Positions 1 to 45,409 of a stretch of DNA of 45,409 nucleotides are shown piece by piece. The position numbers and the translations under genes were made by a program. Each line of letters opens with the position of its first letter. Position 1 is the first letter of the stretch. The notes under the pieces are model-generated. The model made no database searches. It saw only the letters and a list, made by a program, of their open reading frames with translations, and was not told the DNA's origin. Source of the DNA: Mailhella massiliensis (GTDB lineage: Bacteria > Desulfobacterota > Desulfovibrionia > Desulfovibrionales > Desulfovibrionaceae); NCBI RefSeq assembly GCF_900155525.1, contig NZ_LT706952.1, positions 132,899 through 178,307 of the forward strand, written 5' to 3'.

Positions 1-1
1 G

Positions 2-64
2 GAGATACTCAAGCATACCGACGATCTGGAAGCCGAAGAAAAGAACAGCTCGGATCAGATGTAG
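2..64 (+). CDS. 3' end of an unidentified gene (20 codons)
   Basis: Frame 2 is open from the window edge to a TAG at 62-64 and ends in a very acidic, hydrophilic tail ([20 protein letters not shown]). A perfect 9-bp hairpin follows at 74-95, as expected at the end of a transcription unit, which supports a real + strand gene. Too little is visible to name a family. It converges on tolR. Confidence 0.35.
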
Positions 65-405
65 TTTTCTTTCCGGGGGAGCGGGAGCTCCCCCGCTTTG
101 TATGCGCCCCGCTCCGTTTTCCGGGCGCGGTCTTTTTCCTTCACGATGGCGGCAAGGCGTTCTTCCAGCTCTTCGAGCTGCACCTGATAGGTGTCCAGAA
201 AGAGCGTGCCGTCCTCACGCACAGTGAGCACGAGGTGTTCGGAATCCGAGGGCAGCGTATCCACCTGCTTGGCCTGGGGGAGGTCCACGTCGAGGCCGGA
301 ATCCATCATGGGCGCCGTGACCATGAAGATGATGAGCAGCACCATCATGACGTCCACGAAGGGCGTCACGTTGATTTCCGAGACAAAGCCTTTTTTTCTG
401 GCCAT
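55..405 (-). CDS. tolR: ExbD/TolR family protein, C-terminally truncated
   Basis: TolR/ExbD is the single-pass inner-membrane partner of TolQ/ExbB in proton-driven Tol or TonB systems. The N-terminus is canonical: a short cytoplasmic segment, the [18 protein letters not shown] transmembrane helix with the proton-path Asp, then a [20 protein letters not shown] periplasmic start. The family normally runs to about 135-145 residues and ends in a conserved RADK..PYG..V block. Here homology stops near residue 93 (LAAIVKEK). The last 23 or so residues ([21 protein letters not shown]) are unrelated and are encoded across the hairpin at 74-95. The start lies 9 bp after the tolQ stop. The tolA/tonB, tolB and pal genes expected downstream are replaced by a convergent gene. 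I infer a rearrangement or deletion that removed the periplasmic domain; an assembly fault is possible. Confidence 0.8.
74..95 (+). terminator. hairpin between convergent genes
   Basis: CGGGGGAGC and GCTCCCCCG form a perfect 9-bp stem around a GGGA loop, 10 bp after the TAG at 62-64. The following bases (GCTTTGTAT) are only moderately T-rich. The hairpin lies inside the nominal last codons of tolR on the other strand, which argues that those codons are read-out of non-coding DNA. Confidence 0.5.
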
Positions 406-414
406 GGCGCAGCC

Positions 415-1098
415 CTACCTGTCGTTGCCGCGGGAGCGGTGCACGTTGACTTCGCGCTGCACGCGGTTCAGGAAGATGCCCGCGAAGTTGATGAGGCGGG
501 TTTCGATGCTGTCGAGCTTGCCGAGGAACATGTTGTAGGCGATGGTGGCGGGCACGGCCACGGCAAGACCGATGGCCGTGGCGATGAGGGCTTCGGAAAT
601 GCCGGGAGCCACGGTGGCGAGGGAGGCGGACTTCATCTGGCCGATGGCGTGGAACGAGGTCATGATGCCCCACACCGTGCCGAACAGACCGATGAAGGGA
701 GCGGTGTTGGCGGCCGTGGCGAGGATGGAGAGGTTCTTGTGCAGGCGGTCGATTTCCAGCCCCACGCCCTGGTTCAGGGCGCGGCGCACGGTTTCCACCA
801 CCACGCCTTCGTCGGCGCCGGCTTCCTTGCCGTTGTTGAACTCGCGCACGCCGTGCTGAGCCACGCCGTAGAGGGGCGAGGAAGGATCGCCGCCGAGGCT
901 CTGCACGGCCTGGCGCAGGTCGGGAGCGTCGGTGAAGCGGGAAATGCCCGCCGTAGCCTTGCGTTCGGCGGCGGAAAGGGTGACCATCTTGCTGATGATG
1001 ACGGTCCAGCTCAGGATGGAGAGCGCAATGAGGATGATCATGATGATCTGGGCGATGAGGCTTGCGCTGGCGAAGACGGAAAAAATGTTGTAATCCAT
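415..1098 (-). CDS. tolQ: MotA/TolQ/ExbB proton channel family protein
   Basis: Inner-membrane channel subunit of the Tol-Pal or Ton energy-transducing complex, 227 residues, the usual size. There is one N-terminal membrane helix (about 10-38), a long cytoplasmic loop, and two C-terminal helices: about 125-155 with the conserved NTAPFIGLFGTVWGIM motif, and about 165-195 (GISEALIATAIGLAVAVPA). Both are hallmarks of the family. It is the first gene of a minus-strand pair with tolR, 9 bp apart. The PFIGLFGTVWG signature with GNDR-type ending favours TolQ over ExbB, but the two cannot be separated firmly without the missing tolA/tolB/pal genes. Confidence 0.92.
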   Translation of the reverse strand: MDYNIFSVFASASLIAQIIMIILIALSILSWTVIISKMVTLSAAERKATAGISRFTDAPDLRQAVQSLGGDPSSPLYGVAQHGVREFNNGKEAGADEGVVVETVRRALNQGVGLEIDRLHKNLSILATAANTAPFIGLFGTVWGIMTSFHAIGQMKSASLATVAPGISEALIATAIGLAVAVPATIAYNMFLGKLDSIETRLINFAGIFLNRVQREVNVHRSRGNDR

Positions 1099-1279
1099 GG
1101 GTGCTCCGGATATCCGATGAAGTTGTCGGCAAACATGCCCTGCCGACGCGGAAGAGGGCCGCTCTGTTCATAATCTCGAGCGGCCCCGCATGCAACGAAA
1201 ATCTGCCCTCGGCAGGCCGGGGAGTGACAGACGCTCGCCTTTGGGCTAGACAGGGAGGGAACCTTCAAGGAGATCTCCC

Positions 1280-2614
1280 ATGTTCTGGCGTTTCGTATGC
1301 TGTGCGGCTTTCGTCTCTATACTGTTTTTGCCTCCGTCCGTCAAAGCCGGGGAAAGCTACTCCATGGAAGGGGCGGTGATGCGCGCCCTGGAGCACAACC
1401 CCGATGTGGAGAACGCCCGTTTTACCGTGCAGGCCGCGGAATCCGCGCGCAAGGCGGCGCGCAGTTCCTTCGGGCCGGAACTCGGCGTGTCCTACAGTTA
1501 TTCCCGGTATAACAAGGACAGACCCTCCCGCTACGAGCCCAACGTGACCACCATGACGGCGACGGCCTCGCAGCCGCTTTTCACGGGCTTCAATCTGCTG
1601 AACAGCTATCAGAAGGCGGCGCTGGAGGAGGAGAAGCAGGCCCTGCAGCTCGAGGCGCAGCGCCTTGCCGTCACGGCCGACGTGCAGGAGGCCTTCGTCA
1701 CCTATCTGAAGGCCATCGAGAGCATACGCAGCACCGAGCGTTCTCTCGAAAGGGCGAAAATGCAGCTCAGCATGGCGAAGACCGCGTGGAATATCGGCCT
1801 GCGCCCGAGGCTGGACGTGCTTCAGGCCGAAACCGACCTTGCCCAGACCGAGGCGCTGCTCATCCAGTATGAAAACGAGCGCGACGTGTGGCTCACGCGG
1901 CTGAATACGCTGCTCGACCTTCCGCCGGACGCTCCCACCGACTACAGGGGCGATCTCAACGTCGCCCCCTTCCGCCGCACGCTGGAGGCGTGCCTTCAGC
2001 AGGCCATGGATCACCGGCCCGACCTGCTCATGGCCAGAAAGTCGGTGGAAATCGCCCTGAAGGACGTGGGCATCACCGAAAGTCAGTTCTGGCCGCAGGT
2101 GTCGGCCGTGCTCGGCTGGTCCACCACGGGCAGCCACCTGGACGCGGCGGGCAGCCGCTATACGCAGAAGGACTATTCCTACGGGGAAATCGGCCTTTCC
2201 ATCGACTGGACGCTCTTTTCCAGCGGCAGACGCATGTACCTCACCCAGCAGGCGAAACGGCAGGTTTCCGCGCTGGAGGCGGCGGTACGCTCCTCGGTGA
2301 ACAACTGCGCCTATGCCGTGCGTTCCAGCCTGCTCTCCACGCAGGATGCCTACCGCGCCGTGAAGGTTTCGCAGCGCGCCGTGGCGAGCGCCCGGGAATC
2401 CTATGCCGATGCGAGAATGCGTTACGAGCTGCAGTCCGGCTCCTACCTCGACCTGCTTACCGCCCAGTCCGCGCTTTCCGATGCGGAACTTGCGGAAATC
2501 TCCACCCGCGCCGACTGCCTCATCGCCCTGGCAAGACTTTATGAAACCATGGGCGAACTGCACCCCGACCTCGCGGAAGCGCCGGAAAAGACAGGAGAAA
2601 AGAAGGCGTCGTAA
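1280..2614 (+). CDS. TolC-family outer membrane efflux protein
   Basis: Outer-membrane trimeric channel subunit used by type I secretion or RND-type efflux. The start is fixed by an AAGGAG box about 6 bp upstream. Residues 1-23 are a signal peptide ending PPSVKA. The two internal OEP repeats are visible: residues about 30-220 (ALEHNPDVENARF ... GLRPRLDVLQAETDLAQTEA) and about 240-430 (AMDHRPDLLMARKS ... YELQSGSYLDLLTAQSALSDAE). The repeated turn of an L-x-V/L-L-x-A-x-T/S-x-L motif after a helical coiled coil is typical. Length (444) is normal. No periplasmic adaptor or inner-membrane pump is adjacent, so it is probably a stand-alone TolC serving distant transporters. Confidence 0.93.
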   Translation: MFWRFVCCAAFVSILFLPPSVKAGESYSMEGAVMRALEHNPDVENARFTVQAAESARKAARSSFGPELGVSYSYSRYNKDRPSRYEPNVTTMTATASQPLFTGFNLLNSYQKAALEEEKQALQLEAQRLAVTADVQEAFVTYLKAIESIRSTERSLERAKMQLSMAKTAWNIGLRPRLDVLQAETDLAQTEALLIQYENERDVWLTRLNTLLDLPPDAPTDYRGDLNVAPFRRTLEACLQQAMDHRPDLLMARKSVEIALKDVGITESQFWPQVSAVLGWSTTGSHLDAAGSRYTQKDYSYGEIGLSIDWTLFSSGRRMYLTQQAKRQVSALEAAVRSSVNNCAYAVRSSLLSTQDAYRAVKVSQRAVASARESYADARMRYELQSGSYLDLLTAQSALSDAELAEISTRADCLIALARLYETMGELHPDLAEAPEKTGEKKAS

Positions 2615-3092
2615 GCGGGGCTGCTTTACGGAACATGGGGTTCGGGTGGAGCCGCGGCAGAGGGCAGTCGGCGTTTTTACGCGTGTGCCGTTCTCCGGTA
2701 TGAGGGCTGGGGCTCCTGCTGAGGAATGCTTTCCGGGGCGGCGTGTCTTTTTGATTTTTTTGCGGGAAGCAGAAAGAATCCTTTCACTTGACGACCCGTT
2801 TCCGGTTCTGCCGGGGCTTCTCCAGAAAGTCGGCTTCGGAACCGGAAAGCGACTTCCTCAGAATACGATAGGCTGACTTCACGTTTTCCTGTGACGGCGG
2901 ATCGGGAAAGCAATACCTTCTGACGTTCCGTCGGTGAGCCAGTTCCCTTATCCCTGCTGTTTTTTCATCTGGAGCAGAATGGTGTTGGGGCTCGCCGTGG
3001 CGGAAGAGAACACATTCTTTTTATTTCCCGGTGTTGAAACGGGCGGGAAAGGTACACCAAGAACTCACGGTAAATGTTGCAGTCGTGCCGTC
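2615..3092. other. intergenic region without an assignable gene
   Basis: 478 bp between tolC and the convergent XRE gene. No ORF here has a start, ribosome site and convincing composition. On the minus strand an open stretch from about 3020 to a TGA at 2784-2786 reads protein-like (for example KSAYRILRKSLSGSEADFLE) but has no start codon and a stop just upstream, so it may be a decayed gene. No clear terminator after tolC was seen. Confidence 0.4.
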
Positions 3093-3329
3093 TTACAGGT
3101 TGCGCCGGATTCGGCTTTCCATTTCCTCCATGATGGAGGATGGGCTCACGCTGAGAGATTCAGCAATACGGAAGAACATTTCCAGATTGGGATATTTGTG
3201 CCCGCTTTCAAGCATGCTGACATAGGGCGCGGCAACGCCGAGCCTTTCGCTCAGCTCTTCCTGTGTGAGGCGTTTTTCCAGACGTATCCGGCGAAGCACC
3301 GGCCCGAAGGCATCCGACTTTTTCTTCAT
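3093..3329 (-). CDS. XRE-family helix-turn-helix regulator
   Basis: A 78-residue protein that is essentially one HTH_XRE (Cro/C1-type) domain: LRRIRLEKRLTQEELSERLG gives helices 1-2 and VAAPYVSMLESGHKYPNLEMFFRIAESL gives the recognition helix and helix 4. The short tail (SIMEEMESRIRRNL) may aid dimerisation. It is transcribed away from the hxs operon, and a 36-bp palindrome sits in the shared intergenic region over the hxs -10. I infer it is the local repressor of hxs and perhaps of itself. It lacks a sensor domain, so the signal, if any, is unknown. Start ATG at 3329 has a weak AAAGGT ribosome site. Confidence 0.88.
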   Translation of the reverse strand: MKKKSDAFGPVLRRIRLEKRLTQEELSERLGVAAPYVSMLESGHKYPNLEMFFRIAESLSVSPSSIMEEMESRIRRNL

Positions 3330-3346
3330 ATACCTTTGCTAGCCCA

Positions 3347-3375
3347 TTGCCTTCAAAAAAAAATTAACCTATAGC
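3347..3375 (+). promoter_or_regulatory. predicted promoter of the hxs operon
   Basis: TTGCCT (3347-3352), a 17-bp A-rich spacer, then TATAGC (3370-3375). Transcription would start near 3382, giving an untranslated leader of about 85 nt before the GTG of hxsD. The -10 lies inside the left arm of the palindrome at 3364-3399, so a bound repressor would block it. Confidence 0.5.
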
Positions 3376-3399
3376 TTAGAAAAATAAGCGATAGGTTAA
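3364..3399. promoter_or_regulatory. palindromic operator between XRE gene and hxsD
   Basis: Arms TTAACCTATAGCTTA (3364-3378) and TAAGCGATAGGTTAA (3385-3399) are inverted copies matching at 14 of 15 positions, separated by GAAAAA. Size and symmetry fit a dimeric HTH protein bound over two helical turns, or two adjacent dimers. It overlaps the predicted -10 and start site of the hxs promoter. The 78-aa XRE protein encoded alongside is the obvious candidate ligand (inference). Confidence 0.65.
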
Positions 3400-3468
3400 T
3401 AAGTGTGCCTGTGTGATGCTTTCTGTCGTTTCGACTCGCTGTGGAATCTACGCCGGAGGGAGGCAACC

Positions 3469-3783
3469 GTGGAAATTCCGTTTGCCGTAAGTGAAGACGG
3501 GCGTCAGGGGTTCGTGTATGCGGACAAGCTTTTCTTCAACCGTGAATGTGTCCTGACGGTATCTGATATCTATTCGGAAAAATATTATATTTCTGTAGTG
3601 CCTTATCAGGATGACAAGGTGCTCGTCACCCTCTGCGGCAAGCGTGAAGAGCCCATGCAGGAAAACATCCTGAGAAGCTTCATGAATGATCTCATCGATT
3701 ATCAGGTAAGGCTGGATCTGCAGAAAGAATTCGGCGATCTCAGGAAAAGGATTATCGAATACGCCTTTTCTCCGGTGAAGTAG
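3469..3783 (+). CDS. hxsD: His-Xaa-Ser system protein HxsD
   Basis: Small partner protein of the His-Xaa-Ser radical SAM system, 104 residues from GTG 3469. I chose this start because GGAGGGAGG ends about 5 bp before it and it begins MEIPFAVSE. An upstream in-frame GTG at 3403 has no ribosome site and would overlap the promoter leader. The family's C-terminal signature, an N-D-x-x-x-Y-x-x-R block, appears as MNDLIDYQVRLDLQKEFG. The N-terminal half is a predicted beta-rich fold (YYISVVPYQDDKVLVTLCG). It is the first gene of hxsD-hxsB-hxsC-hxsA, with hxsB 2 bp downstream. The biochemical role is not known to me; by analogy with peptide-recognition partners of radical SAM enzymes it may present the HxsA substrate (inference). 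Confidence 0.82.
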   Translation: MEIPFAVSEDGRQGFVYADKLFFNRECVLTVSDIYSEKYYISVVPYQDDKVLVTLCGKREEPMQENILRSFMNDLIDYQVRLDLQKEFGDLRKRIIEYAFSPVK

Positions 3784-3785
3784 TC

Positions 3786-5231
3786 ATGTCCCGATATACG
3801 CTTCTTCCCTTTCAGTTTTGCAGAACGGACCGGAATGACATGCTTCTGGTGAACGAGTGCGGCGATTTTCTTTTTCTTCCGGATCATGTCTTTGAGTGCT
3901 TCATTCACCATGAGCTTCAGGAAGAAGATGAGTTTTTCCGCAGGTTGAAATCTCATCTTTTCTGTGCGGAAGAGGACCTTGATACCGCTTTGCAGAAGAT
4001 TGCAGCCCGGTACCGTACCCGGAAATCCTTTCTTCGCGACTTCACTACGTTGCACATGCTGGTAACGACGCTGCGCTGTAATCAGCGCTGTTCCTACTGT
4101 CAGGTATCCTGCGCCGAAAAGGAGGCTTCTCGTTATGACATGGACAGAGAAACGGCCTTCAGAGCGGTGGATATGATGTTTCAAGCGCCGACGAAGCATC
4201 CCAAGCTGGAATTTCAGGGGGGCGAGCCGCTTCTCCACTGGGATGTTGTCGAATCTACGGTGGCTTATGCGGAACAGATGGCCGGGCGGATGGGGAAAGA
4301 GGTTTCCTTTGTCCTGTGTACCAACCTTACGGCCGCCACTCGGGAACAGCTTGAGTTTTGTCGGGATCACGACATTGTCGTTTCCACCTCACTGGACGGA
4401 GACGCTTTCCTCCACGATGCATGCCGCAAAGACAGGCACGGGCGGGGGACCTACCATGTATTTATGGAAAAGCTGACGCTTGCCCGGGATATTCTGGGAA
4501 AGGACAGAGTGGGCGCGTTGATGACGACCACCTCCTTTTCCTTGCATCATTTGAAAGACGTTGTGGATGAATACGTTCGGCTGGGCATGGACGGAATTTT
4601 CCTTCGTTCTCTCAATCCCTACGGTTTTGCCGCCGAGGATGCGGCGACGCTTGGTTATCCCATGGAAAGTTTTGTGGAAAACTATCTGGAAGCGCTGCGC
4701 TATATCATGGAGCTCAATAAAACGGTATTTTTCCCGGAGCATTTTGCCACACTCCTTTTCTCGCGAATTCTGTCGCCTTTTGCCACGGGATTCGTCGATC
4801 TTCAGTCGCCTTCCGGGGCCGGTATAAGCGGGGTCATCTATGATTTCGACGGATCGGTCTTTCCTTCGGACGAGGCGCGCATGCTTGCACGTATGGGAGA
4901 CCGGCATTTTTGTCTGGGAAATGTGAAGATCGACAAGTACAAGGATATCTTCGGTTCCCGCCTGAAGAAACTGACTGCGGGGGCATGCCTGGAAACGACG
5001 TTTCCCTGCGCGTTCTGTGTGTATCAGGCCTATTGCGGTACGGATCCGGTACGCAACTATCTGGAAACGGGAAGCGAGCAGAGGAATATGACGCACGCTC
5101 CTTTCTGTATCAAGCATAAAGGGATACTGGCGGGACTTTTTGACATTCTCCGGCATGCCGGCGATACCGCGAGGGATATCATCTGGAGCTGGATAACCGG
5201 AAATGCAGATCTGGTGAGCAGACCATGTTGA
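3786..5231 (+). CDS. hxsB: His-Xaa-Ser system radical SAM maturase HxsB
   Basis: Radical SAM/SPASM-type enzyme, 481 residues. The AdoMet [4Fe-4S] motif CNQRCSYC (C98, C102, C105) is followed by the GGEP motif (145-148) in LEFQGGEPLLHW and then by the barrel. The C-terminus holds auxiliary-cluster cysteines in ACLETTFPCAFCVYQAYCG and a last Cys in HAPFCIKHK, the SPASM-like arrangement found in peptide-modifying maturases. An N-terminal extension of about 90 residues precedes the barrel, as in peptide-binding members. It is translationally coupled: 2 bp after hxsD and overlapping hxsC by 7 bp. In the Hxs family HxsB is one of two paired maturases presumed to modify the His-X-Ser repeats. The reaction is not known to me. 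Confidence 0.88.
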   Translation: MSRYTLLPFQFCRTDRNDMLLVNECGDFLFLPDHVFECFIHHELQEEDEFFRRLKSHLFCAEEDLDTALQKIAARYRTRKSFLRDFTTLHMLVTTLRCNQRCSYCQVSCAEKEASRYDMDRETAFRAVDMMFQAPTKHPKLEFQGGEPLLHWDVVESTVAYAEQMAGRMGKEVSFVLCTNLTAATREQLEFCRDHDIVVSTSLDGDAFLHDACRKDRHGRGTYHVFMEKLTLARDILGKDRVGALMTTTSFSLHHLKDVVDEYVRLGMDGIFLRSLNPYGFAAEDAATLGYPMESFVENYLEALRYIMELNKTVFFPEHFATLLFSRILSPFATGFVDLQSPSGAGISGVIYDFDGSVFPSDEARMLARMGDRHFCLGNVKIDKYKDIFGSRLKKLTAGACLETTFPCAFCVYQAYCGTDPVRNYLETGSEQRNMTHAPFCIKHKGILAGLFDILRHAGDTARDIIWSWITGNADLVSRPC

Positions 5232-6337
5232 GACTTCAGGGAACGGCTTCAGATACGTTTTGTCCTCTTGTCGGAGAAGTGACCTTTGCGGGAAGGCCCT
5301 TTCATGCAAGAAGTCGGGCTGTTCTTGTCTGCGACAAACTGACCCGTTCGGCTTTGGGGTATAAAGGATGCATTACTTCCGGGCTGCGGGGAGCATGGTT
5401 TCATCCGCATCATATCCATGGGGTGGAGAATACCGGCCTGCTGCATGAGGGCGATATCGTCTCTATGGACGGGGCGGGTAATATTGAGGTGTTGTGGGAG
5501 GAAGGCTCTTCCCAGAACTGTCTTTTTCTTACGGAAAACTGCAACTGCCGTTGCGTTATGTGTCCTCAGCCGCCGGCGCAGAGTGACCCGGCGCGTTTTC
5601 TGCGGCAGGCTGAAGAAGTGTTGCATCTCATACGCGGCAGAAAGATTTCGGACTGCTGCATCACGGGGGGAGAACCTTCCCTTGTGGGGGATGCTTTTTT
5701 CGACATTCTTCGGCGATGTGCAGTGGAGCACCCCGAAGCGCTGGTCAGTGTTCTGACCAACGGGCGGGCTTTTGCTGACAGAGAGTTTGCCCGCAAACTG
5801 AATGGTATTCCTTTGCGGAATGTTCTTTTCTGCGTATCACTTCATTCTGAAGTTGATACGCTGCATGACGGGATAACCGGAGTCCGGGGAAGCTGCTCAC
5901 AAACTCAGCAGGGGATATACAGGCTGGCATCTCTGGGCTTTGCCGTAGAAATACGCACTGTGATATCACGATATAACTACAGGTATCTTAAGGATTTTGC
6001 GGAGCATATAGGCAATTATTTTCCATTTTGTGCTCATTGTGCCTTTATGGGGCTGGAACTTCATGGATGGGCGGAAAAGAATAAGAACAAGGTGGATGTT
6101 TCTCCCGTAGAATACGGAAGTTATCTGAAAGATGCTGTACTGACGCTTGTAAGGCGGGGAATACCCGTATCTCTATACAATATACCTCTTTGCATGTGTG
6201 AAAATGCGGTACGCAAGTATGCAAGAAAATCCATTTCCAGTTGGAAGAACAGATACCTGCCACAGTGTGACGACTGTGTTATGAAGAGCCGGTGTTGCGG
6301 ATTCTTCAGTACTTCATCGTATCTGCCGGAATTATGA
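5225..6337 (+). CDS. hxsC: His-Xaa-Ser system radical SAM maturase HxsC
   Basis: Second radical SAM enzyme of the pair, 370 residues, with its ATG inside the end of hxsB. The cluster motif is CNCRCVMC (C106, C110, C113), with an extra Cys at 108. The glycine-rich SAM motif is TGGEPSLV (147-154). An N-terminal domain of about 100 residues precedes the barrel (..HIHGVENTGLLHEGDIVSM..). The C-terminus has a Cys-rich ending, QCDDCVMKSRCCGFF (C348, C351, C357, C358), typical of HxsC and suggestive of another metal or Fe-S site. It probably acts with HxsB on the HxsA-like protein encoded 27 bp downstream. Codon use toward the end (ATA, TAT, AAG runs) is more AT-rich than in neighbouring housekeeping genes, hinting at transfer. 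Confidence 0.88.
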   Translation: MLRLQGTASDTFCPLVGEVTFAGRPFHARSRAVLVCDKLTRSALGYKGCITSGLRGAWFHPHHIHGVENTGLLHEGDIVSMDGAGNIEVLWEEGSSQNCLFLTENCNCRCVMCPQPPAQSDPARFLRQAEEVLHLIRGRKISDCCITGGEPSLVGDAFFDILRRCAVEHPEALVSVLTNGRAFADREFARKLNGIPLRNVLFCVSLHSEVDTLHDGITGVRGSCSQTQQGIYRLASLGFAVEIRTVISRYNYRYLKDFAEHIGNYFPFCAHCAFMGLELHGWAEKNKNKVDVSPVEYGSYLKDAVLTLVRRGIPVSLYNIPLCMCENAVRKYARKSISSWKNRYLPQCDDCVMKSRCCGFFSTSSYLPEL

Positions 6338-6364
6338 TCAAACCTTTTACGGAAAAGGAGGAGT

Positions 6365-6622
6365 ATGAGAAGTTTCGTGTATAGATTATTCATGTTGGCG
6401 GGAATAGTGTTTTCCCTTTGGGGGAATATTTCAGGGCGGGCACAGGCTGCCGTTCCTCATGATGAAGGTGTAACGGGTAATCTGGAGGAACGTCCGCTGA
6501 TTTTTTCCGATCTCATGCCCGAATATCGCGATCATCTTTTGAGCTATCATTACAGTCATTCCAGCCATTCCAGTCACTACAGCCACTCCAGTCACAGAAG
6601 TCATTATTCCAGCAGATGGTAG
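6365..6622 (+). CDS. hxsA: HxsA-like secreted protein with seven tandem His-Xaa-Ser triplets
   Basis: An 85-residue precursor and the likely substrate of HxsB/HxsC. A GGAGGAG ribosome site precedes the ATG closely. Residues 1-28 are a Sec signal peptide ending GRAQA. A linker (about 29-60, LEERPLIFSDLMPEYRDHLL) may be the recognition segment. Residues 62-82 are seven uninterrupted triplets HYS-HSS-HSS-HYS-HSS-HRS-HYS, and the protein ends SRW. This is much shorter than Hxs repeat proteins carrying extra domains, so it is a minimal version; assignment to a particular HxsA subtype cannot be made here. After export the modified repeat would sit in the periplasm or outside the cell. Metal binding by the His array is possible but unproven. 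Confidence 0.85.
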   Translation: MRSFVYRLFMLAGIVFSLWGNISGRAQAAVPHDEGVTGNLEERPLIFSDLMPEYRDHLLSYHYSHSSHSSHYSHSSHRSHYSSRW

Positions 6623-6715
6623 GTGGTTCCTGAGCAGAACGTATACCTGCTTTTGGGAGCAGAGAGTCGGCGGAACTTCTGAAAGACGGGAGAATTTTCC
6701 GTCAGTAAAACACAC

Positions 6716-6752
6716 AAAAAGCCGCGTTTCCCCCGGGGGAGCGCGGCTTTTT
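6716..6752. terminator. bidirectional terminator between hxsA and gcvH
   Basis: AAAAAGCCGCG (6716-6726) and CGCGGCTTTTT (6742-6752) pair perfectly, with an inner CCCCCGGGGG. T-tracts occur in both directions, so it ends the hxs operon on + and gcvH on -. Confidence 0.88.
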
Positions 6753-6771
6753 GGTGTTGTGGCGTAAAAGC

Positions 6772-7167
6772 TTACAGGGTGGCCTTGTAGGCGTCGGCGG
6801 ACATGAGGGCGTCCACGGCGGCCATGTCTTCGGGCTTCACCTTGATGAGCCAGCCCTTCTCATAGCAGGAGGCGTTGAGCAGGGTGGGGGTGTCGGCAAG
6901 TTCGCCGTTCACGGCGGTGACTTCACCGGCCACGGGCATGAAGAGCTTGTTCACGGACTTGATGGATTCCACTTCGCCGAATTCGTCGCCCGCGCCGAAG
7001 CTGTCGCCTTCGGAAGGCAGATCGACATAAACCACTTCGCCGAGCTGATCCTGAGCGTAGTCGCTCACGCCCACGACGATTTCATCGCCTTCCACGCGGG
7101 CCCAGATATGTTCGTCGGTGTACTTGAGGCTGGCGGGGAGGTTGAGTTCCGCAACGGTCTTGGCCAT
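6772..7167 (-). CDS. gcvH: glycine cleavage system H protein
   Basis: Lipoyl-carrier protein of 131 residues, the normal size. It shuttles the aminomethyl group between the P, T and L proteins of the glycine cleavage complex. The lipoylation site is K70 in GEVESIKSVNKLFMPVAG, and the N-terminal KYTDEHIWARVEGDEIVVGVSDYAQDQLGEVVYVDLP is the classic H-protein hammerhead. An AAGGAG box precedes ATG 7167. The L-protein gene lies 154 bp upstream on the same strand, but no gcvT or gcvP is in the window. In anaerobes H-like proteins also serve as general lipoyl or lipoate-assembly carriers, so the partner set is uncertain. Confidence 0.94.
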   Translation of the reverse strand: MAKTVAELNLPASLKYTDEHIWARVEGDEIVVGVSDYAQDQLGEVVYVDLPSEGDSFGAGDEFGEVESIKSVNKLFMPVAGEVTAVNGELADTPTLLNASCYEKGWLIKVKPEDMAAVDALMSADAYKATL

Positions 7168-7243
7168 GGGAGTTCTCCTTGTATGGCGTTTTCAGGTGTA
7201 TGCCCCATGGGTGGGGGCCGCCCCGCACAAGGGCGGCGGGAAA

Positions 7244-7265
7244 GGGAGCGGCGTGCGCCGCTCCC
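7244..7265. repeat. 10-bp perfect inverted repeat between lpd and gcvH
   Basis: GGGAGCGGCG and CGCCGCTCCC are separated by 2 bp. Only a short T-run follows on either strand, so it is more a transcript-stabilising or partial termination hairpin than a strong terminator. Confidence 0.35.
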
Positions 7266-7321
7266 TCATATGTACGACGGAGAAAAGGACATGTCCATAC
7301 CGCGCGCAGGCGCGGCAGGGC

Positions 7322-8746
7322 TTATTCCGCAATGCCTGCGGCGGCTTCCATCACGCCTTCGGCCAGCGTGGGGTGGGCGTGGATGGTGCGGGAGATGTCG
7401 GAAACCTTCGCTCCCATCTCAAGGGCGAGGGCGCATTCGGCAATGAGGTCCGTGGCATGGGCGCCGGCAAAGTGCGCGCCGAGGAGCCTGCCGCTTTCCT
7501 TGTCCGCCACCAGCTTGAACACGCCGGGCAGTTCGCCCATGGCCTGCGCCTTGCCCAGTTCCCGGAACTGGAATTCCGAGGTGACGACGTCGAAGCCCTT
7601 GGCCTTGGCCTGCGCTTCGGTAAGGCCCACGTCGCCGATTTCCGGCGAGCTGAAGATGCCGGAGGGAACCACGTCGTAATTGGGCTTTTCGCTCGCGCCG
7701 AAGATGTTGGCCACGGCCACATGCGCTTCGGCAGAGGCCATGTGCGCCAGCATGATGCGCGCGGGGCCGAGAATGTCGCCGATGGCGTAGATGCCGGGCA
7801 CGGAGGTTTCGAGCTGGTCGTTCACGGTGATGTAGCCGCGCTTGTCGGTGGCGACTCCCGCTTCGGCAAGGCCGAGGCCGTCGGTCACGGGCACGCGGCC
7901 GATGGTCATGAAGATGCAGTCGGCCTCAAGGGTGACGGGCTTTTTGGCGGAGGCGGGCACAAGCTCGGGAGCGAGGAAGGGAGAGGGGCCGAGGTCGGCA
8001 AAGACCCTGCCGTCTTCCACCTTCGTGGCGTTCACGGTACGGGCGAGTTCCACCTTGATGCCCTTCTTCTTGGCTTCGCGCAGGAGGAGCCTGCTCATTT
8101 CCTCGTCCACGGAGGGCACGGGCAGAAGGCGGTTCTGCCCTTCCACGATGGTCACTTCGCTGCCGAAGGCGCGGAAGATGAAGGCCAGTTCCGTGCCGAC
8201 CACGCCGCCGCCCACGATGATGAGGCGCGCGGGCACATGCTCGAGTTCCAGAGCTTCATTGCTGGAAAGAATATACTTGCCGTCCACGGGCAGGGAGGGG
8301 AGATTCAGCACGTTGGAGCCGGTGGCGATGATGACCCTGTCGCCTTCGATGTCCTGAACCGTGCCGTCGGCAAGGGTGGCCTGCACGAGGTTTGCGCTCA
8401 CCACGCGGCCGCGGCCCATGACCACGTTGACCTTCAGCTTCCGGCAGGTCTTTTCGAGGCCCCCGCGCAGGGTTTCGGAAACCTTGCGCTTTCTGGCGAT
8501 GACGGAGGGCATGTCCACGGAAGGGGCGCCTTCGCAGGAAATGCCGAATTCTCCGGCGCGGCGGATGGTTTCCAGCGCTTCTGCCGAGGATTTCAGGGTT
8601 TTGGTGGGAATGCAGCCGCAGTTGAGACAGGTGCCGCCGAGCCAGGTGGATTCCACGAGGGTGACGTCCGCGCCGCGTTTTGCGGCGTCGAAGGCGGCCG
8701 TATAGCCGCCGGGGCCTGCACCGATGACGGTGATGCGAAGAGCCAT
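7322..8746 (-). CDS. lpdA: dihydrolipoyl dehydrogenase
   Basis: FAD-dependent oxidoreductase of 474 residues that reoxidises dihydrolipoyl groups with NAD+. The FAD Rossmann motif is VIGAGPGGYTAA. The redox-active disulfide is GGTCLNCGCIPTK (C40 and C45, with an additional C43 between them, where most relatives have Val). The NAD domain has IIVGGGVVGTELAFIF, and the second FAD motif includes GIYAIGDILG. The C-terminal interface has the catalytic HAHPTLAEG. It is followed on the same strand by gcvH, which supports a role as the glycine-cleavage L protein. The gene ends about 150 bp before gcvH. Confidence 0.94.
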   Translation of the reverse strand: MALRITVIGAGPGGYTAAFDAAKRGADVTLVESTWLGGTCLNCGCIPTKTLKSSAEALETIRRAGEFGISCEGAPSVDMPSVIARKRKVSETLRGGLEKTCRKLKVNVVMGRGRVVSANLVQATLADGTVQDIEGDRVIIATGSNVLNLPSLPVDGKYILSSNEALELEHVPARLIIVGGGVVGTELAFIFRAFGSEVTIVEGQNRLLPVPSVDEEMSRLLLREAKKKGIKVELARTVNATKVEDGRVFADLGPSPFLAPELVPASAKKPVTLEADCIFMTIGRVPVTDGLGLAEAGVATDKRGYITVNDQLETSVPGIYAIGDILGPARIMLAHMASAEAHVAVANIFGASEKPNYDVVPSGIFSSPEIGDVGLTEAQAKAKGFDVVTSEFQFRELGKAQAMGELPGVFKLVADKESGRLLGAHFAGAHATDLIAECALALEMGAKVSDISRTIHAHPTLAEGVMEAAAGIAE

Positions 8747-8859
8747 GTTGTTGCCTGCCTTGGTAAATATGTTTCAGGCCCGACGGCCTTCAGGAAGCGG
8801 GCCCGTGGTGGGAAACAAGCCTTTCTGTCCCGCGCGGGAAGAGCTGCGGGGCGAAAGAT

Positions 8860-8885
8860 GCGCCTCCCGCCGCGGCGGGAGGCGC
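8860..8885. repeat. 26-bp perfect palindrome upstream of lpdA
   Basis: GCGCCTCCCGCCG and its exact complement form a GC-only palindrome directly after the stop of the glutaredoxin-domain gene. On the minus strand it is followed by ATCTTTCG. It could be a weak terminator or attenuator between that gene and lpdA. Confidence 0.5.
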
Positions 8886-8892
8886 TCCCGGG

Positions 8893-9723
8893 TTATTCAC
8901 CCTTGATGATGTCGGTCTTGGGAAGGGCCGCGCGAACCTTGGAGCGGTAGGGCAGCAGATTGGCGAGCGGTTCGATGCCCTTCACGGGTTCGGTGCTGGC
9001 CTGAATGCCGAAGGGCAGCATCATGTCGCCGCAGGCTTCGGCCACCATCTTGCCGGCAAGGGCGGCGTCGGCGGGGGAGAGCCAGGCGAGGGAACCGTCG
9101 GCCTGGGGAATGGGCTCAAGGTAGAGGCGGATGACGTTGTCCTTGAAGGCGCGCACAAGAGCGATGCTCTTGCCGAGGTCTTCCTTGGAGGGAGCTTCGC
9201 CGCCGGTGGCGGCGGGGTACACGGAAGCCGGACCGGGAATGTTCAGACGGACGCGGGTCAGGCAGCCGGTGTTGATGAGTCTTTCCAGCAGGTCGGCATT
9301 GCGGCCGTCGCTGTCGATGACCACCTGAAGGCCGCCCTTGGCCAGCGCGGTGACGAGTTCCACGAAGTGGTCTTCCTCACCGGCGGGAACCTTGGACACG
9401 TTCAGGCCGGAAATCCAGCCGTGCAGCATCTTGCTTTCGGAAACGGCGCCGGCGTCGCCGAGAGCCTTGCCGGAAAGCAGGTAGGCGATGATGACGCCCG
9501 TGCCCTGAAGCACCACGTCGCCGTCGTCGTCATGGAACATGGGGAATTCCACGCCGGTTTCGTTGCGGTGCAGGAACTTGCGGTTGGCGCGGTAGAAGCC
9601 GTTCACGATGTCCTTGTCGGCCTCGAGATCGTAGCTGCCGTAGGTGATGCCCTTGGCATCCATGAATTCATGCGTGATGCGGCAACGGATACAGTTGGGG
9701 GCCCTGTAAAGAGTGATGGCCAT
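8893..9723 (-). CDS. glutaredoxin-domain protein with barrel-like C-terminal region
   Basis: 276 residues. Residues 1-85 form a glutaredoxin-like fold: ITLYRAPNCIRCRITHEFMDAKGI with a CxxC redox motif (C11, C14) and a TGVEFPMFHDDDG cis-Pro-type segment. Residues about 100-250 (VTALAKGGLQVVIDSDGRNADLLERLINTG, RVRLNIPGP, RAFKDNVIRLYLEPIP) resemble the strand-helix rhythm of a radical SAM activase-like half barrel, but lack the CxxxCxxC cluster. I infer a fused, possibly degenerate domain; I cannot name a function. It precedes lpdA and gcvH on the same strand and may participate in thiol or lipoyl redox chemistry. Start ATG 9723 has a TGGAG site. Confidence 0.7.
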   Translation of the reverse strand: MAITLYRAPNCIRCRITHEFMDAKGITYGSYDLEADKDIVNGFYRANRKFLHRNETGVEFPMFHDDDGDVVLQGTGVIIAYLLSGKALGDAGAVSESKMLHGWISGLNVSKVPAGEEDHFVELVTALAKGGLQVVIDSDGRNADLLERLINTGCLTRVRLNIPGPASVYPAATGGEAPSKEDLGKSIALVRAFKDNVIRLYLEPIPQADGSLAWLSPADAALAGKMVAEACGDMMLPFGIQASTEPVKGIEPLANLLPYRSKVRAALPKTDIIKGE

Positions 9724-10279
9724 GGCAAAACTCCATAACGGTTAGAAATTCTGTATGTCCGGGCCGGAAAGGCGGCCTTGCCGGAATGCCCGGCGGAAAA
9801 GATTGCGGCCTTGCGGTATTTCACCAGAAAACGGAAAGGATGGCAACGCGGAGCGGGCCTCTGGGGCAGCTGGTGAAAACATATTCAATAGATATTTCTT
9901 CTAGTGAAAATCACCTCTCCTGTCAAGGTGCGGGAAGGGGGAAACGCTTTCGGGCTCTTCGGCGACGGAGCTTTTTTCCGCCCGGCGGCCGGGACTTTTT
10001 TCCGGCGGAAGGGAAACGGGAGTTTTTTTGCGGCCTTCCCCTCAGGGAGGGGGCGGCGCCCCTTCCTTTTCTGCGTCGTATCCTTTTTTCCGCCCGGAAA
10101 GGGGCTTGCCGGAAAAGGATGCCGGGAGTAAGAGTCCTCGGCGGCGCGTTTCTCTTATTGCCATGGAGCAGTTTTTTCCTCTGCCGCGCAGAAGACATTT
10201 TTAACATTGCTTATCGGTAATGGATAGGATACGCTCCGATTATCTTAGTTCATTTCTATTCAATATTGAGGAATTCCAC
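9724..10279. other. long divergent intergenic region with stacked hairpins
   Basis: 556 bp between the divergent glutaredoxin-domain and TetR-type genes. An AT-rich patch at about 9870-9915 could hold promoters. On the + strand it is followed by a CACCT/AGGTG stem-loop, then GGAGC with TTTTTT, then hairpin CCCGG-CGG-CCGGG plus a T-run at 9981-10001, and a second hairpin plus TTTT at 10046-10070. These terminator-like structures have no upstream + strand gene, so a small RNA is conceivable. A 10-bp palindrome TCAATATTGA (10260-10269) overlaps the ribosome-site region of the TetR-type gene. Confidence 0.4.
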
Positions 10280-11095
10280 ATGGCCAGAAAAGCCGCAGAC
10301 GGTGTCCAGGAACCCGTGAAGAAGACGCGTGCCTACCATTCGCCCCGCAGAAAGGAGCAGGCAAATGTGACGAAAGCGCGCATCGTCGCGGCAGCCATGC
10401 AGCTCATGAAGGAAAAGGGCTATGCCGACATGACGCTGGAAGCCATAGCCCGGGAGGCGGGCGTGGCTCCGCAGACGGTGTACGCGGTGTGCGGCTCGAA
10501 AAAGGGCGTGCTGGCCGCCATACTGGAAACCACCGTGGAGGCCAAGCGCTACGACAAGCTGCGCGACTCCATCCCGCAGATCATGACGGGCAAGGAGCGC
10601 GTGAAGGAGATAGGCCATTTCACGGCCCTGCTCATGGAAGACGCCATGCCCGTGTTCGACATCATCCGGGGCATGAGCGTGCTTTCGCCGGAATTTGCCG
10701 AGCAGGAACGCGACCAGAGCCTCATGCTGCTGGAAAAATGCCGCAAGTCCGTGCACAAGATGGCGGAAGACGGCATGTTGCGTCCCGGTCTTTCCGAGGA
10801 GCGCGCCACGGAACTTTACTGGAGCATCACCACGCCGGGTATGCACCGCAGGCTGACCAAGGTGCTCAACTGGACGCCCGAGGAATATGCGGCCTGGATT
10901 TCGTATCTCATCGGCGTCACTCTGCTGGACTGGGATTCTCCCATGCCTTTCCTCAACGAGGAACCCCGCGCCGCAAGGCGCGCTCCCGTTGCCGTTAAAA
11001 AGCCTGCGCGCCGCACGACGAGGAAAAAGGCCGGAGAAGAGGCTTCTGCCGAAGCGGAAGCGGCTGCCGCCGGAGAGACCGAGGAGCAGGACTGA
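10280..11095 (+). CDS. TetR/AcrR-family transcriptional regulator
   Basis: 271 residues from ATG 10280 (TGAGGA site). After a basic N-terminal arm the DNA-binding domain reads ARIVAAAMQLMKEKGYADMTLEAIAREAGVAPQTVYAVCGSKKGVLAAILE, the canonical TetR HTH. The ligand-binding region (about 95-225) is helical. The C-terminus is an unusual Ala/Lys/Arg tail then an acidic Ala/Glu tail (KKPARRTTRKKAGEEASAEA), which may contact DNA non-specifically. A MATE exporter gene follows in the same direction 357 bp downstream, and TetR regulators often control such pumps, but a terminator-like hairpin lies between them. Confidence 0.9.
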   Translation: MARKAADGVQEPVKKTRAYHSPRRKEQANVTKARIVAAAMQLMKEKGYADMTLEAIAREAGVAPQTVYAVCGSKKGVLAAILETTVEAKRYDKLRDSIPQIMTGKERVKEIGHFTALLMEDAMPVFDIIRGMSVLSPEFAEQERDQSLMLLEKCRKSVHKMAEDGMLRPGLSEERATELYWSITTPGMHRRLTKVLNWTPEEYAAWISYLIGVTLLDWDSPMPFLNEEPRAARRAPVAVKKPARRTTRKKAGEEASAEAEAAAAGETEEQD

Positions 11096-11269
11096 GGACT
11101 TGCTTTTTTCTCTGAACCCTGTGAAGGAATAAAGAGAAGCCCTTGGCAGGGGCGGGGACGTTTCGTTTCCCGCGCAGAGGGAAAACAGGACGCCCGTGCA
11201 TGAGAGGAGGGAAGGCGGAAAGTTCCGCCGTCCCGTCGGGCGGTATTCTGTACGGGCGTTTGCCCGGGG

Positions 11270-11297
11270 AAGGGCCGTTTCGGCCTTTTCTTCTTTT
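11270..11297 (+). terminator. intrinsic terminator between TetR-type gene and MATE gene
   Basis: GAAGGGCCG-TTT-CGGCCTTTTC followed by TTCTTTT. It ends the regulator transcript about 175 bp after its stop. The rest of the 11096-11452 gap holds GC-rich sequence with no gene; the MATE promoter should lie between about 11300 and 11430 but no good -35/-10 pair was seen. Confidence 0.55.
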
Positions 11298-11452
11298 ATG
11301 ATTTATTTGCATCTGTTCCGCCACGGGCACGCAACGCGGTTGCGCGCCGCCCGATCCTGGGGAGAGCGGCCCGCGTTGCCGGTCCGCCCTGGCGGAGGCT
11401 TCCGGGGCCTGATTCCGGGCCGGCCTGCATATTCGGGCCGGAAAGGGGGAGC

Positions 11453-12859
11453 ATGACTCAGAACACCAAGGCCAATGAAATGGGAACGAAGGGCGTGGGC
11501 CGCCTTCTTCTCGAATATTCCATTCCCGCCATTCTCGGCATGATCATCGTGGCCCTCAACCAGATCATTTCCGCCATCTACATAGGCCACGGCGTGGGGC
11601 ATCTGGCCCTTGCGGCCATGGCCGTCACCTTCCCGCTCATCAACCTGCTCATGGCCTTCTGCCAGCTTGTGGCCGTGGGCTGCGCGGCGCTGTGCTCCAT
11701 AGAACTCGGCCGCAAGAACATGGTCAAGGCCCGCAGCATGCTGGGCCATTCCGTCATGCTGGAAATCCTCTTCGGGCTGATTTTCGGCATCATTTTCTGG
11801 ATTTTCCTCGACCCTCTGCTCGTCTTCTTCGGGGCAAGCGGCGATACGCTGCGCTATGCCCACGAGTTCATGCTGCCCCTGGTGGTGCTTTCGCCCATCG
11901 GTTTTCTCATGCTGGGCTTCAACTTCCTGGCGCGCGCCACGGGATACCCCAAGACGGCCATGATGACGGCGATGCTCTCCGCCCTGGGCATCGTGGTGTT
12001 TTCCCCCATCTTCATTTACTGGTGGGGCTGGGGCATGTACGGCGCGGCCTGGGCGCAGATAGCCGGGCAGACCATGTCCGTCATCTGGCTGGTGACGCAT
12101 TTTGCCCGCAAAAGCTCGCTCATCCACTTCCAGAAGGATATCTGGAAGCTCAGGATGAAGAGCATACGCAAGATTCTGGCCATAGGCATGGCGCCCTTCC
12201 TCATCAACTTCTGCGCCTGCATCGTGGTGGTGGTCATCAACCGCGCCCTTCAGGAATACGGCGGAGACATGGCCATCGGCGCCTTCGGCATCCTGAACCG
12301 CCTGCTCATGCTCTTTGCGCTGAGCGTCATCGGGCTGGGGCAGGGGATGCAGCCCATCATCGGCTTCAACTTCGGCGCCAAAAGGCCCGACCGCGTGCGC
12401 CTCGCCCTGAAGTACGGCATGATCAGCGCCACGGTCATCACCCTTGCGGGTATGCTCGGCTCCTGGTTCATTCCCGAACTTCTGGTGCGCATCTTCACCG
12501 ATCACCCCCAGCTTGTGGAAGTGTCGGCAAGGGCCCTGCGCATCACCGGCGGCGTGTTCATCTTCGTGGGCCCGCAGATCATCATCGGTACCTATTTCCA
12601 GTCCATAGGGCAGGCCAAGATAGCGAGCATCGTCTCCCTGTGCCGTCAGATGATATGCCTTGTGCCCGCGCTGCTCATCCTGCCCCTGTTCTTCGGGCTG
12701 GACGGCGTGTGGCTGAGCATTCCCATTGCGGACTTCACGGGCTGCCTGGTGGCTTCCCTCTTCCTCTTCTTCGCCCTGCGTGCGGAGGATAACGACTGTA
12801 TGCCCGGCGACCCTGCGTGCAAGCCGCCGTCGAGCTTCTTCATTCCCAGGAAATACTGA
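11453..12859 (+). CDS. MATE family efflux transporter
   Basis: Cation-coupled multidrug or metabolite exporter of the inner membrane, 468 residues, MepA/DinF-like. About 12 hydrophobic helices arranged as two six-helix halves are visible. The first half begins LLEYSIPAILGMIIVALNQIISAIYIGHGVG and the second IRKILAIGMAPFLINFCACIVVVVINRALQEYGG. Conserved family segments include GFNFLARATGYPK in the first half and GMQPIIGFNFGAKRPDRVR in the second. A GGGGGAG ribosome site lies about 4 bp before the ATG. The substrate cannot be told from sequence. A TetR-type regulator precedes it. Confidence 0.94.
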   Translation: MTQNTKANEMGTKGVGRLLLEYSIPAILGMIIVALNQIISAIYIGHGVGHLALAAMAVTFPLINLLMAFCQLVAVGCAALCSIELGRKNMVKARSMLGHSVMLEILFGLIFGIIFWIFLDPLLVFFGASGDTLRYAHEFMLPLVVLSPIGFLMLGFNFLARATGYPKTAMMTAMLSALGIVVFSPIFIYWWGWGMYGAAWAQIAGQTMSVIWLVTHFARKSSLIHFQKDIWKLRMKSIRKILAIGMAPFLINFCACIVVVVINRALQEYGGDMAIGAFGILNRLLMLFALSVIGLGQGMQPIIGFNFGAKRPDRVRLALKYGMISATVITLAGMLGSWFIPELLVRIFTDHPQLVEVSARALRITGGVFIFVGPQIIIGTYFQSIGQAKIASIVSLCRQMICLVPALLILPLFFGLDGVWLSIPIADFTGCLVASLFLFFALRAEDNDCMPGDPACKPPSSFFIPRKY

Positions 12860-12870
12860 TGCCGGACAAA

Positions 12871-12907
12871 GGGCGGATGCGGCGACGGGCCGTTCCGCCC
12901 TTTTTTT
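12871..12907 (+). terminator. intrinsic terminator after the MATE gene
   Basis: GGGCGGA (12871-12877) pairs with TCCGCCC (12894-12900), followed by seven T. The remaining bases up to 13175 hold no gene I can support. Confidence 0.8.
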
Positions 12908-13175
12908 ACGCCCGGGTTCTGCCGGGCCTGTGCGTCATGTGCGCGCAAAGGATTGCGCCGGCCCGCGCAGGAGTTCCGTCTCGTCCGGGAAAAGGCTCCG
13001 GGGTACTCCCGCAGGAGGCGCGCGGCGCTGTGCCCCGCCGCGGCGTGTGGTACGCGGCGCGGGCATGAGGGGCGGGACGCTTTTGCGCGCTTTCCGGGAA
13101 GGAAAAGGCGGAACCCTGCCTCTCGCGGCCTTTTCTCCTGCGAAAGCTGGCCGGGCTGCTTTCGCAGGCCGCGAC

Positions 13176-13203
13176 GGAAAAAGCCGGGAGAAGCTCCCGG
13201 CTT
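13176..13203 (-). terminator. intrinsic terminator after the UvrA-like gene
   Basis: On the minus strand AAGCCGGGAG and CTCCCGGCTT form a 10-bp stem with a 3-nt loop, followed by a run of T (plus-strand AAAAA at 13178-13182). It lies 23 bp after the stop of the UvrA paralogue. Confidence 0.85.
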
Positions 13204-13226
13204 GTCGGCCTTTGGCGGGCGAAAGG

Positions 13227-15728
13227 CTACAGGCGTCCGGCAAGGCACGCGCCGGTGAGGCTTGCAGGCTCCTGCATGATTTCCCACGGCGTGCCCGTCG
13301 CCACCACTCGTCCGCCTTCCTCGCCGCCGCCCGGCCCCATGTCCACGATGTAGTCGGCGTTTCGCATCACTGCAAGGTCGTGCTCGATGACGATGACGGT
13401 GGCCCCGCTCTTCATGAGCGTGCGGAACACGGAAAGCAGGGTTTCCACGTCCTTCGGATGCAGGCCTATGGTGGGTTCGTCGAAGACGAAGAGGGTGTCG
13501 TTCTGCCCCCGGCTCATTTCTCCGGCGAGCTTGAGGCGCTGCGCCTCGCCGCCGGAAAGGCCGGGCGTGCCCTCCCCGAGGGTGAGGTAGCCGAGGCCGA
13601 GGCTTTCCAGCACCGCAAGGCGCTGGCGCACCAGCTTCATGTCCGCGCATACGTCCAGCGCGGTATGAATGTCCATGGCCATGAGTTCGGGCAGGGGGTG
13701 GTTTCTTCCGTCGCCGCCGGGCACGGTGACATCCCGGGCTTCGGGAGAGAAGCGGCTGCCCCGGCATTCGGGGCAGGGAATGTCCACATCGGGCAGAAAC
13801 TGCACGTCGAGGCTCACCATGCCCGTGCCGTCGCAGGCGGGACAGCGAAGCTTTCCGGTATTGTAGGAAAAATCTCCGGCCTTGAAGCCGCGTTTTTTCG
13901 CTTCCGGGCTGCGGGCGAAGATTTTGCGCATTTCGTCGTGCACGTCCGCATAGGTGGCCACGGTGGAACGCACGTTGACGCCTATGGGCGCGGCGTCGAT
14001 GAGTTTCACGCGGCGGATGCCTTCCGCGCTTACGGCGCGCACATGGGCGGGCAGGGGCGCGCCGTCGATGCAGGCCTGAAGCGCAGGAACGAGGCTTTCC
14101 AGCACAAGGGTGGTCTTGCCGGAGCCGGAAACGCCGGTTACCACCGTCATCTTCCCTTTGGGGAAGGCGACTTCAAGAGACTTGACCGTATGAATGGCCC
14201 CGGTTCGGAGGCGGATGCTCCCGCCGTCGAAGAGCCCTTCCGAGGTTTTTTCGGGCAGGCGCGTCGTTTCGTTCAGAAAGGGCCCGATGAGCGAGTCGGG
14301 GTTCTGCCTGATGTCGGCAATGCTGCCCTGCGCGATGACGTTGCCGCCGCCCGCTCCGGCCCCGGGGCCGAGTTCGATGAGCCAGTCGGCACAGGAAAGA
14401 ACGCTGGTATCGTGATCCACGAGAATGACGGAATTGCCGTCCGCCACAAGGTCGTGCATCACGCCCCTGAGTCCTGCGAGGTTGGAAGGGTGCAGACCTG
14501 TGGAAGGTTCGTCCAGCACATAGAGCACGCCCGTGGTGCGGTTGCGTACCGCGCGGGCAAGCTGCATTCTCTGCCGCTCCCCGGTGGAAAGAGTGGCGGC
14601 CGCCCGGTCGAGGGTGAGATAGCCGAGCCCGAGGTCGAGCAGGCGCTCTGCCGTGTTCTGAAAGGATTCGCAGATGCTTTCCGCCATGGCGCAAAGCGCG
14701 TCGGGCACGGAGGAGGGCACTTCCGCCACCCAGCGGACGAGGGAGGAAAGCGTCATGGCGCAGGCTCTGTCCAGCGTGAGGCCGTGGAGCCTGGGCGCGC
14801 GTGCGGCGGCAGAGAGGCGCGTGCCCCCGCAGTCGGGGCAGATGTCTTCCTTCAGGAATTTTTCCACCCGCTTCATGCCCTTTTCGTCCTTCACCTTGGC
14901 AAGGGCGTTTTCCACCGTGTACACGGCATTGTAGTAGGTGAAATCCAGTTCCCCGGCCTGATTGGAGCTTTTGGCCTTGTAGAAGATGTGCTTCTTTTCC
15001 GCCGGGCCGTGGTAGACGATGTTCTTTTCCTCTTCCGTAAGATCGCGGAAGGGCACGTCGGTACGCACGCCCATGGCCCGGCATACGTCGGTCATGAGCG
15101 ACCACATGAGCGAGTTCCACGGGGCCACGGCCCCCTGGTCGATGGTCAGCGAATCGTCCGGCACGAGGGAATCCATGTCCACGGCGCGCACCACGCCCGT
15201 GCCGTCGCAGGTGCGGCAGGCTCCCCGGCTGTTGAAGGCCAGGTCTTCCGCGCCCGGCCCGTGGAACACGGCCCCGCATACCGGGCAGACGATGGGCTTT
15301 TCCGCCGCCACGGCGAGCGTGGGCGGCACATGGTGCCCGTTCGGGCAGACGTGGCTTGCCAGGCGCGAGAACATGAGGCGCAGACTGTTCAGAAGCTCCG
15401 TACCCGTGCCGAAGGTGCTGCGTATGCCGGGAATGCCCGGCCTCTGCCGCAGGGCGAGGGCCGCAGGCACATGCAGCACCTCGTCCACCGGCGGCTTCGT
15501 CGCCTGCGTCATGCGCCGCCGCGTATAGGTGGAAAGCGCTTCCAGATAGCGGCGCGAGCCTTCCGCATACAGAACGCCGAGGGCCAGCGAGGACTTGCCC
15601 GAACCGGATACCCCGGCCACGGCGACAATGCCGTTCAGGGGCACGTCCACGTCGATGTTCTTCAGATTGTGCACGCGTGCGCCCCGGACAAGAATATGTC
15701 CGGGCGCGTTCCGGGCAGGGTGATTCAT
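13227..15728 (-). CDS. UvrA-like ABC ATPase (short paralogue)
   Basis: 833 residues, about 100 shorter than the UvrA of nucleotide excision repair. Two ABC units are present. The first Walker A is GVSGSGKSS (39-47), with its signature ATLSTGERQRMQLARA and Walker B VLYVLDEPSTGLHPSN. The second has VTGVSGSGKTTL, signature LSGGEAQRLKLAGE and FVFDEPTIGLHPKD. Zinc-binding Cys pairs occur in both units (CPVCG, CRTCDGTG, CPDCGGTRL, CPACDGTG, CPECRGSRF). The shortened region between the first Walker A and first signature suggests loss of much of the UvrB-binding insertion. This fits class II UvrA/DrrC-type proteins linked to drug or DNA-adduct tolerance (family knowledge); the main UvrA is presumably elsewhere. 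Start ATG 15728 follows GAGAGGA. Confidence 0.88.
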   Translation of the reverse strand: MNHPARNAPGHILVRGARVHNLKNIDVDVPLNGIVAVAGVSGSGKSSLALGVLYAEGSRRYLEALSTYTRRRMTQATKPPVDEVLHVPAALALRQRPGIPGIRSTFGTGTELLNSLRLMFSRLASHVCPNGHHVPPTLAVAAEKPIVCPVCGAVFHGPGAEDLAFNSRGACRTCDGTGVVRAVDMDSLVPDDSLTIDQGAVAPWNSLMWSLMTDVCRAMGVRTDVPFRDLTEEEKNIVYHGPAEKKHIFYKAKSSNQAGELDFTYYNAVYTVENALAKVKDEKGMKRVEKFLKEDICPDCGGTRLSAAARAPRLHGLTLDRACAMTLSSLVRWVAEVPSSVPDALCAMAESICESFQNTAERLLDLGLGYLTLDRAAATLSTGERQRMQLARAVRNRTTGVLYVLDEPSTGLHPSNLAGLRGVMHDLVADGNSVILVDHDTSVLSCADWLIELGPGAGAGGGNVIAQGSIADIRQNPDSLIGPFLNETTRLPEKTSEGLFDGGSIRLRTGAIHTVKSLEVAFPKGKMTVVTGVSGSGKTTLVLESLVPALQACIDGAPLPAHVRAVSAEGIRRVKLIDAAPIGVNVRSTVATYADVHDEMRKIFARSPEAKKRGFKAGDFSYNTGKLRCPACDGTGMVSLDVQFLPDVDIPCPECRGSRFSPEARDVTVPGGDGRNHPLPELMAMDIHTALDVCADMKLVRQRLAVLESLGLGYLTLGEGTPGLSGGEAQRLKLAGEMSRGQNDTLFVFDEPTIGLHPKDVETLLSVFRTLMKSGATVIVIEHDLAVMRNADYIVDMGPGGGEEGGRVVATGTPWEIMQEPASLTGACLAGRL

Positions 15729-15840
15729 GGCGCGTCCTCTCTTCCGGCCCGTTGCGCTTTTTCCGTGCGCCTTGCCACGATTCGTTCACGCCGGAAAGGC
15801 GCCCGCAGCGCTGCGGAAGACCGGATGTTTTGAAATGTTT

Positions 15841-16476
15841 TCAGCCGAGAAGCGCCCGCAGGTTCTCAGCCGCCTTTTCCGGGTCGGGGGCGGAACATAT
15901 TTCCGACACCACGGCAAGGCTGTGCGCCCCGGCTTCCAGCACGGAGGCGGCGTTTTTCCTGTGAATGCCGCCTATGGCCACCAGCGTGAGCGGAGAATGT
16001 TCCCTTGCCCAGCGCAGGCCGGAAAGTCCCCACGGTTCGCGGGTGTCGGTTTTGGTGGGCGTGGCGAATACGGGGCTTATGCCCACATAGTCGATGTCGA
16101 GCTTCTCCGCCGCAAGAAGCTCCTCCCGCGTTTCCACGGAAAGGCCGATGATGGCGTTTTCTCCCATGAGGCGGCGGGCGTCTTCCGGCGGCAGGTCGCT
16201 CTGTCCCACATGCAGCCCGGCCGCGCCCGAGGCAAGGGCGATGTCCGCCCTGTCGTTGATGATGAGCGGAATGCCCATGGGCTGAAGGCGGGAAACCAGC
16301 GCGCGGGCCAGTTCCAGAAATTCCCGTGTGGAGGCCTGCTTTTCCCGAAGCTGCACGGCTCCTGCGCCGCCGCGCACGGCGGCAAGCACCACGTCATCCA
16401 GGGGCCTGCCGAGGCAGAGAGCCCTGTCCGTTACCAGATACACGCCGTAATTGTCGTATTCCCGCCAGTGTTTCAT
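15841..16476 (-). CDS. thiE: thiamine-phosphate synthase
   Basis: Condenses HMP-pyrophosphate with thiazole phosphate to thiamine phosphate. From ATG 16476 it has 211 residues, the family size; the frame stays open well upstream but without homologous sequence. Key motifs: VYLVTDRALCLGR, GAVQLREKQASTREF (pyrophosphate and HMP contacts), IINDRADIALASGAAGLHVGQSDLP, and YVGISPVFATPTKTD before GLSGL and AIGGI. It follows thiM on the same strand 128 bp downstream. With thiM this is a thiazole/HMP salvage branch; no TPP riboswitch was recognised upstream. Confidence 0.93.
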   Translation of the reverse strand: MKHWREYDNYGVYLVTDRALCLGRPLDDVVLAAVRGGAGAVQLREKQASTREFLELARALVSRLQPMGIPLIINDRADIALASGAAGLHVGQSDLPPEDARRLMGENAIIGLSVETREELLAAEKLDIDYVGISPVFATPTKTDTREPWGLSGLRWAREHSPLTLVAIGGIHRKNAASVLEAGAHSLAVVSEICSAPDPEKAAENLRALLG

Positions 16477-16604
16477 GATGCTTTTTCTGTTGTTTGCCGC
16501 CTGCGTCCCGGCAGACCGTTTCGTCCGGCCTGCGGTACGGGGGCGGAACATGCGCGCCGTCCGCCTTCCGGCGGCCGGGGGCCTTTGCGCGTTGAAAACG
16601 GGCC

Positions 16605-17411
16605 TTATGCCCTGCGTACCCTCCGGGCCGCGTCCCCGGCGTCGAGCAGATAGAGTTCGTCGAGGAAGGCGGGCAGAAAGCTCCCCGGCCCGGAGGCCTT
16701 TTTCCCGGCCTTTTCTCCGGCGGAAGCCATGACGGCCATGGCGGCGCAGGCCGCCACGAGGGACGGGGCGCACGCGGCGTAGGCTCCGGTGACGGCGGAG
16801 GCGGAGCAGCCCATGCCCGTCACCAGGGGCATGAGGGGGGAGCCGCCTTCCACGGCGAAGGTGTCGCGCCCGTCGGTAATGAAGTCCGTTTCCCCGCTCA
16901 CGCTTACCGTGCAGGAAAAGCGCGCGGCGAGTTCCCTGGCGGAGGCCACGGCTTCGGCGCTTTCGTTGCGGCTGTCCACCCCCTTGGTGAGCACCCTGTC
17001 GGCGGAGCGGATTTCCGAGGCGAGGGCCATGATTTCCGAGGCGTTGCCGCGCAGAATATCCGGCCGCACCATATCCAGCAGGCGCAGCGCCGAGCGCGTG
17101 CGCAGGGCGGAGGCTCCGGCCCCCACGGGGTCGAGCACCACGGGCTTGCCCTTTTTCTTCATGAGGGAACCGGCAAGTTCCATGCTCGCGAGCCAGTCCG
17201 GGTCGAGAGTGCCTATGTTCAGTACCAGCGCGTCGTCGATGGTGGTGAGGTCGTCCATTTCCTCGGCGGCGTGGGCCATGAGGGGCGAGGCGTGGGCGGC
17301 AAGCAGGGCGTTGGCCGAAACCTGCATGACCACGAAGTTGGTGATGCTGTGCACCAGCGGCTTTTTTTCATACACGGCGCGCACGGCGTCCAAAATATTT
17401 CTGTTCATCAT
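16605..17411 (-). CDS. thiM: hydroxyethylthiazole kinase
   Basis: Phosphorylates the thiazole alcohol salvaged from thiamine breakdown, feeding thiE. 268 residues, ribokinase-like fold. Visible motifs: PLVHSITNFVVMQVSANALLA near the N-terminus, KKGKPVVLDPVGAGAS, DILRGNASEIMALA, and the anion hole with catalytic Cys in LVTGMGCSASAVTGAYAA. Two adjacent ATGs (17411 and 17408) follow AGAGGAAGC; the second has the better spacing. The start lies 37 bp after maf, so maf-thiM-thiE probably form one transcript. Confidence 0.94.
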   Translation of the reverse strand: MMNRNILDAVRAVYEKKPLVHSITNFVVMQVSANALLAAHASPLMAHAAEEMDDLTTIDDALVLNIGTLDPDWLASMELAGSLMKKKGKPVVLDPVGAGASALRTRSALRLLDMVRPDILRGNASEIMALASEIRSADRVLTKGVDSRNESAEAVASARELAARFSCTVSVSGETDFITDGRDTFAVEGGSPLMPLVTGMGCSASAVTGAYAACAPSLVAACAAMAVMASAGEKAGKKASGPGSFLPAFLDELYLLDAGDAARRVRRA

Positions 17412-17448
17412 GCTTCCTCTTGGGAAAAGGATATTCCCGCCATGCGGT

Positions 17449-18075
17449 TCAGCGTTTTTTCAGGGCGAGAACGTCGTTTTGAATGAGCTTTTCCAGCACA
17501 AGGTCGAGGGGCAGGCCCGCCACGGTGGACCACGAACCTTCTATGCCGCGCACGAGAAAGGCGCCTTCGCCCTGTATGCCGTAGGCTCCGGCCTTGTCCA
17601 TGGGGTCGCCCCCGGCCACATAGGCTTCGAGCACGGGGCGGGGCCAGGGGGCGAAGGTCACCTTCGTCACATCGTCGAAGCACACGGTGCGGCCGTCCAC
17701 GGCAAGGCAGCAGGCCGTGGCCACCTCGTGGGTGCGGCCGGAAAGGCGGGTGAGCATGGCAAGGGCTTCCTCTTCGTCGCGGGGCTTGCCGAGAATGGAG
17801 GCCGCGCCTTCCCCGCGCAGAATGACGATGGTGTCCGCCGCAAGCACGGCGGGGCCGTCCCTTCTTGCCGAAAGCGCGTCGAGAACGAAGCGGGCCTTGG
17901 CTTCGGCGCTGCGCATGGCGTAGAGGCGCGGCTCCTCCCCGGGCAGAGGCCGCGGTTCCGGGCAGGTGGCGGGCATACAGGTGAAAAGCACGCCCGCGCT
18001 TTCCAGAAAGTCGCGCCGGCGCGGCGAGGCGGAAGCGAGGACAAGGGGGCGGAGCATGGAAAAGGCGTTTTTCAT
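17449..18075 (-). CDS. maf: Maf/YceF-type nucleoside triphosphate pyrophosphatase
   Basis: House-cleaning pyrophosphatase acting on modified or non-canonical dTTP/UTP or m7GTP. 208 residues. The N-terminal LVLASASPRRRDFLESAG and the metal-binding AADTIVI motif are diagnostic, followed by LGKPRDEEEALAML and SGRTHEVATACCLAV. The late YGIQGEGAFLVRGIEGSWSTVAGLPLDLV block matches the family (Q-G-x-G/A and S-x-x-x-V-x-G-L-P). It heads the thiM-thiE group, although its function is unrelated. The ribosome site is weak. Confidence 0.92.
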   Translation of the reverse strand: MKNAFSMLRPLVLASASPRRRDFLESAGVLFTCMPATCPEPRPLPGEEPRLYAMRSAEAKARFVLDALSARRDGPAVLAADTIVILRGEGAASILGKPRDEEEALAMLTRLSGRTHEVATACCLAVDGRTVCFDDVTKVTFAPWPRPVLEAYVAGGDPMDKAGAYGIQGEGAFLVRGIEGSWSTVAGLPLDLVLEKLIQNDVLALKKR

Positions 18076-18603
18076 GGGAAAAGTCCGTGCGTTTTTCTCT
18101 TGTGCTGAGGTGCGGGCGTTTTCGCGCCTGCGGGCGGCAGGGTACTATTAACTCGCCCTGTGCGCAAACGGGCGGGCCTCCCCCTGCTCGGGCGGAGGGC
18201 GGGGGCCCCGCCTCCCTGCTTAAAAGGCGGATACGCGGGCGTTTTTGCGGAAAAGTTTTTCGGAAGGCGCGGATGGCGGGGGAAGGCGCGCGTTTTTCCC
18301 TCCTCCGATGGGAACGGGGAGGGCGCTTTTTCCAGGTTTCCGGCGCAACCATGCCCCCGGTCACGGAAAAGGCCGGGCGGAGGCGTACGCTGTTTTCTTA
18401 CCGCGGAAGAGACCGCATCCATGAAGAAGGGAGCGCTCCTGCGGGAGCTTTTTCCAGGCTCCCCGCCGCGTTATGCCCTGTCGAGGGGGAAGGGCGGAAG
18501 GGCCGCTCTTGGCTATCGCGCGCAAATAGGCTATCATACCCCGCGTTGCCTGCGCCTGTACGGGCGCAGGGTGAAAAAAACAAGTTCCACGAAGGACACG
18601 AAC
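18076..18603. other. divergent intergenic region upstream of maf and argD
   Basis: 528 bp of GC-rich DNA with short inverted repeats (for example around 18200-18225) and two copies of GCTTTTTCCAGG (about 18326 and 18447). No gene with a credible start and homology is seen in any frame. The argD promoter described at 18509-18537 lies in its right end; the maf promoter was not identified. Confidence 0.45.
18509..18537 (+). promoter_or_regulatory. predicted sigma-70 type promoter of argD
   Basis: TTGGCT (18509-18514), 17-bp spacer, TATCAT (18532-18537). The start would fall near 18544, about 60 nt before the argD ATG. Confidence 0.5.
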
Positions 18604-19809
18604 ATGAGCGAAGCTTTGGAAAGACTGAAGGAGAGGGAAAAGTCCCTGATGTGCCGGACCTATTCGCGGTATCCGCTGGGCATAGTCCGGGGCAGAGGTT
18701 CCCGTCTCTGGGATGTGGACGGCAAGGAGTATGTCGACCTTCTGGCCGGCATCGCCGTCATCGGCCTCGGCCACTGCAACGAGGAAATAGCGGAAGTCAT
18801 GGCCGAACAGTCGCGAAAGCTCGTGCATGTGAGCAATCTTTTCTATCAGGAAGAGCAGCTCGACTATGCGGAAAAGCTGCTTTCCACCAGCCATGCGGGC
18901 AAGGTGTTCTTCTGCAATTCCGGTGCGGAAAGCAACGAGGCCGCCATCAAGATCGCGCGCCGCTATCAGCGCGTGGTGAAGGGCCGCGACGCGTGGGAGG
19001 TCATCACCCTTTCCAACTGCTTCCACGGCCGCACGCTGGCCACGCTCGCCGCCACGGGCAAGCATACGGAAGGTTTTGAACCGGAAACGCCCGGCTTCGG
19101 CCGTGTGGCGTGGGGCGACCTCGACGCGCTGGAAAAGGCCATAAGGCCCACCACCGCAGCGGTGCTTTTTGAAGCCATTCAGGGCGAGGGCGGCATCATT
19201 CCCGTCACGCAGGAATACGCCGACGGCGTGGTGGACATCTGCCGCCGTCACGGCGTGCTCGTCATGTGCGACGAAGTGCAGGCGGGCATGGGCCGCAGCG
19301 GCAGATGGTGGGGCTTCCAGAACTTCAACCTGAAGCCCGACGTGTTCACCAGCGCCAAGTCCATGGCCAACGGTCTGCCTCTCGGCGCCATGATGGCCAC
19401 GGACGAAGTGGCGCAGGGCTTTGACTACGGCAGCCACGCCACCACCTTCGGCGGCGGCGCTCTGGTTACGGCCGTGGGCCGCAAGGTGCTGGAAATCATG
19501 GAGCGCGACCACCTTGTGGAACGTGCGGCGCTTCTGGGCGACAGGGCCCGCGCCCGCTTCCGCGCCATGGGCGAGAGGCTCGAGGGCGTGATCCGCGACG
19601 TGCGCGGCATGGGGCTTCTCATCGGCGTGGAACTCAACATGAGCGACGAGGCGGCCCGCAGGGTGTGGCTCACGCTCATGGAGCGCGGCTTCATCCTCAA
19701 TCTCACCTACGGCCCCACGCTGCGCCTGCTGCCGCCCCTCACCATCGAGGAGTCGGATCTCGAGGCGTTTGCCGACACGCTGGAAAAGGTGCTGCGCGAA
19801 ATCGCGTAA
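18604..19809 (+). CDS. argD: acetylornithine aminotransferase family protein
   Basis: PLP-dependent class III aminotransferase, 401 residues from ATG 18604 (AAGGA site); the frame is open upstream but unrelated to the family. It most likely converts N-acetylglutamate semialdehyde to N-acetylornithine in arginine synthesis. Motifs: SRYPLGIVRGRGSRLWDVDGKEYVDLLAGIAV (split over 21-52), the phosphate-binding NSGAESNEAAIK (105-116), FHGRTLATLAATG, the cofactor Asp in MCDEVQAGMGRSG (D223), and the Schiff-base lysine K252 in FTSAKSMANGLPLGAM. Succinyldiaminopimelate transamination is a common side activity. It sits upstream of the pyr genes but is separated from them by a terminator. Confidence 0.9.
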   Translation: MSEALERLKEREKSLMCRTYSRYPLGIVRGRGSRLWDVDGKEYVDLLAGIAVIGLGHCNEEIAEVMAEQSRKLVHVSNLFYQEEQLDYAEKLLSTSHAGKVFFCNSGAESNEAAIKIARRYQRVVKGRDAWEVITLSNCFHGRTLATLAATGKHTEGFEPETPGFGRVAWGDLDALEKAIRPTTAAVLFEAIQGEGGIIPVTQEYADGVVDICRRHGVLVMCDEVQAGMGRSGRWWGFQNFNLKPDVFTSAKSMANGLPLGAMMATDEVAQGFDYGSHATTFGGGALVTAVGRKVLEIMERDHLVERAALLGDRARARFRAMGERLEGVIRDVRGMGLLIGVELNMSDEAARRVWLTLMERGFILNLTYGPTLRLLPPLTIEESDLEAFADTLEKVLREIA

Positions 19810-19816
19810 CGACATG

Positions 19817-19841
19817 CCCGGCCCCCATGGGCCGGGTTTTT
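19817..19841 (+). terminator. terminator or attenuator between argD and pyrC
   Basis: CCCGGCCC-CCAT-GGGCCGGG followed by TTTTT, 7 bp after the argD stop. The TAAGGAGG ribosome site of pyrC begins only 4 bp later, and no separate pyrC promoter fits in between. Some read-through or an internal promoter in argD must therefore feed pyrC, which makes an attenuator role plausible. Confidence 0.85.
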
Positions 19842-19857
19842 CCTGTAAGGAGGAGCT

Positions 19858-21126
19858 ATGGACCGCATTCTGAGAAACGCGACGGTCTACCGCCCGGGCG
19901 GTTTTGAAAAGGCCGACGTTCTTGTCCGCGAAGGCCGCATCGCGCGCATCGCGCCCCGGCTGGACGCCGTGGAAGGCGCGGAGGAGAGCGACCTTGAGGA
20001 CCTTCATCTTCTGCCCGGCCTCATCGACGTGCACGTTCATCTGCGCGAACCGGGCTTTTCCCGCAAGGAAACCATCCGTACCGGGAGCCGGGCGGCCGCA
20101 GCCGGGGGCTACACCACGGTGTGCGCCATGCCCAACCTGCATCCCGTGCCCGATACGCCGGAGCATCTGGAAGAGCAGCTTGACATCATCCGCAGGGACG
20201 CGGTGATCCGCGTCGTGCCCTACGGAGCCATCACCATGGAGGAAAAGGGCCGCGAGCTTGCCGACATGGCGGGCATGGCGGGCCGTGTGGCCGCCTTTTC
20301 CGACGACGGCCGAGGCGTGCAGGATGAAGCCGTGATGCGCGCGGCCATGGAAGAGGCCGTGCGCCTTGACAGGATCATCGCCGCCCACTGCGAGGTGAAC
20401 GCGCTGCTCAACAGGGGCTATATTCACGACGGCGTGTACGCCCGCGCCCACGGCCACAGGGGCATCTGCTCCGAAAGCGAGTGGGGGCAGATTGCGCGCG
20501 ATGTGGAAATCGCGCGGGAAACCGGGGCGAAGTACCACGTCTGCCATATTTCCACGAAGGAAAGCGTGGACATCATCCGCCGCGCCAGGGCCCGGGGGGT
20601 GGACGTCACCTGCGAAACGGGGCCGCATTACCTTGTGTTCTGCGACGAGGATCTGCAGGAAGACGGCCGCTTCAAGATGAATCCGCCCCTGCGCGGCAGG
20701 GAAGACCGCGCCGCCCTCATCGAAGGCATTCTCGACGGTACGGTGGACATGATAGCCACCGACCACGCGCCCCACGAGGCCGAAGCCAAGAACAAGGGGC
20801 TGGAAGGCAGCGCCATGGGCGTGGTGGGGCTGGAAACGGCCTTTGCCGTCATGTACACCCATTTCGTCAGGAAGGGCGTGCTTTCTCTGGAAAGGCTGGT
20901 GGAGCTCATGGCCGTGCGTCCCGCGCGGCGTTTCGGGCTGGAAACCGGCCTTGAGGAAGGCGACCCCGCCGACCTTGCCGTGTTCGACCTTTCCCGCGAG
21001 TGGGTGGTGGAGCCCGAGAAGTTTCTGAGCATGGGCCACGCCACGCCCTTTGCCGGCATGAAGCTTTCCGGCCGCTGCGTGCTCACGCTGGTGGGCGGGG
21101 AACGCGTCTGGAGCGAAGAAGACTGA
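19858..21126 (+). CDS. pyrC: dihydroorotase
   Basis: Third step of de novo UMP synthesis: carbamoyl-aspartate to dihydroorotate. 422 residues, type I (long) class, amidohydrolase fold. Zinc ligands: HVHLREPGF (HxH plus Arg), later histidines in AAHCEVNALL and KYHVCHIST, and the catalytic Asp in DMIATDHAPHEAEAK. Substrate-binding segments include CAMPNLHPVPDT and FKMNPPLRGREDR. An excellent TAAGGAGGAG site sits just before the ATG. It begins the run pyrC-pyrK-pyrD-pyrF. Confidence 0.96.
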   Translation: MDRILRNATVYRPGGFEKADVLVREGRIARIAPRLDAVEGAEESDLEDLHLLPGLIDVHVHLREPGFSRKETIRTGSRAAAAGGYTTVCAMPNLHPVPDTPEHLEEQLDIIRRDAVIRVVPYGAITMEEKGRELADMAGMAGRVAAFSDDGRGVQDEAVMRAAMEEAVRLDRIIAAHCEVNALLNRGYIHDGVYARAHGHRGICSESEWGQIARDVEIARETGAKYHVCHISTKESVDIIRRARARGVDVTCETGPHYLVFCDEDLQEDGRFKMNPPLRGREDRAALIEGILDGTVDMIATDHAPHEAEAKNKGLEGSAMGVVGLETAFAVMYTHFVRKGVLSLERLVELMAVRPARRFGLETGLEEGDPADLAVFDLSREWVVEPEKFLSMGHATPFAGMKLSGRCVLTLVGGERVWSEED

Positions 21127-21237
21127 TGCGCCGCGCACGACGCGCGGAAAGGGCCTCTTCCGGGAAAGGCGAAGGCCCCCGGGGGATATGCGGCAGGCGC
21201 GTGCCGCGTGCCGTGGACTGAAACATGTGGAGCCAGC

Positions 21238-21975
21238 ATGAAACAGGGAACATACACCATAACCGGGCATGAAGCCCTCACGAAGGACGTGTACCGCATG
21301 ATCCTTGCCGGGGACACGTCGGCCATGAGCGCGCCCGGACAGTTCGTGGAAATAAGCCTGCCGGGCTTTTTCCTGCGCCGTCCCATTTCGGTGTGCGATT
21401 ACGACGCCTCCGGCCTGACGCTCATCTACAAGGTGGTGGGCCGCGGCACGGACGCCATGGCCGCCATGAAGGAAGGGGAAACGCTCGACGTCCTCACCGG
21501 CCTCGGCAACGGTTTCTCGCCGGAGAAGGGCGGGGAAGCGCCGCTTCTCGTGGGCGGCGGCGTGGGCGTTCCGCCGCTTTACCACCTGGCGAAAAGGCTC
21601 ATCGCTCAGGGCGCAAGGCCCTTTGTGGTGCTCGGCTTCAACAGGGCCGAGGAAATCTTCTATGCCGGGGAATTCAGGGCCCTCGGCGCAGAGGTCGCCG
21701 TCACCACGGTGGACGGCAGCGCCGGTGTGAAGGGGTTCGTCACCGCCGCGCTTCCCGCCTCGTACAGCTATGTGTACAGCTGCGGCCCCATGCCCATGCT
21801 GCGCGCGCTCTACGCCGCCACGCAGGGAGTTCCCGGCGAGTTCAGCCTTGAGGAACGCATGGGCTGCGGTTTCGGAGCCTGCATGGGGTGCAGCATCATG
21901 ACGACAAAGGGCAGCCGCCGCGTCTGCAAGGACGGGCCGGTGTTCGGGAAGGAGGAACTCGCATGGCAGATCTGA
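21238..21975 (+). CDS. pyrK: dihydroorotate dehydrogenase electron-transfer subunit
   Basis: FAD and [2Fe-2S] subunit that links PyrD type 1B to NAD+. 245 residues from ATG 21238 (TGGAG site). The FAD segment is FFLRRPISVCDYD and LIYKVVGRGTDAM; the NAD-binding part is PLLVGGGVGVPPLYHLAKRL; a Y-S-C-G-P-M-P-M motif precedes the C-terminus. Four cluster cysteines lie in MGCGFGACMGCS and RRVCKDGPVF. It overlaps pyrD by 13 bp, giving translational coupling of the two subunits. Confidence 0.95.
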   Translation: MKQGTYTITGHEALTKDVYRMILAGDTSAMSAPGQFVEISLPGFFLRRPISVCDYDASGLTLIYKVVGRGTDAMAAMKEGETLDVLTGLGNGFSPEKGGEAPLLVGGGVGVPPLYHLAKRLIAQGARPFVVLGFNRAEEIFYAGEFRALGAEVAVTTVDGSAGVKGFVTAALPASYSYVYSCGPMPMLRALYAATQGVPGEFSLEERMGCGFGACMGCSIMTTKGSRRVCKDGPVFGKEELAWQI

Positions 21976-22874
21976 AAGTAACCCTCGGCGACTGGGAACT
22001 GGACAATCCGCTTATTCCCGCGAGCGGCACCTTCGGCTACGGCTACGAATTCGCCCGTCTTTACGACATCAACATTCTCGGTTCCTTTTCCTTCAAGGGA
22101 ACCACGCGGGAACCGCGCTTCGGCAACCCCACGCCGCGCATCGCGGAAACCCCCGCGGGCATGATCAACGCCGTGGGTATGCAGAATCCGGGCATCGACA
22201 AGGTCATTTCCGAAGAGCTGCCCCGGCTTGCCGAGTGCTTTCATAAGAAGGTCATCGCCAACATCGGCGGCTTTTCCGTGGAGGAATACGCCGAGTGCTG
22301 CGCGAAGATAGACGAAGTGGAGCAGGTGGGCCTCATTGAGCTCAACGTGAGCTGCCCCAACGTGCACAACGGCTGCATGAGCTTCGGCACCGATCCTCTG
22401 GGCGTCGCCGCCGTGACGAAGGCCGCAAAGGCCGCCACGAAAAAGCCCGTGTATGTGAAGCTTTCGCCCAACGTGACGGACATCGTGCCCATTGCCGTCG
22501 CCGCCGCGGAAGCCGGGGCGGACGGCATAAGCCTCATCAACACGCTGCTCGGTATGCGCATCGACCTGCGCACGAGAAAGCCCGTCATCGCCAACAAGAT
22601 GGGCGGCTTTTCCGGCAGCGCCATATTCCCGGTGGCGCTTCGCATGGTCTATCAGGTGTATGAGGCCGTGAAGCTGCCCATCATCGGCATGGGCGGCGTG
22701 ACGAGCGCGTACGACGTTGTGGAAATGATGCTGGCCGGGGCCACGGCCGTGGAAATCGGTTCCGCCAATCTGGTGGACCCGTGGGCCTGCCCGCATATTC
22801 TGGAAGAGCTGCCCGCCGTCATGGAACGGTACGGCATGGATTCCCTCAAAGACATCATCGGAGGAGCGCACTGA
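21963..22874 (+). CDS. pyrD: dihydroorotate dehydrogenase, catalytic subunit (class 1B)
   Basis: Oxidises dihydroorotate to orotate, using PyrK to pass electrons to NAD+. 303 residues; start ATG 21963 behind AAGGAGG inside pyrK. FMN barrel motifs: [44 protein letters not shown], and the catalytic Cys of class 1 enzymes in [13 protein letters not shown]. Later segments are [29 protein letters not shown] and [20 protein letters not shown]. Pairing with pyrK makes class 1B certain. The stop overlaps the pyrF start. Confidence 0.96.
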
Positions 22875-23581
22875 TGACTTTGCCGAAGAAAGACGTCATG
22901 GTGGCCTGCGACTTCAGCGGAAGGCGCGAGGTCATGGATTTTCTCGACCTGTTCACCGAAGAGAAGCCCTTTGTGAAGATAGGCATGGAACTGTACTATG
23001 CCGAAGGGCCGGACATCGTGCGCGCCGTCAAGGCCAGGGGGCACAGGATCTTCCTCGACCTCAAGCTGCACGACATTCCCAACACGGTGCGCAAGGCCAT
23101 GGCCGTGCTTTCCGCGCTGGACGTGGACATGTGCAACCTGCACGCCGCGGGCACCGTGGCCATGATGCAGGACGCCCTGAAGGGCCTCACCCGGCCGGAC
23201 GGCACAAGGCCGCTGCTCATCGCCGTGACGCAGCTCACCTCCACCAGCGAGGAGAGGATGCGTTCCGACCTGCTCATCGAACGCCCCATGGAGGAAGTGG
23301 TCATGCACTATGCCTCCCGCGCGCGCGAAGCCGGGCTGGACGGCGTGGTCTGCTCTCCGCTGGAAGCGGGCCGCGTGCACGAGGTGTGCGGTTCCTCCTT
23401 CCTTACCGTGACTCCCGGCGTGCGCTTTGCCGAAGGGGAGAAGGGCGATCAGGTGCGCGTGACCACTCCCGCGAAGGCGCGGGAACTCGGGTCCGACTTC
23501 ATCGTGGTGGGCCGTCCCATCACGCAGGCCGCCGATCCCGTGGCAGCCTACCGCCGCTGCGTGAAGGAATTTCTGGGCTGA
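22874..23581 (+). CDS. pyrF: orotidine 5'-phosphate decarboxylase
   Basis: Last step of UMP synthesis. 235 residues from ATG 22874, which overlaps the pyrD stop (TGATG). Catalytic Lys-Asp network in [14 protein letters not shown], with the first Asp/Lys in MVACDFSGR and [10 protein letters not shown]. Phosphate-binding part: [17 protein letters not shown] and [14 protein letters not shown]. Codon use and spacing show one unit with pyrK and pyrD. Confidence 0.96.
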
Positions 23582-23587
23582 GTGTTC

Positions 23588-23615
23588 AAGGGGAGGCGCC
23601 GAGCTTCCCCTTTTT
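23588..23615 (+). terminator. terminator between pyrF and pyrE
   Basis: AAGGGGAGGC-GCCGA-GCTTCCCCTT with one G-T pair, then a T-run, starting 7 bp after the pyrF stop. A TATAAG at 23713-23718 may be the -10 of a separate pyrE promoter; no clean -35 is seen. Confidence 0.75.
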
Positions 23616-23757
23616 CCGGCAGGAAGACGCCGTTTTTCCGGTTTCTTCCGTGCCCTGCCTCTGTCGGGCGCAGCCGCGCCTTTTGCCTCCGGGCCCGGAA
23701 GGCCCGGCCATGTATAAGAGAAACGAACAAGCATCAGCATAACGAAGGAGCATCAGC

Positions 23758-24399
23758 ATGGAATCCCGCGAAAAACTCATCGCCAAGGATCTGCTTTCCA
23801 TCAGGGCCGTGTTCTTCCGCCCCGACGAACCCTTCACCTGGGCCAGCGGCATCAAAAGCCCCGTGTACTGCGACAACCGCCTGACCCTCACCGCGCCCGA
23901 AGTGCGCAACGATGTGGAAAACGCCCTTGCCGCCGTGGTGCGCGAGGAATACCCCGAATGTGAAGTGCTCATGGGCACGAGCACGGCGGGCATCGCCCAT
24001 GCGGCCATCGTGGGCCACATCATGGGCCTGCCCATGGGCTATGTGCGCTCCAGCGCCAAGGATCACGGCCGCGGCAATCAGATTGAAGGCCGCCTGGAGC
24101 CCGGGCAGAAGGTGGTGGTCATCGAAGACCTCATCTCCACGGCCGGCAGCGTGCTCGACGTGGTCAGGGTGCTGCGCGAAGCCGGAGCCGAGGTGCTCGG
24201 CGTGGCCAGCATCTTCACCTACGGCATGAAGAAGGGGCTGGACCGTCTGGCCGAAGCCTCGGTAAAGAACGTGAGCCTCACCAATTTCGACACCATCGCG
24301 GCCGTGGCTGCGGAAACGGGCTACATCCGTCAGGAAGACGTGGCGCGCCTCATCGCCTTCCGCAACAATCCTTCCGATGAAAGCTGGATCGGTGCGTAA
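23758..24399 (+). CDS. pyrE: orotate phosphoribosyltransferase
   Basis: Joins orotate and PRPP to OMP. 213 residues. The PRPP loop reads [19 protein letters not shown]; the N-terminal [16 protein letters not shown] and the [14 protein letters not shown] substrate region are characteristic, as is the mobile loop [23 protein letters not shown] precedes the ATG. It opens the second pyr block, pyrE-pyrB-pyrI, with pyrB following 1 bp after its stop. Confidence 0.96.
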
Positions 24400-24400
24400 C

Positions 24401-25315
24401 ATGAAAAGCCTCATCGATATCCGCGACCTGTCCACGGAGGACATCGAAAAGCTCCTTGCCACGGCGCTGGACATCATCGCCCGTCCCGAAGTCTACGCCC
24501 ACAAGTGCGCGGGCAAAAAGCTGGCCACGCTGTTCTTCGAACCTTCCACCCGCACGCGCCTGAGCTTTGAAGCCGCCATGTACGAACTCGGCGGCCAGGT
24601 GCTCGGCTTTTCCGAAGCGCAGAGCTCTTCCGCCTCCAAGGGCGAGAGCGTGTCCGACACCGTGCAGGTGGTGGGCTGCTACGCCGACATCATCGCCATG
24701 CGTCACCCCAAGGAAGGCGCGCCGCTCGTGGCTTCCATGAAGTCCCCGGTGCCCGTCATCAACGCGGGCGACGGCGGGCACAACCATCCCACGCAGACCC
24801 TTGCCGACCTTCTCACCATCTGGCGCGAGAAGGGCAGGCTGGAGAATCTGGTCATCGGCCTCTGCGGCGACCTCAAGTTCGGCCGTACCGTGCATTCGCT
24901 CATTGCGGCCATGTCCCGCTACAAGGGCGTGAAGTTCGTGCTCATCTCGCCCGATGAACTGCGCCTGCCCGGCTACATCCGCAAGGACGTGATGGAGAAA
25001 AACGGCATCGCCTACGAGGAGACCACCGACCTCGTGGCCGCCATGCCGCAGCTCGACGTTCTGTACATGACCCGCGTGCAGAAGGAACGCTTCTTCAACG
25101 AAGCCGACTACATCCGCCTGAAGGACAGCTACATCCTCACGCCCGAGAAGCTGAACGGCGCCAAAAGCGACATGTGCATCATGCACCCGCTGCCCCGCGT
25201 GAACGAAATCTCCGTGGCTGTGGACGACGACCCGCGCGCGGCCTACTTCCGGCAGGTCATGAACGGCAAATACATGCGCATGGCGCTCATCATGAAACTG
25301 CTGGGGGTGAACTAA
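24401..25315 (+). CDS. pyrB: aspartate carbamoyltransferase catalytic chain
   Basis: Commits carbamoyl phosphate to pyrimidine synthesis. 304 residues from ATG 24401, immediately after pyrE; an alternative in-frame ATG at 24377 would overlap pyrE by 23 bp. Carbamoyl-phosphate loop [16 protein letters not shown]; mobile loop [45 protein letters not shown]; and the aspartate-binding [10 protein letters not shown]. Directly followed by the regulatory chain, so the enzyme is of the allosteric B/I type. Confidence 0.96.
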
Positions 25316-25741
25316 ATGGTCATCGACGCAATTTCCAACGGCATCGTTCTCGACCATATCAAGGCGGGCCGCAGCATGGAGCTGTACCAGATTCTTCATC
25401 TGGACAAGCTTCAGTGCTCCGTGGCCGTTCTCAAGAACGTGACCAGCCGCAAGATGGGCCGCAAGGACATCATCAAGATCGACGAAATCATCGACCTCGA
25501 CTTTGCGGTGCTGGGCTATGTGGACCCGGGCATCACCGTGAGCATCGTGCGCGACGGCAGGCTCGACCGCAAGTTCAGCGTGGAACTTCCCGAACGGGTG
25601 GTGAACGTCATCCGCTGCAAGAACCCGCGCTGCATCACCTCCACGGAACAGGAACTGCCCCACATCTTCAAGCTCACCGACAGGGAAAACCGCGTCTACC
25701 GCTGCATCTACTGCGAAAGCAGGGCCAAGGGCGCAGACTAG
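25316..25741 (+). CDS. pyrI: aspartate carbamoyltransferase regulatory chain
   Basis: 141 residues. The N-terminal nucleotide-binding domain begins AISNGIVLDHIKAGRSMELYQIL; the C-terminal zinc domain has the four Cys ligands in IRCKNPRCIT and YRCIYCES. It gives ATP activation and CTP/UTP inhibition to PyrB. The ATG directly abuts the pyrB stop (TAAATG). Confidence 0.96.
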   Translation: MVIDAISNGIVLDHIKAGRSMELYQILHLDKLQCSVAVLKNVTSRKMGRKDIIKIDEIIDLDFAVLGYVDPGITVSIVRDGRLDRKFSVELPERVVNVIRCKNPRCITSTEQELPHIFKLTDRENRVYRCIYCESRAKGAD

Positions 25742-25824
25742 GTTTTTTGCAGGGCGCGCCTTTCCCGCATGAAGGAAGGGCCGCCCCGGCACGACAGGGC
25801 CCGCAGGGGCCCGGGAGCCGCAAC

Positions 25825-25854
25825 AAACGCCATGGAATTTCCATGGCGTTTTTT
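25825..25854 (+). terminator. intrinsic terminator of the pyrE-pyrB-pyrI unit
   Basis: AAACGCCATGG and CCATGGCGTTT form an 11-bp perfect stem with an AATTT loop, ending in six T. It lies 83 bp after pyrI. Confidence 0.92.
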
Positions 25855-25987
25855 CATGCCCTTGTTCCGGGCGTCCCGCAACGTGTCGTTATTGCCGGAA
25901 GGAAGCGTATCCGCGTGGTCTGGTGAGGAGGATGCTTTTTACCGGCGGATGTCGCCTCGTTCGCCGCGCTGTTCCGGTTTTTGCTTT

Positions 25988-26524
25988 TCAGGATGCCGGG
26001 AGGGAGACCGGCCGCCGGAGGGCGCGTCGTCCGTTTTCTCCGGCGGAAGGGCGGACATGGCGGGCGTAGGCGCGCATATCCAGCGCATAGAGCACGGCCT
26101 CCCTGCCGGGCAGCAGCAGGTAGAGCGTGTCCTCATTCTCATTGATGAAGGCATCGTCGATACCGGGAAAGTACGGGCCGCGGTACGGGCGGCAGGAAGC
26201 CTGAAGCCCGGCTTTCAGCTCGGCGTAAAGGCTCCGGCAATCGCCGTGGAAGGAAACGGCGTATTCCAGCAGCGCGCCGCCGGAAAAGCCGTAGAGGACG
26301 GAGGCGGGGCGCCCGTTCACCTGTTCCTGCGTGAGTACGGCGTACACGGAAAGGGGGAAGAGCAGGCTTCTGCTTTCTTCGCAGGCAACAAGGCGGGGGC
26401 GGCGCATGTCGAGCACCTCGCCCGGGGAAGCGCCCCAGGCGGGGAAGGGTTCCGCCGCGTCCAGGGGGGCGGCCGGCGCGGCATAAAGAAGCAGACACAG
26501 AAGCAGGGGGACTGCGGTGCGCAT
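25988..26524 (-). CDS. secreted protein of unknown function
   Basis: 178 residues with a signal peptide (MRTAVPLLLCLLLYAAPAAPLDA, cleavage about residue 23-24). The mature part starts EPFPAWGASPGEVLD, a W-G-x-S/T-x-x-E/D-V-L arrangement seen in some periplasmic proteins with tandem small domains. It continues with a beta-rich body containing two Cys (CEESRS and GDCRSLY) and a third (ASCRPYRG). YGFSGGALLEYAVSFHG and ENEDTLYLLLPGREAVLYALDM look like paired beta hairpins. No family is assigned with confidence. It stands alone between the pyr terminator and a recombinase region. Confidence 0.7.
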   Translation of the reverse strand: MRTAVPLLLCLLLYAAPAAPLDAAEPFPAWGASPGEVLDMRRPRLVACEESRSLLFPLSVYAVLTQEQVNGRPASVLYGFSGGALLEYAVSFHGDCRSLYAELKAGLQASCRPYRGPYFPGIDDAFINENEDTLYLLLPGREAVLYALDMRAYARHVRPSAGENGRRALRRPVSLPAS

Positions 26525-27096
26525 GGCTTTCTCCGTGAGGAAGAGATGGACGAACTTTCCGTGTCCTTCATGGGCAAGGCGGAGGCAGGCTCCTGCGCGG
26601 CCTTCGCCTTGCCTGAATGTCGGCGGGTCCTTCGGGAGACCGGCCGGGCGTGGAGAGCCGGGCAGAAAGAGGCCGGAGCGTGCGGGAAAAGGCCGGGTAC
26701 GGGACGTGCGTCACGCCTGTTCGAGCTGCATGACCGTGCAGGGAACGCAGGCGCGGAATCTGTATCCGTGCAGTATCTTCTCAAAAAATCCGTATCAGCG
26801 GCATGTTGTGCGGCGCATGGCGCGGAAAGGAAGACCCATGCGGAAGGATGAGATTTCTTTATGTGCGATGTCTTTGAGGTACAGACCCAAAGGGACGTTT
26901 TTCCTGAGCGTACATATTTTTTCTCCGGGTAAAAGGAACGGAGCGGGGAATCAAATGTACTTTTTCGAATGAGAAAAAATAGTTCGCGCACCGTGCCGGA
27001 GGGGTATTTTTTACTGGAATGATGAATGATTTTGCATTAGAATGAAAACCGTTGCGTTCCCGGAGGCCGAGGGACAAAAAAGTACACTTTTCCGTC
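26525..27096. other. AT-richer intergenic region with GTAC-containing repeats beside a serine recombinase
   Basis: 572 bp without a convincing gene. Three similar sites occur: CGTACATATTTTTTC (26909-26923), TGTACTTTTT (26956-26965) and, inverted, AAAAAGTACA (27077-27086). The last two flank a 111-bp AT-richer segment. They may be binding or crossover sites of the recombinase whose gene ends at 27097 (inference), or coincidental. Confidence 0.4.
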
Positions 27097-27699
27097 TCAG
27101 CGGAATTTCATTTCCCGCATGGCCCTGTACCGGAAGGAGGATTTCGCCATGCGGCAGGAGCGTGCGGCGTCGGCCAGGGTGATTTTTCCTTCTGTCCATA
27201 GCCGGAGCGCGGCCGGAAATTCTGCGGGGAGAGGTTTGGGCGGCCTTCCGAAACGGACGCCTTTTTTCCTGGCCGCGGCAATGCCTTCGGCCTGGCGTCT
27301 GCGTATGTTTTCCCTTTCGTTCTGGGCGGCGAAGGAAAGCACCTGAAGCACGAGATCGGCGATGAAGGTGCCGAGAAGGTCCTTGTCGCGCCGGGTGTCG
27401 AGCAGGGGCATGTCGAGTACCAGAATATCCACCTTTCTTTCTCTGGTGAGGATGCGCCACTGCCTCTGTATTTCCTCATAGTTGCGGCCCAGCCTGTCGA
27501 TGCTGGTCACGCATACGAGGTCTCCGGGCCTGAGTCGGCGGAGCATGGCCCGGTACTGCGGGCGGTGAAAGTCCTTGCCCGACATCTTGTCCATGTAGAT
27601 GCCGGTCATGGGCAGGGGGTACTGTTCCAGCGCCATAATCTGGCGGCGTTCGTTCTGTTCCGTGCTCGATATGCGGATGTATCCGTAGATGTTTCCCAT
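27097..27699 (-). CDS. serine recombinase (resolvase/invertase family)
   Basis: 200 residues. Catalytic domain: IYGYIRISSTEQNERRQ holds the nucleophile Ser (S11) and the following Arg; MSGKDFHRPQYRAMLRRLRPGDLVCVTSIDRLGRNYEEI is the conserved D-R-L-G-R block; helix E follows (FAAQNERENIRRRQAEGIAAARKKGVRFGRPPK). The C-terminal helix-turn-helix is short (ITLADAARSCRMAKSSFRY), as in Hin/Tn3 resolvases. AGGAG lies 8 bp upstream of ATG 27699. No transposase accompanies it, so it may be a stranded resolvase or a DNA invertase acting on the neighbouring repeats. Confidence 0.92.
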   Translation of the reverse strand: MGNIYGYIRISSTEQNERRQIMALEQYPLPMTGIYMDKMSGKDFHRPQYRAMLRRLRPGDLVCVTSIDRLGRNYEEIQRQWRILTRERKVDILVLDMPLLDTRRDKDLLGTFIADLVLQVLSFAAQNERENIRRRQAEGIAAARKKGVRFGRPPKPLPAEFPAALRLWTEGKITLADAARSCRMAKSSFRYRAMREMKFR

Positions 27700-28030
27700 G
27701 GTGTTTCGCTCCTGCGGGGGGAATGTGCCGGTGCGCCGGGCCCGTCGTCCGGGCGTTTCGGGGCCTCACGAGTCCTTCTGTCGCGTCTTTGGGGGCCGAC
27801 GGGAAGGAAAGGAGAAGATAACAGGCCGGAACCGTTTGGTAAAATAAGACTTTTCAGGAAAAAGCATCCGGCGGCGGGGCTTTTTTCCCGGCGCGGGCGC
27901 CGCAGGCGCGGCGCAGCGTTGCGCTTTTCGGGCATAAGGGTATATACCGGCCTTTCCGAAGGCGCTTTTTCCGCAGGGAAAGGGGATGTTCCCGGGGCCT
28001 TTTTTCCCTGCAGAACGCGCTTCCCGGCTC

Positions 28031-28059
28031 TTGACATTGCCTGCCGCACAAGGCATTCT
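28031..28059 (+). promoter_or_regulatory. predicted promoter of the YhcH-family gene
   Basis: TTGACA (28031-28036), 17-bp spacer, CATTCT (28054-28059). The consensus -35 is strong and the -10 weak. The rest of the 27700-28118 gap contains no gene I can support; an AT-richer patch near 27825-27860 may hold the start signals of the recombinase. Confidence 0.45.
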
Positions 28060-28118
28060 CGCCCATCGTCAAGCATGGTCGGATGATCCGGCGCATGTGT
28101 TTTGTGGAGTTTGCCCCG

Positions 28119-28616
28119 ATGATTATCGATACCTTCGAACGCGGCGCGCAGTACCCTCTCGGAGAGTGCTGGAGCGCCCTTTATCCCGAACTCATGGAGC
28201 TTGTCCGTCAGGGGGAAAACCTGCCGGACGGCCGTTACCTTCTGGCGGGCGGCCCGGAGAAGGGCGGCGTCGCGGCCAATGTGGAAAGCTACGAGCCGAG
28301 GGAGGAATCCCGGGCCCGCTACGAAAGCCATGATCGCATGGCCGACATACAGGCCGTGCTTTCGGGCGATGAGTTCATCAACGTGTTTTTTCTCCGCGGG
28401 GATGAAAAAGAAAGTATGCGTGACGAAGCGCGCGATCTCGCCTTCTATGAGGATAAGCCCGCGTGCGCGGCCCGCGCCCACCTCACGCCGGGCATGTTCG
28501 CCCTCGTCATGCCCGGGGAAGCCCACATGCCCTGTCTCAGAGCCGCTTCCGGCAGGGTGAAGAAGCTGGTGGTCAAGATACCGGCGGAGCTTCTGGCTGC
28601 TCCGCATTCTCTGTAA
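28119..28616 (+). CDS. YhcH/YjgK/YiaL family protein
   Basis: 165 residues from ATG 28119 (GTGGAG site); an ATG 36 bp upstream gives a longer, less likely form. Family features: MIIDTFERGAQYPLG at the start, GGVAANVESYEPREESRARYESHDRMADIQAVLSGDE in the middle, with the His and Glu residues of the cupin-like metal site, and LTPGMFALVMPGEAHMPCL near the end (the P-x-x-x-H-x-P motif), finishing VKKLVVKIP. Family members act on sugars or sugar acids in sialic acid and other carbohydrate catabolism. No sugar genes are adjacent here, so the substrate is unknown. Confidence 0.9.
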   Translation: MIIDTFERGAQYPLGECWSALYPELMELVRQGENLPDGRYLLAGGPEKGGVAANVESYEPREESRARYESHDRMADIQAVLSGDEFINVFFLRGDEKESMRDEARDLAFYEDKPACAARAHLTPGMFALVMPGEAHMPCLRAASGRVKKLVVKIPAELLAAPHSL

Positions 28617-28720
28617 CCGCGGTCCCGGGGAGGATCTCCCCAAATCCGTGCGCGCTCTGGGCGCGCCTTGCCTTACGCTCTTTTCCCGCCTGCGCGGGAG
28701 AGTTTTTCAGGAGCATAATT

Positions 28721-28942
28721 ATGGATGTGTTTGATCAGGCTACGGAACTGGAACGAATTGAACGTGAATCCGCACTGCGGCAGGCCGCCAATGTCGGCTA
28801 TCAGGAAGGCCCGGAGTGGATAGACGGCAAGCCCTGCTGCCGCGAATGCGGCGAACCCATTCCCGAGGCCCGGCTCAAGGCCATTCCCGGCGTGGGCCTG
28901 TGCCTCTCCTGCCAGGAGGAATGGGAGAAGGAACGCCAGTAA
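28721..28942 (+). CDS. TraR/DksA family C4 zinc-finger protein
   Basis: 73 residues from ATG 28721 with CAGGAG upstream. An N-terminal helix (DQATELERIERESALRQA) leads to a single C4 zinc finger: CRECGEPIPEARLKAIPG, then CLSCQ (C40, C43, C61, C64). This is the short TraR type, without the long DksA coiled coil, that binds the RNA polymerase secondary channel to alter promoter choice. Such genes are common in prophages and plasmids but also exist as stand-alone chromosomal genes. It is followed by a strong terminator and IS copy 1. Confidence 0.9.
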   Translation: MDVFDQATELERIERESALRQAANVGYQEGPEWIDGKPCCRECGEPIPEARLKAIPGVGLCLSCQEEWEKERQ

Positions 28943-28966
28943 CGGAGCGTTTATTCAGAAATGACG

Positions 28967-29001
28967 AAGGCCGTCGCGCATGGCGCGGCGGCCTTTCTTT
29001 T
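28967..29001 (+). terminator. terminator of the TraR/DksA-like gene, at the IS200 left edge
   Basis: AAGGCCGTCGCGC and GCGCGGCGGCCTT form a 13-bp stem (one T-G pair) around ATG, then TTCTTTT. IS copy 1 begins within or right after the last T-run. Confidence 0.85.
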
Positions 29002-29068
29002 AAGACTGAAAACTCCCCGCTATGCGGGGAGTTCCAAAAAGGCGAAGCCTTTACATAAGTTAAAAAAG

Positions 29069-29126
29069 GGGTTCCTTTGTGAGATAACCAGTTGTCTCGA
29101 CTCGAAATCTATACACAAAGGAACCC
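29069..29126 (+). promoter_or_regulatory. ribosome-site sequestering stem in tnpA leader, copy 1
   Basis: GGGTTCCTTTGTG (29069-29081) is exactly complementary to CACAAAGGAACCC (29114-29126), which contains the AAAGGAA ribosome site of tnpA. Such a leader stem is known to repress translation in IS200. Confidence 0.75.
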
Positions 29127-29130
29127 AATA

Positions 29131-29592
29131 ATGAATGACCAGAGTTTAAACCATACCCGTTGGAACTGCAAGTATCACATCGTTTTCGCTCCGAAATTCA
29201 GACGCAAGCTGGTATACGGAAGGTATCGCAGAACGATCGGCGAAATTCTGAGAAAACTGTGTGAATACAAAGGAATAGAGATAGTGGAAGCAAATGCGTG
29301 TGTGGACCATATTCATATGTGCGTCAAGATTCCGCCCAAGTATAGCGTGGCGCAGATCATGGGGTATTTGAAAGGGAAGAGTTCTCTGATGATATTCGAG
29401 AGTTTTCCGCATCTGCGCTACAAGTTCGGCAATCGCCATTTCTGGTGTACCGGTTATTTTGTCAGCACGGTGGGAGTAAATGAGGCGACCATCATCAAAT
29501 ATGTGAGGGAGCAGGAAGAACGAGACAAAATAACAGACCAGTATAGCCTGGTAGAACGGCCCGTCAGCTCGTTTACGAGCAGCAGGAAATAA
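29131..29592 (+). CDS. tnpA: IS200/IS605 family transposase TnpA, copy 1
   Basis: 153-residue HUH/Y1 transposase that moves the element as single-stranded circles. The fold begins HTRWNCKYHIVFAPKFRRK. The HUH metal motif is ACVDHIHMCVKIPPKYS, and YFVSTVGVNEATIIKYVREQE carries the nucleophilic Tyr helix. Start ATG 29131 is 8 bp behind AAAGGAA; an upstream ATG in the same frame lies inside the leader stem. Identical to copy 2 except for His in place of Tyr in GNRHFWCTG. Confidence 0.95.
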   Translation: MNDQSLNHTRWNCKYHIVFAPKFRRKLVYGRYRRTIGEILRKLCEYKGIEIVEANACVDHIHMCVKIPPKYSVAQIMGYLKGKSSLMIFESFPHLRYKFGNRHFWCTGYFVSTVGVNEATIIKYVREQEERDKITDQYSLVERPVSSFTSSRK

Positions 29593-29728
29593 CTCTTCGG
29601 CAAGAGTCGAGACAGAGCCCTCTTAAGAGGGCAGCCGGGTAACAGACCCTTATAGGGTCAAATCAAACCGCCCCTTGAAGGGGCGGTCCTGACTCGTATC
29701 TTCAGGCGTTCTGGAGCCGGAATCTTCC

Positions 29729-30667
29729 TCAGGCTTTCAGCCAGAGCCGTGCCCGGCGCGCGGCTTCCTCATCCAGCGCGTCCAGCCACGGCGGCAGGCA
29801 GAAGGCATCCGCTTCCGGCAGAATGAGGCGGCCGTGATGGAGGAAGAAGCGTTCCTCCCCCTCCGGGACAGTCTTTGCGCCGTAGCGGCCGTCTCCCGCG
29901 AGGGGGAAGCCGCAAAAGGCGCAGTGGGCGCGTATCTGATGCCGCGCGCCTTTTAAAATGACGCATCCGGCAAGGGTGATGCTTTCCGGCGCGCTGCCGG
30001 ATGCGGGCAGCCCCAGCGCGGCAAGAACAGGCGCGGCCTCCATGACGGCAAGGGGCGTGATGTGCGTGTGGCGGCGCGCGTCGGGGTGGCGTTCGAGTTC
30101 CACGAGCACGCGGCTGCGGTTTTTCAGAAGGAGCCTGCGGTCGGCCAGCACGGGGCGGGGCATGTTCCCTTCCAGCAGGGCAAGGTAGCGCTTCTGCGTC
30201 AACCCCGCATCCTGCGCGGCCCGGTACGCCTCTTCCCCCGCAGGGGAGAGCGCCGCGGCCGTAATGCCGGAGGTGGCGAAGTCCAGCCGGTTCAGAAGGC
30301 GGGCCCGGCAGCCGAGCATAGCCTCAAGCGCGGCCTCCAGGCTTTCCCCGGGCTTGCCTGCCAGAGATTCGGTGTGCATGGCCGCAGGTTTGTACAGAAA
30401 GGCCAGGTGCTTCGTGCGCGCCACAAGGCGGGGCGCGTCGGCGCGGGGGAGGGCCTCTTTTTCCCCGTCAGGGGCTTCTTTACAAAGAGCGAGGCTGTCG
30501 CCTGCGCGCACCTTGTACGAGGCTGCGGCCTCCCTGCTGTTCACAAGGACAAGGTGCATCTCGCAGAGCCTGCGGCGGCCGCGAAGCCCCATGTCCGGCG
30601 TCAGACGGGCGAGAGCGCGGTCGAGCCTTGCGCCGTCGTCTTCTTCGGGAACGAGTATGGTTTTCAT
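29729..30667 (-). CDS. RluA-family pseudouridine synthase
   Basis: 312 residues from ATG 30667. This start overlaps the truA stop in an ATGA, favoured over an ATG 9 bp upstream. An S4-like N-terminal part (GARLDRALARLTPDMGLRGRRRLCEMHLVLVNSREA) precedes the catalytic domain. The catalytic Asp is in LLNRLDFATSGITAAA, the family's R-L-D-x-x-T-S-G motif. Other conserved parts: FLYKPAAMHTES, QKRYLALLEG, GARHQIRAHCAFCGFPLAGDGRYGA. It isomerises uridines in rRNA or tRNA; the exact target is not deducible. It is the last gene of murI-truA-rluA. Confidence 0.9.
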   Translation of the reverse strand: MKTILVPEEDDGARLDRALARLTPDMGLRGRRRLCEMHLVLVNSREAAASYKVRAGDSLALCKEAPDGEKEALPRADAPRLVARTKHLAFLYKPAAMHTESLAGKPGESLEAALEAMLGCRARLLNRLDFATSGITAAALSPAGEEAYRAAQDAGLTQKRYLALLEGNMPRPVLADRRLLLKNRSRVLVELERHPDARRHTHITPLAVMEAAPVLAALGLPASGSAPESITLAGCVILKGARHQIRAHCAFCGFPLAGDGRYGAKTVPEGEERFFLHHGRLILPEADAFCLPPWLDALDEEAARRARLWLKA

Positions 30668-31476
30668 GCTTCCCATCCTTCGGGCATGGGTTCTCCCTCA
30701 TACCATATCCGCGTCATGGTCAGGCCCTGAGGCGGAGCGGTGAAGGGGGCGAGCCGCCGGTTTTTTGATTCCAGAAGTTCGGGAATGCGCTCAGGCTCGA
30801 ATCTGCCGCGGCCGCAGGCCACCATGAGCCCCACGAGGTTGCGCACCATCTGTTTGAGGAATCCGTTGCCCTCGAAGCGCACGTCGATGTTCAGGCAGTT
30901 TTCGGGCAGGGCCGCATACGGCGTGCGCGCGGGCGTGCGCCGTATGGAGTAGAGGGTACGCACCGTGCTCTTGTGCGGGGTGCCCGCATTCTGCAGGGCC
31001 GCAAAGTCGTGTTCCCCCACAAGGTAGGGAACGGCCGCGTCGAAGCGGTCGATGTCGAAGGGGCCGCAGGCCCACACGAAGGGGTAGAGCTTCGGCGGCG
31101 TGCAGATGTGGTCGAGCCACAGCGAATAGGTGTATATCTTGCGCTTCACGCTGAAGCAGGCGTCGAAGTCGTCCGGCACGAGGCATGCGTCCATGACGCG
31201 GATGTCGCGGGGCAGGAGCGTGTTCAGCGCGAGCTTCCAGCGCACATGGGTCCGTTCCTCGGGAATGTCGCAGTGGGCCACCTGCGCGTCGGCGTGAACG
31301 CCCGCGTCGGTGCGGCCCGCAGCCTGCACATGGGTGGGCCTGCCCGCCACCTGGGAAACGGCCTTTTCCACAAAGGCCTGTACGGTGGGCGGGTCTTCTC
31401 TGTCCTTCCAGGCCTGTATCTGCCAGCCGTGATAATGCGTGCCCACATAGGCAAGGGTAAGCTTGAGGCGCGGCAT
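30664..31476 (-). CDS. truA: tRNA pseudouridine(38-40) synthase
   Basis: 270 residues, normal size. The catalytic D57 lies in QAAGRTDAGVHADAQVAH. The N-terminal LKLTLAYVGTHYHGWQIQ and the later RFEGNGFLKQMVRNLVGLMVACGRGR are diagnostic. It modifies the anticodon arm of many tRNAs. It overlaps murI by 1 bp and the RluA gene by 4 bp, so translation is coupled across the three genes. Confidence 0.96.
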   Translation of the reverse strand: MPRLKLTLAYVGTHYHGWQIQAWKDREDPPTVQAFVEKAVSQVAGRPTHVQAAGRTDAGVHADAQVAHCDIPEERTHVRWKLALNTLLPRDIRVMDACLVPDDFDACFSVKRKIYTYSLWLDHICTPPKLYPFVWACGPFDIDRFDAAVPYLVGEHDFAALQNAGTPHKSTVRTLYSIRRTPARTPYAALPENCLNIDVRFEGNGFLKQMVRNLVGLMVACGRGRFEPERIPELLESKNRRLAPFTAPPQGLTMTRIWYEGEPMPEGWEA

Positions 31477-32387
31477 CAGAGTTCCACCAGTTCCACGGTA
31501 CAGGGTGCAATGGGAATGCCCAGGAAAAGTTCGCCCATGCGGGTGAAGCGGGGCACGTCGTCCGTGGTGAGAAAGCGCACGGAGCCGGGGCAGAGCGGCA
31601 TGCCCACGTTGGGGCCGGAACCGCGCGCAAGGTGCTTTTTCTGCAGCAGGGCGCGCACTTCGCGAGCGGTGTTGCTTGCGGAATCCACAATGGTCACGCC
31701 TTCTCCCGCAGCGCGGGCGATGGCGTTTCTGAGCAGGGGGAAGTGGGTGCAGGCCAGCACGAGGGTGTCGGGCACTTCCAGCCCCTGTTCCCGCGGATTG
31801 CGGAAAATGGGGTCGAGGTAGCGGGCGGCCAGCGCTTCGGCCAGCGGCCCTTCCAGCAGGCCGTCTTCCGCCATGGAAACAAAGAGCGGGCAGGCCTTGG
31901 CGGAAATGCGCGCGTCAGGCATGCGGCGCAGTATGGCTTCCTCGTAGGCGCGGCCGCGTATGGTTCCGCTTGTGGCGATGACGGCGATGTAGCCGCTTCT
32001 GGTGGCCCGGCAGGCGGCTTCGGCCCCGGGTTCCACCACGCCCACCACGTCCATGCCGGGGCAGGCGGCCTGAAGCTGGGGGAGCGCGGCCGCCGTGGCG
32101 GTGTTGCAGGCCACCACAAGGAGCTTGATGCCCCTTTCCACCAGTTTCGCGGCGGCTTCAAGGCAGTATTTCCGCACGGTTTCCACGCCCTTGGTGCCGT
32201 AGGGCATGCGGGCCGTATCGCCCAGATAGAGAAAGGACTCGTTGGGAAGCTGTTCCCTCATGGCGCGCAGCACCGTCATGCCGCCCACGCCGGAATCGAA
32301 AAGGCCTATGGGCAGCTCGCGCTGGGGGGAGAGGCTTGAGGATATGCCCTGAGTGGTGATCATACGCCCTCGCATGGTTGTTTTCAT
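31476..32387 (-). CDS. murI: glutamate racemase
   Basis: Supplies D-glutamate for peptidoglycan. About 303 residues if it starts at ATG 32387 (GAAGG site); GTG 32402 and two ATGs slightly downstream are also possible, and homology begins only at ELPIGLFDSGVGGMTVLRAM. Catalytic cysteines are in LLVVACNTATAAAL and TLVLACTHFPLL, with LYLGDTARMPYGTKG as substrate loop. The C-terminus extends about 30 residues beyond the usual end (VGMPLCPGSVRFLTTDDVPRF..), a piece resembling the tail seen in some related anaerobes. It is the first gene of the minus-strand trio. Confidence 0.94.
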   Translation of the reverse strand: MKTTMRGRMITTQGISSSLSPQRELPIGLFDSGVGGMTVLRAMREQLPNESFLYLGDTARMPYGTKGVETVRKYCLEAAAKLVERGIKLLVVACNTATAAALPQLQAACPGMDVVGVVEPGAEAACRATRSGYIAVIATSGTIRGRAYEEAILRRMPDARISAKACPLFVSMAEDGLLEGPLAEALAARYLDPIFRNPREQGLEVPDTLVLACTHFPLLRNAIARAAGEGVTIVDSASNTAREVRALLQKKHLARGSGPNVGMPLCPGSVRFLTTDDVPRFTRMGELFLGIPIAPCTVELVEL

Positions 32388-32507
32388 CGGGCCTTCGCCC
32401 ACACCGTTCCTAGCGCGCCTTGAACGGAAAGGTCAATGGCGCGCCCTCCGGCAGGCGGGAGAGGGCGAAGATTTTGTTTTCCGGCAGCTTTTTGTGCCGC
32501 ATCCGTC

Positions 32508-32540
32508 TTGACAAGAAAACTGAACTGTAACAAACACAGT
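32508..32540 (+). promoter_or_regulatory. candidate promoter with dyad upstream of a small gene
   Basis: TTGACA (32508-32513) is followed by a dyad ACTGT-N7-ACAGT (32524-32540) where the -10 should be; no good -10 hexamer is seen. The dyad resembles a regulator half-site pair (LexA-like in outline but with N7, not N8). Confidence 0.35.
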
Positions 32541-32622
32541 ACAAGGAACGCCCGCCCCTGCGGCGGCTTTCCGCTGACCCCTTGCGGGCCAACGATTTCA
32601 CGATGTTTTGAGGGCTTTTTGC

Positions 32623-32871
32623 ATGAGTTCCGCTCCGCTCACACTCAGAGGTACAGTTTCCCCCCTTGAAGGCGGCCCCTGCCGCGTAGCGCTTCTTGAC
32701 GGCGAAGAACAGGAATGGCCCATTTTTCCGCGCGGCGCCGGCGCGGATCTGGCCGAAATGGTCGGTTCCCCCGTGGAACTTCTGTGCAAGGTCATGGAAG
32801 AAGGCCAGCGCCAGATTTATGTGCGCTCCTATAAATTCCTTGATGAAGCCGACAACGAGCCCTGGCTCTGA
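32623..32871 (+). CDS. small conserved-looking protein of unknown function
   Basis: 82 residues from ATG 32623 with GAGGG 8 bp upstream (an ATG 15 bp earlier is possible). The sequence LRGTVSPLEGGPCRVALLDGEEQEWPIFPRGAG is a likely small beta-barrel, then LAEMVGSPVELLCKVMEEGQRQIYVRSYKFLDE. The composition is that of a real cytosolic protein. Family not recognised. It lies upstream of aroD in the same direction, and a hairpin at 32919-32940 separates them. Confidence 0.7.
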   Translation: MSSAPLTLRGTVSPLEGGPCRVALLDGEEQEWPIFPRGAGADLAEMVGSPVELLCKVMEEGQRQIYVRSYKFLDEADNEPWL

Positions 32872-33170
32872 GTCTCCCTGCGGCCGGAAGGCCTGAAAAC
32901 GCCCTTGCGTCTGCGGTTCCGGCGCTGTTTTCCGCGCCGGATTTCGTCATGCGTCCTCTGCCCGGAAGCGGCGGGGGCGCGGCCGATGCGGCGCAGGCAG
33001 GGGCTTTTTCCGCAGAGCTTTGCTGCGGGCGCGCGATTTTTTCCGGCGGCGTCCCGTTTTCGCTGCCGGAAGAGGCGCGCGTCCGGCTCGGTTTTTTGCG
33101 CGCTTTTTCCGTGCGTCTTCCGGCAGGGCGCACGGCGCCTGTTGTCTGCCGTTTTTTCAGGATGTTTTCC

Positions 33171-33944
33171 ATGCCTGCGGATATGGTTCGAGTCGGCCGT
33201 CTGGATATAGGCGGGGGCAGTCCCCGCATCATCGTTCCCCTTACGTCTTCCACCATGGAGGGCCTGCGCGAGGAGGCGCGGAAGCTCCGTTCTCTGCCTG
33301 CGGACATGGCGGAATGGCGGGTGGACATGTTCGGCGCTCCCGCCCCTGTGGATGAAGGAGCCGTGAAGGAGGCCCTGCGCATGCTGCGCGGGGAACTTTC
33401 CGTGCCGCTTCTGGCCACCTTCCGCACCACGGATGAAGGCGGAAAGCGCCCCCTCGACGCGGAAGACTACGCTCCGCTCTGCGCTTTGCTGTGCGAAAGC
33501 GGCCTTGTCGACCTTCTGGACGTGGAGGCCTTCTTCCGTACCGGAGAGGCAAAGGACATCATAGCCCGCGCCCATGCCTGCAACGTGCCCGTGGTGGCCA
33601 GCAATCACGATTTTCACGCCACGCCCGGGAAGAAGGAAATCGTGCGCCGCCTGCTCTTCATGCAGGAAGAACTGGTGGCGGACATCGCCAAGATCGCCGT
33701 CATGCCGCAAAGTCCGGCCGACGTGCTCACCCTGCTTTCCGCCACGCAGGAGGCCTTTGCCCGGGCAAGGCGCCCCCTCATCACCATGAGCATGGGGCCG
33801 CTCGGCGTCATCAGCCGCGTGAGCGGGCGCTTCTTCGGCAGCGCCGCCACCTTCGGCGCGGCGGAGAGGGCCAGCGCTCCGGGGCAGATGGATGTTGCCG
33901 CCCTCCATGCCGTGCTCGAGGCGCTGGAGGGCGCTTCCCGCTGA
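33171..33944 (+). CDS. aroD: 3-dehydroquinate dehydratase, type I
   Basis: Third step of the shikimate pathway. 257 residues from ATG 33171 (AGGA 8 bp upstream); the frame is open further upstream without homology. Type I motifs: RIIVPLTSSTMEGLREEARKL, MAEWRVDMF (EWRxD), the general-base His in VVASNHDFHATPGKKEI, the Schiff-base Lys in ADIAKIAVMPQSPADVLTLL, and the C-terminal MSMGPLGVISRVSGRFFGSAATFGAAERASAPGQ. The 299 bp before it have no other gene. Confidence 0.94.
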   Translation: MPADMVRVGRLDIGGGSPRIIVPLTSSTMEGLREEARKLRSLPADMAEWRVDMFGAPAPVDEGAVKEALRMLRGELSVPLLATFRTTDEGGKRPLDAEDYAPLCALLCESGLVDLLDVEAFFRTGEAKDIIARAHACNVPVVASNHDFHATPGKKEIVRRLLFMQEELVADIAKIAVMPQSPADVLTLLSATQEAFARARRPLITMSMGPLGVISRVSGRFFGSAATFGAAERASAPGQMDVAALHAVLEALEGASR

Positions 33945-34036
33945 GTTTTGGGGAGCCTGCCCTCCCCGTGCCGGGAAGCGGAGCGCGTGCCTGCTGCGGC
34001 AGGGGCGTGCCTTCCGGGCGGGCGATGGTTTTTTTC

Positions 34037-34063
34037 AGGGAGGATTTCCTCCCTTTTCTTTTT
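34037..34063 (+). terminator. intrinsic terminator after aroD
   Basis: AGGGAGGA-TT-TCCTCCCT followed by TTTCTTTTT. The rest of the 512-bp gap to dnaK holds GC-rich sequence; an ATG at 34079 behind AAGGAG opens a frame of low-quality Arg/Gly-rich sequence that I do not call. No clear heat-shock promoter was identified in 34330-34440. Confidence 0.8.
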
Positions 34064-34456
34064 AAGGAGCGTTCCGGCATGGGGCGGGCGGGCATGTCCC
34101 CCTTGCGCCATGGAGCGGGATTCCGCCGGCTTTGCCGGAAGAAGAGATGCGGAACGCGCCGCTCCCACGCTTCGGCAGGCTTTCTCCTGCCGCCCGGCCC
34201 TGGGAGAAGGCCGAACGGCCTTTTGGGGGCGGGAAAGGCGGAGAGGGGCCTTCTCCCCGGGGCCGGGGAAGGGCGGGCCGGGGTCCTGCATGGCGCAAAA
34301 AAGGCGAAATCCGGGCCGCACGGGGCGATTTTTTCAAAAAAGTTGTCTTTCCCCCCCTAGACGGAGAACAAAACGGAATTACCTATTGCCTGTAAGCGAG
34401 CGCGCCGGACGGCGCCCCTTACCCCAACCAAGCAAGAATTGAGGAGGAAATATAGT

Positions 34457-36361
<1,905 letters not shown>

Positions 36362-36391
36362 GCCCTCCGGCTGACACCAGACCACACATAC

Positions 36392-36425
36392 GGCCCCGTC
36401 TCCTGAAAAGGAGGCGGGGCCTTTT
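36392..36425 (+). terminator. intrinsic terminator of dnaK
   Basis: GGCCCCGTCTCCT-GAAA-AGGAGGCGGGGCC, 13 bp with one T-G pair and a stable GNRA-type tetraloop, then TTTT. The remaining gap to 36843 shows no gene on either strand. Confidence 0.92.
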
Positions 36426-36843
36426 CGTATGCGCCTTCCGGCGGTGGAGCGCGGGGCGGACCGGCTTTTCTCTCCGGCAGGTCATGGTTTTCTTTCCCCC
36501 TGCGGAGAGCTCTCCGGCTCCCGTCCCGGGGAAAAAGAATGCGGAGAAAGTGCCGTACCGGCACGGATGAAGCGGCGTGACCGGCGCTGCCGTCTTTGAG
36601 GCGCGCCTCAGGATGCGGGGCTTTGCGCCTTCCGCCATTCCGGGCAGAGGGAAACGAAAGCCCGCAGAAGAAGCGGGCAGGCCCTCCCGGCGGGCCGCCT
36701 TTCTGCTGCGGCGCTTTGCCGCCGTGGGCGTCCGGCATGGACGGACAGGGGCGCGGAAGCTCCGCTTCGCGCAGGGGGACGGGGGCGGGAGAGACGGGCC
36801 TCTATGCGCCTTCCGGCCGCTTCGGGAGGGAAGGGCAAGGATG

Positions 36844-37272
36844 CTAGAAAAGGGCCAGATACGCCCCCACGAGCACGAGATAGCGGCAGAGCTTGGCCGT
36901 CAGGGTGAGGGCAAAGAAGGAGACGAAGGGTTCCCGGAGTACTCCTGCCGCAAAGGTGAGCGGATCTCCGATGAAGGGAACCCAGCTCAAGAGCAGCGAC
37001 CAGCGGCCGTAGGTGTGGTACCAGGTTTCGGCCTTGCGGAGCCTGGCTTCGCTTATGGGGAACCAGCGGCTGTGCAGAAAACGGTGGGAGAGGGAGCCCA
37101 GGTACCAGTTGAGGGCGGAACCCAGACTGTTGCCCAGGGTGGCCGTTCCCACAAGTCCCCAGAGGGAATGTTCCCCTTCGGCCACGAGCGCCACCAGCAC
37201 GGCTTCGGACTGTGCGGGAAAAAGCGTGGCGGCCAGAAAGGCCACGGCGAACATAAGGATATATTCCTTCAT
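36844..37272 (-). CDS. yqaA: YqaA/DedA-like small membrane protein
   Basis: 142 residues from ATG 37272; the frame is open upstream but the extra part is Arg/Pro-rich and unlike the family. Three to four membrane helices: about 3-30 (YILMFAVAFLAATLFPAQSEAVLVALVA), 38-58 (GLVGTATLGNSLGSALNWYLG) and the C-terminal hairpin (LLLSWVPFIGDPLTFAAGVLR, FVSFFALTLTAKLCRYLVLVGAYL). The G-D-P-L-T-x-x-A-G-x-x-R motif is the SNARE-associated/DedA signature. Family members are tied to membrane lipid or envelope homeostasis; the precise role is unknown. Confidence 0.9.
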   Translation of the reverse strand: MKEYILMFAVAFLAATLFPAQSEAVLVALVAEGEHSLWGLVGTATLGNSLGSALNWYLGSLSHRFLHSRWFPISEARLRKAETWYHTYGRWSLLLSWVPFIGDPLTFAAGVLREPFVSFFALTLTAKLCRYLVLVGAYLALF

Positions 37273-37404
37273 GGGGCGGAACGGAACGGCGGAAGCTGAG
37301 CGGAGCGGAGAAGGCGGGGGGCGGAGGAAGAAGCGCCGGGCATGGCGCGGCATGACCGGGGACAGAGCGGCCCCGTGAGGGGGCATTCCCGGTTCAGGCT
37401 GACG

Positions 37405-37433
37405 GAAAAAGGCCCGCAGCGGTTCTGCGGGCC
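37405..37433 (-). terminator. terminator of the OmpA-like lipoprotein gene
   Basis: GGCCCGCAG-AACCG-CTGCGGGCC then TTTTT on the minus strand, about 10 bp after the stop at 37443. Confidence 0.9.
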
Positions 37434-37442
37434 CTGCGGCTG

Positions 37443-38093
37443 TTACTGTACGGGGTTGATGCGGACTTCCACGCGGCGGTTCTGCTGGCGTCCGTATTCG
37501 GTGTTGTTGTCGGCAATGGGGGCGCTTTCTCCGTAGCCCATGGCGGAAATGCGCGAAGGCGAAATGCCGCGCTGTACCAGGGCGTTCTTCACGCTGTCGG
37601 CGCGGCGTTCGGAAAGCTGCTGATTGTAGGATTCCGAACCCGTGCTGTCGGTATGACCGATGACGGTGATGGTGGTCTGCGGATAGCGGGAGAGCACCTG
37701 CGCGATGCGGTCGATTTCGGAATACATGCCGGGGCGGATGGAGGAGGAGTTCACCGCAAAGGTGAAGTCGCTCTTGAAGGTGAGGGCGAGCGCGTCGCCC
37801 TGGCGCTGAACGGCGACGGCCTCGGAATTGGCCAGAGCCTGCCGCATGTCGCTTTCCTGATTATCCATCATGGCGCCGATGCCCGTTCCGGCAAGGCCGC
37901 CGATCACCGCGCCTGCGGCGGTGCCGATGAGGGTGGACTTGGTGTTGCCGCCGATGATCTGGCCGAGAATGGCGCCTGCGGCAGCGCCGCCGGCGGTGCC
38001 GTAGGCCGCGCCCTTGCCCGTGTTGCTCTGCATGGCGCAGCCGCTGCCGAGCATCAGGGTGGCGATGAGTCCGAGAGTGTAGATTTTTTTCAT
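37443..38093 (-). CDS. OmpA-family lipoprotein with glycine-zipper segment
   Basis: 216 residues. A lipoprotein signal (MKKIYTLGLIATLMLGSGC, lipidated Cys 19) leads to a Gly/Ala-rich double glycine zipper (about 27-76: GAAYGTAGGAAAGAILGQII, LIGTAAGAVIGGLAGTGIGA) likely to insert in or pack on the membrane. The C-terminal OmpA domain (about 100-214) has the peptidoglycan-binding set TVIGHTDSTGSESYNQQLSERRADSVKNAL and GYGESAPIADNNTEYGRQQNRRVEV, with Asp and Arg in place to bind diaminopimelate. Related proteins (YiaD type) tether the outer membrane to the wall. Confidence 0.93.
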   Translation of the reverse strand: MKKIYTLGLIATLMLGSGCAMQSNTGKGAAYGTAGGAAAGAILGQIIGGNTKSTLIGTAAGAVIGGLAGTGIGAMMDNQESDMRQALANSEAVAVQRQGDALALTFKSDFTFAVNSSSIRPGMYSEIDRIAQVLSRYPQTTITVIGHTDSTGSESYNQQLSERRADSVKNALVQRGISPSRISAMGYGESAPIADNNTEYGRQQNRRVEVRINPVQ

Positions 38094-38333
38094 GGCACGT
38101 CCTTCCTGTGCTTACCGTTCTGTAGGGAAAGGCAGGTTATTCCGTTCTTCCCCGATGCGGAGCCGGGGCCGGAAATATGACTCATCATAGCCGCGCCCAT
38201 GTGAAAAGGCAAATGTTTCCCTCACGGTACGGCGTTTTTCCGGCTCAGGAGCATGGGGGAAGCGTTTTTTTATCATGCGCTTTTTCGCCGTTTCTTTCGT
38301 TTTTCAGGAAAGCTTTCATAATATTGCAGCGCA

Positions 38334-38355
38334 GAAAGAGTTTGAAACGTGACTT
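38334..38355 (+). repeat. 22-bp direct repeat, copy A (promoter-proximal box)
   Basis: Begins GAAAGAGTTTGAAAC and ends GTGACTT; identical to 38655-38676, 321 bp away. GTGACT (38349-38354), 16 bp, TATAAC (38371-38376) make a plausible promoter, so the box covers the -35 plus upstream sequence. Confidence 0.7.
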
Positions 38356-38382
38356 GTGCCGCCCTCGGCGTATAACGGAATC

Positions 38383-38478
38383 ATTGAGGCCATCCCTCCC
38401 CCGGGTGGTCGGGAACTCTCCTCCTTTTTCCCTCATCCTTTTGCTCCGCCCGTCCGCATCCCTGCGGGCGGGCCTTTT
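38383..38478 (+). ncRNA. candidate small RNA 1 of a sibling pair
   Basis: Predicted start about 38383, 7 bp after TATAAC, and an end at the intrinsic terminator GCCCGTCCGCA-TCCC-TGCGGGCGGGC plus CTTTT (38448-38478), giving about 96 nt. The 5' part can fold as GGCCATCC / GGGTGGTC around a CTCCCCC loop. A pyrimidine-rich single-stranded stretch (CTCTCCTCCTTTTTCCCTC) precedes the terminator; both could pair with Shine-Dalgarno sequences. No protein-coding frame is convincing. Existence is inferred from the repeated promoter-to-terminator layout. Confidence 0.5.
38448..38478 (+). terminator. intrinsic terminator of candidate small RNA 1
   Basis: 11-bp stem (one T-G pair), loop TCCC, then CTTTT. 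No upstream protein gene on this strand needs it. Confidence 0.75.
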
Positions 38479-38654
38479 GTCGTCGACGTGTCATGCCTTC
38501 CTCCCGCGCCCGGCAACGGGGAGGCACGGCGTTTTGGGGCGGGCGTTTTTCTGCCGCATGGTGCGCCGGGAAGGAAGGCGGAAAAAGGCGACGCTCTTTT
38601 CCGCCCCTCCATGCCGTGCGGCGGGGTTTTGCCTTGCGAAGTGTTGCGGGAGGG

Positions 38655-38676
38655 GAAAGAGTTTGAAACGTGACTT
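38655..38676 (+). repeat. 22-bp direct repeat, copy B (promoter-proximal box)
   Basis: Identical to 38334-38355. GTGACT (38670-38675), 16 bp, TAGAAA (38692-38697) repeats the promoter layout of copy A. Positions after the -10 are also similar: GGAATC after A, GGAGTC after B. Confidence 0.7.
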
Positions 38677-38703
38677 TTTTCAGGCATTTTGTAGAAAGGA
38701 GTC

Positions 38704-38796
38704 GTGGAAAGTCATACCACGGAAACGGTTCCATACTCTCTTCTTTCTCTCCTCTTCTCAGTCGGCCTGTCCCTCCCGGACAGGCCGACTTTTTTT
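38704..38796 (+). ncRNA. candidate small RNA 2 of a sibling pair
   Basis: Predicted start about 38704 and end at the terminator 38760-38796, about 93 nt. A stem CGTGG / CCACG and a small GGAA-ACGG-TTCC hairpin lie near the 5' end. An unpaired pyrimidine tract (CTCTCTTCTTTCTCTCCTC) comes next and is followed by the terminator, the same order as in candidate 1. The pyrimidine tract has anti-Shine-Dalgarno character. No coding frame is credible. Confidence 0.5.
38760..38796 (+). terminator. intrinsic terminator of candidate small RNA 2, at the IS200 left edge
   Basis: AGTCGGCCTGTCC-CTCCC-GGACAGGCCGACT, a perfect 13-bp stem, with a T-run to 38796. IS copy 2 starts within or right after that run. 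Confidence 0.92.
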
Positions 38797-39490
38797 AAGA
38801 CTGAAAACTCCCCGCTATGCGGGGAGTTCCAAAAAGGCGAAGCCTTTACATAAGTTAAAAAAGGGGTTCCTTTGTGAGATAACCAGTTGTCTTGACTCGA
38901 AATCTATACACAAAGGAACCCAATAATGAATGACCAGAGTTTAAACCATACCCGTTGGAACTGCAAGTATCACATCGTTTTCGCTCCGAAATTCAGACGC
39001 AAGCTGGTATACGGAAGGTATCGCAGAACGATCGGCGAAATTCTGAGAAAACTGTGTGAATACAAAGGAATAGAGATAGTGGAAGCAAATGCGTGTGTGG
39101 ACCATATTCATATGTGCGTCAAGATTCCGCCCAAGTATAGCGTGGCGCAGATCATGGGGTATTTGAAAGGGAAGAGTTCTCTGATGATATTCGAGAGTTT
39201 TCCGCATCTGCGCTACAAGTTCGGCAATCGCTATTTCTGGTGTACCGGTTATTTTGTCAGCACGGTGGGAGTAAATGAGGCGACCATCATCAAATATGTG
39301 AGGGAGCAGGAAGAACGAGACAAAATAACAGACCAGTATAGCCTGGTAGAACGGCCCGTCAGCTCGTTTACGAGCAGCAGGAAATAACTCTTCGGCAAGA
39401 GTCGAGACAGAGCCCTCTTAAGAGGGCAGCCGGGTAACAGACCCTTATAGGGTCAAATCAAACCGCCCCTTGAAGGGGCGGTCCTGACTC
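38793..39490 (+). mobile_element. IS200/IS605-family element, copy 2
   Basis: Same 698-bp block and orientation as copy 1, 9.1 kb away. The two differences noticed are T for C in the leader (GTCTTGACTCG) and the His-to-Tyr codon change in tnpA. All subterminal hairpins are kept, including the leader stem (38864-38876 with 38909-38921). Near-identity implies recent transposition. Confidence 0.9.
38926..39387 (+). CDS. tnpA: IS200/IS605 family transposase TnpA, copy 2
   Basis: 153 residues, complete, HUH motif (DHIHM) and Tyr helix (IIKYVREQE) intact. It differs from copy 1 only at GNRYFWCTG (Tyr instead of His), which is outside the catalytic motifs. The ribosome site is again hidden in the leader stem. 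Confidence 0.95.
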   Translation: MNDQSLNHTRWNCKYHIVFAPKFRRKLVYGRYRRTIGEILRKLCEYKGIEIVEANACVDHIHMCVKIPPKYSVAQIMGYLKGKSSLMIFESFPHLRYKFGNRYFWCTGYFVSTVGVNEATIIKYVREQEERDKITDQYSLVERPVSSFTSSRK

Positions 39491-39673
39491 TTTCTCCGGC
39501 TGGGGCGCGTCCCCGGCGGGAATCCTTCCTGCGGGAAGGTGTGCGGAGCCTCAGGCCCGTGCTTTTGCGGAAAGAGGGAACCTTCCGCCCGGGGCGAGGA
39601 GGGGGAAGATTTTGGCGGATGCGTCATCTTTTCTCTTGCCAAATGAAGAGAATGGAGTCATATTCCCGCTGTT

Positions 39674-39749
39674 GGACCCGTAGCTCAGTTGGTAGAGCCC
39701 CCGGCTCATAACCGGATTGTCGTAGGTTCGAAGCCTGCCGGGTCCACCA
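39674..39749 (+). tRNA. tRNA with CAU anticodon (elongator Met, or Ile2)
   Basis: 76 nt including encoded CCA. Acceptor GGACCCG/CGGGTCC pairs fully; D arm GCTCAGTTGGTAGAGC; anticodon loop CTCATAA; T arm GTAGG-TTCGAAG-CCTGC. G1-C72 pairing excludes the initiator tRNA. Telling Met from lysidine-modified Ile needs a model search. Confidence 0.92.
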
Positions 39750-39759
39750 CCCCGTCAAA

Positions 39760-39799
39760 AAGGCCATGAAAGCACGCTGCTTCCATGGCCTCTTTTTTT
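39760..39799 (+). terminator. intrinsic terminator after the tRNA
   Basis: AGGCCATG ... CATGGCCT with an inner AAGCA/TGCTT extension, then seven T. The 39800-40187 gap after it holds no gene I can support. Confidence 0.88.
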
Positions 39800-40187
39800 A
39801 TGCTGTTTCTGAGGTAGAGGGCTTGGGGCGTTTCTTTTCGCTTACGGCCCTGTTTCAAGAACGGCTGAAGCCGAGGCTGTCCGGGGCAGTTTCTTCCGGG
39901 CCGCATGTTCGCGGAACGGGGGAAGGCTTCCCCCCGTGAAACGGCTGCGGGCAGTCCGCATCATGGTTATGCCTGCGGGCAGAAGCGGCTTCCGCCCCAT
40001 GGTTGCCTGCGCTTTCGCCCGCCCCTTTTCCGGGCCGCTTTCTGCGGCGTTCCGCGCCGGGAAGGCGGATAGGCGGCATGTTGCCGGAGGCAGGCGCCGC
40101 TTTCGGCATTGCCGCCCGTCGTTTCCTGCGGAAGGGGCGGGCGCGGGGCACAGTCATGCCCTCGGCGTGCCGCACGCAGGCGTCATG

Positions 40188-40934
40188 TCAGCGCCACAGC
40201 CCGGCGTCTATGCACAGGTTCTTGACCACGGCATTTTCGTTGCCCTGCAGCTTTTCGATTCTCTTTGTCCGGGTGCATTCCCATTCATCCACGGGGTCCT
40301 GCCTGCTCCAGGCCTCGAAAAGCCTTTTCTGCTGGCGGCTGAGGCGGAATTCGGGGTATTCCCCGTCCATGTAAAGCCCGGCGCGGGCCAGTTCGCCCTT
40401 GGCCTGCTGCGGCGGTTCAAAGCGGTTTCCCTCCACTTTGGCCGGGCAGGAGCCGAAGGCGGGGGCCGCTCCGGGCAGTTCGGAATACTGTTTGTTGCTC
40501 CGCACGGCGTTCACCGCTCCCACGGCGGGGAAGAGGTTGTACATGTCCGCCTGCATGAGCCGGTATTCGCGGCTGGCCTTTTCGGCGCATTTGCGGCCCC
40601 TGTAGGCCTTGCCCTTGCGGTCGACGCATACGGGGGAGCCTTCACGCCATTCGGGGAAGGCCCGTCCGAAGTTTTCCGCAGGAACGGCGTGTTCCCATTC
40701 CATGCGTTCGGCGCGCTGACGGTGCTTTTCCGTGGTAAAGCCTGCGGGCAGGCAGATGCGTTTGTCCTCATCGAAGGCATAGCCGCAGTACACGGTGACG
40801 CGGTGGTCGACGTACACCTTGTCCTCAAGCAGGCGCTTTGCCTTGGCAAAGGATTCGTTGCGTTCGTTTCCGGCCCCCGCCGCCATGCCGGGGACAGCCA
40901 TTGCCAGAAGCAGAAAGAAAAGGAATTTTTTCAT
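40188..40934 (-). CDS. secreted endonuclease I (EndA/NucM family)
   Basis: 248 residues. Signal peptide MKKFLFFLLLAMAVPGMAAGA. The nuclease core has RMEWEHAVPAENFGRAFPEW (the W-E-H-V-V-P-type catalytic His motif of beta-beta-alpha-metal nucleases), YNLFPAVGAVNAVRSNKQYSEL (R-S-N metal and substrate site) and GDVARA-like GELARAGLYM, all in family order. Cys pairs (YCGYAF, ICLP, VCVDRKG, KCAEK, CPAK, ECTR, CIDAG) suggest disulfides in the periplasm or outside. It likely degrades extracellular or imported DNA. The ribosome site is weak. Confidence 0.92.
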   Translation of the reverse strand: MKKFLFFLLLAMAVPGMAAGAGNERNESFAKAKRLLEDKVYVDHRVTVYCGYAFDEDKRICLPAGFTTEKHRQRAERMEWEHAVPAENFGRAFPEWREGSPVCVDRKGKAYRGRKCAEKASREYRLMQADMYNLFPAVGAVNAVRSNKQYSELPGAAPAFGSCPAKVEGNRFEPPQQAKGELARAGLYMDGEYPEFRLSRQQKRLFEAWSRQDPVDEWECTRTKRIEKLQGNENAVVKNLCIDAGLWR

Positions 40935-41033
40935 GCAGGGCACGATAGCCGATTCGGAAGGATAAAAAAAGCCTCGGCCGCACGCGGCCTTCCGTCGGCC
41001 GCGACCGCCCGGTTCCGGCAGGGAGAGCCGCCC

Positions 41034-41073
41034 GCAGGGGCGTGCCGCCTGCCGCAGGGGCGTGCCGCCTGCG
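41034..41073. repeat. tandem duplication of a 20-bp unit
   Basis: GCAGGGGCGTGCCGCCTGCC at 41034-41053 is repeated at 41054-41073 with only the last base changed. Non-coding; probably replication slippage. Confidence 0.8.
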
Positions 41074-41144
41074 GGCGCTGCCCGGCCGTACGCATTGGTT
41101 ATCGCTTGCCCGGGGGGGCGGCCCGGCGCTCTGCCGGGAAGACA

Positions 41145-41205
41145 CGAAAAACGCCCTTTCTGAGGCGGAGCAGCAGGGCCTGCGCTTCCGAAAGGGCGTT
41201 TTTCG
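41145..41205. terminator. bidirectional terminator with 16-bp perfect stem
   Basis: CGAAAAACGCCCTTTC (41145-41160) and GAAAGGGCGTTTTTCG (41190-41205) pair without mismatch around a 29-nt loop that can fold further (GCAGG/CCTGC). T-runs follow on both strands. On the minus strand it ends the ferredoxin-type gene. Confidence 0.8.
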
Positions 41206-41350
41206 CATGGTTTCGGCACGGTTCCGTACAGGGCGGGATGCGGGCCTTCGGCCCGGCCGGAGTTTTTCCCGGCAGTTTTTTCTGAACAGGCCTGCCTTGC
41301 GGCAGAGACGCCGCAGGGGCCGGACGGAGCGCGCTCCGCCCGGCATACGG

Positions 41351-42619
41351 TCAGATTTTTTCGCAGATTTTTTCGATGAAGCGGGACTTGAGCTGCTTCT
41401 GCGCCAGAGAACGCTTCACCGCGGGCATACGCAGGATGGAGCCGAGCACGCCCGCCAGCAGGCGGTGGCTGAAGAGCATGCGGTTGTCGAAGATGAGGTC
41501 CTGCAGGTTGCCGCGTTCCGTGGCCATGACCACGGCGCGGTGCGTGGTGTTGAGGGGCGTGATGGTGCGTTCCGGCCGGGGCACGAGGGTCAGGGCGCCC
41601 TTGGCGCAGCCGCGCGTGCACACGCCGCAGCCGAGGCACAGTTCCGCATTGAAGTCCACGCGGCGGGAGCCGTCTTCGCCCCGTACCATGGTCAGGGCGT
41701 TCACCGGGCACAGTTCGACGCAGCGGCCGCACTTCACGCAGGCCGATTCGTCCATGTGCATGATGAAGTTGGAATGGATGGTCTGCGTCATCTGGAAGCG
41801 CTTCACCGCGCCGAGAGCCTCGCAGCAGCAGCCGCAGCAGTTGCAGATGAAGTTCACGCCTTCGCGCACGTTTTCCCCGAACTGCACGAGATTGTGTTCC
41901 CATGCCTGATGCAGAAGTTCGAGGCATTCGCTCTTGCTCACTTCTCTGGCATGGCCGTGCTTGATGAGGGAATGGGCGGCGGTGTTGAACGTCATGCAGA
42001 TATCCATGGGCGCGTCGCAGGCGGTGCCGAGGTGCTGTTTCTTGTGGCGGCAGTAGCACATGCTTATGCCGCACTGGGAGGCCGTTTCAATGACGTGGGT
42101 GGCGCGTTCCCAGTCGAGAATCTCCATGGCGTAGGGTGCCTTCACCGTGGGTTCCTGCACGAAAACGCGGCCGAGGCCCGTATCGCCGGTGACGAAAAGC
42201 TCGCGCATGAAGTCTTCTTCCACGTTGATGTACTGGTTGAAGAGCTCGGCAAGGGTTTTCTGGTCCACGTCCTTTCTCACGCGCATCATGGAAAATTCAA
42301 AGAATCCGGCCATGGGCGGGGGCAGGCAGTACATCTGTTCGCCCTTCACGTCCATATCCACCAGCATGGCGCGGGAAGCGAGGTTGTCCAGAATCTTGTG
42401 CGCTTCCGTTTCCGACATGTTCCAGCGCTTTGCGGCGTCGGCAGCGGTAAAGGGCCGTATGGGCATCTGCGCCACAAGGTCGGCCTCTTTTTCCGTAAAG
42501 AGCATTTTGAGGATGGAGTAGAGCGTTTCCGATTCCGGCGCGCCCTGGGGGAAGCGGTTGAGTCTGTCGATCATCCGGCCGTAGGCGGATTGCTTTTCCA
42601 GCATGAGGTGATGTCCCAC
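41351..42619 (-). CDS. 4Fe-4S dicluster ferredoxin-type protein with winged-helix-like N-terminus
   Basis: 422 residues from GTG 42619, chosen because GAAGGAGA lies 5 bp upstream; an ATG six codons later is the alternative. Residues about 20-100 resemble a winged helix (FTAADAAKRWNMSETEAHKILDNLASRAMLVDM). The middle has Cys-rich segments: SMCYCRHKKQHLGTACD and a dense CNCCGCCCEAL. The C-terminal third holds two [4Fe-4S] motifs, CVKCGRCVELCPVNAL and CLGCGVCTRGCAKGAL. I recognise the architecture (related ferredoxin-type proteins occur in sulfate reducers) but no defined reaction. It probably accepts or passes electrons, perhaps with sensing ability. It is monocistronic, with a promoter at 42780-42807. 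Confidence 0.85.
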   Translation of the reverse strand: MGHHLMLEKQSAYGRMIDRLNRFPQGAPESETLYSILKMLFTEKEADLVAQMPIRPFTAADAAKRWNMSETEAHKILDNLASRAMLVDMDVKGEQMYCLPPPMAGFFEFSMMRVRKDVDQKTLAELFNQYINVEEDFMRELFVTGDTGLGRVFVQEPTVKAPYAMEILDWERATHVIETASQCGISMCYCRHKKQHLGTACDAPMDICMTFNTAAHSLIKHGHAREVSKSECLELLHQAWEHNLVQFGENVREGVNFICNCCGCCCEALGAVKRFQMTQTIHSNFIMHMDESACVKCGRCVELCPVNALTMVRGEDGSRRVDFNAELCLGCGVCTRGCAKGALTLVPRPERTITPLNTTHRAVVMATERGNLQDLIFDNRMLFSHRLLAGVLGSILRMPAVKRSLAQKQLKSRFIEKICEKI

Positions 42620-42779
42620 AAGAGTCTCCTTCGCATCTGGCGGATAAAGGGAAAGCGCGGCCGTGGGCGGTGTTTGCGGGAAAAGGAGCGCTGATTCTCT
42701 CTTTACGCCCGCAGCGGAGCATGAAAGCCCGGCACTCGTCTGTGTCGCTGTAAAATAATACCATGAAAATGACGGAACT

Positions 42780-42807
42780 ATTGTAGCGCGTTGCAGAGAA
42801 ACATCAA
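42780..42807 (-). promoter_or_regulatory. predicted promoter of the ferredoxin-type gene
   Basis: On the minus strand TTGATG (42807-42802), 16-bp spacer, TACAAT (42785-42780); start near 42773, leaving a leader of about 150 nt. The remainder of the 42620-43182 gap, up to the znuB terminator, contains no supported gene. Confidence 0.6.
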
Positions 42808-43112
42808 GAAGGGCTTCAGCGGAACAGAGCGGAAGGTATCCTCCCCGAACGGAGCACTTTGCCGAAGCCATGTATGCGGAGCGCGTATGCGCACCCGTTG
42901 CTTCGGGAAAAGGGGGCCGGAGGCTCCGGGCAGAAGGGCGCGGGCCCGCCCGTGATGTGGCGGAGTATGCGGCTTCGGCGGGCCTTGTACGAGGCGGAGG
43001 GGAACGGACGTCCGCCCTCTTTCCCGGCGTCGGAGAGGGCGGACGGGGGGCAGGCGTGTTCCCGGCGCGGCGCTGCGCTTCCGGCGTGCGGCCCGTTCCC
43101 TGCGGGGCAGAG

Positions 43113-43145
43113 AAAAGCCCCTCGGGCACGGCCTTCGGGGCTTTT
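43113..43145 (-). terminator. terminator of the znu operon
   Basis: AAAAGCCCC (43113-43121) and GGGGCTTTT (43137-43145) form a 9-bp stem with TTTT at the 3' end on either strand, about 38 bp after the znuB stop. Confidence 0.75.
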
Positions 43146-43182
43146 CGGCGGGGCGGGGCCCCGTTATGCGTTTTTTGCCGCC

Positions 43183-44046
43183 TTATGCCTGGCGTTCGTT
43201 GCGTACGGAGGCGGCCACCACGCTTGCCAGGAACCACAGGCAGGATACGAGAATGATGGTGGCCCCCGTAGCCGTGCCCATCCAGGGCTGGACGGAAAGG
43301 GCGAGTCCCGCCACGGCGGAGCTTGTGCCTACGAGTATGGCCCACCAGAACATGCCTCCCGCGCTTCTGGCGAAGTTGCGGGCCGAGGCTGCGGGAACGG
43401 TGAGCATGGCGGTGACGAGCAGCACGCCCACGCCCCAGACGGAGAACATGACCACAAGCGCAAGCAGCGCGGCGAAGAGGTATTCGAACAGGGCCACGGG
43501 CACGCGGTGCGCCCGGGCGATGATGCCGCTCGTGCCCGCGTACAGCAGGCGGTTGAAGGCGAGAAGCTCGAAAAGCACGAAGAGCAGGAACAGCCCGCAC
43601 AGCCACACGATGTCCGTTTCCGTCATGGTGAGGATGTCGCCGTAAAGGAACTGCTGCAGGTCGCGCGCGATGGTGTTGTTGCGGCTTACCACGGCAAGGC
43701 CCCCGGCCACCACGGCGGAAAACACCACGCCGATGACGGTGTCGGAGGGCAGGGCGCTGAAGCGCTGCATGAACATGATGATGAGCCCCACCGCGAGTCC
43801 GAACAGCGGCATGGAAAGGTGCGGGTCCACGCCGAGCACGAGCCCCGTGGCCACCCCCGCAAAGGCGGAATGGCCCACCGCGTCGGAAAAGAAGGCCATG
43901 CGGTAATGCACCACCTGCACGCCGAGGGCGGCCGTCATGGGGGCGAGCAGCACAAGGGCGATGAGCGCCTGCTGCATGAAGCGCATGTCCATGCCGTCCA
44001 GCGGGAAGTGGGAGGCAAGGGAAAAGAGCCACGAAAGATCAGGCAT
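43183..44046 (-). CDS. znuB: zinc/manganese ABC transporter permease (ZnuB-like)
   Basis: 287 residues, ABC-3 family with about 8 membrane helices. FMQQALIALVLLAPMTAALGVQVVHYRMAFFSDAVGHSAFAGVATGL is the diagnostic N-terminal block (S-D-A-x-x-H-S), and LVVMFSVWGVGVLLVTAMLTVPAASARNFARS is the conserved cytosolic coupling region. It overlaps the 3' end of the ATPase gene by 8 bp, so the two are translationally coupled. It is the last gene of znuA-znuC-znuB. Confidence 0.94.
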   Translation of the reverse strand: MPDLSWLFSLASHFPLDGMDMRFMQQALIALVLLAPMTAALGVQVVHYRMAFFSDAVGHSAFAGVATGLVLGVDPHLSMPLFGLAVGLIIMFMQRFSALPSDTVIGVVFSAVVAGGLAVVSRNNTIARDLQQFLYGDILTMTETDIVWLCGLFLLFVLFELLAFNRLLYAGTSGIIARAHRVPVALFEYLFAALLALVVMFSVWGVGVLLVTAMLTVPAASARNFARSAGGMFWWAILVGTSSAVAGLALSVQPWMGTATGATIILVSCLWFLASVVAASVRNERQA

Positions 44047-44824
44047 GACGGTGCTCCCCGTGGTGGTTGTGCCCGGAAGAGGGCATGGCGTGGGTGTGGT
44101 CCTGCGCGCAGATAAGCCCCATGTGCATACCGAACAGGGCCTGAAGCACTTCTCCGGTAAGCACGTCCCGGGGCGCTCCCTGCGCGACGACGCGCCGTTT
44201 CAGACAGATGACGCAGGTGGCGTGATGGGCCACCATGCCGAGGTCGTGGCTCACCATGATCTGGGTGAACTTTCTTGTGCGGCGCAGATCGTCCAGAAGT
44301 TCGCAGAACAGGCGGCCGCCTTCGAAGTCCACCCCGGCGGAAGGTTCGTCCAGCACCAGCAGTTCGGGTTTCTGCTGAAGGGCGAGGGCAAGCAGCACGC
44401 GCTGCATTTCTCCGCCGGAAAGCGTGCCCACGCGGCGCTTTATGAGATGCGCGGCGTGCACCTGTTCCAGCAGGGCCATGGCCTCGTCCTTCGCCCTGCG
44501 GGAAATGCCGAGCCACAGCGGGCGCTTCTGCACGCCCATGGCCAGAAATTCCGCCACGGTGAAGGGCATACCCCGGTCGAGCATGAGCTTCTGCGGCACA
44601 TAGCCTATGCGCAGGCCCTTCCCGCCGCCGAGGGTGATGCGGCCTCTGTAGTTCACTTCCCCCAGAAGCGCGAGCAGCAGCGTGGTCTTGCCCGCGCCGT
44701 TGGGGCCGATGAGCACCGTGCAGCTGCCTCTGGGCACGACGGCGTTCACCTGATCGAGAATGTTCAGCCCGCTTCTGGTCACGCTCACATGGTCGAAAAC
44801 AATGGCGGGGGTATCAGCTTCCAA
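44039..44824 (-). CDS. znuC: zinc/manganese ABC transporter ATPase (ZnuC-like) with His-rich tail
   Basis: About 261 residues from TTG 44824 (LEADTPAIVFDHVSVTR). That start overlaps the znuA stop and has GGAG upstream. ATG 44869 would add 15 residues that merely re-read the end of znuA. Walker A VLIGPNGAGKTT, Q-loop YVPQKLML, signature LSGGEMQRVLLALAL, Walker B LLVLDEPSAGVD, switch His MVSHDLGMV. The C-terminus ends DHTHAMPSSGHNHHGEHRHA, a His-rich metal-binding tail that may sense or buffer cytosolic zinc (inference). Confidence 0.93.
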   Translation of the reverse strand: MEADTPAIVFDHVSVTRSGLNILDQVNAVVPRGSCTVLIGPNGAGKTTLLLALLGEVNYRGRITLGGGKGLRIGYVPQKLMLDRGMPFTVAEFLAMGVQKRPLWLGISRRAKDEAMALLEQVHAAHLIKRRVGTLSGGEMQRVLLALALQQKPELLVLDEPSAGVDFEGGRLFCELLDDLRRTRKFTQIMVSHDLGMVAHHATCVICLKRRVVAQGAPRDVLTGEVLQALFGMHMGLICAQDHTHAMPSSGHNHHGEHRHA

Positions 44825-45409
44825 GGGCCTGCTCCAGAATGCGCAGATTTTCGCGCATGACGTTTTCATAATAATCGAGGGGCGCGTCTTCCGGGCCGCT
44901 CGCCATGGGGTCGAGGGTAATGCAGGTGATGCCCGTTTCCGCAGCCAGGGTCTTGCCCGCGCGGTCGGGGTACTGCGGTTCCGTAATCACGGCGGAGGTG
45001 CCCTTTTCGCGTATGGCGCGCACCAGGGTCAGCATACCGCGTGCGGAAGGTTCCAGCCCTTCGCCCTGCCGGATCACGCCGTCCACGCGCAGCCCCATGT
45101 CGCGGGCAAGGTAGCTGAAGATTTCGTGCTGCACGAGCACGCCCTTGCCTGCAAGGCGCGCGCCGGTTGCGCGGCATTCCTCGGCCAGCGCGGCGTAGAG
45201 CGCGGCGGCGCGCCTGCCGCCTTCCCCGTACAGGGCGGCGTTTGCCGGGTCCAGCGCGGCAAGCTGCTCTGCCAGAGAGGCGGCCATGCGCTCCATCATG
45301 GCCGGGCTTGCAAAAATATGCGGGTTCACGCCCCCGTGGTTGTGGCCGTGGTCGTCGTCCTCATCATGCATGAGCCCTTCCACGCCCCGGGAAACGTCGA
45401 TGACGGCGG
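44814..45409 (-). CDS. znuA: zinc ABC transporter substrate-binding protein, 5' part outside the window
   Basis: The last 198 residues are visible, with the N-terminus beyond the window edge. The acidic/His-rich loop HDEDDDHGHNHGGVNPHIFASP is typical of zinc-specific ZnuA; the metal-ligand His follows in GVNPHIFAS. Other ligands are in VLVQHEIFSYLARDMGL (His) and ITEPQYPDRAGKTLAAETGI (Glu), and the C-terminus has YYENVMRENLRILEQAL. It captures Zn2+ in the periplasm for ZnuBC. Confidence 0.93.
   Translation of the reverse strand, partial: AVIDVSRGVEGLMHDEDDDHGHNHGGVNPHIFASPAMMERMAASLAEQLAALDPANAALYGEGGRRAAALYAALAEECRATGARLAGKGVLVQHEIFSYLARDMGLRVDGVIRQGEGLEPSARGMLTLVRAIREKGTSAVITEPQYPDRAGKTLAAETGITCITLDPMASGPEDAPLDYYENVMRENLRILEQALGS

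Follow-up and report, generated by a model that had tools for sequence, protein, structure and literature searches.

What do two radical SAM enzymes do to a small protein that ends in a row of His-Xaa-Ser triplets, and where does the product act? The question is raised by a cassette in a 45,409-nucleotide stretch of the Mailhella massiliensis genome, hereafter the window. Hxs systems are common: 414 of 72,556 plasmid records and eight viral loci have an HxsB-like match, and genomes hold at least 80 strong loci. Yet our literature search found no settled reaction or function for them, in agreement with the original prediction. Comparison of about 100 relatives now leads to a concrete proposal, open to testing, for the chemistry and for where the product acts. 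It supplies a candidate recognition motif, its expected binding domain, a mass shift to look for and a predicted envelope location.

An ordinary copy of the Hxs system

The window cassette is a canonical His-Xaa-Ser (Hxs) locus, an ordinary copy of a known system whose motif is credited to Haft and Basu (PMC9062424). The genes run in the order hxsD-hxsB-hxsC-hxsA over positions 3469-6622 of the forward strand, and an XRE gene diverges from hxsD (Table 1). All that had originally been read from the sequence is present: the XRE gene, hxsD-hxsB-hxsC, the 85-residue protein with its seven triplets, and the Cys motifs. The profile search then proposed places both radical SAM enzymes above their own Hxs cut-offs, with HxsD and HxsA below theirs. 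Together with the linkage of the A, B, C and D genes in relatives from many phyla, this upholds the assignment to the Hxs system. Compared with that system as modelled by TIGR03979/03978/03977/03976, the window copy has every one of the four components, arranged D-B-C-A, and differs in its sub-threshold HxsA and HxsD, and in its additional XRE gene and inverted repeat.

HxsD has the position and the conserved C-terminal part found in its relatives. Its start is most plausibly the GTG at 3469 rather than the first GTG of the open reading frame at 3403, because GGAGGGAGG (3455-3463) precedes it and the relatives from the same genus start there too. HxsA matches the 190-position TIGR03979 model, for which the cut-off is 121.65 bits, best over the stretch 17-75. 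Like the HxsA2-type substrates (NF038296) it is a short protein with a C-terminal HxS run, but it scores below their cut-off of 48 bits; no other NF038296 match, and thus no second HxsA, was found in the genome at E ≤ 0.01. The reading frames of hxsB and hxsC overlap by 7 nt and a gap of 27 nt separates hxsC from hxsA. In all 15 comparisons (five genes against three copies from the same genus) dN was well below dS, which is saturated in several of them, including those of HxsA.

Table 1. Features of the Hxs cassette and its borders, in window coordinates.
Feature	Positions	Strand	Basis
XRE-type (HTH_3) regulator, 78 aa	3093-3329	-	Pfam PF01381, 54.6 bits (cut-off 23)
Inverted repeat, likely XRE operator	3363-3400		16-nt arms, 6-nt spacer, 94% complementary
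hxsD, 104 aa, putative GTG start at 3469	3469-3783	+	TIGR03976, 49.4 bits, or 49.8 when the genome was searched (cut-off 50)
hxsB, radical SAM maturase	3786-5231	+	TIGR03978, 543.6 bits (cut-off 370)
hxsC, second radical SAM maturase	5225-6337	+	TIGR03977, 325.8 bits (cut-off 267.9)
hxsA-like substrate gene, 85 aa	6365-6622	+	TIGR03979, 37.2 bits, and HxsA2 NF038296, 33.7 bits (both below cut-off)
Predicted Sec signal peptide (HxsA residues 1-28)	6365-6448	+	read from the sequence
Candidate leader recognition motif of HxsA, L45-I46-F47-S48-D49	6497-6511	+	leader-motif statistics
Seven HxS triplets of HxsA, residues 62-82	6548-6610	+	sequence
Inverted repeat between hxsA and gcvH, with A/T runs at its ends	6716-6752		read by eye

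The HxS repeat and its leader across relatives

Relatives were found with an alignment query; a genome scan with a single protein query returned 35 stretches and no relatives. The survey comprises 114 loci, namely the window, 25 and 80 other genome loci (the 80 being strong matches among those listed) and the eight viral ones, with five loci repeating the same contig. All 114 carry hxsB, 112 hxsC and 106 hxsD; both hxsC misses, and five of the eight hxsD misses, fall at contig ends. An HxsA candidate lies within 4 kb of hxsB in 96 of 106 loci, and none was found at that distance in the other 10.

In the window, HxsA (nine His in 85 residues) reads HYS HSS HSS HYS HSS HRS HYS over the triplets, followed by SRW, while shuffling the protein 20,000 times gave no run longer than three triplets. 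The original prediction took this for a minimal substrate; the survey does not bear out the idea of an unusually short precursor. The repeat ends within eight residues of the C-terminus in 82 of 107 non-redundant HxsA candidates, and the comparison of repeat numbers that had been called for gave seven as the commonest count. The window copy is convenient for experiments, as expected, but many others are equally so and it is not special in this respect. Some additional candidate substrates, for example at loci L109 and L112, end in runs of only three, and NF038296 is matched by 80 of the 102 HxsA members scanned (E ≤ 0.001).

Of the 734 triplets inside HxS runs, 715 are intact, and the middle position accepts 16 residue types. 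The near-invariance of His and Ser suggests that the chemistry takes place at the triplets. Where Ser alone is lost within a run, it is replaced by Ala in five of five cases, stemming from three loci; a looser rule gives six Ala and two Asn, the latter in a run-end HYN of two L076 proteins.

The leader carries a second conserved element, newly noted here: a hydrophobic motif that most often reads L-x-L and usually lies 14-20 residues upstream of the first His. A hydrophobic triplet 11-27 residues before this His occurs in 80 of 87 thinned leaders, against a mean of 29.4 and a maximum of 46 in 500 shuffles; the window motif, L45-D49, precedes the first His of the repeat by 17 residues. Further upstream, a Sec-type signal can be read, with cleavage between GRAQA and AVP, which would leave a mature protein of 57 residues. 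HxsA therefore looks exported, in line with its earlier description as a secreted protein.

The maturases, their likely reaction and the probable place of the product

The CxxxCxxC motif consists of C98/C102/C105 in HxsB and C106/C110/C113 in HxsC. Both enzymes also have cysteines near the C-terminus (C408, C411, C417 and C441 of HxsB; C323, C348, C351 and C357 of HxsC). These do not vary in two alignments, of 20 and 25 sequences with the window copy among them; in wider sets of 61 and 62 sequences all are again invariant save for C441 of HxsB, which is kept in at least 90%.

How could these enzymes find their substrate? The RRE topology is a three-stranded sheet followed by three helices. The AlphaFold2 model of HxsB (pLDDT 93.2) begins with just this order, with strands at 9-13, 18-23 and 28-32 and helices at 33-40, 49-56 and 65-79. 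HxsB is thus predicted to start with an RRE-like domain (about residues 9-79), newly noted here, the topology having been compared within the whole HxsB model. A Pfam search of HxsB at E ≤ 1 gave no PqqD/RRE-type family, and a single chance-level match at the N-terminus. HxsD (pLDDT 94.4) is modelled as beta-alpha-beta-beta-long alpha, not as three strands and three helices, and this predicted topology argues against its being a leader-binding RRE protein. Its best fold matches, which are not significant (best E 7.6e-3, TM about 0.5), are chain K/Z of RNA polymerases, presumably of the AC19/RPB11 type, and DCoH-type proteins.

The best Foldseek matches of HxsB are 5why and 5wgg, a thioether maturase that we take to be CteB (TM-score 0.62-0.67 over 464-472 columns, normalised by query length), although the fold alignment shows only 19% identity. 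A thioether is impossible in the window HxsA, since it has no Cys. Among curated models, the best after its own TIGR03978 are PapB (ranthipeptide) and CcpM; the cyclophane formers score lower (YhhB 54 bits, GrrM 48, FxsB 39), and the profiles of HxsB and HxsC match the epimerase YydG/EpeE weakly. A role in anti-phage defence was rejected: the PADLOC matches of HxsB and HxsC are to viperin (pVip), at 26-39 bits, and lie in the radical SAM core. In the same search XRE matched regulator-type models, best HTH_VI at 53 bits, and HxsD and HxsA matched nothing at E ≤ 0.01.

Where does HxsA go? Seven of the ten long HxsA proteins scanned carry additional domains: PG_binding_1 in five, a cadherin-like/Ig domain in one and PKD in one. 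Among 2894 flanking frames of at least 70 aa within 7.5 kb of hxsB, no cluster extends to more than eight of the 114 loci, the largest including repeated contigs and the flanks being short in many loci; on this count a dedicated exporter, protease or immunity gene was discarded. The domains of the long forms and the lack of a recurring flanking gene favour an envelope protein over the released antimicrobial peptide first envisaged.

We put at about 0.5 the probability that the cassette carries out an XRE-controlled, RRE-guided, His-to-Ser C-beta cyclophane maturation of HxsA, whose product is kept in the envelope. HxsA would be synthesised with three parts: a signal peptide of the Sec type, a short hydrophobic strand for recognition, and the (HxS)7 tail at its C-terminus. 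Still in the cytoplasm, HxsB would bind the recognition strand through its RRE-like N-terminus, and HxsB and HxsC, aided by HxsD as a non-RRE partner, would modify the triplets sequentially. The most likely reaction would be an oxidative C-C cross-link that joins the His(i) imidazole to the C-beta of Ser(i+2), giving one three-residue cyclophane per triplet. After export through Sec, the modified protein would stay in the envelope, forming a stiff tail rich in His. The Ser-to-Ala losses hint at such a bond, as Ala keeps the C-beta without the hydroxyl. In the precedents given in PMC11002830, MscB links Phe C4 to Ser C-beta (i, i+2), and, in the triceptides, HaaB and YhhB link His C2 to the C-beta of Ala and Arg, respectively. 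These enzymes, with FxsB and GrrM, share with the proposed reaction the aromatic-X-X3 motif and the i to i+2 bond. Against the cyclophane stand the closer likeness of HxsB to PapB, CcpM and the thioether maturase than to the cyclophane formers, and the need for two radical SAM enzymes, which one bond type fails to explain. The lack of a Pfam RRE-type match in HxsB and the 10 loci without a nearby HxsA candidate also weigh against the scheme as a whole.

In a rival reading, HxsC and HxsB would act in sequence and install mixed cross-links that connect His with Ser oxygen or with backbone atoms, the two-enzyme HGH system (bicyclostreptin) being the parallel. There, two radical SAM enzymes and a small partner protein also meet a His-containing core, and a Ser O to His C-beta ether is the precedent of HghB/HghC/HghD in PMC11002830. 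This is nevertheless unlikely: Ala has no side-chain oxygen to offer (on a small sample from three loci), and the predicted fold of HxsD does not resemble an RRE, unlike HghD, which is called an RRE protein in that review. We are similarly doubtful of a change without cross-links, for instance epimerisation, methylation or some other alteration of single residues by one enzyme, with a second change made by the other enzyme. The variety of radical SAM maturase reactions, the epimerase matches, the presence of two different enzymes and the best curated relatives of HxsB, which are not models named as cyclophane-forming, would suit it, but the strict three-residue period, near-fixed at positions 1 and 3 and free in the middle, is what an i to i+2 bond needs.

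Two further readings concern the product rather than the bond. That a core is cut from its leader and exported as an antimicrobial or signalling RiPP is suggested by the small precursor, the modifying enzymes and the carriage on plasmids and phages; it seems very improbable given the Sec-type signal, the fusion of long forms to envelope-type domains and flanks, short in many loci, where no exporter, protease or immunity family passes the eight-locus mark. Just as hard to credit is an unmodified, metal-binding envelope HxsA, with the radical SAM enzymes acting on something else. Its His content and the loci without a candidate speak for it, but candidates adjoin the enzymes in all the others and the conserved leader motif keeps within a limited distance of the repeat.

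If the cyclophane scheme is right, the HxS tail might, more tentatively, be a row of His-to-Ser C-beta cyclophanes forming a stiff rod of evenly spaced imidazoles, fixed within the cell wall or beneath it, which phages and conjugative plasmids would carry as a means of altering the envelope of their host. Radical SAM chemistry would then make an envelope building element, not a natural-product antibiotic.

Control and borders of the operon

The hxs operon is probably under XRE control. Orthologues of the regulator, 70-88% identical, adjoin the five other Hxs loci of the genus and a remnant in genome G015, and the 38-bp inverted repeat between XRE and hxsD is kept, with small changes, at these same places. 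Among the loci examined, the XRE gene and the repeat are found in this genus only. A strict operator pattern (at most three mismatches) occurs at one place in the window's genome, which argues against an XRE regulon elsewhere in it, and is present in 4 of 19 genomes of the genus. A scan for sigma-70 promoters gave three matches against 3.9 expected. The sole match of an Rfam gathering search of the window and of loci L058 and L078 was a tRNA (window 39674-39746). Downstream of hxsA, the second inverted repeat, absent from the output of a consensus scan, is possibly a bidirectional terminator.

The cassette, its family membership and its setting

The cassette matches the original prediction of an XRE gene facing hxsD-hxsB-hxsC and an 85-aa HxS-repeat protein, with every gene present and oriented as listed in the Table. 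HxsB (543.6 bits against a curated NCBIfam cut-off of 370) and HxsC (325.8 against 267.9) are full members of their families, while HxsD stands at the threshold (49.4 against 50) and HxsA below both curated thresholds (37.2 against 121.65 for HxsA, 33.7 against 48 for HxsA2). The repeat of HxsA has exactly seven uninterrupted triplets, as claimed, followed by SRW; the longest run in 20,000 shuffles of the protein was three. In comparisons with three copies from the same genus, each of the five genes, HxsA too, has a dN well below its dS (dS is saturated in several of these comparisons), and the codons of the repeat differ synonymously among the copies. We put the probability that the cassette belongs to the Hxs system at about 0.97. 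It is confirmed as an ordinary copy of a system already known, widespread and uncharacterised, and it is useful for the clues that the whole family offers on chemistry, recognition and location. Upstream lie a TolC-family gene and a gene pair that we take to be biopolymer-transport-like.

Features of the window and of compared loci (coordinates of each stretch; residues for HxsA)
Feature	Location	Strand
Biopolymer-transport-like gene pair (presumed)	55-405 and 415-1098	minus
TolC-family outer membrane protein	1280-2614	
XRE-type gene	3093-3329	minus
Inverted repeat between XRE and hxsD	3363-3400	
hxsD, start GTG	3469-3783	plus
hxsB	3786-5231	plus
hxsC	5225-6337	plus
hxsA-like gene, 85 residues	6365-6622	plus
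Hydrophobic leader motif of HxsA	L45-I46-F47	
Seven HxS triplets of HxsA	residues 62-82	
Insertion in hxsB of G016 (L058)	about 4172-4998	
Cassette remnant of G015 (L183)	about 4260-4910	
Insertion in hxsB of G239 (L078)	about 5777-8295	
hxsDBCA and its phage-type flanks in a viral contig (L159)	8765-20432	
Extra HxS-ended protein (L109)	8355-8894	
Extra HxS-ended protein (L112)	8426-8863	
Extra HxS-ended protein (L119)	609-923	

The XRE gene adjoins all six genus cassettes and the remnant in genome G015; of 113 other Hxs loci, tblastn hit it in five, every one of them from the genus, the flanks being short in some of the rest. The inverted repeat consists of two 16-nt arms, 94% complementary, and is retained with small changes in the five other genus loci and in the G015 remnant. 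Its strict pattern occurs at one place in the window's genome and in 4 of the 19 genus genomes. On the simplest reading it would be a local autoregulatory operator. When flanking frames were clustered, the most widespread family reached no more than 8 of 114 loci, so that no exporter, protease or immunity gene is general to Hxs.

Distribution, mobility and loss

HxsB exceeds its cut-off in 6 of the 19 genus genomes, in 18 of 199 of the Desulfovibrionaceae (these six included) and in 11 of 395 of the phylum, where 12 match at E ≤1e-60. Among named genomes at least 592 stretches matched, and 570 of those listed encode a relative by tblastn (E ≤1e-3), a set in which other radical SAM proteins may be mixed; the named-genome loci used here are the best 80 of these 570 among the matches listed, from many phyla. 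HxsB is also matched by eight viral contigs, two phage records (one a Leptospira phage with the order hxsA-hxsD-hxsB-hxsC) and, at E ≤1e-20, 414 plasmid records, 317 from Klebsiella and 327 predicted conjugative. In the Klebsiella pneumoniae plasmid pKPN (L184), hxsD-hxsB-hxsC-hxsA has IS1-type and IS66-type genes on its two sides and a resistance region nearby. On the viral contig L159, phage-type regulator genes stand on either side of hxsDBCA and a gene for an internal virion protein lies further out; of the 10 flanking frames scanned, 3 matched a PHROG. The HxsB of this contig groups with Desulfovibrionaceae. A tree of 106 HxsB proteins, built by a quick method without bootstrap and leaving out repeated contigs and frames shorter than 400 aa, joins the window's copy and the other five of the genus in one group (support 100), whereas rows of the same family are scattered over at least three separate places. 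The cassette is therefore a stable element of the genus that has probably passed from lineage to lineage.

Of the six cassettes in the genus, all but one look intact; the exception, in G016, has hxsB broken near codon 445 by an insertion with transposase-like frames. Genome G015 has no HxsB match above cut-off. What it keeps, between flanks syntenic with the window, is a remnant: the XRE gene with the inverted repeat, some 60 codons of hxsD and the hxsA 3′ end. The Hxs system is therefore dispensable. Elsewhere, in G239, about 2.5 kb with two frames that resemble the transposase and the ATPase partner of an IS21-type element interrupts hxsB near codon 262, and three genes (hxsC of L059 and L081, hxsB of L077) are each split into two frames by frameshift or sequencing error.

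The presumed substrate and the proposed chemistry of its repeat

We collected 107 non-redundant, pattern-based HxsA candidates, among them that of the window and a small number of additional proteins that end in HxS; 10 of 106 loci, some ended by contig edges, had no candidate closer than 4 kb to hxsB. The N-terminal segment resembles a Sec signal peptide. In 80 of 87 thinned leaders a hydrophobic triplet stands 11-27 residues before the first His, whereas 500 shuffles gave 29.4 such leaders on average and 46 at most; its first residue is Leu in 56 and its third in 51 of the 80, and in 71 it lies 14-20 residues ahead. The repeat ends within 8 residues of the C-terminus in 82 of 107 candidates. 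The proposed comparison of repeat number among relatives gave 3 to 10 uninterrupted triplets, seven being commonest (40/107). Ten of the 25 long forms were scanned: PG_binding_1 occurs in five, a Big_9/cadherin-like domain in one and PKD in one, and three gave no domain above a cut-off. In three Bacteroidota loci (L109, L112, L119) extra proteins consist of an unrelated stretch that ends in only three or four HxS/HxA triplets, much as though these served as a C-terminal tag.

Asp, Pro, Leu and Ile are absent from the middle position of the 715 triplets, which is mostly filled by Ser (255), Tyr (156), Arg (127), Ala (66) or Gly (31). Because the search pattern itself demanded His at position 1 and Ser, Ala, Thr, Gly, Cys or Asn at position 3, within which limit position 3 was Ser 707, Ala 6 and Asn 2 times, deviations were counted separately. 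Among 734 in-register triplets of 105 proteins, which leave out the two run-end Asn triplets, 5 lack His alone, 5 Ser alone and 9 both. The His losses lie in spacer-like breaks of the runs; the Ser-only losses, from three loci, are all to Ala.

One article credits the HxS motif to Haft and Basu and makes its maturation putatively dependent on HxsB and HxsC (PMC9062424); a Pseudomonas aeruginosa study only lists hxs genes among its genes (PMC8446631). Our literature search, as far as its listings show, returned no report of a reaction for Hxs. The strict three-residue period, with positions 1 and 3 nearly fixed and the middle free, fits a bond from i to i+2. A third article describes enzymes that bond Phe C4 with the C-beta of Ser at i, i+2 and triceptides in which His C2 is bonded to Ala or Arg C-beta, and has an HGH precedent beside these cyclophane ones (PMC11002830). 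Since Ala keeps the C-beta and lacks the hydroxyl, the Ser-to-Ala losses, a small sample, favour a C-beta bond over one through the Ser oxygen. Against a cyclophane between the His imidazole and Ser C-beta, HxsB scores the PapB and CcpM models above those that NCBIfam names cyclophane-forming, and one type of bond leaves the presence of two enzymes unaccounted for. In NCBIfam of June 2026 HxsB is still called only a maturase, the cyclophane-forming name being given to FxsB, GrrM and YhhB. Taken on its own, the His-to-Ser C-beta cyclophane is a tentative reading, somewhat short of even odds.

Predicted structures of HxsB and HxsD

In the HxsB model (pLDDT 93.2, pTM 0.92) the first 80 residues form three strands and then three helices, which we take to be the topology of a RiPP recognition element; this likeness comes from the model, as Pfam gave no match of that type in HxsB at E ≤1. 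The best fold match of HxsB, over 464-472 aligned columns, is 5why/5wgg, presumably CteB. HxsD (pLDDT 94.4) is predicted to fold as beta-alpha-beta-beta-long-alpha, with RNA polymerase K/Z chains and DCoH-type proteins as best, non-significant matches (best E 7.6e-3, TM about 0.5); this fold makes a partner or assembly factor more likely than a leader binder. The Cys-rich C-termini noted for both radical SAM enzymes correspond to four kept Cys in HxsB and four in HxsC, which would suffice for one auxiliary cluster per protein.
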